This document shows, piece by piece, positions 1 to 43,662 of a stretch of 43,662 bases of DNA; position 1 is the stretch's first letter, and each line of letters starts with the position of its first letter. Where the stretch lies: contig JAHBWF010000057.1 of NCBI GenBank assembly GCA_019637105.1, positions 1 through 43,662 on the forward strand. Direction: 5' to 3'. The translations under genes were made by a program, and so were the position numbers. The stretch comes from Labilithrix sp. Its GTDB lineage: Bacteria > Myxococcota_A > Polyangia > Polyangiales > Polyangiaceae. The notes beneath the pieces are model-generated. The model was not told where the DNA came from. It saw only the letters and a program-made list of their open reading frames with translations, and ran no database searches.

Positions 1-105
1 GAGTGGCACACGCCGCGGCGGGCCCGCGCAATCTGTCAGGCCGGGCGGCCGCCGCTCCGACGGCGCTCCTTCACGACGGCGCGCCCGTCGCGCGGAGCGC
101 GCCCG

Positions 106-170
106 GCCCGGCGCGTCACGGCTCGGTGACGCGCGTCATCGCGCCCGGCGCGTCACGGCTCGGTGACGCG
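106..170. repeat. 37-bp direct duplication containing a hairpin, spanning the serpin stop codon
   Basis: A 28-base segment at 106-133 recurs without mismatch at 143-170, giving a period of 37 bases. Each copy holds an inverted repeat with arms GCGCGTCAC and GTGACGCGC around a 6-base loop. It is a perfect 9 bp stem in the outer copy (111-119 with 126-134) and 8 bp in the inner copy. The inner copy contains the stop codon and last codons of the minus-strand serpin gene, so the gene's 3' end has been duplicated downstream. The hairpins could act as a terminator although there is no T-tract. Seen directly; the termination role is inference. Confidence 0.7.
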
Positions 171-1490
171 GCCCATGAAGAGGACGAGGCCGGAGGCGTC
201 GTCGACGATGAAGAAGAGGAACGGGTGGTCCGCCTTGAACTCCAGCGGCTTCGGCGGCGGACCGCCGGCCGCGGCCATGACCACCGCCGTGGCGGCCGCC
301 GCCTCGGTGCCCTTCTCGTCGAGCTTCACGAACGCCTTGTGGAACACGTCGTCGACGGAGAGACGCTCGTCGGGGTCGCGCGGATCGGCGATCTTCGTGA
401 AGTCGGCCTTCCGGCGCTCGAACGCGAGCGGCATCCCGAGGTCGGCGAGCGCCTTCGCGAGCGAGAGCGGCGCCGCGGGGTTCACCTCGAAGCGCGGGAG
501 CGCGACGTGCACGTTCTCCGTCGCGAGCCGGCGCGTCCAGCCCTCGAGCGTCGCGTTGGACAGCGACGCCTCGAGGGCCGCGAGCCCGTCGACGCGATCG
601 GGGAGCGCGACGACGAGCGACGCCGACCCGCCCTTGTAGGGCAGCTCGAGCACCTTCACGCCGTCGGCCTGCGCGAAGCGGACGTGCATGACCTGGTGCA
701 TCGTCGGCACCGACTTGGTCGACGCGGGCGTCGTCTTGAAGGGCTCGTCGCGCGTCCGGTCCGCCTCGAACGGCGACTGCCAGGCGCCGAGGAAGTAGAT
801 CGCGTTCACGAGGACGAGGCGCGTGAGCGGCTCGATCGACCTCTCCGGGAGGAGGTCCTTGATGCGGCGCTCGGTTCGCTCCTCGACCCACGCGTTGATC
901 CGCGCGCGCGACGGCTCGGGCGCCGTCTTGAAGTCGAGCGCCTCGAGCGGCGCGCCGAACACCGCGCGCGTCGCGTCGAGGTACGGCTGCTCGAACGCGT
1001 ACGTCTTCTCCCCGAAGAGCCGGTTCGCGATCCGGAGCTTCATCGGCCGCGACGGATCGCCGAGCGCCGCGGCGAGCTTCCCCCACGACGTCATCAGCGC
1101 GCCGGCGTCGTCCTCGGCGCGGAGCACGCGCTTCATCTGCTCGGCCGTCTCTCCCTTGGCGCCCCCGTAGGTCATCGCCAGCGCCATCGCGACGCTCGCG
1201 GGCGACATCGCCAGGTTGCCCTTCGCCTCCCCCGCGGCGCGCGCGCGCGACCAGAGGTCGAACCCGAGCGCGTTCGAGGAGCTCGCCAGGCGCTTCGTCT
1301 CGGAGGCAGGGGGCATCGTGGTCCTCGGTGGGCTCTCGGTCGTCGGCGGGGTCTCGCCCGCCGCGGCCGTCGACGCGGCGGGGGCGTCGGACGCGGCCGC
1401 CGTCGGCGCCGCGACCGGGGCGGGCTTCGGCGCCTTGTCGCAGGCGAAGAAGAGGAGCCCGAGGAGCGAGGCGGTCAGGGCGGTGCGCAT
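153..1490 (-). CDS. Serpin family protease inhibitor, probable lipoprotein
   Basis: The 445-residue product is a full-length serpin preceded by a signal peptide and a low-complexity Ala/Pro linker (about 18-70). The N-terminus has a hydrophobic core ending in LFFAC, a weak lipobox with Cys17, so it is probably exported and lipid-anchored. Serpin landmarks are visible: NAIYFLGAW in the middle and the C-terminal HPFLFFIVDD region. The reactive-centre hinge reads EKGTEAAAAT, which matches the inhibitory consensus (P15 Gly, P14 Thr, small residues P12-P9), so it should inhibit proteases rather than be a non-inhibitory serpin. Counting from P17 Glu as in antitrypsin places P1-P1' near Ala-Gly, suggesting an elastase-like or broad target. 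The loop looks about four residues longer than antitrypsin's, so P1 is uncertain. An AGAGG precedes the ATG by about 6 bases. It is divergent from fabH. Confidence 0.9.
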   Translation of the reverse strand: MRTALTASLLGLLFFACDKAPKPAPVAAPTAAASDAPAASTAAAGETPPTTESPPRTTMPPASETKRLASSSNALGFDLWSRARAAGEAKGNLAMSPASVAMALAMTYGGAKGETAEQMKRVLRAEDDAGALMTSWGKLAAALGDPSRPMKLRIANRLFGEKTYAFEQPYLDATRAVFGAPLEALDFKTAPEPSRARINAWVEERTERRIKDLLPERSIEPLTRLVLVNAIYFLGAWQSPFEADRTRDEPFKTTPASTKSVPTMHQVMHVRFAQADGVKVLELPYKGGSASLVVALPDRVDGLAALEASLSNATLEGWTRRLATENVHVALPRFEVNPAAPLSLAKALADLGMPLAFERRKADFTKIADPRDPDERLSVDDVFHKAFVKLDEKGTEAAAATAVVMAAAGGPPPKPLEFKADHPFLFFIVDDASGLVLFMGRVTEP

Positions 1491-1699
1491 CGTCGACCTC
1501 TACCTTCGCCCGACCCGACGGCGCGACGCAACGGGCAGCGGCGCGGCGCGCGAGGCCGAGGCCGCGCCGCGTCATCGCCGGCCGAGCCGTCGCTTCCGGG
1601 CGCCGCCCCGGCGCGGCGGAGCTCGGATCGAACGGTCATGATTTGACCACAATCGCCCGCGCTTTTCCGGAAGGGGTCGACCTCCCGAGCGCGCCTGGG

Positions 1700-1705
1700 T
1701 ATGAC
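1700..1705 (+). promoter_or_regulatory. Candidate -10 hexamer for fabH
   Basis: TATGAC sits 8 bases before the fabH ATG, and no Shine-Dalgarno-like purine run is visible in between. That spacing would put the transcription start at or next to the start codon. The same arrangement recurs before several other genes in the window. No convincing -35 is seen. Inference only. Confidence 0.3.
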
Positions 1706-1713
1706 CGCAGCGT

Positions 1714-2766
1714 ATGGGTTTCGAGCTCATCGGCACAGGTCACTACGTGCCCGGATCCCCGGTGCCCAACGAGCGCCTCTCGAAGGTCATGGACACGTCG
1801 GACGACTGGATCTTCCAGCGCTCCGGCATCCGCCAGCGCCACTTCGCCGGCGAGGGCCAGGCCGCGAGCGACTTCGCCTTCGAGGCGAGCAAGCGCGCGC
1901 TCGAGGCCGCGCGGATCTCGCCGGACGAGATCGACTACATCATCTTCGCGACCATGACGCCGGACTACGTGTTCCCGGGGTCGGGCGCCGTGCTCGGCGC
2001 GAAGCTCGGCATCGAGGGCGTGCCCGCGCTCGACATCCGCCAGCAGTGCGCGGCGATGATCTTCTCGCTCCAGCTCGTCGACGGCCTCATCAAGGGCGGC
2101 GTCGCCAGGACGATCCTCGTCGTCGGCGCCGAGGCCCACGCGGGCTTCATGCCGTGGGAGGACTGGGACATCGTCGACGGCAAGTCCGACGCGGACGCGA
2201 CGCCCGAGGCGCGCGCCCGCGCGAACGAGCATCGCGCGCTCGCGGTCCTCTTCGGCGACGGCGCCGGCGCGCTCGTCTTCCGCGCGACCGACCGCGACGC
2301 CGGGCTCGTCGCGTCGAAGGTCCACACCGACGGCCGCTTCGCCGAGACGCTCTACGTCCCGGGCGGCGGGTTCCGCACGCGCCCCTACTGGAAGGCGAGG
2401 CACTGGGACGAGCAGGCCCACATCCCGCGGATGGACGGGAGGGAGCTCTTCAAGTTCGCCGTCACCAAGCTCCCCCAGACCGCGCGCGAGCTGTGTGAAG
2501 AGGCGAAGGTGCCGCTCGAGCAGATCGACTGGTTCCTCGCGCATCAGGCGAACTACCGCATCAACAAGTACGTGCGGGAGCACCTCGGCGTCCCCGAGGA
2601 GAAGATGCCGATGAACATCGACCGCTTCGGCAACACCAGCGCCGGGACGATCCCGATCCTCGTCGACGAGTGCACCCGCGCCGGCAAGCTCAAGAAGGGC
2701 GAGCTCAACATGCTGCTCGCCCTCGGCGCCGGCATCCACTGGGGCTGCGCGCTCGTGCGCTGGTGA
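1714..2766 (+). CDS. fabH: 3-oxoacyl-ACP synthase III (FabH-type ketosynthase)
   Basis: The 350-residue product is a thiolase-fold KAS III enzyme, which condenses acetyl-CoA (or another short acyl-CoA) with malonyl-ACP to start fatty acid synthesis. The catalytic triad is complete: Cys112 in DIRQQCAAMIF, His277 in WFLAHQAN and Asn307 in FGNTSAGT. The N-terminal GTGHYVPGSPVPN and TSDDWIFQRSGI motifs are typical of FabH. There is an insertion around 147-170 (PWEDWDIVDGKSDADATPE) that is longer than in E. coli FabH, so the primer may not be acetyl-CoA. The gene stands alone, with no other fab or acpP gene nearby, so it could also serve a secondary or branched-chain lipid pathway. The start was chosen at the ATG that gives the conserved N-terminus. 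Confidence 0.93.
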   Translation: MGFELIGTGHYVPGSPVPNERLSKVMDTSDDWIFQRSGIRQRHFAGEGQAASDFAFEASKRALEAARISPDEIDYIIFATMTPDYVFPGSGAVLGAKLGIEGVPALDIRQQCAAMIFSLQLVDGLIKGGVARTILVVGAEAHAGFMPWEDWDIVDGKSDADATPEARARANEHRALAVLFGDGAGALVFRATDRDAGLVASKVHTDGRFAETLYVPGGGFRTRPYWKARHWDEQAHIPRMDGRELFKFAVTKLPQTARELCEEAKVPLEQIDWFLAHQANYRINKYVREHLGVPEEKMPMNIDRFGNTSAGTIPILVDECTRAGKLKKGELNMLLALGAGIHWGCALVRW

Positions 2767-2896
2767 CGCGCGTCGCGCGCCGGCGCTCCACGCGGCGGCG
2801 GACACGTCGGACCGTGGTAGGCGACGTCGCGCGCGCGCCCGGACGTCGCGCGGGGGGCGGCGCGCGCGACCCGGCGGCTCGCGGCTCGCTCCGTGC

Positions 2897-2902
2897 TACC
2901 CT
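2897..2902 (+). promoter_or_regulatory. Candidate -10 hexamer for the secreted hypothetical gene
   Basis: TACCCT ends 6 bases before the ATG at 2909. The adjoining TAGGCATGG is also found before the response regulator gene (start 12793), which has TATCCT in the same place. It would give a leaderless or nearly leaderless transcript. Inference from spacing and recurrence. Confidence 0.35.
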
Positions 2903-2908
2903 GTAGGC

Positions 2909-3592
2909 ATGGTCTCGACTCGACGCGCCTGCTCGCGTGCCCTCGTCGCCCTCGCCCTTGCCCTCCCCGCCGCCGCCGTCCTGGTCCCGAGCGACGCGAC
3001 CGCGTCGGTCTCGATCGCGGTCGGCTTCGAGCTGCTGGTCAAGGACGCCGACGCCGTCGCCGTCCTCACGCCGGGCGAGCAGACGAGCGTCTGGGAGGAC
3101 GGCCGCATTTATACGTACACCAGGGTGCACGTCGATCGCGGCGTCGCGGGGGACATCGGCGCCGGCGCCGACGGCTGGGTCCGGACGATGGGCGGCGTGG
3201 TCGGCAAGGTCGGCCAGCTCGTCGACGGCGAGCCCGTCTTCGTGAGGGACAAGGCCTCGCTCGTCTTCATGCGCAAGTTCAAGGCGGGGGGCGTCTACGA
3301 GGTCTCGGCGCGCGCGCAGGGGCAGTACCCGCTGAAGCTCGACGAGGCGACGAAGCAGCAGCGGCTCATCCGATCGACGGCCGTGGGGATGCTCCTCCCG
3401 CCGAAGCCCTCGGTCGCCGACGCGGCGGCCTCCGGCGCCACGAAGCCGCAGAGCGCGGGCGTCGTGGTGACGGACGCCGTGAAGACCCGCCTCGCGCAAG
3501 ACGTCCTCCACGACCGGCCGCTCGACGAGGTCGCGCGCGAGATCGCGACGACGTGGACGCGCCTGCACCCGGCGGCCTCGAAGGCGAAGTGA
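2909..3592 (+). CDS. Secreted protein of unknown function
   Basis: The 227-residue product starts with a signal peptide: Arg residues at 5, 6 and 10, a hydrophobic run of about 12-27, and a likely cut after the Ala-rich DATAS region near residue 33. The mature part begins with a conserved-looking segment (GFELLVKDADAVAVLTP, then WEDGRIYTYTRVHVD) that reads like a small beta-rich domain. This is followed by a flexible Ala/Pro stretch (about 160-185) and a short C-terminal helix. I do not recognise the family. No cysteines are seen, so it is not a disulfide-rich protein. It lies between fabH and rnd, but gaps of about 140 and 90 bases argue against tight coupling with either. Confidence 0.75.
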   Translation: MVSTRRACSRALVALALALPAAAVLVPSDATASVSIAVGFELLVKDADAVAVLTPGEQTSVWEDGRIYTYTRVHVDRGVAGDIGAGADGWVRTMGGVVGKVGQLVDGEPVFVRDKASLVFMRKFKAGGVYEVSARAQGQYPLKLDEATKQQRLIRSTAVGMLLPPKPSVADAAASGATKPQSAGVVVTDAVKTRLAQDVLHDRPLDEVAREIATTWTRLHPAASKAK

Positions 3593-3685
3593 CGCGACCG
3601 GCGGGCGACGGTCGCGGTCGCCGCCGGCGCCCGGCGGCGCCGGTCCCACGCCGCATCCGGCCCGGGATCTGGTAGACGAGACGTC

Positions 3686-4932
3686 TTGGAGCCCGACCGC
3701 CGACAAGCGCCTCCCGTCATCCTCGTCACGCGCGAGGCCGAGCTCCGCGAGGCCGTCGCGCGGCTCGTCGCGGCGCCGCGCGTCGCGCTCGACGTCGAGT
3801 CGAACGGCCTCTTCAGGTACCGCGCGACGCTCTGCACGATGCAGCTCGCCACGCGCGACGAGGTCGTCATCGTCGACGCCGTCGCGACGCCGCTCGCGCC
3901 GCTCGCCGAGCTCCTCGGACCGGACGGTCCCCGGAAGATCGTGCACGACGTCTCGTTCGACGCGCGCATCCTCGCCGAGGCGGGCCTCCGTCTCGGCAAC
4001 GTGCTGGACACGTCCCTCGCCGCGCGCATGCTCGGCCGCACCGCGACCGGGCTCGCGTCGCTCCTCGCGAGCGAGCTCGGCGTCACGATGGACAAGAAGC
4101 TCCAGCATCACGACTGGACCGAGCGCCCGCTCCGCAGCCACCACCTGCGCTACCTCGCGGACGACGTCGTCCACCTCGGGGCCCTCGCGGACCGGCTCTC
4201 CGCCGAGATCGACGCGACGTCGGCGGACGGCGCGATCGCCGACGCCGTCGAGGAGGAGACGCGCTACCGCGTCGCGCAGGCGATCGCCGCCGCGGGCAGC
4301 GTCGATCCGCGGCCGCCCTGGGTCCGCCTGAAGGGCGTCGACCGCGCGCCGCGCGAGGAGCAGCCGATCCTCCGGCGCCTCGCCGAGCTCCGCGAGGAGA
4401 AGGCGCGGAGCCTCGACGTCCCGCCGTACAAGGTCATCGGCCCGGAGGTCCTCTTCGCGATCGCCAAGGCGAAGCCCAAGACGATGGCCGACCTCGAGCG
4501 CGTCAAGGGAGCGACGGGCGGGCACCGAGCGCGGGCGCTCGCGCCGGCGATGCTCGCGGCGGTCGCCGCGGGCCTCGCGGACGACGGCGCCGTCCCCGCC
4601 GAGGAGCGCGCGATGCTCGAGCGGCCGCGCCTCCCGCCGGCCGTCGTCAAGGCGCGGCGCGGGCGCGAGGGCCGGCTGAGCAGCTGGCGAAAGGCCGAGG
4701 CGAAGAGGCGGGGCGTCGACGAGCAGGTCGTCCTCCCGGCCACTGCCTGCGGGACCTCGCCGACCTGCCCGACGACAGCGCGCTCGACGCCGTCGCCGCG
4801 GTGCCGGGCATCGGCGCGTTCCGCGTCGCCCGCGACAGCGCCGCGCTGGTCGCCGCGCTCGCCGCGCCGCCGCGCCGACGGCGCGCGCGCGACGCCGGCG
4901 CGGCGCGCGACGTCCTGCCGGAGCCGTCGTGA
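3686..4932 (+). CDS. rnd: Ribonuclease D, with a -1 frameshift near 4738
   Basis: RNase D is a 3'-5' exonuclease that trims tRNA precursors. The DEDDy exonuclease residues are present: Asp and Glu in ALDVESNG, Asp in HDVSFDARIL, and Tyr and Asp in LRYLADDVVHL. An HRDC-like region follows (about 220-300). The start is TTG, with no better start nearby. After VDEQVVLP (codon ending 4738) the frame loses similarity, while the -1 frame from 4738 continues as GHCLRDLADLP...AVPGIGAFRVARD, typical of a second HRDC-type segment. That frame stops at TGA 4930-4932, overlapping the lpxB GTG start by four bases (GTGA). One missing G in the CCCGG run at 4735-4739 would restore a single frame of about 415 codons. 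Either a sequence error or a recent lesion; no slippery heptamer is seen. Confidence 0.8.
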
Positions 4933-6098
4933 CGAGCGGCCTCCTCGTCGTCGCCGGAGAGGCCTCGGGCGACCGCGCCGCGGCCGCCGTCGTCGCGAAG
5001 CTCCGCGGCCGCTGCCAGGCCTTCGGGATGGGCGGCGGCGCCCTCCAGCGCGAGGGCCTCGAGCTCCTCGCCGATCTGCGCACGACCACCGCGCTCGGCG
5101 TCACCGAGGTCGCCCGCCGCGCCTACGGCGTCGGCGCGGCGTGGCGGAGGCTCCGCGCGGCGATCAAGAAGCGGCGGCCGAGCGCGGCGCTCCTCGTCAA
5201 CTACACCGAGTTCAACGCGCGCCTCGCCCCGATCCTGTGGAGCGAAGGCGCGCGCGTCCTGTGGTACGGCGCGCCTCAGATCTGGGCGTGGCGCGCCGGC
5301 CGCGCCGAGCCGCTCCGCCGCCACCTCGATCGCCTCGCGCTGATGCTCCCCTTCGAGGAGCCGCTCTGGCGCGGGCTGGGCGTCGACGCCCACTACGTGG
5401 GGCACCCCGCGCTCGAGGATCGCCGCGGGCCGGAGCACCGCGTCGCCGCGCGCGAGCTCCTCGGCCTCACGCCGTTCGCGTGGGCGATCGCGATCCTCCC
5501 GGGCAGCCGCCCGCACGAGGTCCGCCGTTTGCTCGAGCCGATGCTCTCCGGCTACGAGGCCGTCCGCGGCGATCGGGCGAGCGTCGACGCCCGGGTGATG
5601 CTCGCCGCGAGCCTCGACGATCGCACGCGCGCATGGGCCAAGGACCTCGCCCGCGCCCGCGGCGTCGACGTGGTCGACGTCGACCCGCGCGCCGGCCTCG
5701 CGTACGCGCTGCCCGCGTTCGACGCCGCGCTGTGCGCCTCGGGCACGGCCTCGCTCGAGTGTGCGCTCGCGCGCGTCGTGCCGGTGGTCTGCTATCGCGT
5801 CGGCTGGGCCGCCGAGCTCGGCGCGCGCGCCCTCCTCAGGACCAAGCACGTCGCGCTGCCCAACGTGCTCCTCGGCCGAGAGGCGTTCCCCGAGCTGCTC
5901 CAGCGCCGCGCCGCGGCGGATCACATCGCCGACGAGCTCGCGCGCGTCCTCGACGAGCGTGACACGTTCCTTGCAGCGTGCGCCGAGGTCGAGCAGCTCC
6001 TCGGCGATCATCCGTGCCCCTCACGCGAGGTCGCGCGCATGCTCGAGCCGTGGCTCGCCGCCCCCGCGATCGGCCCCCACCCGCGGACGGCGTGCTGA
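4929..6098 (+). CDS. lpxB: Lipid-A-disaccharide synthase
   Basis: The 389-residue GT-B enzyme joins UDP-2,3-diacylglucosamine to lipid X to make the lipid A disaccharide at the inner membrane. Family motifs are clear: VVAGEASGD at the N-terminus, NYTEFNARL and YGAPQIWAW in the acceptor half, GHPALED, LPGSRPHEV at the domain hinge, and CASGTASLECAL with VPVVCYRV in the UDP-binding half. Length matches the family (about 380). The start is GTG at 4929, overlapping the corrected rnd stop (GTGA), so the two genes look translationally coupled. Other Raetz-pathway genes are not in the window. The presence of lpxB shows a lipid A-bearing outer membrane. Confidence 0.95.
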   Translation: MTSGLLVVAGEASGDRAAAAVVAKLRGRCQAFGMGGGALQREGLELLADLRTTTALGVTEVARRAYGVGAAWRRLRAAIKKRRPSAALLVNYTEFNARLAPILWSEGARVLWYGAPQIWAWRAGRAEPLRRHLDRLALMLPFEEPLWRGLGVDAHYVGHPALEDRRGPEHRVAARELLGLTPFAWAIAILPGSRPHEVRRLLEPMLSGYEAVRGDRASVDARVMLAASLDDRTRAWAKDLARARGVDVVDVDPRAGLAYALPAFDAALCASGTASLECALARVVPVVCYRVGWAAELGARALLRTKHVALPNVLLGREAFPELLQRRAAADHIADELARVLDERDTFLAACAEVEQLLGDHPCPSREVARMLEPWLAAPAIGPHPRTAC

Positions 6099-6132
6099 CG
6101 GAGCGCGCGGCGAGCCGCTCTCCTCCTCTCCC

Positions 6133-7896
6133 ATGCGCGCCCTCTTCGCCGTCAGCGTCGTCCTCTTCGGCCTGCGGCTGTGGGCGGCGACCCGCGTGGG
6201 CTTCGGCGACAGCGAGGCGCTCTACGCGTCGTGGGCGCTGCACCCGCAGCCTGCGTACCTCGACCACCCCGGGCTCGTCGGCCTGGTCGCGCGCGCGATC
6301 GGCGAGGGCGCGGCTCCGACGCCCGAGCGCGCGCACGTCGTCACGGCGGCGGTCGCGACGCTCGTCCCCTGGCTCGTCCTCGCGGTCGCGCGGACCGCGG
6401 GCGCCGACCCGCGCCGCGCCGCGGCGGCGGCCCTCGTGGTCGCCGTGGTGCCCGAGATCGCGGTCGGCCTCTTCGCCCTGACGCCCGACCTGCTCCTCGC
6501 GCCGCTGTGGCTGGGCGCGATCGGCCTCGCGATCGCGGGGCTCTCGCGCGCCGACGACGACCCGCCGCCGAACACGCCCGCGCCGCCGTCGATCGGCGCG
6601 GCCGGAGCGCTCCTCGGCGCCGGGCTCCTCGCGGGCGCCGCCGCGGCGGCGAAGGTCTCGGGCCTGCTCCTCGTCCTCGCGCTCGCGGCGGCCTACGTCC
6701 AGGTCGCGCGATCGGGCGGGGTCGGCCGCGCGGCCGCGCGCTCGATCTGGCCGTGGGCCGGGCTCGCCGCCGGCCTCGTCGTCATCGCCCCCTCCGTGCT
6801 GTACGAGGCGCGGCTCGGCTGGCCGATGCTCCGGCACCGGTTCGTCGACACCCAGCACGACGCGGGGCTGGCGCTGCAGAACGCCGGCGCGCTGCTCGGC
6901 GGACAGCTCGTCTACCTGTCGCCGGTCGTCGCCTGGCTCGCGCTGCTCGTCGCGCGCGATCTCGTGCGCCGGCGGGGCGACGACGTCGCCTCGCGGGTCC
7001 TCTTCTGGACGTTCGCGCTGCCGCTCGTCCCGCTCGCCCTGCTCTGCCTGTGGAGCCCCGTCGCCGAGCCGCACTGGATCGCGCCGCCGCTCCTCGCGCT
7101 CCCCGTCCACGCCGCACGGCGCGCGGGCGCGGTCCTCCGACCGCGGCTCGTCGCGATCGGCGCGGGCGTCGCGGCCGTCTTCACCCTCCTCGCGCACGCG
7201 TGGGTCCTCGTCCCGGCGGCCGCGCGGCTGATGCCGGCCGACGTCGATCCGAAGGCGGACATCGCGAGCGAGCTCTACGGTTGGCCGACCGCGATCGAAG
7301 CCGTGCGCGACCAGATGGCGATCGCGGCGACGCCGTTCGATCCCGAGGGGCGGGACGTCGTCGTCGTCGGTCCGCACTGGACCGTGTGCGCGCAGCTCAA
7401 CGCGGCCCTCGCGGACGTCCGCGTCGGCTGCGCGACGCCGATCCGCGACGACTTCGATCGCTGGCTGCCGCGCGAGACGTGGCGTCGTGCCGACAACGTC
7501 CTCTTCGTCACGGACAACCGCTTCCCGGGGGACGGCGCCGAGCAGCTCCCCGCGCACGTCAAGGTCTCGCAGAGCCGCGTCCGCGTCCTCCGCGGCGGAC
7601 GCACGGCGCGCACCTTCGAGCTCCATCTCTACTCCCGCCGGCAAGGCGCCGATCGCGCCCCGCGCCGCCGGCCGCCCGCGTCGAGCCCGCCCGCGACTCG
7701 CGGCGCCGGCGCGCCGGCGCGCACGCTCCTTGCCACCGAGGCAGGCCATGACGCGCATCGCGATCCTCTCGGCGGTCGCGCTCTCGCTCCTCGCGCTCGG
7801 GGCGTGCGGGAGCGACGGCGACGAAAAGAAGCAGGGCGGCGGCGGCGAAGAGCCCGCCCCGACGAACGCCGGGGAGGCTCCGCTCACCGCCGATGA
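6133..7896 (+). CDS. GT39-like (ArnT/PMT type) polytopic glycosyltransferase
   Basis: An integral membrane GT-C glycosyltransferase of about 500 reliable residues. The first helix is followed by GFGDSEALYASWAL, whose acidic pair fits the catalytic Asp/Glu motif of the PMT_2 family, then PAYLDHPGLVGL. About nine to ten hydrophobic helices follow to about residue 370, then a soluble C-terminal domain (DVVVVGPHWTVCAQL). Such enzymes move a sugar from a polyprenyl-phosphate donor to a periplasmic acceptor; being beside lpxB, lipid A or LPS is a possible acceptor (inference). The start is the first ATG after lpxB, 34 bases downstream, without a visible ribosome site. The last 50 codons overlap the next gene and look non-coding in this frame, so the natural end is probably near 7640-7751. 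A stop in another frame at 7749-7751 would overlap the next ATG. Confidence 0.75.
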   Translation: MRALFAVSVVLFGLRLWAATRVGFGDSEALYASWALHPQPAYLDHPGLVGLVARAIGEGAAPTPERAHVVTAAVATLVPWLVLAVARTAGADPRRAAAAALVVAVVPEIAVGLFALTPDLLLAPLWLGAIGLAIAGLSRADDDPPPNTPAPPSIGAAGALLGAGLLAGAAAAAKVSGLLLVLALAAAYVQVARSGGVGRAAARSIWPWAGLAAGLVVIAPSVLYEARLGWPMLRHRFVDTQHDAGLALQNAGALLGGQLVYLSPVVAWLALLVARDLVRRRGDDVASRVLFWTFALPLVPLALLCLWSPVAEPHWIAPPLLALPVHAARRAGAVLRPRLVAIGAGVAAVFTLLAHAWVLVPAAARLMPADVDPKADIASELYGWPTAIEAVRDQMAIAATPFDPEGRDVVVVGPHWTVCAQLNAALADVRVGCATPIRDDFDRWLPRETWRRADNVLFVTDNRFPGDGAEQLPAHVKVSQSRVRVLRGGRTARTFELHLYSRRQGADRAPRRRPPASSPPATRGAGAPARTLLATEAGHDAHRDPLGGRALAPRARGVRERRRRKEAGRRRRRARPDERRGGSAHRR

Positions 7897-8839
7897 GCGC
7901 GCCTGCGAGGCGCTCTACCGCGCGCAGATCGACTGGACGCACCGCTGCGGCGGCATCCTCAACGAGTCGACGCACGCCGTCGCGCGCTTCCGGACGCTGT
8001 GCGCGCGGGAGCTCGCCGCGCCCGGCGCCGAGCGGCTCCGCGACGCGCGCGCGAAATGCGCCGAGCGCCGCAAGACCGCGGCGTGCGACGACGAGCTGCC
8101 CGAGTGCGAGCTCCCCCCCGGCACGCTGGCCGACGGCGCTCCGTGCGCGGCGCGCTCCCAGTGCCAGAGCCGCTACTGCAAGCTCGACGGGGGCTGCGGG
8201 ACGTGCGCCCAGCCGGCCGCGGCCGGCGCCGCCTGCTCGTCGCCGGTCGACTGCGCGTTCGGCGACGGCGAGGTCGCGAGCTGCGACGTCCGACAGGGCA
8301 GCTCGTCGGGCACCTGCGCGCTGTGGAAGGTCGCGAAGGTCGGCGAGACGTGCGGCGGCACCACGCTGTGCGACGCGAACAGCCACTGCATGGCGCCGGA
8401 GGAGAACGCGACGACCGGAAGCTGCGTGCCCAACGAGGACGTCGGCGCGACGTGCGACGGTACGCGAGACTGCAGGGCCGGCCTCGCCTGCGTCGCCGGC
8501 AAGTGCGCCGCGAGGCCCGGGTCCGGCGAGGCCTGCGGGCAGATCGACGACTGCGCCGGCGGGCTCGTCTGCGACGGGACCTGCCAGGCGGTGTCGTACG
8601 TCGGCACCGACGAGGAGTGCGGCGCCACGCGACGCTGCGAGCGCGGGCGGTGCGTGCAGAGGGTCACGCAGGGCGCCGACGGTCAGCTCGCCGCCGCGGG
8701 CCCGCCCACGTGCGTCGAGCCGCTCGCCGACGGCGCGGCCTGCGGGCAGGAGCAGACGAACAACGGCATGTTGTGCGACGAGTTCGCGCGCTGCCTCGGC
8801 GGCAGGTGCGTCCTCGCCGACCCCGCCGAGTGCCGCTGA
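7748..8839 (+). CDS. Cysteine-rich lipoprotein
   Basis: The 363-residue product has a type II signal peptide with a good lipobox (ALGAC, Cys20) and a Gly/Glu-rich linker. From about residue 50 it is rich in cysteine, arranged in short units of the type G-x-x-C-x-x-x-x-x-C-x-x-x-x-C, for example GAPCAARSQCQSRYC and GATCDGTRDCRAGLAC. At least five such units lie in 110-290, resembling Dickkopf-like Cys-rich surface proteins of myxobacteria. It is likely disulfide-bonded on the outer membrane; function unknown. It is convergent with bioB, and its stop codon lies in a hairpin. Its 5' end overlaps the extended reading frame of the upstream glycosyltransferase. Confidence 0.85.
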   Translation: MTRIAILSAVALSLLALGACGSDGDEKKQGGGGEEPAPTNAGEAPLTADERACEALYRAQIDWTHRCGGILNESTHAVARFRTLCARELAAPGAERLRDARAKCAERRKTAACDDELPECELPPGTLADGAPCAARSQCQSRYCKLDGGCGTCAQPAAAGAACSSPVDCAFGDGEVASCDVRQGSSSGTCALWKVAKVGETCGGTTLCDANSHCMAPEENATTGSCVPNEDVGATCDGTRDCRAGLACVAGKCAARPGSGEACGQIDDCAGGLVCDGTCQAVSYVGTDEECGATRRCERGRCVQRVTQGADGQLAAAGPPTCVEPLADGAACGQEQTNNGMLCDEFARCLGGRCVLADPAECR

Positions 8840-8852
8840 GGCGCGGCCTCGG
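8836..8852. terminator. Hairpin at the lipoprotein stop codon, between convergent genes
   Basis: Arms CTGAGGC (8836-8842) and GCCTCGG (8846-8852) pair across a 3-base loop, with one G-T wobble. The TGA of the lipoprotein gene is in the left arm. There is no T-tract on either strand. One of four similar hairpins at tail-to-tail junctions in the window. Confidence 0.45.
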
Positions 8853-8867
8853 GAGGGCGCCGCGCGA

Positions 8868-9830
8868 TCACTCGGCTTCGGCGGAGGCGCGCGGCGGCAT
8901 CGCCTGCAGGCCGGCGTCGCGGATGAGCGCCAGGTCGTCGTCCTCGTCCGGGTTCGGCGTCGTCAGCAGCTTGTCGCCGTAGAAGATCGAGTTCGCGCCC
9001 GCGAGCATGCAGAGCATCTGCGCCTCGCGGCTGAGCGACGAGCGGCCGGCGGAGAGGCGGACGCGCGACTTCGGCATCAGGATGCGCGCGACGGCGATCA
9101 TGCGCACGAGGTCGAGCGGATCGACCGGCTTCTGCAGCGCGAGCGGCGTGCCCTCGACCGGGACGAGCGCGTTGATCGGCACGCTCTCGGGCTGCGGCTC
9201 GAGGTTCGCGAGCGTGCGGAGCATCTCGCAGCGGTCGTCGGCGGTCTCGCCCATGCCGATGATGCCGCCCGAGCAGACGGTGATCCCGGCCTTGCGCACG
9301 TTCTCGAGGGTGCGGAGACGATCGTCGAAGGTGCGTGTCTTGATGATCGAGCGGTAGTGCTCGCGGCTCGTGTCGAGGTTGTGGTTGTAGGCGTCGAGAC
9401 CGGCGTCGGCGAGCTTCTTCGCCTGCTTCTCGTCGAGCATGCCGAGCGTGACGCAGGCCTCCAGGCCGAGGTCCTTCACGCCCTTGACCATCTCGACCAC
9501 GCGATCGAACGCCGGGCCGTCCTTGACCTCGCGCCAGGCGGCGCCCATGCAGAAGCGCGTCGAGCCGAGCTCCTTGGCGCGGCGCGCGCTCGCGAGGACG
9601 TGATCGACGTCGAGCATCCTCTCGGCGTTCGTCCCCGTGTCGTAGTGGCTCGACTGCGGGCAGTAGGAGCAGTCCTCGGGGCACCCACCGGTCTTCACGC
9701 TGAGGAGCGTGCAGAGCTGGACCTCGTTGTCCGGGTGGTGCGAGAGGTGCACCCGGCGCGCCTCGTCGAGGAGCGGCAGGAGCGGCTGATCGTAGAGAGC
9801 ACGGACCTCTTCGCGGCTGAAGCTCGGCAT
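8868..9830 (-). CDS. bioB: Biotin synthase (radical SAM)
   Basis: BioB inserts sulfur into dethiobiotin in the last step of biotin synthesis. The radical-SAM cluster motif [11 protein letters not shown] (CxxxCxxC) is present, as are [14 protein letters not shown] and [10 protein letters not shown]. The [2Fe-2S] ligand Arg is likely in [10 protein letters not shown] near the C-terminus. Length 320 is close to E. coli BioB (346). I chose the ATG at 9830 ([21 protein letters not shown]) because it aligns with the usual BioB N-terminus. TATGGT, a good -10 hexamer, lies 9 bases upstream, suggesting a leaderless message. In-frame alternatives are ATG 9863 and 9911, each lacking a properly spaced ribosome site. 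No other bio genes and no BirA box are seen nearby. Confidence 0.93.
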
Positions 9831-9839
9831 GTGGCGGGG

Positions 9840-9845
9840 ACCATA
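9840..9845 (-). promoter_or_regulatory. Candidate -10 hexamer for bioB
   Basis: TATGGT on the minus strand ends 9 bases before the chosen bioB start at 9830. Same geometry as the other leaderless candidates. Inference. Confidence 0.3.
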
Positions 9846-9959
9846 GCCGATAAGTCGAGCCATCTCCACGCCGGCGCGAGGCCCGCCCCCGGGCCGGCTC
9901 CGCCCGGTCATCCCCGCGCGGAGAGGCGCGATCGAGGCGCGGTCCGGCGAGCGCGGGCG

Positions 9960-11743
<1,784 letters not shown>

Positions 11744-11747
<4 letters not shown>

Positions 11748-12592
11748 GCCGCGACTCGCCCGCCGCTGCCCGTCCGCAGATCGATCTCCATGCCCTCGCG
11801 GGCCGCGACGCTCGAGCGGAAGAGCGCGCGCGCCTTCGCCTCGACGTCGGCGACGCCCTCGTCCGATCGCGCCGGGTCGTGGTGGAAGAGCACGTAGGTC
11901 CCGACGCCCGCGGCGCGCGCCAGCTCCGCGCCGGCGAGGTACGTCGAGTGTCCCCAGCCGACCTTGCCCTCGTACTCGTCGGGGGTGTACTGCGAGTCGT
12001 AGACGAGGAGGTCGGCGCCCTCCGCGAGCGCGCAGAGCGCCGGATCCACGCAGGCGTAGTGCTCGGTGTCCGTCGCGTAGACGACGCTCCTGCCCTCGTG
12101 CTCGACGCGGTACGCGACCACGCCGCCGGGGTGGTTGCCGCGGGCGACGCGGACCGTCGCCTCGCCGACGTCGAAGACGTCGCCGAGCCGCACCTCGCGC
12201 GTGGTGATGCGCGCGCCGACCTCGTCGAGGCGCACCGGGAAGACGGGCGCGCTCATCTGCCGCTCGAGCGTCTCGCGCACGCTGGTCACGCCGCTCGGAC
12301 CGCCGACGATCGTGAGCGACGTGTCCTTCATGTAGACGGGCACGAAGAACGGGAGGCCCTGGATGTGGTCCCAGTGGTAGTGCGAGAGTAGGAGCGTCAA
12401 CGCCAAGGGCTCGCGCGTCGCCCCGCTCGCGACGAGGTGGTTGCCGAGCGCGCGCAGCCCGGTCCCCGCGTCGAGCACGATGCGCGTCGCTCCGCACGTG
12501 AGCTCGACGCAGCTCGTGTTTCCGCCGACCGCCGCCGTGTCGTGTCCGGGCGACGCGATGCTGCCGCGGACGCCCCAGAATCGGATGTTCAT
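11744..12592 (-). CDS. Metallo-beta-lactamase-fold hydrolase (PhnP/COG1235-like)
   Basis: The 282-residue product begins NIRFWGVRGSIASPG...GGNTSCVEL, the signature of the PhnP-like branch of the fold, which includes cyclic phosphodiesterases. The metal-binding motif SHYHWDH is complete. Later metal ligands are likely the His of ARGNHPGG, the Asp of YATDTEH and the His of GHST or FHHDP. Substrate unknown; a phosphodiester or cyclic nucleotide is the family expectation, not proven here. The ATG at 12592 has AGG about 7 bases upstream and gives the canonical N-terminus; a TTG six codons earlier is possible. The gene is coupled to the GAF-bEBP by a GTGA overlap, so its product or substrate may be what the GAF domain senses. 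Confidence 0.88.
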
Positions 12593-12779
12593 GGCGGACG
12601 CCTGATTCAAGAGCGGTGCCAGCGTCCAAGGCCGCGAAAATCACCCGGGTTCGTCCGAGCAGCGCCAAAGCGGAGCGCGCCGGGTGCACCGATATCGATC
12701 GGCGGGCGCGTGCGGCCCGAGGACGCCCGCCGGAGGAGCCTCCCGACGCCTTTCGGAGGAGCCGCGACGCGCGTCGCGT

Positions 12780-12785
12780 TATCCT
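12780..12785 (+). promoter_or_regulatory. Candidate -10 hexamer for the response regulator
   Basis: TATCCT ends 7 bases before the ATG at 12793. The sequence up to the ATG closely matches that before the gene at 2909 (GTAGGCATGG in common). Inference: leaderless promoter. Confidence 0.35.
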
Positions 12786-12792
12786 CGTAGGC

Positions 12793-13146
12793 ATGGCGCG
12801 CCGCGTGCTCATCGCCGACGACTCCGCCGTGGCGCGCGTCACCGTCGCCCGACGCGTCCGCGCGGCCGGCCTCGAGGTCGTCGAGCGCGACTCGGTCGCC
12901 ACGGCGTCGACGGTGGACGCGAGCACCCTCGCCTGCGCGCTGCTCGATTTCGACCTCGGCGACGGCCTCGGCGTCGACGTCGCGGCGCACCTCCGCGCCG
13001 CCGCGGGGGCGCTCCCGATCGCGTTCTTCACGAGCACGACCAAGGGCGAGGTCGCCGACCGGACCTCCGCGTTCGGGCCGGTCTTCGCGAAGCCCGACGA
13101 GCTCGACCTCGCGATCGACTGGATCGAGCGCCAGAGCCGCGGCTGA
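12793..13146 (+). CDS. Single-domain response regulator (CheY-like receiver)
   Basis: A 117-residue stand-alone receiver. The acidic pair is in VLIADDSAVAR (Asp9, Asp10). The phosphoacceptor is most likely Asp52 in LLDFDLGDGLG, although Asp54 is close. A Ser/Thr switch residue is in FFTSTTKG and the conserved Lys in FAKPDEL. There is no output domain, so it probably acts by protein-protein contact or as a phosphate sink. No kinase gene adjoins it: it is divergent from the metallo-hydrolase/bEBP pair and convergent with pilT, which is 9 bases away. A role in controlling the PilT motor is possible but only by position. Confidence 0.88.
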   Translation: MARRVLIADDSAVARVTVARRVRAAGLEVVERDSVATASTVDASTLACALLDFDLGDGLGVDVAAHLRAAAGALPIAFFTSTTKGEVADRTSAFGPVFAKPDELDLAIDWIERQSRG

Positions 13147-13159
13147 GCGCGCGGCTCAG
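13143..13159. terminator. Palindrome holding both stop codons between the receiver gene and pilT
   Basis: CTGAGC (13143-13148) and GCTCAG (13154-13159) pair across a 5-base loop. The plus-strand TGA (13144-13146) and the minus-strand TGA (13158-13156) are each inside an arm, so the hairpin serves both strands symmetrically. No T-tract. Confidence 0.45.
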
Positions 13160-14244
13160 AAGCCGGCGGCCGCCCGCGCGATCTCCTTCTCGAGCAGGCC
13201 CTGCATCAAGAGCTGCTTGATGTGCATCTCGAAGGTCTGCATCGAGTACGGGTGCGTCCCCTTCTCCATCAGCTCCTTCAACGACGGGTTGCCCTCGGGC
13301 CGCTTGATCGACTCGCGCACCGTGCCGGTCGCCACGAGGACCTCGGCGGCCAGCACGAGGCCGCTGCCGTCCTTCTTCGGGAGGAGCCGCTGCGCGACGA
13401 TCCCCTGGAGCGCGTCGCCGATGCGCTCGCGGAGCTCGTCGCTCGCGCCCGGCTGGTTGCGCGGCGCGAGCGCGAGCATGCGCCCCACGGTGCGCGCCAC
13501 GTCCGGCGTGTGGAGCGTCGAGAGCACGAGGTGCCCCGTCTCCGCCGCCTTGAGGGCGATGTCGAGGGTGAGCTCGTCGCGGATCTCTCCGACGAGGATC
13601 ACGTCCGGGTCCTGACGGAGCGCGGCGCGGAGAGCGTCGGCGAACGTGCCCGTGTCGATGCCGACCTCGCGCTGGCTGATGCTCGACTTGTCGTCCTCGT
13701 GGAGGAACTCGATCGGGTCTTCGATCGTGACGATGTGGAGCGGCTGGGTCCGGTTCAAATGACCGATCATGGCCGCGAGCGTCGAGCTCTTGCCGTTGCC
13801 CGCCGCGCCGACGACGAGGACCAGGCCGCGCTCGCGCTCGGCGAGGTACGCGCACGGCGACGGGGCGCCGAGGTCCTCGAAGTGCGGGATCTTGGTCGGG
13901 ATCGATCGCATGACGATCCCCAGCGTGCCGCTCTGGCGGTAGACGTTGACGCGGAAGCGCCCCACGCCCTCGGCGGCGTAGGCGCAGTCGTACTCGCGGA
14001 GCGTCCCGACCTCGCCGCGCACGCGCGCGTCGCGGATGACGAGGCGCGCGATGCTGTCGGTGTCCTCCTTCCGGAGCGGCTCGGTGCGGAAGAACACGAG
14101 CTCGCCGCGGACGCGGGCCGCGGGCGGGATCCCGACCTTGAGGTGGATGTCGCTCGCCTTGGCGGCCACCGCCTTGGCGAGCAGCTGGTTGAAGTACGCT
14201 TCGCTCGCGTACACGTTCGACGAGGGGGCGCCGGAGTCGACCAT
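13156..14244 (-). CDS. pilT: PilT-like type IV pilus retraction ATPase
   Basis: The 362-residue secretion ATPase has a PilT-type N-terminal domain (KASDIHLKVGIPP; YRQSGTLGIVMRSIPTKIP) and an intact core. Walker A is GAAGNGKSS, the Asp box TIEDPIEF, Walker B DVILVGEIRD and the His box GHLVLSTLHT. Length matches PilT/PilU (about 345-370). Walker A is unusual, with AAGNGKS in place of the usual PTGSGKS. The C-terminus lacks a clear AIRNLIRE motif, so it may be a PilU-like accessory motor. No other pil genes are present in the window, and distant paralogues are common in gliding bacteria. TATCGT lies 8 bases before the ATG. Confidence 0.9.
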   Translation of the reverse strand: MVDSGAPSSNVYASEAYFNQLLAKAVAAKASDIHLKVGIPPAARVRGELVFFRTEPLRKEDTDSIARLVIRDARVRGEVGTLREYDCAYAAEGVGRFRVNVYRQSGTLGIVMRSIPTKIPHFEDLGAPSPCAYLAERERGLVLVVGAAGNGKSSTLAAMIGHLNRTQPLHIVTIEDPIEFLHEDDKSSISQREVGIDTGTFADALRAALRQDPDVILVGEIRDELTLDIALKAAETGHLVLSTLHTPDVARTVGRMLALAPRNQPGASDELRERIGDALQGIVAQRLLPKKDGSGLVLAAEVLVATGTVRESIKRPEGNPSLKELMEKGTHPYSMQTFEMHIKQLLMQGLLEKEIARAAAGF

Positions 14245-14521
14245 CGATCACAACGATACCCGGTTTCGCGCGGCCGGAGCCCGTCGCGATCGGGGCGCCA
14301 CGACCATCCCGACCGGCCTCCGAGGTCCGTCCGCACGGCTCCGCTCGAGCGGTCCCCTCGCCCGCTCCTTCGCCGACGTCCGCCGGGGCGCGCCGTCGAA
14401 CGCGCTCACCGGCACCTACCGGATCCGCCGCTTCGGCGCCTGGACGCACGGCGTCATGGGCGTCGCCGCGCGGTACGTCGGCGCGGCCCGCGCGCTCCCG
14501 GTCCGCCGGCGTCCCTGCTCC
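14245..14521. other. Intergenic region with no gene seen
   Basis: These 277 bases lie upstream of the pilT-like gene and downstream of the HEAT-like protein gene. The first 25 bases are AT-richer and may hold the pilT promoter. A plus-strand open frame around 14390-14515 reads like protein (GTYRIRRFGAWTHGVMG) but has no start context and no stop before entering the opposite gene, so I do not call it. Confidence 0.5.
14253..14258 (-). promoter_or_regulatory. Candidate -10 hexamer for the pilT-like gene
   Basis: TATCGT on the minus strand ends 8 bases before the ATG at 14244, in a locally AT-richer patch. Inference. Confidence 0.3.
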
Positions 14522-15223
14522 TCACCTCGCGTCGAGATCGGTCGGGAGCGCCTCGCCGTCGGCGGCCGGCGGGCACGGCATCATGCGGAGCGCGCGGATC
14601 GCGAGGATCCTCCTCGACCGCGGGCGCGCCGGATCGCGCGCCAGCCCGGTGAGCCCGTCGCAGCCTTCGCGGAGCTCCTCGGCGTCCTCGGGATCCTCGG
14701 CGCGGCGCGGGCGGGCCGCGAGCTCCACGGTCGACTCGAGCGCGAGGCGCGCCTCCTCGTCGTCCTTGGCGCGCGCGGCCTTCGCGAGGTACGGGAGCTG
14801 CGCCCAGCCGGGCGCGTAGGCCATCGCGCGGATCGCCGTCGGCCGGAGCGCAGGATCCGTCGTCGCCTCGACGAGCCCGATCGCGCCCTCGTGCGTCGCG
14901 AGCGTCGCGAGGTCCTCGAGCTCTCCCTCCATCGCGCGCGCCCACATCCGAGGATCGCGGAGCGTCTCGGCGTCCTCGCGGGCCTCGGGCGCCGGCGCCG
15001 AGGCGTCGCCGCCGGCCTGCTTGGCGGCGGTCGCGGCGTCGCCGGCCGGCGGGCGCTTGCCGCACCCTCCGCAGGTCGCGAACAGCGCGACCGCGAGGAC
15101 GGCGCCGCCTCCGGCGAGCGCAAGGCGCAGCCGGACGCGCGGATCGAGCGTCCGCGGGTCGAGCCCGCGGACCCTCGCGATCGAGCTTCGCTGCTGCTCG
15201 CGCTTCTTCGGGCCCAGTGACAT
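14522..15223 (-). CDS. Membrane-anchored protein with HEAT-like helices, unknown function
   Basis: The 233-residue product has a basic N-terminus (about 1-32, many Arg and Lys), one hydrophobic segment (about 33-52, ending ATCGGCG) and an Ala/Pro-rich linker. A helical domain follows (about 85-225) with repeated patterns such as EDLATLATHEGAIGLVEAT and RPTAIRAMAYAP, resembling HEAT/PBS-lyase repeats. The Cys residues after the hydrophobic segment could be lipidated, but the long basic start fits a transmembrane anchor better. Same strand as thiC and starting 39 bases after its stop, so it may be cotranscribed with thiC. Function not recognised. Confidence 0.75.
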   Translation of the reverse strand: MSLGPKKREQQRSSIARVRGLDPRTLDPRVRLRLALAGGGAVLAVALFATCGGCGKRPPAGDAATAAKQAGGDASAPAPEAREDAETLRDPRMWARAMEGELEDLATLATHEGAIGLVEATTDPALRPTAIRAMAYAPGWAQLPYLAKAARAKDDEEARLALESTVELAARPRRAEDPEDAEELREGCDGLTGLARDPARPRSRRILAIRALRMMPCPPAADGEALPTDLDAR

Positions 15224-15262
15224 GCGGCCTGTGCGTGGCTGCCTTCGAGGAGGCGCCGCTCG

Positions 15263-18347
<3,085 letters not shown>

Positions 18348-18351
<4 letters not shown>

Positions 18352-18371
18352 GGCGCGGGCGCGCGCCTCAG
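18348..18371. terminator. 10-bp hairpin at the cyclase stop codon
   Basis: Arms CTGAGGCGCG (18348-18357) and CGCGCCTCAG (18362-18371) are perfectly complementary with a 4-base loop. The cyclase TGA (18349-18351) is in the left arm. No T-tract, as with the other tail-to-tail junctions. Confidence 0.55.
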
Positions 18372-18427
18372 CGCGGCTCGGCCCCGACGCGCCGCCACGG
18401 TCGGCGCGCCCGCGTCGCGGGGCTCGC

Positions 18428-19351
18428 TCAATCCGAGCAGCAGCGGAAGCCGACGTTGTGCTGGCGGAGGTCGCGTCGGATGTTCGCCGCCTCGAGGCGG
18501 CAGTCGTACGCCGCGCCGTTGTCGAGGAACGAGCCGCCCTTGAGGAGACAGCCGTCGCTCGCGGGCCCGCCGTCGCCGCCGTCGACCTCGAGCGCGCCGT
18601 CGGCGACGCACGGCCCGTCGAACCACTCCCAGACGTTCCCGACCAGGTCGTGGATCCCGGCGTAGCCGCCGACGCAGCCCGGCGCCGTCCCCACGGGCAA
18701 GGCGCGGCCCGCGTCGAAGTCGGCGAGGTTGCACCGCGCGGGATCGTAGAGGCCGCCGTACGGATAGCGGAGGCGCGCCTCGGCCGAGCACGCGAGCATC
18801 CACTGGTGAGACGTGTAGTCGGAGAGCCCCTCCGGCGTGACGGGCCCGGTCTTCTTCCCGCCCTCGACCTTGCCGCAGAGGTACTTGCCGGCCCAGGCGC
18901 AGTAGGCGCGCGCGTCGCACCAGTCGACGCCGACGGCCGGCTCCTCCGGCGCGCCGCCGCCCTCCGGCCGCTCGCGCTCGAAGCTCGTGTTCCAGGCGCA
19001 CTCCGCCGGCTGCTCCTTCGGATCGACCGCGGCGGCGAGGAAGGCGTCGTAGTCCGCGTTCGAGACCTCGGTGGCGTCGATGCAGAACGCGTTGCCGGGC
19101 GGCCCGACGCGGACCGCGGGGGGCCGCGGCTTTCCGGGGCACGCGACGCCGCCGGCGTCGGACGGGACCGCGCCCGCGTCCTCGTCGGCGGGCGCGTCGG
19201 CCTCGGGCGCGTCGGCCTCGCAGAGGCCGCCCTTGCATTCGCCGATCGTGTAGTCGTCGATGCCGGCGAGCGCCCCGCACGCGACGAGCGTCGCGACGGC
19301 CCCGAGGGCGATCGCGTGGCTCCCGAGCCGGCGGCCGGTCGCGCGGTCCAT
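18428..19351 (-). CDS. SUMF1/FGE-fold lipoprotein
   Basis: The 307-residue product has a lipobox (TLVAC, Cys25), a Glu/Asp/Ala-rich linker, and a formylglycine-generating-enzyme-like domain (about 75-305). Landmarks are FCIDATEVSNADYDAFL, CDARAYCAWAGKYLCG, LVGNVWEWFDG, LLKGGSFLDNG and the ending HNVGFRCC. I do not see the CxxxxC redox pair used by true FGEs ahead of the last segment, so it is probably a structural or ligand-binding SUMF1 protein on the outer membrane. It begins 2 bases after the stop of the TPR-like gene, so the two are an operon, with the Ser/Thr kinase just upstream. This grouping is common in myxobacteria. Confidence 0.88.
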   Translation of the reverse strand: MDRATGRRLGSHAIALGAVATLVACGALAGIDDYTIGECKGGLCEADAPEADAPADEDAGAVPSDAGGVACPGKPRPPAVRVGPPGNAFCIDATEVSNADYDAFLAAAVDPKEQPAECAWNTSFERERPEGGGAPEEPAVGVDWCDARAYCAWAGKYLCGKVEGGKKTGPVTPEGLSDYTSHQWMLACSAEARLRYPYGGLYDPARCNLADFDAGRALPVGTAPGCVGGYAGIHDLVGNVWEWFDGPCVADGALEVDGGDGGPASDGCLLKGGSFLDNGAAYDCRLEAANIRRDLRQHNVGFRCCSD

Positions 19352-19353
19352 CG

Positions 19354-20538
19354 CTAGAACGTCCCTCCGACGCCCGATCCCGCCGGTCCGATCCGGATCG
19401 CGCCGCGGCCGTCGGCGGACCTCCCGCCGGCGAAGGTCCACGCCCAGGCGGCCGCGCGCGGCTCCGCGCTCGTCGGGCGCCGCGGCAGGAGGCAGCCGAT
19501 CACGCCGAGCACGACGCCGACCCCGCCGGCGACGAACGCGATCGTCGAGATGTCCGCGAGCGTGCTCGCGCGGTCGAGGTCGCGCTTCGCCTCGGGGGCG
19601 CAGACGCCGTTTTCGCACAGCGGATCGACGTCGGACGCCTTCGAGAACGTCATCGCGCCGGTGACGGCGCCGGCGCCGAGGCCCACGACGCCGAGGCCGA
19701 ACCCGCCGTACATCAGGATCTCCGCGAGCGCCGTGCGCTCGCCGGCGGCCCGGCGATCGCCGTCGTCGCCGAACCCCACGACCGCGCGCGGCGCGGCGCC
19801 CGGCGAGGGCTTCGCCGCCGGCGCCTTCGCGGCCTCGCCCGGCGCGCCGAGCGGGAGCTCCAGCTCCTTCGCGTCGCGCTCGGCGATCTCGATCGCGCGC
19901 CTCGCCTCGCCGCCGGCGCCCTTCGCGGTGACCACGCGCGTGCCGGGGTTGACCGCGACGGGCTCCGCGAGGCGGGCGAGCGGGATCTCGACGTCGTCGA
20001 CGGCGACGCGGACCGGCGCGCCGCCCGTGACGCGCAGGCGGAGCGTGGGGATCCGCGGCTGGAGCTGGGCGTCGAGCTCGCGCGCGTGCTTCCGCGCGGC
20101 GTCGAAGACCGCCGGCTCTCCCGCCTCGCGCGGCATGCGCCCGACCTCCTGCGCCACCTCGCGCGCCTCGACGAGGTGGCCCGCGGCGGCGTGCGCGCGC
20201 GCGAGCGCGAGGCCCGTCGTGGGCACGTGCATGATCTCGTGCGCCTTGTAAAACGACTCGATCGCGCGCGCGACCTCGTTCGCCTTCAGGCGCGCCTTGC
20301 CTTCATCCATGAAGCGGCGCGCCGCCTCGCGCTCGGCGAGCGACGGCGCCGCGCCGGCGGCGCCGGAGACGGCGAGGATCGCCGCGACGAGGAGCGACCG
20401 GATCGTCCGAGGAGCCACGGATCTCCGAGGGGCCTCGACGCGCGTCGCGGCCGTGATCGCGCGCCGTGAGCCTACGTTTCGGGCGTCCGGCCGGGCGAGC
20501 GCCCGAGGCTCGGGCTCACGGCGGCGCGACTTGCTCAT
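19354..20538 (-). CDS. TPR/PEGA-like membrane protein beside a Ser/Thr kinase
   Basis: The 394-residue product has a basic N-terminus and a signal-type hydrophobic segment (about 46-64). A TPR-like helical pair follows (AARRFMDEGKARLKANEVARAIESFYKAHEIM) and then a beta-rich PEGA-like segment (about 165-230: PTLRLRVTGGAPVRVAVDDVEIPL). Two hydrophobic segments lie near the end (about 285-305 and 335-360) with a short Cys-containing loop between (DPLCENGVCAPE). The export signal plus late membrane spans suggest an inner-membrane protein with a periplasmic body. It lies between the Ser/Thr kinase and the SUMF1 lipoprotein on one strand; I infer it is a partner or cargo of the pair. No enzyme motif is seen. 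Confidence 0.8.
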   Translation of the reverse strand: MSKSRRREPEPRALARPDARNVGSRRAITAATRVEAPRRSVAPRTIRSLLVAAILAVSGAAGAAPSLAEREAARRFMDEGKARLKANEVARAIESFYKAHEIMHVPTTGLALARAHAAAGHLVEAREVAQEVGRMPREAGEPAVFDAARKHARELDAQLQPRIPTLRLRVTGGAPVRVAVDDVEIPLARLAEPVAVNPGTRVVTAKGAGGEARRAIEIAERDAKELELPLGAPGEAAKAPAAKPSPGAAPRAVVGFGDDGDRRAAGERTALAEILMYGGFGLGVVGLGAGAVTGAMTFSKASDVDPLCENGVCAPEAKRDLDRASTLADISTIAFVAGGVGVVLGVIGCLLPRRPTSAEPRAAAWAWTFAGGRSADGRGAIRIGPAGSGVGGTF

Positions 20539-20686
20539 CCCGATGACCGCTCAGGGTCGGCGCCGGCGAGCCGCGCCCTGGCTCCGCTCGCCCGAAGTTC
20601 GGCCGGCTTCTCTTCGGATCCCTGGCTCGCGTCATGACCGTCCTCATTTTCCGTGCCTTCGCCCGAAGAAACGTCAGCCGAAGACG

Positions 20687-22414
20687 CTAGAAGCCGTACT
20701 CGTCGCCTTCGGGCTTCGCGGTGTTGGCGCGCGCGCCGGCCTTGGCCCCCGTTCGCTTCGCCGCGACGCTCGCCTTGGTCGACGACGCGTGCCCCGAGGT
20801 CGACGCGGACGGCGACGGCGACGCGGACGGCGACGGCGGCGCGGCCGAGGCGAGCGCCGGGACGACGCCCGCGTCGATCGCGCCGCCGGACGCGAGCGCC
20901 GGCGGAGGCGCGGCGAGCCCCGCGCCCGCCTCGTCGATCGGAGCGGCGGTCGCCGTCGCCGCCGGGGCCGCCGTCGCCGCGGCGATGGTCGGCGACGCGG
21001 CGGTCGTGGGCGACGCCGTGACCGTCGGCGCCGCCGGCACGCCGGGGATCTCGACGCCCGCCATCATCCCGTTGCGCGCGCCGACGACCCCGCCCACCAG
21101 GCCCAGGACCCCGACGAGGCTGAGGACGACGAGCGCCCCGAAGACCTTGGCCGCCGAGAACCCGGGCCGAGGCGGCGCGGGCGGCCCCGACATCGACGCG
21201 CCGTGCATCGTGCGCATCGACGATCCGGTGCCCGATCCCTCTCCGACGCCCATCACCTGCGTCCCCCTCGGCCCGAGGAGCATCGTCCCGTGGGCCGGCG
21301 TCGCCGGAGGCGCGGGCGCCGGCGCCTGGAGCGGCGCGACGATCGTGTGGACGCTCGCTCGGGAGCCGCCGCCGGAGCCGGGGGAGGACTTGTCCTTCTC
21401 GAGCGACTGCGCCAGCTTGAGCGCCGCCTCGATCGCCTCCTTGCGGCGCTGGGTGCGCTCGCGAGAGAAGTGCGTCAGCACGTTGGCGACGTCGTCGCTC
21501 GTCGCGACGTGACCGATGGTCACCATCGCCTGCTCGAGCGCGTGCCGCATGTCCTCGGTGGTCCGGTAGCGATCCTCGGGATCGAGCGAGAGCGCGCGGT
21601 CGACGAGCGACCGCACCGGCAGCGGCACGGAGTGGTGCAGCGGCTCGTAGGGCGCGCCGGTCATCAGCTCGTGGAGCGCGAGCAGCTGCCGTCCCTCCTC
21701 GGTGCTGCGGACGGGCTCGCCGGAGAGCAGCTCGTAGAGCACGGCGCCGACGGCGTAGACGTCCGCGCGACGGTCGATGCGGTCGCCGCGCGCCTGCTCG
21801 GGCGCCATGTACTCGATCTTGCCCTTCAGCGTGCCGGCGGTCGTGTCCTCGGTCCGGCGCTCGCGCGCCTTCGCGACCCCGAAGTCGATCAGCTTGATGT
21901 TGCCGCGCACGTTCAGCAGGATGTTCTGCGGAGAGACGTCGCGGTGGACGACCTCGAGGAGCCTGCCGTCCGGCCCGCGCAGCTCGTGCACCGCGTGGAG
22001 GCCGGCGCAGACGTCGGCGGCGATGCGGAGCGCGACGGCGAGCGGGAACGGCGCGCCGACCGCGCGGATATCCCGATAGAGCTTCCTCAGCGACTCGCCG
22101 TCGATGAGCTCCATCGCGTGGTAGAGGACCCCGCGGTCCTCGCCGATCTCGAGGATCCGCGCGACGTTCTCGTGGTCGATCTGCGCGGCGATCCGCGCCT
22201 CGTCCAAGAACATGTCGCTGAACTGGCGATCGTTGCCGTAGCTCGGGAGGATCGTCTTCAGGGCGACGAGGCGCTCGAAGCCGTGCTTGCCGGTCAGACG
22301 CGCGAGCCAGACCGTCCCCATGCCCCCCTGCGCGAGCACGCAAAGCAGCTCGTAGCGGTCGAGCCGATCCCCGGGCGCAAGCGCCGTCGCGGGGGGAGGT
22401 GTGAAGCTCCCCAT
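20687..22414 (-). CDS. Membrane-anchored Ser/Thr protein kinase (Hanks type)
   Basis: The 575-residue product has an N-terminal kinase domain (about 15-290): glycine loop AQGGMGTVW, catalytic Lys in VALKTIL, HRDVSPQNILL, DFGVAKA and APEQARGD. It is a complete active kinase with the SPQN variant common in myxobacteria. A juxtamembrane Ser/Pro-rich linker follows, then one transmembrane helix (about 440-465) and a long Ala/Pro/Ser/Thr-rich extracytoplasmic tail without a recognised sensor domain. The ATG at 22414 was chosen over a TTG 12 codons upstream because it directly precedes the kinase leader. It is followed on the same strand by the TPR-like and SUMF1 genes, with a gap of 148 bases. Confidence 0.92.
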   Translation of the reverse strand: MGSFTPPPATALAPGDRLDRYELLCVLAQGGMGTVWLARLTGKHGFERLVALKTILPSYGNDRQFSDMFLDEARIAAQIDHENVARILEIGEDRGVLYHAMELIDGESLRKLYRDIRAVGAPFPLAVALRIAADVCAGLHAVHELRGPDGRLLEVVHRDVSPQNILLNVRGNIKLIDFGVAKARERRTEDTTAGTLKGKIEYMAPEQARGDRIDRRADVYAVGAVLYELLSGEPVRSTEEGRQLLALHELMTGAPYEPLHHSVPLPVRSLVDRALSLDPEDRYRTTEDMRHALEQAMVTIGHVATSDDVANVLTHFSRERTQRRKEAIEAALKLAQSLEKDKSSPGSGGGSRASVHTIVAPLQAPAPAPPATPAHGTMLLGPRGTQVMGVGEGSGTGSSMRTMHGASMSGPPAPPRPGFSAAKVFGALVVLSLVGVLGLVGGVVGARNGMMAGVEIPGVPAAPTVTASPTTAASPTIAAATAAPAATATAAPIDEAGAGLAAPPPALASGGAIDAGVVPALASAAPPSPSASPSPSASTSGHASSTKASVAAKRTGAKAGARANTAKPEGDEYGF

Positions 22415-22510
22415 GAACGAAAGGATCACCCCCCCGGACCACGATTGCAAGCGCGCGATTCGGCGCGCACATGCGCGTACCCGGCCTCGTCCGCGCGTTT
22501 CGACCGCGCG

Positions 22511-25321
22511 TTAACGAAGTCGCATCTCGAAGGCGACGCCGTCCGGTCCGCCCGCGGCCACGTCGACGGAGACCTCCTCGGGCGCCGTGACCGAGACGGC
22601 GGCGCCGTCCACCGTCACCGAGGCGATCGCCGCGCCGCGCGGCGGACGCAGGACGAGGCGCCGCGTCACGCCCGGCGCCGGACGCCATCGACCGCGCACG
22701 ACCTCTCCGTCGCGCGCGATCTCCACGAGGCGGGTGACGAACGCGTAGCGGGCCTCGGGGACGTGGGGCTCGACGCGGAGCCCTCCGGCCGACGGCTCGA
22801 TCCCCGCGAGGCGCACGGCGGCGAGGAGCGGCATCGCGTGGACGTTGTTGTTCATCGTCGGGAAGTCCGTCATCGGCGTCACCGGGCTCGCCCACGTCCG
22901 CCCCGTGGTCGAGGCGACTCCGTCGGGCCCGCTCCAGATGCCGTGCCACACCGTCGGGAAGGCCCGCGCGCGCGCCGCAAGCGAGTTCCGCGCGAAGTGG
23001 GCGAAGGCCCGCTCGTCGTCGTCGCGGGCGTAGCCCCACGTGAGGAGGTGGCTGATCGCCGGCCAGACCTCGGCGCCGCGCGTGAGCGGCGCGCCGATCG
23101 GCGACGGGAGATCGAGCTCGCGGTGCACGTGCGACGCGAGGGCGGCGCGCTCGGAGCGCGCGAGGATCGGCGCGACGAGCCCCCAGACCTGCGCCTCGAG
23201 GTCGATCGCGTCCGCGCCGACCAGCTTGCCGTCGCCGAAGTAAGCGCGCCCGAAGAAGCCGGAGACCACGGCCGCCCTCGCGGCGTCCTCCAGCGCGGGG
23301 AGGCGGCCTCGGATCTCCTCCGCGAGCGACGGCTCGCGGGCCTCGACGAGATCGGCGACGAGCGGCAGGACGTGGAGCGCCATCTGCGTGTTCGGCACGC
23401 TCTCTCCCTTCTCCTTCGCCAGCGCGCGATCGGGCGCGCGGAAGACGATCCCGTCGGACCAGTCGCCCGACTGCACGCGCACGAGCCCGTGCTCGCCGGT
23501 GCCGACGACGTCGAACAGGTGACGGACGGCGCGCGTCACGTGCTCGTGCACCGTCGCCTCGTTCTCCGGCCGGCGCGGCCAGTACGAGACGCGCTCGTCG
23601 AGGAAGGCGACGTCCCCCGTCGCGCCCAGGTACTCGATCATCGCGAGGAGGAAGAACAGATCGAGGTCGCTCGGCGACGAGTGGATGCCGAGACCGTCGT
23701 CGAGCTTGCCGTGCCCTTGAAAGGCGTACGAGAAGCGGGAGTCCTCGGCGAACGCGAGCCCCATCGCCAGGCGGAGCTGCTCCTTCGCGCGCTCGGGGTG
23801 CGTGTAGACGAGCGGCATCGAGAAGAGCGCCGTGTCGCGGAGCGCGCCGTCGGCGCCGTGGAGGTACAGGTAGGCGGACCCTTGCGGGACGACGTGGGCG
23901 TCCCAGTACTCGCGGTACCCCGCGCTGACCTCGACCTGCGAGGCGTGCCACGCGAGCTCGCGGTGGAGGAACGGATCGCGCTCGGTCGCGAAGTAGAGCA
24001 GCTTCGCGCGGAGCGCCTCGGCCTGCTCCCGCCGGAGATCGCGCGCGGGATCACGCCAGGCGGGGTCGAGCGAGATCGCCTCGCCTTCGCCGGTGTAGCC
24101 GTAGGCGAAGCGGAGCGTCCGCGCCTCCCCCGGTCCGAGCTCGACGTCGCTCCGCATGACGAACGCGAGCGGCTGGCCGACGGCCGAGCGCTCGTCGACG
24201 CTGACCTGGGAGTCGCGCCGCGCGACGACGGCGTCCGGCGCCGCGGGGCCGCCAGCGCCGAAGAACGCCTCCTCGTCGGTGAACACGCGCGCGACCTCGC
24301 CCACGACCGCGGCGAGGAACGGATCGCCGGGGTAGCGATCGACCTCGTCCGGCTCGGCGCGCGGCGGACGCGGCGGCCCGACGTAACGGCGGCGCACCGC
24401 GAGCAGCCGCTCGTCGGGGGACCACGTGGCGCGCTCGGTGAAGAGCGCGTTGCGCGCGTCGCGCTCCTCCGCGGCGCGCGTCGACGCTCGCGGCAGCTGG
24501 CCGGAGACGAGCCAGTTGATCTCGATCGGCCGGCGCGCGACGTCCCAGTACTCGTAGTGGGAGACCCTCTTCGGGACGCTCGCGAGGTTCTCGATGACGA
24601 CCTCGTCGAGGAGCACCGGCGCGTCGCCCGCGGGCGCGTACGTGCGACGGACGACGCGGACGTCGCGGTGGCTCGTCTCGGCCTCGGCGTAGCCCATGCC
24701 GAAGCGCCGGCGCGTGACGGAGCCGCGCGGCCGGAGCTTGTACGCGGTGCACCAGACGCCCTCGCCGTCGTCGACCCAGCCGAACCCGCCGCCGAGCGCG
24801 CGCTCGGTCACGCCCACCTTGTCGAGGTAGCTGACGCCGCGGTCCTGCGTCACGAGCTCGACGAAGCCGTCGTTGCTCACGAGGCCGTTGACGCGATCGT
24901 TGCCGATCGCCGCCCAGTGCGCGCGCGTCTCGGTGCCGTCGGTGAGCGGATAGACCGCGCGCTCGTCGGCGTTCTGGTCGAGGCCGTAGTCGTAGGCCGG
25001 GAGGCCGAGGTCGTCGAGCGTCCAGCTGCCGAAGACGCCGCTGCCGGTCGAGCACGGCGCGAAGCGCGTGGGCTCGTCGATCGACGGCGCGGCGCACGAC
25101 TCGGGCGGCGGCACGTACGGCGGATCGTCCGGCCCGAGGAGCTCGCGCGGCGCGTCCGCGGCGCAGGCGCCGGCGACGAGGGCGAAGCCGGCGAGCGACG
25201 CGCACGCGCGGCGGGGAGCGACGAGGGCGAAGCCGGCGAGCCGCGCGCGCGCGCGGCGGGGAGAGGCGACGGCGCGAGCCCTCGACGAACGACCGACGAC
25301 CGCATCCCGGATGGCGCTCAC
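22511..25321 (-). CDS. Exported GH94-like (glycosyltransferase 36) carbohydrate-active protein
   Basis: The 936-residue product resembles the cellobiose-phosphorylase family. It has an N-terminal beta-sandwich (about 100-380), a linker, an (alpha/alpha)6 barrel (about 430-830) and a C-terminal beta domain. The barrel shows GKLDDGLGIHSSPSDLDLF and SGDWSDG, the latter matching the catalytic acid motif GDWNDG of GH94. A signal peptide (about 15-55) implies export, which is odd for a phosphorylase because phosphate is scarce outside; a hydrolytic or other role is possible. The signal peptide carries a 15-residue tandem duplication. GTG at 25321 was chosen because a strong GGAGGAGAAGG lies just upstream (about 7 bases from its AGGAG). 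No sugar transporter or other CAZyme is adjacent. Confidence 0.85.
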   Translation of the reverse strand: MSAIRDAVVGRSSRARAVASPRRARARLAGFALVAPRRACASLAGFALVAGACAADAPRELLGPDDPPYVPPPESCAAPSIDEPTRFAPCSTGSGVFGSWTLDDLGLPAYDYGLDQNADERAVYPLTDGTETRAHWAAIGNDRVNGLVSNDGFVELVTQDRGVSYLDKVGVTERALGGGFGWVDDGEGVWCTAYKLRPRGSVTRRRFGMGYAEAETSHRDVRVVRRTYAPAGDAPVLLDEVVIENLASVPKRVSHYEYWDVARRPIEINWLVSGQLPRASTRAAEERDARNALFTERATWSPDERLLAVRRRYVGPPRPPRAEPDEVDRYPGDPFLAAVVGEVARVFTDEEAFFGAGGPAAPDAVVARRDSQVSVDERSAVGQPLAFVMRSDVELGPGEARTLRFAYGYTGEGEAISLDPAWRDPARDLRREQAEALRAKLLYFATERDPFLHRELAWHASQVEVSAGYREYWDAHVVPQGSAYLYLHGADGALRDTALFSMPLVYTHPERAKEQLRLAMGLAFAEDSRFSYAFQGHGKLDDGLGIHSSPSDLDLFFLLAMIEYLGATGDVAFLDERVSYWPRRPENEATVHEHVTRAVRHLFDVVGTGEHGLVRVQSGDWSDGIVFRAPDRALAKEKGESVPNTQMALHVLPLVADLVEAREPSLAEEIRGRLPALEDAARAAVVSGFFGRAYFGDGKLVGADAIDLEAQVWGLVAPILARSERAALASHVHRELDLPSPIGAPLTRGAEVWPAISHLLTWGYARDDDERAFAHFARNSLAARARAFPTVWHGIWSGPDGVASTTGRTWASPVTPMTDFPTMNNNVHAMPLLAAVRLAGIEPSAGGLRVEPHVPEARYAFVTRLVEIARDGEVVRGRWRPAPGVTRRLVLRPPRGAAIASVTVDGAAVSVTAPEEVSVDVAAGGPDGVAFEMRLR
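25173..25262. repeat. 45-bp tandem duplication in the GH94-like signal peptide
   Basis: Two adjoining 45-base copies (25173-25217 and 25218-25262) differ at 3 positions. Being 15 codons long, the duplication keeps frame and repeats PRR...LAGFALVA, so the exported protein has two hydrophobic cores each with an Arg pair. Seen directly. Confidence 0.9.
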
Positions 25322-25470
25322 TGACCTTCTCCTCCGAACCGAGCTCGCGCGCGCGCGCGCGCCGCGTCCACGTCGCCCGCGACGGCGCTCGCTCCGAGCG
25401 CCGCGCGACGGCCCCGTGAGCAGCAAGCGCCGTGCCGCGGGCGGAGAGGAGGCGCGGCGCCGCCGGCGGG

Positions 25471-26802
25471 TCAGCCGGCGTTGCGCTTCATCAAGCGGTG
25501 CAGGTGCTGGCGCGCGATCCCCGCGTGCTCGGCCGCGCGCGTCACGTTCCCGTCGAAGCGCGCGAGCAGCTCACGCACGTACTCGCGCTCGACGTGCTCG
25601 CCCGCGAGCTGGCGCACCTCCGCGAGCGGACGGTCGACCGGCACGTCGAAGTCGAAGGCCGCGGGCGACGCCGGCGGGTCGACGTGGGACCGCTGCGTCG
25701 ACGCCCCGCTCAACCCGAGCGCCACCGCGCGCTCGACGTAGTTCCGGAGCTCGCGCACGTTGCCCGGCCAAGGCCGCCCGCGCGCGAGCCTCGTGAGCTC
25801 CTCGAGGTCCGCCGCGGCGAGCCGCTCGCCGGCGAAGTGCGCGACGAGCGGCGGCAGGTCTTCGAGGCGATCGCGCAGCGGCGGGACGTCGGCGACGAGC
25901 ACCGCGATCCGGAAGTAGAGGTCCTCGCGGAAGGCGCCGCCGATCGCGGCGCGCCGGAGATCGCGGTGGGTCGCGCAGACGACGCGGACGTCGGCCTTCC
26001 GGTGCTGCGCCTCGCCGAGGCGGCGGGAGGTGCGCGTCTCCAGGAAGCGGAGGAGCTTCGGCTGGAGATCGATCGGCAGCTCGCCGATCTCGTCGAGGAA
26101 GAGCGTGCCGCCGTCGGCCGCCTCCACGGCGCCGGCGCGATCGCGGTCGGCGCCCGTGAACGCCCCGCGCTTGACGCCGAAGAGCTCGGCTTCGAGCAGG
26201 TTCACCGGCATCGCCCCGCAGTCGACCACCACGAACGGCATCCCGGCGCGCGCCGACGCTTCGTGAAGCGCCTCGGCGGCGAGCTCCTTGCCGGTCCCCG
26301 TCTCGCCGCGGACCAGGACCGTCGCGTCGCTCGCGGCGCAGCGCGCGAGGCGGGCGTAGAGCGCGCGCATCGCGTCCGAGCCCCCGCGCAGGCGGTGGAA
26401 GCTCGCGTGCGGCCAGAGCTCTCGCCGCCGCTCGCCCTGCGCGTAGCGGACGACCAGCGAGGCGTCGCCGAGGCGCACGGTCGCGCCGCCCGGGACGAGC
26501 GCCGACGCCACGCGGATCCCCTCGATCCACGTGCCGTTCTTGCTGCCGAGGTCGGTGACCCAGAGGCCGTCCGCCCGGGGCGAGAGCTCGGCGTGGAGGC
26601 GCGAGACCTTCGGATCCTGGAGGACGAGCGCGACGTCCCTGGACGCTCCGACGACGATCGGCTCGTCGACGACGACGGCGCGGACGCCCGCTCCGTCGGT
26701 GACGGTCACGGTCGGGACGATCGCCGGCTCGCGGCGCACCGTCGGGCGGGCCGGCCCCGTCTGCGTCGACTCGAGACGCTCGTCGTCGAGCTCGCTCGCC
26801 AT
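25471..26802 (-). CDS. FHA-domain sigma-54-dependent transcriptional activator
   Basis: A 443-residue bEBP. The FHA domain (about 30-115) has the phosphothreonine-binding motifs VGASRD, VSRLHAEL and LGSKNGTW, so input is probably a Thr-phosphorylated partner, perhaps made by a Hanks kinase such as that at 20.7-22.4 kb (inference). The AAA+ domain (about 135-365) has Walker A GETGTGKE, GAFTGA and Walker [14 protein letters not shown]; all are intact. The C-terminal Fis-type helix-turn-helix is NVTRAAEHAGIARQHLHRLM. ATG at 26802 is preceded by TATCCT at a 6-base gap, pointing to a leaderless message; a GTG eight codons upstream is possible. The upstream region holds a palindrome and an eight-unit 14-bp array that could be its own binding sites. 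Confidence 0.92.
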   Translation of the reverse strand: MASELDDERLESTQTGPARPTVRREPAIVPTVTVTDGAGVRAVVVDEPIVVGASRDVALVLQDPKVSRLHAELSPRADGLWVTDLGSKNGTWIEGIRVASALVPGGATVRLGDASLVVRYAQGERRRELWPHASFHRLRGGSDAMRALYARLARCAASDATVLVRGETGTGKELAAEALHEASARAGMPFVVVDCGAMPVNLLEAELFGVKRGAFTGADRDRAGAVEAADGGTLFLDEIGELPIDLQPKLLRFLETRTSRRLGEAQHRKADVRVVCATHRDLRRAAIGGAFREDLYFRIAVLVADVPPLRDRLEDLPPLVAHFAGERLAAADLEELTRLARGRPWPGNVRELRNYVERAVALGLSGASTQRSHVDPPASPAAFDFDVPVDRPLAEVRQLAGEHVEREYVRELLARFDGNVTRAAEHAGIARQHLHRLMKRNAG

Positions 26803-26808
26803 CGGTCC

Positions 26809-26814
26809 AGGATA
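26809..26814 (-). promoter_or_regulatory. Candidate -10 hexamer for the FHA-bEBP gene
   Basis: TATCCT on the minus strand ends 6 bases before the ATG at 26802, with the same hexamer and nearly the same spacing as before the response regulator at 12793. Inference. Confidence 0.35.
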
Positions 26815-26854
26815 TCGCGGTGTCACCTCGGAGACGACACGTCGCGGGCCTCGG

Positions 26855-26873
26855 CGTCACCTCGCAGGTGACG
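26855..26873. promoter_or_regulatory. Perfect palindrome upstream of the FHA-bEBP, candidate operator
   Basis: CGTCACCT (26855-26862) and AGGTGACG (26866-26873) are perfectly complementary around a 3-base centre. The half-site AGGTGAC is the word found in the nearby 14-bp repeats (GAGGTGAC in units 4 and 5). Single copies of related words (GGTGTCACCT, ACACCT) lie on both sides between 26819 and 26910. Fis-type helix-turn-helix proteins bind as dimers, so this could be an activator or autoregulation site. Binding is inference. Confidence 0.45.
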
Positions 26874-26906
26874 ACACCTCGACCGTCGCCCGCGCGGTGT
26901 CGCGCC

Positions 26907-27018
26907 GAGGTGTCACGCGCGAGGTGTCACGCGCGAAGTGTCACGCGCGAGGTGACACGCGCGAGGTGACACGCGCGAGGTGTCGCGCGCGAGGTGTCGC
27001 GCGCGAGGTGTCACGCCC
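26907..27018. repeat. Eight tandem 14-bp repeats (iteron array)
   Basis: Eight head-to-tail units of 14 bases with consensus GAGGTGTCACGCGC and no spacers. Units 1 and 2 match it exactly. Unit 3 has GAAGTG, units 4 and 5 have GTGACAC in place of GTGTCAC, units 6 and 7 have GTGTCGC, and unit 8 ends CGCCC. GTGTCAC and GTGACAC are reverse complements, so the core is near-palindromic and the array presents the same word on both strands about every 1.3 helical turns. It lies 105 bases upstream of the FHA-bEBP start and 48 bases beyond the stop of the next gene. The absence of spacers rules out CRISPR. Confidence 0.9.
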
Positions 27019-27065
27019 GACCCCGCCTCCGGCACGCGTGTGAACCGGCCGCGCTCGGTTCGCGA

Positions 27066-28685
27066 TCAGGTCGCGATCTGCGGGTGCAGCTCGGCCTTCG
27101 TCCGCGAGTGGTCCTCCGCCGGCCGGAGGTGGCCGACGAGGTAGAGCCCCGCGTTGAGGGCCGCCCACGAGCGGAAGTGCTCGAACGTCGTCATCCACTG
27201 GAGGACGCGCGGGCCCTCCGCCGCCGCGCCGATACGGCACGCGGCGGCGTGCTCCTGCGCGTGGATGAAGGCGTCGGCGATGCGCTGCTGCACGGCGAGC
27301 GGGGAGCTCCGCTCGCGCGCCATCTTCGACGCGCCCTTGCCGATGCGCGCCCGCTCCTGCGGATCGGAGAGGAGGTCGACGACGGCGCGGCCGAAGGCGG
27401 CGTCCGCCTCCTTCTCCTCGCGGACGCCCTTGCCGGGCGACAGGAGCACCCCGTTGACGCCGTCGCGGATCTGCGAGGAGACGCCCATGCCGTCGGCGAA
27501 CGCGACGGTGGGCGTGCCGCACCAGAGCGCCTCGCCCATGACGTTGCCGTAGGTCTCGCTGAGCGACGCGTGCACGAAGAGGTCGGCGTACGCGTAGTAG
27601 TTGGGCATCTCGGTGAAGGGGACCTCACCGGGGAAGAAGACGCGGTGGGCGACGCCCTCCTCGCGCGCGATGCGCTTGTAGTATTCGGTGTCGGGCCCCT
27701 CGCCGAGCAGCGTCAGCGTGGCCTCGCGATCGACCGGCGCGACGTGGCGCGCGAAGATGCGGATGATCCGGTCCTGGCTCTTCTCGCGGGTGTGACGCCC
27801 GGCGCAGAGGAGGCGCGCGCCGCGCCACGCGGCGTCGCCGGCGCCCTCGAGGTGCGTGTACGGATCGTCGCCGAGCGCACGGTCGAAGATCGCCGGCTGC
27901 ACCGCGCGCGGGATGACGTGGATCGGGCACGTGACGCCGCGCTCGCGCCAGTACGAGCGGAGCCCCTCGGAGAGGACGACCAGGCCGTCGGAGTCGTTGT
28001 AGATGTTCGCGAAGTGGCTCTCGCACGGACGCTTGAGCGCGAGCTCGAGGCCGGTGTTCACCCAGCCGAGGCGCTTCAAGTTCTCGGGCAAGAGGACGTC
28101 GTAGGCGGCCGAGAGGTGCGTGGTGTTCACGCAGATGAGCGGGATGCCGCGCATCTTGCGGAGCCACACGCCGAAGTGGAGCGAGAGCGTCGTCGCCTGC
28201 GCGAAGACGATGTCGAAGTTCCAGCGGCTCGCGTCGTAGACCCAGCGCTCGAGGGGGAGCGGAACGTGCAGACCGGGATAGGTCTTCAGCGGGACGCTGG
28301 GGAGGGCGACGGTCCCCGGGGCGAGGTCCTCGGGCCTGGCGTCGGGATCATGGGGGCCGATGACTGTGACTTCATGACCACACCGACGCAATTCTTGGTA
28401 CAGGAACCGTGTCTGAAACGCTGCACCGTTGGCGTAGGGGATTCGCGTGAAATCACTGAGGATGGCAACGCGCAGAGGACGACCGTGCCGCGCCGACAGG
28501 GCCGCGAAGGGCGATTCGCTCGTCTCGTTGGCGGGCCCGGCACCGCGTGAAAACGCGGACCTCGGGCCTCCGCTCCGGTGCGTACGACCTTGCGCGGCCC
28601 CCGCCTCGAAGGGAGAGCGACCGCTGTGAAGATCCTCGACGTTACGGAATTCTATTCCGAAAGGGGCGGCGGGGTTCGAAGCCAT
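27066..28685 (-). CDS. GT4 family glycosyltransferase
   Basis: A retaining GT-B glycosyltransferase of about 480 reliable residues. The N-terminal acceptor half starts RVAILSDFTRIPYANGAAFQTRFLYQEL, and the donor half carries AGRHTREKSQDRIIRIF and the EX7E motif in SETYGNVMGEAL. Expected to build an exopolysaccharide, LPS or glycolipid; the acceptor is unknown. No ATG, GTG or TTG lies just before RVAILSDF. I therefore give ATG 28685 (GAGAG nearby), which adds a leader of about 70 non-conserved residues and overlaps the divergent glycosyltransferase by 60 bases. A start at a CTG close to the domain is possible. Codon use at the 5' end is less GC-biased than in neighbouring genes. Confidence 0.82.
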   Translation of the reverse strand: MASNPAAPFGIEFRNVEDLHSGRSPFEAGAAQGRTHRSGGPRSAFSRGAGPANETSESPFAALSARHGRPLRVAILSDFTRIPYANGAAFQTRFLYQELRRCGHEVTVIGPHDPDARPEDLAPGTVALPSVPLKTYPGLHVPLPLERWVYDASRWNFDIVFAQATTLSLHFGVWLRKMRGIPLICVNTTHLSAAYDVLLPENLKRLGWVNTGLELALKRPCESHFANIYNDSDGLVVLSEGLRSYWRERGVTCPIHVIPRAVQPAIFDRALGDDPYTHLEGAGDAAWRGARLLCAGRHTREKSQDRIIRIFARHVAPVDREATLTLLGEGPDTEYYKRIAREEGVAHRVFFPGEVPFTEMPNYYAYADLFVHASLSETYGNVMGEALWCGTPTVAFADGMGVSSQIRDGVNGVLLSPGKGVREEKEADAAFGRAVVDLLSDPQERARIGKGASKMARERSSPLAVQQRIADAFIHAQEHAAACRIGAAAEGPRVLQWMTTFEHFRSWAALNAGLYLVGHLRPAEDHSRTKAELHPQIAT

Positions 28686-29891
28686 CTGGCTCTCAAGGGT
28701 CACGTTCTGTGCCAGCTCGGGCACGACCATGTCGTGGTCGCCCCCGGGTCCCACGACGACGAGCGGCCGGGCGGCCGCGGAGAAGAGTCGGACGAGCGCC
28801 GTCTAGCACGCGCCCGCGGAAGCGCACGGGTGATTCGGGTCCGGGGTCCCGCCTCGCCCTACGACCCGAGCTACCATCTCTTGCTGAATACACGCAAAAT
28901 TCGGGATCTCGTGGCCCGGGAGCGCCCGGACGTCCTCGAGATTCACTCTCCTTATATGGCGGCCGTCGGCGCGCTCCGCGCGGACCCGTCGACCTACGGG
29001 GTCCGGACGTTCCAGTGGCACTCGGACTTCATCGACACCTACGGCGGCGTCCTCGAGGACAAGCTCCCCCGCGTCCCCTCCCCGCTCGTCAAGGCGGCGA
29101 CGCGCCCGCTCTGGTCGCTCGTGCGGGCCATCGCGAAGCGCTGCGACGCCACGCTCGTCGCCTCCGCGTGGGTCGGAAAGCTCACGTCGCGCGGCGTCCC
29201 GAACGTCGTGCATCGTCCGTTTTCGGGATCGAGCGCGACGTCTTCCGCCCCGACGCGCCTCGTTCGGGCGCGCCGCGAGCTGCTCGCGCTCGCCGGGCGC
29301 GACGCGCGCGACGAGCGAACGGCCGTCGTCGTCGGCGTGGGGCGCTTCGCGATCGAGAAGCGGTGGGACGTCGTCATCGACGCCTTCTCGCGGCTCCGCG
29401 CGCGCGGACAGGACGCCGTGCTCGTCCTCTTCGGCGACGGCCCGGAGCGCGAGCGGATGACGGCGCGCGCGCGCGGCGCGACGAGCTCGTTCGCGGGCGA
29501 CGTCGTCTTCCCCGGCTTCACGAAGGACCGCGCGGCGCTCGCGCGGAGCCTCGCCAGCGCCGACGTCCTCGTGCACGGCTGTCCCTTCGAGACCTTCGGC
29601 CTGTCGATCGCGGAGGCGATGAGCTGCGGGCTCCCCGCGGTCGTCCCCGACGACGGCGGCGCCGCCGAGATGCACGATCCGGCGAGCGGCGAGCGGTACC
29701 CGGCCGGCGACGCGGACGCCTGCGCGGACGCCCTCGCGCGCCTCCTCGATCGCGTCCGCCGGGACGAGGCCGCGACGCGCGCGGCCGCGGCGCATGCGGC
29801 CGCGCGCCTGCCGTCCGTCCGCGAGCAGCTCGAGCGGCAAGTCGAGCTCTACGCGTCCCTCCTCGCGCGGCGCGCCTCCGGCGGGCGTTGA
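28626..29891 (+). CDS. GT4 family glycosyltransferase with two compensating frameshifts
   Basis: A 421-residue GT-B protein starting MKILDVTEFYSERGGGVRSHL, with donor-half motifs VGVGRFAIEKRWDVVIDAF and the EX7E motif in FETFGLSIAEAM. GTG at 28626 follows AAGGGAGAG by about 9 bases. At 29220-29276 the reading frame is out of register. The expected linker FGIERDVFRPDAPRSGA is encoded in the +2 frame there, while the annotated frame reads an unrelated Ser/Thr-rich stretch. One indel at TTTT (29220-29223) and one near 29265-29276 would restore the family sequence. Sequence errors or two real mutations that cancel. It is divergent from the other GT4 gene, and both probably serve one surface-glycan pathway. 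Confidence 0.82.
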   Translation: MKILDVTEFYSERGGGVRSHLALKGHVLCQLGHDHVVVAPGSHDDERPGGRGEESDERRLARARGSARVIRVRGPASPYDPSYHLLLNTRKIRDLVARERPDVLEIHSPYMAAVGALRADPSTYGVRTFQWHSDFIDTYGGVLEDKLPRVPSPLVKAATRPLWSLVRAIAKRCDATLVASAWVGKLTSRGVPNVVHRPFSGSSATSSAPTRLVRARRELLALAGRDARDERTAVVVGVGRFAIEKRWDVVIDAFSRLRARGQDAVLVLFGDGPERERMTARARGATSSFAGDVVFPGFTKDRAALARSLASADVLVHGCPFETFGLSIAEAMSCGLPAVVPDDGGAAEMHDPASGERYPAGDADACADALARLLDRVRRDEAATRAAAAHAAARLPSVREQLERQVELYASLLARRASGGR

Positions 29892-29975
29892 TGCCGGGGC
29901 GCCCGGGCCGGACGGGCGCGGGCGCTCGACGCGCCGAGGGTTGCGGAGGCCCGTCGTTCACGTGACGATGCGCGC

Positions 29976-30659
29976 ATGAAGACGTCACTCTCGCTCGGGG
30001 CCGCCCTCGCCGCGCTCCTCGTCACGGGCGCGGCGAGCGCCGCGAAGACGACCTACACCGGCACGTTGAACGGCGCCTCCGAGGTCCCCCCCGTCGTGAC
30101 CGAGGCGACCGGCGCCGCCACGCTCACGTTCGACGATCAGACGAAGAAGCTGTGCGGGACGATCTCGCACACGCTCGGCGCCGCGGTCGAGGCCGCCCAC
30201 CTCCACGCCGGCGCGCCCGGCGAGAGCGGCGCGCCGTTCGTCGTCTTCGCGGACTTCGTGAGCCCGATGAACGTGAACGTCACGCTCGACGACGGACAGA
30301 TCACGAGCCTCGTGACCGGCCAGTTCTACGTCAACCTCCACACGGCGGCGCACGCCGGCGGGGAAATCCGCGGCGACATGGCGATCGGCGGCACGGAGCA
30401 GGCCTGCGACGACGAGGCGCCCGACGCCGGCTCGAGCAGCGGCGGCGCCGACTCCGGCGCGAGCAGCGGCGGCGCGGGCGGCGGCGCGAACGACGCCGGC
30501 ACGGTCCGCTCGGACGCCGGCGGCGGCGCCGAGGCCGCGCCCGCCGACGAAGACGACGGATGCTCGACGACCGGCTCCGCGCCCGGCAGCGGCGTGGCCC
30601 TCGCGTTCGCGGTCGGCGTCGCCGTCGCGGCCATCGGGCGAAGCCGCCGCAAGCGCTGA
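29976..30659 (+). CDS. CHRD-domain secreted protein with MYXO-CTERM-like tail
   Basis: The 227-residue product has a signal peptide (about 1-22) and a CHRD domain (about 25-140: TGTLNGASEVPPVVTEATGAA, LHAGAPGESG, NLHTAAHAGGEIRG). A low-complexity Ser/Gly/Ala/Asp linker follows. The C-terminus is GCSTTGS, one transmembrane helix and then RSRRKR. That Cys-helix-Arg cluster order matches the MYXO-CTERM sorting signal, predicted to be cut and handled by a myxosortase for surface attachment. The signal here has one Cys and is a weak match. CHRD domains are found in chordin and many bacterial secreted proteins; molecular function unknown. Supports the myxobacterial assignment. Confidence 0.85.
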   Translation: MKTSLSLGAALAALLVTGAASAAKTTYTGTLNGASEVPPVVTEATGAATLTFDDQTKKLCGTISHTLGAAVEAAHLHAGAPGESGAPFVVFADFVSPMNVNVTLDDGQITSLVTGQFYVNLHTAAHAGGEIRGDMAIGGTEQACDDEAPDAGSSSGGADSGASSGGAGGGANDAGTVRSDAGGGAEAAPADEDDGCSTTGSAPGSGVALAFAVGVAVAAIGRSRRKR

Positions 30660-30754
30660 ACCTCCACGCGGCGAGGGCGCCGTACCGACGGGTCACGACG
30701 CCGCGCGGAGCCCCCTTCGTGCCCCGACGGCGCCGTGCTAGGTAGAGCCGCGCC

Positions 30755-31894
30755 ATGGCAACGATCGTCGAGAACCTGGGCAAGGAACTGGAAGAGCTCG
30801 ACCGCGAGTACGCGGCCGGCTTCGCGGGGCAGTCGCGCCAGACGCGCGACCTCGACGTGCTCGACGAGATCATCGCGCGCACGTCGTCCGTGCTCGAGCG
30901 CGTCGACCAGATCCCGAGCGCCGCGCAGGGCCCGGAGCTGGTTCGCCTCCGCGAGACGGCGCTGCAGAACCTCGGGCTCTACTCCCAGGAGCGCGCGGCG
31001 ATCCAGCGCGCCCAGGAGGTGGGCCCCACGTTCGAGGCGTTCTCGAACGAGGCGACCAGCGCGAACCTCGTCTTCGGCCGCTACGCGCGGCACTTCGCCG
31101 GCAAGGACCGATCGACGCGCGATCTCGCGCTCCTCGGCGAGCTGGTCGAAGAGCTGAAGCAGATCGAGAAGCGCATGACCACCCTGCTCGACGAGTCGAA
31201 CGTCAAGGAGTTCGAGCGGGATCGCAAGGTCGTGAGGGACAACGTCGCGCAGTACCAGTCCGAGATCGAGCTCATCGAGAACGCGCAGAAGAGCGGCACG
31301 CCGGACCAGCGCGCGAGCATCCTCGCGAGCCTCGCCAACGACCAGTTCGCGGTCTACCAGGCTCATTTCGCGGGCGAGCCGCGCATCTCGCGTCGCCCGG
31401 CGCTGCTGATGCGCATCATCTCCTCGCTGAAGAAGATCCACGAGCGGATGGTGGGCTACCGCGACGGCGGGCTCGACCTCGACTTCAACAACAAGAACAT
31501 CAAGATCGTCGAGGATCGCCTGAAGATCTACGAGGGCGAGCTCGTGGAGATCCGGAAGGTCCGTCAGGCCACCGCGATGCCGGACATCATGGGCGAGCTC
31601 GGCGGCGCGGCGAACAAGCTGTTCGACGACTACCGCAGCGCGTTCGCGGACAAGCCCCGCGCCCAGGTCGACCTCGCGAAGCTCGGCGTCATCTGCGACA
31701 AGCTCGCCGAGATCCGCCGCCAGATGAGCGAGATGTCGTGGGCCGAGGACAACGAGATGAACGCGAAGAACCTCGACATCGTCACCGAGCAGCTCGTGAT
31801 GTTCGAGGGCGAATACGAGGCCGTCGTCTCCGCCCAGGCGCAGGCGAGGACCAGCGCCGCGTGGGGAAACGGCTCGAAGTCGCCCGCGACCTGA
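30755..31894 (+). CDS. Helical protein of four 91-92 residue repeats, unknown function
   Basis: The 379-residue soluble protein has no signal peptide, membrane span or cysteine-rich segment. It consists of four tandem repeats. The anchor Tyr of Y-x3-FA(G/D) is at residues 19, 110, 201 and 293 (spacings 91, 91, 92). A second aromatic (Y/F before an E-x-E-like helix) is at 76, 167, 259 and 350. Between them each repeat has a conserved R-x2-R/D-L-x-x-L stretch and long amphipathic helices, so the fold is probably an all-helical solenoid or bundle. I do not recognise a family. It stands alone between the CHRD gene and a DUF2334 gene. TAGGTA lies 10 bases before the ATG. A structural or scaffold role is only a guess. 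Confidence 0.85.
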   Translation: MATIVENLGKELEELDREYAAGFAGQSRQTRDLDVLDEIIARTSSVLERVDQIPSAAQGPELVRLRETALQNLGLYSQERAAIQRAQEVGPTFEAFSNEATSANLVFGRYARHFAGKDRSTRDLALLGELVEELKQIEKRMTTLLDESNVKEFERDRKVVRDNVAQYQSEIELIENAQKSGTPDQRASILASLANDQFAVYQAHFAGEPRISRRPALLMRIISSLKKIHERMVGYRDGGLDLDFNNKNIKIVEDRLKIYEGELVEIRKVRQATAMPDIMGELGGAANKLFDDYRSAFADKPRAQVDLAKLGVICDKLAEIRRQMSEMSWAEDNEMNAKNLDIVTEQLVMFEGEYEAVVSAQAQARTSAAWGNGSKSPAT

Positions 31895-31936
31895 GCGCGC
31901 GCACGACCGACCGCACGACGATCGATCGCAGGACTC

Positions 31937-32689
31937 ATGGCCGTCCACGTCTCCATCCACGACGTCTCGCCCGCGTGGGAGCGCGAGATCGACGTCGCGC
32001 TCGAGATGACGCGCGCGGCCGGCGTCCGCCCCGCCCTGCTCGTCGTGCCCGACTTCCACGGCCGCGCGCCGCTCGCGGAGCACCCGCGGTTCGTCGAGCG
32101 CCTCCGCGCCCTCGAGGCCGACGGACACGAGATCTACCTCCACGGCTATTACCACCGGTCGCGCCGCTGGGACGATCCCGACGCGCGCGCGGCGCGCGAC
32201 GGCGCCGCGACGAGCCGCCTGCGTCACCTGTTCGCGCAGAAGATCGTGTCGGCGAGCGAGGCCGAGTTCAGCGACGTCTCGCGCGAGGAGGCCCTGGCGC
32301 GGCTCGACGCCGGCGAGCGCGTGCTCCGGGGAGCCGGGCTCACGATCGCCGGCTTCGTCGCGCCCGCGTGGTCGATGCCGCGCTGGGTCCTCGAGCTGCT
32401 CGGCGAGCGCGGCTACCGCTTCACCGAGGACCATCTCCGCATCTACGATCCCGCGGGCAAGAGGTCGCGCCCGAGCGTCGTCCTCAACTACGCGAGCCGC
32501 ACGCCCGCGCGCCTCCTCTCGAGCGTCGCCTGGTGCCGCCTCGCGCGTCCCGCGCGACGCGTCCTCCCGGCCCGCGTCGCGATCCACCCCGCCGACATGC
32601 GGTACGCGCTCCTCAGGACCGAGGTCGCGTCGCTCCTCGCGTGGGCCTCGGGCGACTTCGCCGCCACCGGCGAGGCCCTGTTTTCGTGA
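31937..32689 (+). CDS. DUF2334-type polysaccharide deacetylase-like protein
   Basis: The 250-residue product resembles the DUF2334 branch of the carbohydrate esterase 4 fold. It has the N-terminal Asp motif VSIHDVSPAW, the metal-ligand region EIYLHGYYHRSRRW, and a later APAWSMPRWVLELL segment with IHPAD near the end. The Asp and His pairs expected for metal-dependent deacetylation are present. There is no signal peptide, which suggests a cytoplasmic substrate such as a lipid-linked or soluble amino sugar rather than peptidoglycan. AGGA lies 4-5 bases before the ATG. It starts 42 bases after the four-repeat protein, so the two may be cotranscribed. Confidence 0.85.
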   Translation: MAVHVSIHDVSPAWEREIDVALEMTRAAGVRPALLVVPDFHGRAPLAEHPRFVERLRALEADGHEIYLHGYYHRSRRWDDPDARAARDGAATSRLRHLFAQKIVSASEAEFSDVSREEALARLDAGERVLRGAGLTIAGFVAPAWSMPRWVLELLGERGYRFTEDHLRIYDPAGKRSRPSVVLNYASRTPARLLSSVAWCRLARPARRVLPARVAIHPADMRYALLRTEVASLLAWASGDFAATGEALFS

Positions 32690-32771
32690 GCGGGATGCGA
32701 GCCGACAAACCGCGCCGCCGACCACAGCAGAGCTGGCACCGCTTCCGGGGCGGTGGTAACTCGCTGCCGCG

Positions 32772-33614
32772 ATGAGCGGAAAGGGCCTGACCTGGACGGC
32801 CGCACACCTGCGCGCGGCCGCGTCTCCCGAGGAGGTCCGCACGGCGATCGCCGAGGCCGCCGGGCAGCTCGGCGACGGCTCCGTGCCCGCGGCCACCGCG
32901 CTCGCGCTCCTCGAGGAGCTCGCGCTCGACTGCGCCCGCGTGCGCGCGGATCTCCGCGCCGCGACGCGCGTCCGCGAGGTGCTCCTCGCCAGCGTCGCCC
33001 ACGACCTCAGGAATCCGCTGAACACGTTCGCGATGAGCGCCGGGCTCTTGCGTGACGACCTCGAGGGCCCCGACTTCGATCGCACGCGCGCGCTCTCGCT
33101 GCTGACGCGGATGGACCGCGCGTCGTCGCGGATGCAAGGGCTCATCGAGGACCTCCTCGAGGCGAGCCGCGTCGAGGGCGGCGTCGTCGAGCTCACGCGG
33201 CGGCTGGAGAAAGCGGGGCCGATCGCGCGCGCCGCGGTCGCCAAGGCGAAGCAGCACTGCGCCGACAAGGGCGCGACGCTCACGGAGGGCGCCATCGACG
33301 ACGACGCGCTCGTCGAGGTCGACAAGACTCGGACGGTCGACGCCCTCGTGAAGCTCGTGGCGGTCGCGCTGAGGACGACCGGCGACGGCGGCGGGATCCG
33401 GGTCGGCGTGGAGCGCCACGAGGCCGACGTGCTCTTCACGATCCGCGCGATCCCGCCGCGCGGCGCGCTGAGCTCGGTGGCCCACGACGAGGGCCGCGGG
33501 GGGCTCGCGTTCCTCATCGGCCGCGGGCTCGTGACCGCTCAGGGCGGACAGCTGCTCACCGAGTCGACCCAGGAGGGGCCGCGCATGGTGGCGGCCTTCC
33601 CGGCGAAGTCCTGA
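32772..33614 (+). CDS. Histidine kinase-like protein with degenerate ATP-binding domain
   Basis: The 280-residue soluble protein has a clear dimerisation/phosphoacceptor domain: His77 in ASVAHDLRNPLN, then LIEDLLEASRVEGG. The expected HATPase domain follows (about 155-278) but looks eroded. The N-box Asn is missing (LVKLVAVALRTTG), the G1 DxGxG motif is replaced by IRAIPPRG, and only a G2-like GRGGLAFLIGRGLVTAQGG survives. It probably cannot phosphorylate itself; it could be a phosphatase, a phosphotransfer or a partner of the hybrid kinase. It converges with that kinase gene at 9 bases. TAACTC lies 9 bases before the ATG, with no ribosome site visible. Confidence 0.85.
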   Translation: MSGKGLTWTAAHLRAAASPEEVRTAIAEAAGQLGDGSVPAATALALLEELALDCARVRADLRAATRVREVLLASVAHDLRNPLNTFAMSAGLLRDDLEGPDFDRTRALSLLTRMDRASSRMQGLIEDLLEASRVEGGVVELTRRLEKAGPIARAAVAKAKQHCADKGATLTEGAIDDDALVEVDKTRTVDALVKLVAVALRTTGDGGGIRVGVERHEADVLFTIRAIPPRGALSSVAHDEGRGGLAFLIGRGLVTAQGGQLLTESTQEGPRMVAAFPAKS

Positions 33615-33627
33615 GCCGCGGCTCAGG
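33610..33627. terminator. 18-bp perfect palindrome holding both stop codons
   Basis: CCTGAGCCGCGGCTCAGG is self-complementary over all 18 bases. It holds the TGA of the plus-strand kinase-like gene (33612-33614) and the TGA of the minus-strand hybrid kinase (33625-33623). Bidirectional terminator or regulatory site; no T-tract. Confidence 0.5.
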
Positions 33628-36355
33628 CGGCGCTGGAGGAGGACGCCTCGCCGTCGCGCGAGCTCGGCTCGCCGAGCGTGGCCCCGCCGCGCGCGAGCAG
33701 CCGCACGACCACGCTGCCGAGCATCGCCGGCTGCACCGGCTTGGCGACGTGCGCGTCGAAGCCGGCGGCGATCGCCTTCATCGCGTCCTGGCGCGAGGCG
33801 TACGCCGTCAGCGCGACCGCGGGGATGGCGCCGTCGTCCTTGCGCGCGCGCACGTTCTTGATGAGCTCCATCCCGTCCATGTCGGGCAGCCCGATGTCCG
33901 AGACGAGGATCTGCGGCCGCGCGCCGTCGAGCGCGTCGAGCGCGGCGGCGGCGGTCATCGCGGACGTCACGCGCGCTCCGTATCGCTCGAGGATCGCGCA
34001 GACGAGCTCGTTGCCATCGGGGTCGTCCTCGACGATGAGGACGTGCACGCCGGAGAGGTCGGGCTCGCCGGTCGGGGGCAGCGAGGCCGCCTCTTCGTCG
34101 CGCCCCGTCGAGGGCTCGGCGACGAGGGGCAGCTCGATGGAGAACGACGCCCCCTTCCCGTGGCCCTCGCTCGCGGCCGTCGCCGTGCCGCCGTGCTGCT
34201 CGACGAGGTGCTTGACGATCGCGAGGCCGAGGCCCAGGCCGGCCTGGTTCGCGCGCGGCTGCCGCGCCGAGGCGGCGCCCTCCGTCGGCTCCTGACGGAA
34301 GCGCTCGAAGACGTGGGGGAGGAACTCGGCCGCGATCCCGTCGCCCGTGTCCGACACCGTCAAGCGGACGCGCTCGTCGTCCCCGGTGAGGCGGACAGAG
34401 ACCGTCCCGCCGCGCGGCGTGAACTTGATCGCGTTCGACAGCAGGTTCGTGATCACCTGGCGGAGCCGCTCCGGATCGCCGAGGACGCCGCCGGCCTGCT
34501 CGATCTCGAGCTCGAGGTCGATCTCCTTCTTGGCGCACTGAGGGCGCGCCGCCATGACCGCCGCCTCGACGATCGCCCCGAGCGAGACGTACTTCGACTC
34601 GAGCTTGAGCGTCCCGGTGACGATGCGCGAGACGTCGAGGAGGTCGGCCACGAGACCGGAGAGCGCGTGCGCGTTGCGGTCGATCGTCTCGATGGCGCGA
34701 CCGAGCTCGTCCGCCGCGAGCGAGCCCTTCTTCAACATGTCGGTCCAGCCGACGATGGCGTTGAGCGGCGTCCTGAGCTCGTGCGAGAGGGTCGCGAGGA
34801 AGACGTCCTTGCTCTTGTTGGCGAGCTCGAGGTCCTCGCGGCGCTTCTCGGTCATCGCGTGCAGGCGCGCGTTGTCGATCGCGACGGCGATCCTCCGCGC
34901 CAGGTCGCCGGCGAGCTCGACGTCGGCCTCTTCGAACCGGTCCTTGTCCGACAGCTTGACGAACGTGAGCGTGCCGATCGTTCGATCGCGGCTCACGAGC
35001 GGGACGCAGATGTACGCGCGCACACCGAGCTCGGCGAGGAACCGCAGGTGCTCGGCGCCGCGGCCGGAGGACTTCGCCTCGCCGCGCGCCGCCAGCGCCC
35101 GAGCCTCCTCCTCGACGTCGAGGAAGACCTCGGCCCGCCCCGAGTAGCCGACCGTCGCGGGCCCCAGATCGAACCGCGGGTCGGCGAGGCGCGCGGCGTC
35201 GATCCCGTCCGCGGCCACGCGGAGGCGCTCGGACGCGATCCCGCCGTTCGCGAACGCCTCGCCGTTCGCGAGGTCGGTGCCCTGCACGTCGAGCAGCGCG
35301 GCGTCTCCCAGGATCGGCAGCGCGCTCGCGAGGACCAGCTCGAGGTCGCGCGTCGGCGTGACGCTCGCGTCGGGCTTGGTCGGATCGGCGCCGAGCAGCT
35401 GGTTCAGGCGCTGACTGGCGTCGGCGAGCATCTGCAGCGCCCGATCGGCGCGGACGCGCGCGTCGATGTCCGTCGCCGTGCCGACCCAGGCGACCACGTT
35501 CCCCTGGTCGTCGTGCCGCGGGACCGCGCGGACGAGGTGGAAGCGGTAGCCCCGGGACGGGGCGCCGAGGCGGAGCTCCGCCTCCCAGGCGACGCCGACC
35601 TTCACCGCGCTGCTCCACCCCGAGGCGAACGACACGAGATCCGCCGGATGCGCGATCGCCGCGAACTCCGCCGCGCCCGGGACCGACGGCGGCGCCTTCT
35701 GCGCGACGGCGTCGCGCGGGCTCGCGGGGCCCTCGCTCGTCGCGGAGGCCCGCGCGAGGTCCGCCCAGCGCTCGTTGTGGTACGTGATGTTCCCCGTCGC
35801 GTCGGCCGTCCACACGACCTGCGGCATCGAATCGGCGAGGTCCTGGTAGCGCCGCTCGCTCCACTCCTTGAAGTCGGCGAGCGCGCGCTCGCTCCCGACG
35901 CGCAGCGCCTCGTGCTGCGCCCGGATGCGCGCGTTCTTCTTCCCGAGCTCGACGAACGTCGCGACCTTGGTGCGGAGCGCGTCCGGATCGAACGGCTTGA
36001 AGAGGTAGTCGACCGCGCCGGCCTCGTACCCGCGCGCCACGTAGCTCTCGTCCTTGCTGATCGCCGCCAGGAAGATCACGGGCAGGTCGCGCGTCTTCGG
36101 CCGCTTCCGGAGGAGCTCCGCCGTCTCGATGCCGTCCATCTCCGGCATCTGCACGTCGAGCAGGACGACGCAGAACTCCGTCTTGAGCGCGTGGCGGAGC
36201 GCCTCGACGCCCGAGCCGGCGCGCACGACGCGCTGGCCGAGCGGCTCGAGGATCGCCTCGAGCGCGAGGAGGTTCGAGGCCTCGTCGTCGACGATGAGGA
36301 TGTTGCAGACCGGGCTGTCCTCGCACCCCGAGGGCGGCAGCGTCGACGGAGTCAT
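33623..36355 (-). CDS. Hybrid sensor histidine kinase (REC-PAS-GAF-HisKA-HATPase-REC)
   Basis: A 910-residue soluble kinase. The N-terminal receiver (about 18-140) has Asp67 in LLDVQMPEMDG and Lys in FKPFDPD. A PAS domain (about 170-300) carries a Pro/Ala-rich insert near 205-230. GAF (about 335-500) is followed by HisKA with His525 in SHELRTPLN. The HATPase domain has an N-box (NLLSNAIKF), DTGDGI and GLGLGLAIVK, all intact. A C-terminal receiver (about 775-890) has SDIGLPDMDG and AKPVQP. The ATG overlaps the cheB stop (ATGA), so it is the fourth gene of the poly-HAMP kinase/CheR/CheB operon. A receiver at each end suggests it can take phosphate from the first kinase and pass it on in a relay. 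Confidence 0.93.
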   Translation of the reverse strand: MTPSTLPPSGCEDSPVCNILIVDDEASNLLALEAILEPLGQRVVRAGSGVEALRHALKTEFCVVLLDVQMPEMDGIETAELLRKRPKTRDLPVIFLAAISKDESYVARGYEAGAVDYLFKPFDPDALRTKVATFVELGKKNARIRAQHEALRVGSERALADFKEWSERRYQDLADSMPQVVWTADATGNITYHNERWADLARASATSEGPASPRDAVAQKAPPSVPGAAEFAAIAHPADLVSFASGWSSAVKVGVAWEAELRLGAPSRGYRFHLVRAVPRHDDQGNVVAWVGTATDIDARVRADRALQMLADASQRLNQLLGADPTKPDASVTPTRDLELVLASALPILGDAALLDVQGTDLANGEAFANGGIASERLRVAADGIDAARLADPRFDLGPATVGYSGRAEVFLDVEEEARALAARGEAKSSGRGAEHLRFLAELGVRAYICVPLVSRDRTIGTLTFVKLSDKDRFEEADVELAGDLARRIAVAIDNARLHAMTEKRREDLELANKSKDVFLATLSHELRTPLNAIVGWTDMLKKGSLAADELGRAIETIDRNAHALSGLVADLLDVSRIVTGTLKLESKYVSLGAIVEAAVMAARPQCAKKEIDLELEIEQAGGVLGDPERLRQVITNLLSNAIKFTPRGGTVSVRLTGDDERVRLTVSDTGDGIAAEFLPHVFERFRQEPTEGAASARQPRANQAGLGLGLAIVKHLVEQHGGTATAASEGHGKGASFSIELPLVAEPSTGRDEEAASLPPTGEPDLSGVHVLIVEDDPDGNELVCAILERYGARVTSAMTAAAALDALDGARPQILVSDIGLPDMDGMELIKNVRARKDDGAIPAVALTAYASRQDAMKAIAAGFDAHVAKPVQPAMLGSVVVRLLARGGATLGEPSSRDGEASSSSAA

Positions 36356-36915
36356 CCGTTGCTCCTCTGCACGAGCTCGCCCGCGATCTCGCCGAGCGCG
36401 AGCACCCGATCCGCCGCCCCGATCGCGATCGCCGCGGTCGGCATCTCCGGGCTCTCCGCCGTCTTCGGGTCCTGGACGATGGCGAAGCCGCCGGCCGCCC
36501 GGATGCGCGCGAGGCCGCGCGTCCCGTCGTGGTTCGCGCCCGTCAAGAGGACGCCGAGGACGGCGGGGCCGTAGGAGTCGGCCGCGGACTCGAAGAGCAC
36601 GTCGATCGACGGCCGGCTGAAGCTCACGGGCTCGTCGGTGGAGAGGGCGAGCCTCCCGCCCGGCTCGAGGAGGAGGTGGTAGTCGGGCGGCGCGAGGTAG
36701 ACGCCCGGCGCGACGAGCTCCTCCTTGTCCTCGGCCTCGCGCACCGGCAGGGCGACCAGGCCCTGCATGACGGTCGCGAAGAGATCGGACTCGCGCGAGC
36801 GGTGCTGGACGGCGACGATCGGGATCGAGAAGACCGCCGGCAGCGCGCCGATGACGCGCTCGAGCGCGCGCAGCCCTCCGGCCGACGTCCCCATGACGAC
36901 GACGCTCGGCTTCAT
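36352..36915 (-). CDS. cheB: CheB-type protein-glutamate methylesterase, without receiver
   Basis: The 187-residue product is just the CheB catalytic domain. The Ser-His-Asp triad is Ser11 in GTSAGG, His38 in VQHRS and Asp130 in TGANHDGTRG, all intact. CheB removes methyl esters from glutamates and deamidates glutamines in chemoreceptors. It lacks the receiver that normally controls CheB, so it may be constitutively active or controlled by a separate receiver. It overlaps CheR upstream (ATGA) and the hybrid kinase downstream (ATGA). No methyl-accepting chemoreceptor, CheA or CheW gene is in the window, so the substrate is open. Confidence 0.93.
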   Translation of the reverse strand: MKPSVVVMGTSAGGLRALERVIGALPAVFSIPIVAVQHRSRESDLFATVMQGLVALPVREAEDKEELVAPGVYLAPPDYHLLLEPGGRLALSTDEPVSFSRPSIDVLFESAADSYGPAVLGVLLTGANHDGTRGLARIRAAGGFAIVQDPKTAESPEMPTAAIAIGAADRVLALGEIAGELVQRSNG

Positions 36916-38033
36916 CCGCGCGCCCCCCTCCCCGACGTCGCGCGCGAGGGCGCCGGCCCCCCGCCCTGACGCGGCAAGCTGTTGCGCCGGTAGATGCGCT
37001 CCTTCGGGTCGATCTCCTCGAACTCGTCCTCGACGTTCGTGAACCGGAGCGACTCGCGCCGGCCGAGGCAGAGGAAGCCGAACGACGAGAGGCTGTCGCC
37101 GAAGAGGCGGAGGGTCCGCGCCTTCAGGTTCCTGTCGAAGTAGATGAGGACGTTCCGGCAGAGGATGACGTTGAACTCGCTGAACGACGTGTCCGTCGCG
37201 AGGTTGTGCTGCGCGAACAGCACGTTCTCGCGCAGCCGCGCGTGGAACAGCGCGGCCCCGTAGCTCGCCGTGTAGTACTCGCTGAACGAGCGCGTGCCGC
37301 CGGCCTGCTGGTAGTTGGTCGTGTACTCGCGCATCCGCGCGATCGGAAAGATCCCGGTGCGGGCGCGGTCGAGCGCCTCGGCGTTCATGTCCGTCGCGTA
37401 GAGGCGCGAGCGCTCGTAGAGGCCCTCCTCCTCGAGCAGGATGGCCATCGCGTAGACCTCCTCGCCCGAGGCGCAGCCCGCGTGCCAGATGCGCACGGAC
37501 GGGTAGGTCCGGAGCATCGGCACCACCTTCTCGCGCAGCGCGCGGAAGAACGTGGGGTCGCGGAACATGCCCGTCACGTTGACGGACATGTCGCGCAAGA
37601 GCCCCTCCATCGCCGCGGGCTCGTGGAGCACGCGGTCCTGCAGCGCGGAGAAGGTCGAGAGCCCCTCGGCCTCGAGCCGCTTCTTGAGGCGGCGGCGGAG
37701 CGAGGACGGCGCGTACTGCCGGAAGTCGTAGCCGTAGTGGCGGTAGATCGCCTCGAGCAAGAGCTCCATCTCGAGCCGCTCGAGCGGCGGCACGCCGGCG
37801 AACGGCGCGGGCGACTCACCCGACACCACCGTCCGGCTGATGCGCCCCGGCACGTCGGGCTCCTCGGCCGGCGGCCTGTCCGCCGCCTCCGCGACGTCGG
37901 GGTCCGCGACCGCCCCGACCCGCGGCCCGGCGCCGGAGGACCCGCTCGCGAGCGCGACCTCCCGCCGCTCGCCGACGGCGACGGCGACGGCGGGGAGCTC
38001 GACGCGTCCGTAGGTGCCGCTCCTGGAGCTCAT
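36912..38033 (-). CDS. cheR: CheR-type protein-glutamate methyltransferase
   Basis: The 373-residue product has an 80-residue Pro/Val/Ala-rich N-terminal extension. A CheR all-helical domain follows (about 85-145: LLLEAIYRHYGYDFRQYAPSS, RRLKKRL), then an SAM-binding domain (about 165-355) with IWHAGCASGEEVYAMA, LYATDMN and NVILCRNVLIYFD. It methylates glutamates in receptor adaptation segments using S-adenosylmethionine. It lacks the C-terminal TPRs of some CheR homologues. Start ATG 38033 lies 22 bases after the poly-HAMP kinase stop. The stop overlaps cheB (ATGA). The genetic coupling to kinases rather than receptors suggests regulation of a kinase by methylation (inference). Confidence 0.93.
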   Translation of the reverse strand: MSSRSGTYGRVELPAVAVAVGERREVALASGSSGAGPRVGAVADPDVAEAADRPPAEEPDVPGRISRTVVSGESPAPFAGVPPLERLEMELLLEAIYRHYGYDFRQYAPSSLRRRLKKRLEAEGLSTFSALQDRVLHEPAAMEGLLRDMSVNVTGMFRDPTFFRALREKVVPMLRTYPSVRIWHAGCASGEEVYAMAILLEEEGLYERSRLYATDMNAEALDRARTGIFPIARMREYTTNYQQAGGTRSFSEYYTASYGAALFHARLRENVLFAQHNLATDTSFSEFNVILCRNVLIYFDRNLKARTLRLFGDSLSSFGFLCLGRRESLRFTNVEDEFEEIDPKERIYRRNSLPRQGGGPAPSRATSGRGARG

Positions 38034-38055
38034 GATCGGTTGCCTGGTCGGACCT

Positions 38056-43401
<5,346 letters not shown>

Positions 43402-43583
43402 GTAACCCTCCGTCGGGGAGACCCCGAGAGGGCGGTGCGTATGCAAGCCTCACACCGCGAGCGCGACTCGGCGGACGGCCTCGCAACCGCGGAGAATCGC
43501 GGTCGACCTTCCTCGATGTCGCACAAGATCGCCACACCCCACGCGCGTCTGCCTCAAGCGCCGCGCGATCGAGCGGGCCGCTT

Positions 43584-43662
43584 TCAGGCGGGCGCGAACG
43601 CGAGCGTGAGCCTCCGGCGGCGCTGCGCGACGGCGGCGGCGAGCGAGTACGCCTCCGCCGAC
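43584..43662 (-). CDS. C-terminal end of a gene continuing beyond the window
   Basis: A minus-strand open frame runs in from the right edge and stops at TGA (43586-43584). The last 25 residues read SAEAYSLAAAVAQRRRRLTLAFAPA. It is 182 bases upstream of the poly-HAMP kinase start, on the same strand. Too short to assign; could be chance in GC-rich DNA. The 43402-43583 gap is less GC-rich near 43500-43545 and may contain the operon promoter. Confidence 0.3.
   Translation of the reverse strand, partial: SAEAYSLAAAVAQRRRRLTLAFAPA

Follow-up and report, generated by a model that had tools for sequence, protein, structure and literature searches.

Sensor kinases encoded beside CheR and CheB carry a glutamate-pair helix proposed as a methylation substrate

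A four-gene operon of Labilithrix sp. encodes a soluble sensor kinase whose activity probably depends on reversible methylation of glutamates, with no chemoreceptor involved. As read from sequence comparison, CheR and CheB, encoded beside the kinase, would act on the linker between its GAF and HisKA domains. Genes for CheR and CheB are usually assigned to chemotaxis. If the proposal is true, many sensor kinases with memory and gain control are hidden by current annotation, also in organisms that lack chemoreceptors.

The window, that is the whole stretch of 43,662 nucleotides analysed here, is an entire contig of an 8.45 Mb genome. From ORF calls and Pfam matches, the operon lies on the minus strand from 43401 to 33623 in the order kinase, CheR, CheB, hybrid kinase, as the first-pass annotation had described it. 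The span given there, 36352..43401, stops at 36352, but the last gene of the operon reaches 33623. The first gene (38056..43401, minus strand like all features below) starts with GTG at 43401, with an in-frame TTG at 43446. It encodes a kinase of 1781 amino acids in which Pfam recognised eight HAMP units, a GAF domain, HisKA, HATPase_c and three Response_reg domains, and in which a crude hydropathy scan found no transmembrane stretch. With its HAMP units, GAF, HisKA/HATPase and receivers and no membrane span, the protein is a poly-HAMP soluble hybrid kinase, and the eight units claimed earlier for a soluble kinase are indeed present. HMM matches and alignment of the units place the HAMP array at residues 108-823 (40933..43080). 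It is followed by the GAF domain (residues 850-987, 40441..40854, Pfam), by a coiled-coil linker (residues 989-1101, 40099..40437), which is the proposed substrate of CheR and CheB, and by HisKA with His1110 and HATPase_c (39385..40101, Pfam).

The CheR gene (36912..38033) begins 22 bases after the kinase gene and encodes a methyltransferase of 373 amino acids (CheR_N and CheR). It overlaps the CheB gene (36352..36915) by four bases, 36912-36915, and CheB in turn overlaps the hybrid kinase gene (33623..36355) by four bases, 36352-36355; both overlaps had been noted before. The hybrid kinase comprises 910 amino acids with the Pfam architecture REC-PAS-GAF-HisKA-HATPase-REC. CheB, with 187 amino acids, matched CheB_methylest only, which agrees with the earlier statement that it lacks a receiver. 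Likewise, the earlier report of an operon free of MCP, CheA and CheW holds: in the seven window proteins scanned, Pfam recognised neither an MCP nor a CheW nor an Hpt domain. That is, MCP, CheA/CheW and a receiver-gated CheB, the marks of a chemosensory pathway, are all absent from this operon. Elsewhere, the source genome contains three MCP matches and seven CheR matches, and CheR there could act on these MCPs in trans.

Both modification enzymes keep their catalytic stretches. Alignment to the solved structures 5ftw, 1bc5 and 1af7 showed that CheR keeps the glycine-rich stretch and the CRNVLIYF stretch, and alignment to 3sft, 6ymz and 1chd that CheB keeps the GTSAGG, VQH and HDG stretches. 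We take these stretches to hold the catalytic residues, and the complete active sites claimed earlier are to that extent confirmed. All 81 CheRs of the family that were aligned have Arg at the positions of R114 and R115, which would fit an acidic helix as partner.

To see how widely the arrangement occurs, we searched with CheR and took the best 80 of 85 loci, which come from many phyla; the closest named relative among them is a Labilithrix metagenome genome with 84% CheR identity. Within these 80 loci, a kinase or receiver gene lies directly upstream of CheR in 70 of the 77 with room for one, and CheB directly downstream in 52 of 78; 61 of 74 have a receiver or kinase gene on the downstream side. 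Among the seven loci without such an upstream gene, one has a kinase 2.3 kb upstream (L036) and another has it downstream (L088). The kinase is thus the most constant neighbour of this CheR. The 26 of 78 loci that lack a neighbouring CheB include 22 assigned to Bacillota by title. On plasmid 2 of Deinococcus deserti, a kinase (seven HAMP units, GAF, HisKA, three REC and the linker motif described below) is followed by CheR and a REC-kinase, with no CheB, and Novosphingobium pHR1a carries kinase, CheR, CheB and hybrid kinase. The recurrence of the four-gene order, proposed earlier as a check within Myxococcota, therefore extends beyond that group to many phyla, and the operon type is not peculiar to it. 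Since the order recurs across phyla, the operon is more than a chance arrangement.

The kinases of the family, which were collected by their core, share a GAF domain, a coiled-coil linker, HisKA, HATPase and one to three receivers. Their input part varies and consists of CHASE3, NIT, one HAMP unit or HAMP arrays. No membrane span was predicted in any of 67 array kinases, compared with two spans in 78 of 94 others; in five non-array kinases, Pfam identified a single HAMP in four, CHASE3 in two and NIT in two.

Within the linker, the window kinase has two Glu pairs, 1050/1051 and 1057/1058, as part of a tandem motif of ten residues (1050-1059, 40225..40254) that is proposed to be the modified helix face. 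The methyl-accepting helices of chemoreceptors carry Glu/Gln pairs at seven-residue spacing, and the pairs of the window kinase have the same spacing. We expressed the motif as EE[LMI]x4EE[LMI], a definition made after viewing a first set of 176 kinases with 164 distinct linkers, in which repeats were counted once and seven linkers were excluded as ambiguous because too little sequence was available. Kinases counted as CheR-linked when a CheR match lay within 4 kb, and as unlinked when none did and the downstream sequence reached 2.5 kb or more. The motif was present in 97 of 108 CheR-linked and in 8 of 49 unlinked linkers. Among HAMP-array kinases, the counts were 17 of 22 and 4 of 44; among kinases without HAMP arrays only five unlinked ones were available, four of which have the motif. 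A second set, which was not used to define the motif, was drawn from Cyanobacteria (244 genomes), one actinobacterial class (149) and one Bacillota order (246). Here linkage meant a CheR downstream in the fetched flank, and unlinked kinases had no CheR in about 1.1-1.5 kb. The motif occurred in 42 of 43 linked and 5 of 19 unlinked kinases, counts that include L395, which repeats a first-set linker, and L394, which is not a family member. Many of these sequences are close relatives, and the counts are not independent.

The exceptions were followed individually. Among the five unlinked carriers of the second set, L392 proved to be CheR-linked. The other four are cyanobacterial. Some 5 kb of sequence showed no CheR for them, but their genomes encode one of 58-59% identity at another site. 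Four of the eight unlinked carriers of the first set belong to genomes with a family CheR (G157, G593, G154 and G087), here meaning 44% identity or more with E no higher than 1e-75, limits that were set once a gap in the list had been seen; the remaining four (L324, L326, L333 and L337) come from genomes without one. Conversely, the motif is missing in 11 of 108 CheR-linked linkers, among them L264, L336 and L280. Most cyanobacterial and many actinobacterial unlinked array kinases have NAEL where linked relatives have NEEL. Where array kinases align in register, the pair begins with Glu in 18 of 22 linked versus 15 of 41 unlinked sequences, and in the second set the same position is Glu in 5 of 5 versus 1 of 9 array kinases. 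Linker length in heptads was considered as a further signature of CheR and rejected: lengths vary by multiples of seven in linked and unlinked kinases alike.

Outside the family the motif is rare. It occurs in one of 220 other histidine kinases of the examined loci, and that gene adjoins a CheR gene in the source genome. In the source genome itself, 5 of 24 kinases examined have it: the window kinase, a kinase with CheR on contig C24, a CheB-CheR-kinase fusion, an HK-REC protein beside CheR, and one kinase cut by a contig end. The fusion (C263) contains five tandem motifs, as EEL heptads, in the same chain. A long CheR protein on C224 of the same genome has four tandem motifs some 190 residues after its CheR domain.

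To correct for relatedness, we scored independent pairs with our own pairing script on trees of the kinase core without the linker. The second tree was built from 211 rows thinned to 176, leaving out L383, L384, L386, L387, L394 and rows with fewer than 200 core residues, and with L392 set as CheR-linked. With all branches, 13.2 of 23 pairs agreed and 0.1 opposed (median p 0.0002). With supported branches only, eight pairs gave 4.8 agreeing, 0.2 opposing and 3.0 ties (median p 0.0625, range 0.03-0.69). An earlier, smaller tree yielded seven pairs (2.6 agree, 0.1 oppose, 4.3 tie; median p 0.25), which is not significant. The tree-corrected tests point the same way, with a borderline result for the strict one, and the motif shows strong clade structure.

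We also compared single columns between 28 linked and 55 unlinked array kinases, with L392 and the repeat L396 set as linked and L397 as unlinked. A ranking of all columns by Jensen-Shannon divergence was led by columns outside the linker. Of 249 columns conserved to at least 80% in the linked set, the unlinked set shows conservation lower by at least 0.35 in 16, and four of these are E1050, Q1054, E1057 and E1061, spaced i, i+4, i+7 and i+11. Random column draws reproduced such spacing in 0.08% of cases; four columns within 12 residues turned up in 7.7% and are not rare. Taking L1052 and L1059 as core, our own assignment puts the four residues on outer b/f positions of the coiled coil. GAF columns (Y894, K898, H871 and the column of S902) separate the two sets as well. 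The two kinase classes thus differ outside the linker, and sensing may differ too.

These observations are consistent with the following mechanism. The HAMP array and GAF domain would sense a cytoplasmic signal, and the parallel coiled coil of the linker would relay the state of the sensor to the HisKA/HATPase core. CheR would methylate the exposed Glu-Glu pairs that stand at seven-residue intervals along the linker, in the window kinase around residues 1050-1061, and CheB would remove the methyl groups. Methylation may alter charge and packing of the helix and thereby the output of the kinase, so that the system would adapt or have its gain controlled. Phosphate would then move through the three receivers, probably to the REC-hybrid kinase encoded last as the next relay step. 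As CheB has no receiver, feedback through CheB phosphorylation is unlikely and would instead come from the conformation of the linker. In loci with no neighbouring CheB, methyl groups would be removed by another enzyme or not at all.

CheR and CheB could instead act on another protein: an MCP in trans, the hybrid kinase encoded downstream or some further partner. The Glu-pair helix would then serve as docking site or be a feature of the kinase clade. The clade structure of the motif, the differing GAF columns and the three MCP matches of the source genome all fit this explanation, and Salmonella CheR is reported to methylate a response regulator, PhoP (PMC8546571); in the available part of that paper, the authors conclude that R112 is its substrate and leave E8 to other enzymes. 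Nevertheless, we regard this alternative as unlikely. Scoring the loci with models built from two MCP matches of the source genome, we found MCP matches in only 2 of the best 80 of 85 CheR loci, separated from the kinase by 5.0 and 7.6 kb, so that homologous operons that regularly include an MCP, which would have spoken against the kinase as substrate, were looked for and did not appear. At the genome level, we scored PF00015 (E up to 1e-3) in 64 genomes holding this CheR and a family kinase, namely 45 of a set of 46 (G185 was dropped as it had no kinase match) and 19 picked because their loci were CheR-linked. The MCP domain is absent in 28 of the 64. Some of these 28 are metagenome genomes that may be incomplete, others are isolates, for example those behind L084, L086 and L100 (G173, G175 and G182). 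A chemoreceptor can therefore not be the general substrate. The constancy of the kinase as neighbour also argues for the kinase itself, as does the presence of the motif together with CheR in the CheB-CheR-kinase fusion and in the long CheR protein. Thus, the earlier suggestion that the kinase is the substrate of CheR and CheB gains support from comparison, though this is not proof.

The part of the kinase that had been suggested for methylation, however, was the HAMP helices, by analogy with chemoreceptors, where our results disagree. The window kinase does have its eight HAMP units, one of which contains a loose, near-consensus match (TMVEQLSSF). But the proposed alignment of the units revealed no Glu/Gln pair conserved between them, with a pair at a HAMP position in one of nine aligned rows, and the strict MCP methylation consensus has no match in the window kinase. 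In the first set, only 22 of the 108 distinct linkers with a linked CheR come from kinases with at least three HAMP units by our own HMM, and 86 from kinases with fewer than three. A HAMP-array paralogue in the source genome, with no CheR nearby, is 56-59% identical over long aligned stretches and 71-78% identical over the best HAMP stretches. Moreover, CheR was absent at 1e-20 from all nine large actinobacterial genomes with HAMP-array kinases. Since most relatives are without HAMP arrays and the units share no Glu/Gln pair, we rejected the HAMP units as methyl acceptors; we consider their methylation highly improbable, and the linker between GAF and HisKA appears to be the better substrate candidate. 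Slightly less credible still is that the Glu-rich linker is a generic coiled coil with CheR and CheB as passengers, by chance or with decayed function: a coiled coil itself needs no CheR and linker lengths differ by heptads with and without it, but the motif occurs in only one of 220 other kinases, gene order is conserved across phyla and the catalytic stretches are kept.

Methylation of the kinase linker may extend well beyond Labilithrix. Whether a two-component class over many phyla (Myxococcota, Deinococcus, Bacillota, Cyanobacteria and Bacteroidota) uses CheR, with CheB where present, to methylate coiled-coil Glu pairs of sensor kinases reversibly is in our estimate finely balanced. Such a class would apply chemoreceptor-style adaptation directly to a histidine kinase, also in organisms without chemoreceptors, and the fused CheB-CheR-kinases would represent the same principle in one chain. 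Because a candidate helix and individual residues emerge from the comparison, the role of CheR and CheB outside chemoreceptor pathways becomes directly testable.

Among the matches listed, titles and abstract beginnings of open-licence papers contained no report of histidine kinase methylation by an operon-borne CheR, and the available parts of PMC11481889, PMC5907407 and PMC2577667 hold nothing on such operons. A relative is in print: the cfcABCDE cluster of Pseudomonas putida begins with CfcA (PP_3761), followed by cfcB and cfcC, the CheR and CheB genes, and includes the receiver-bearing CfcD (PMC4951495). A chemotaxis role of cfcB and cfcC is said there to be ruled out. CfcA is called a CHASE3/GAF hybrid kinase (PMC6849547), and the diguanylate cyclase CfcR depends on CfcA, with its H496, to be active (PMC4951495; PMC6849547). 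The phospho-His of the GAF-HisKA-REC3 relatives L097 and L076 also falls on residue 496. According to an unpublished statement of the authors, the crinkle phenotype persists when the other cfc genes are mutated (PMC4951495); an effect of CheR/CheB on CfcA, if any, was thus unseen in that assay, and a strong role is disfavoured there. We rejected the identification of the cfc-cluster CheR with CheR1 of P. putida, as cheR1 is placed in a wsp-like cluster (PMC6363813). The first-pass annotation had spoken of a new type of system. That wording is too strong for a widespread gene set with a published relative, but the accessible text of PMC4951495 names no target for the cfc CheR and CheB, and our comparison suggests that CheR and CheB of such operons act on a conserved helix of the kinase, a mode of sensor tuning that would be little explored.

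Compared with the window operon, cfcABCDE, as known from its published description, likewise has a GAF hybrid kinase first, then CheR and CheB and a REC-bearing protein. CfcA, however, has a CHASE3 membrane input, whereas the window kinase has a soluble HAMP array and no transmembrane stretch; the cfc output is the diguanylate cyclase CfcR. CheR-less poly-HAMP kinases, from large actinobacterial genomes and others, share HAMP array, GAF, HisKA, HATPase and receiver with the window kinase, but lack CheR (in nine of nine actinobacterial genomes), and their linker Glu pairs are mostly broken, with NAEL for NEEL. Fungal group III kinases presumably also belong to these CheR-less poly-HAMP kinases. 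The CheB-CheR-kinase fusion on C263 has CheR, CheB, a histidine kinase and tandem EEL heptads in common with the window, in one chain rather than an operon and with an otherwise different architecture. Compared with MCP-CheA-CheW pathways, the window operon has no MCP or CheW, its CheB has no receiver and its kinase has sensor domains of its own; shared with these pathways are the catalytic stretches of CheR and CheB and coiled-coil Glu pairs at a spacing of seven residues.

Four columns of the GAF domain (871, 894, 898 and 902 in the residue numbering of the window kinase) were conserved in those HAMP-array kinases that have a CheR match close by, but not in unlinked array kinases. The usual residue in column 902 is Asn; the window kinase carries Ser at this position. 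The four columns possibly form a shared ligand pocket. Within the first set of 164 distinct linkers (176 kinases), the GAF-kinase linker differed in length by whole heptads, in CheR-linked and unlinked kinases alike.

Beyond the operon end, and convergent with it, a 280-aa protein with a HisKA match is encoded on the plus strand (window 32772-33614). The Pfam scan revealed no HATPase match in this protein. A histidine kinase-matching ORF likewise follows the operon in four relatives, with a length of 280 aa in L031, L032 and L033 and of 362 aa in L034.

In 26 of 78 loci, 22 of them from Bacillota (L039-L065 and others), CheB did not adjoin CheR. An adjoining CheB gene was also absent in Deinococcus deserti (L437). 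In several cyanobacteria (L091, L428-L431), the motif-bearing kinase and CheR are encoded at distant genome sites.

The Labilithrix genome itself contains two more kinase-CheR-REC/kinase loci (handles L112 on contig C24, L113 on C47 and L115 on C43). No CheB match was found near the C24 locus, and the kinases on C47 and C43 are incomplete, as contig ends interrupt both. Furthermore, this genome encodes a long CheR protein with four tandem EEL heptads (L117, C224), whose gene adjoins an HK-REC gene that likewise carries the motif. In L116 (C263), CheB, CheR, kinase and REC are joined in one chain that comprises five tandem EEL heptads.
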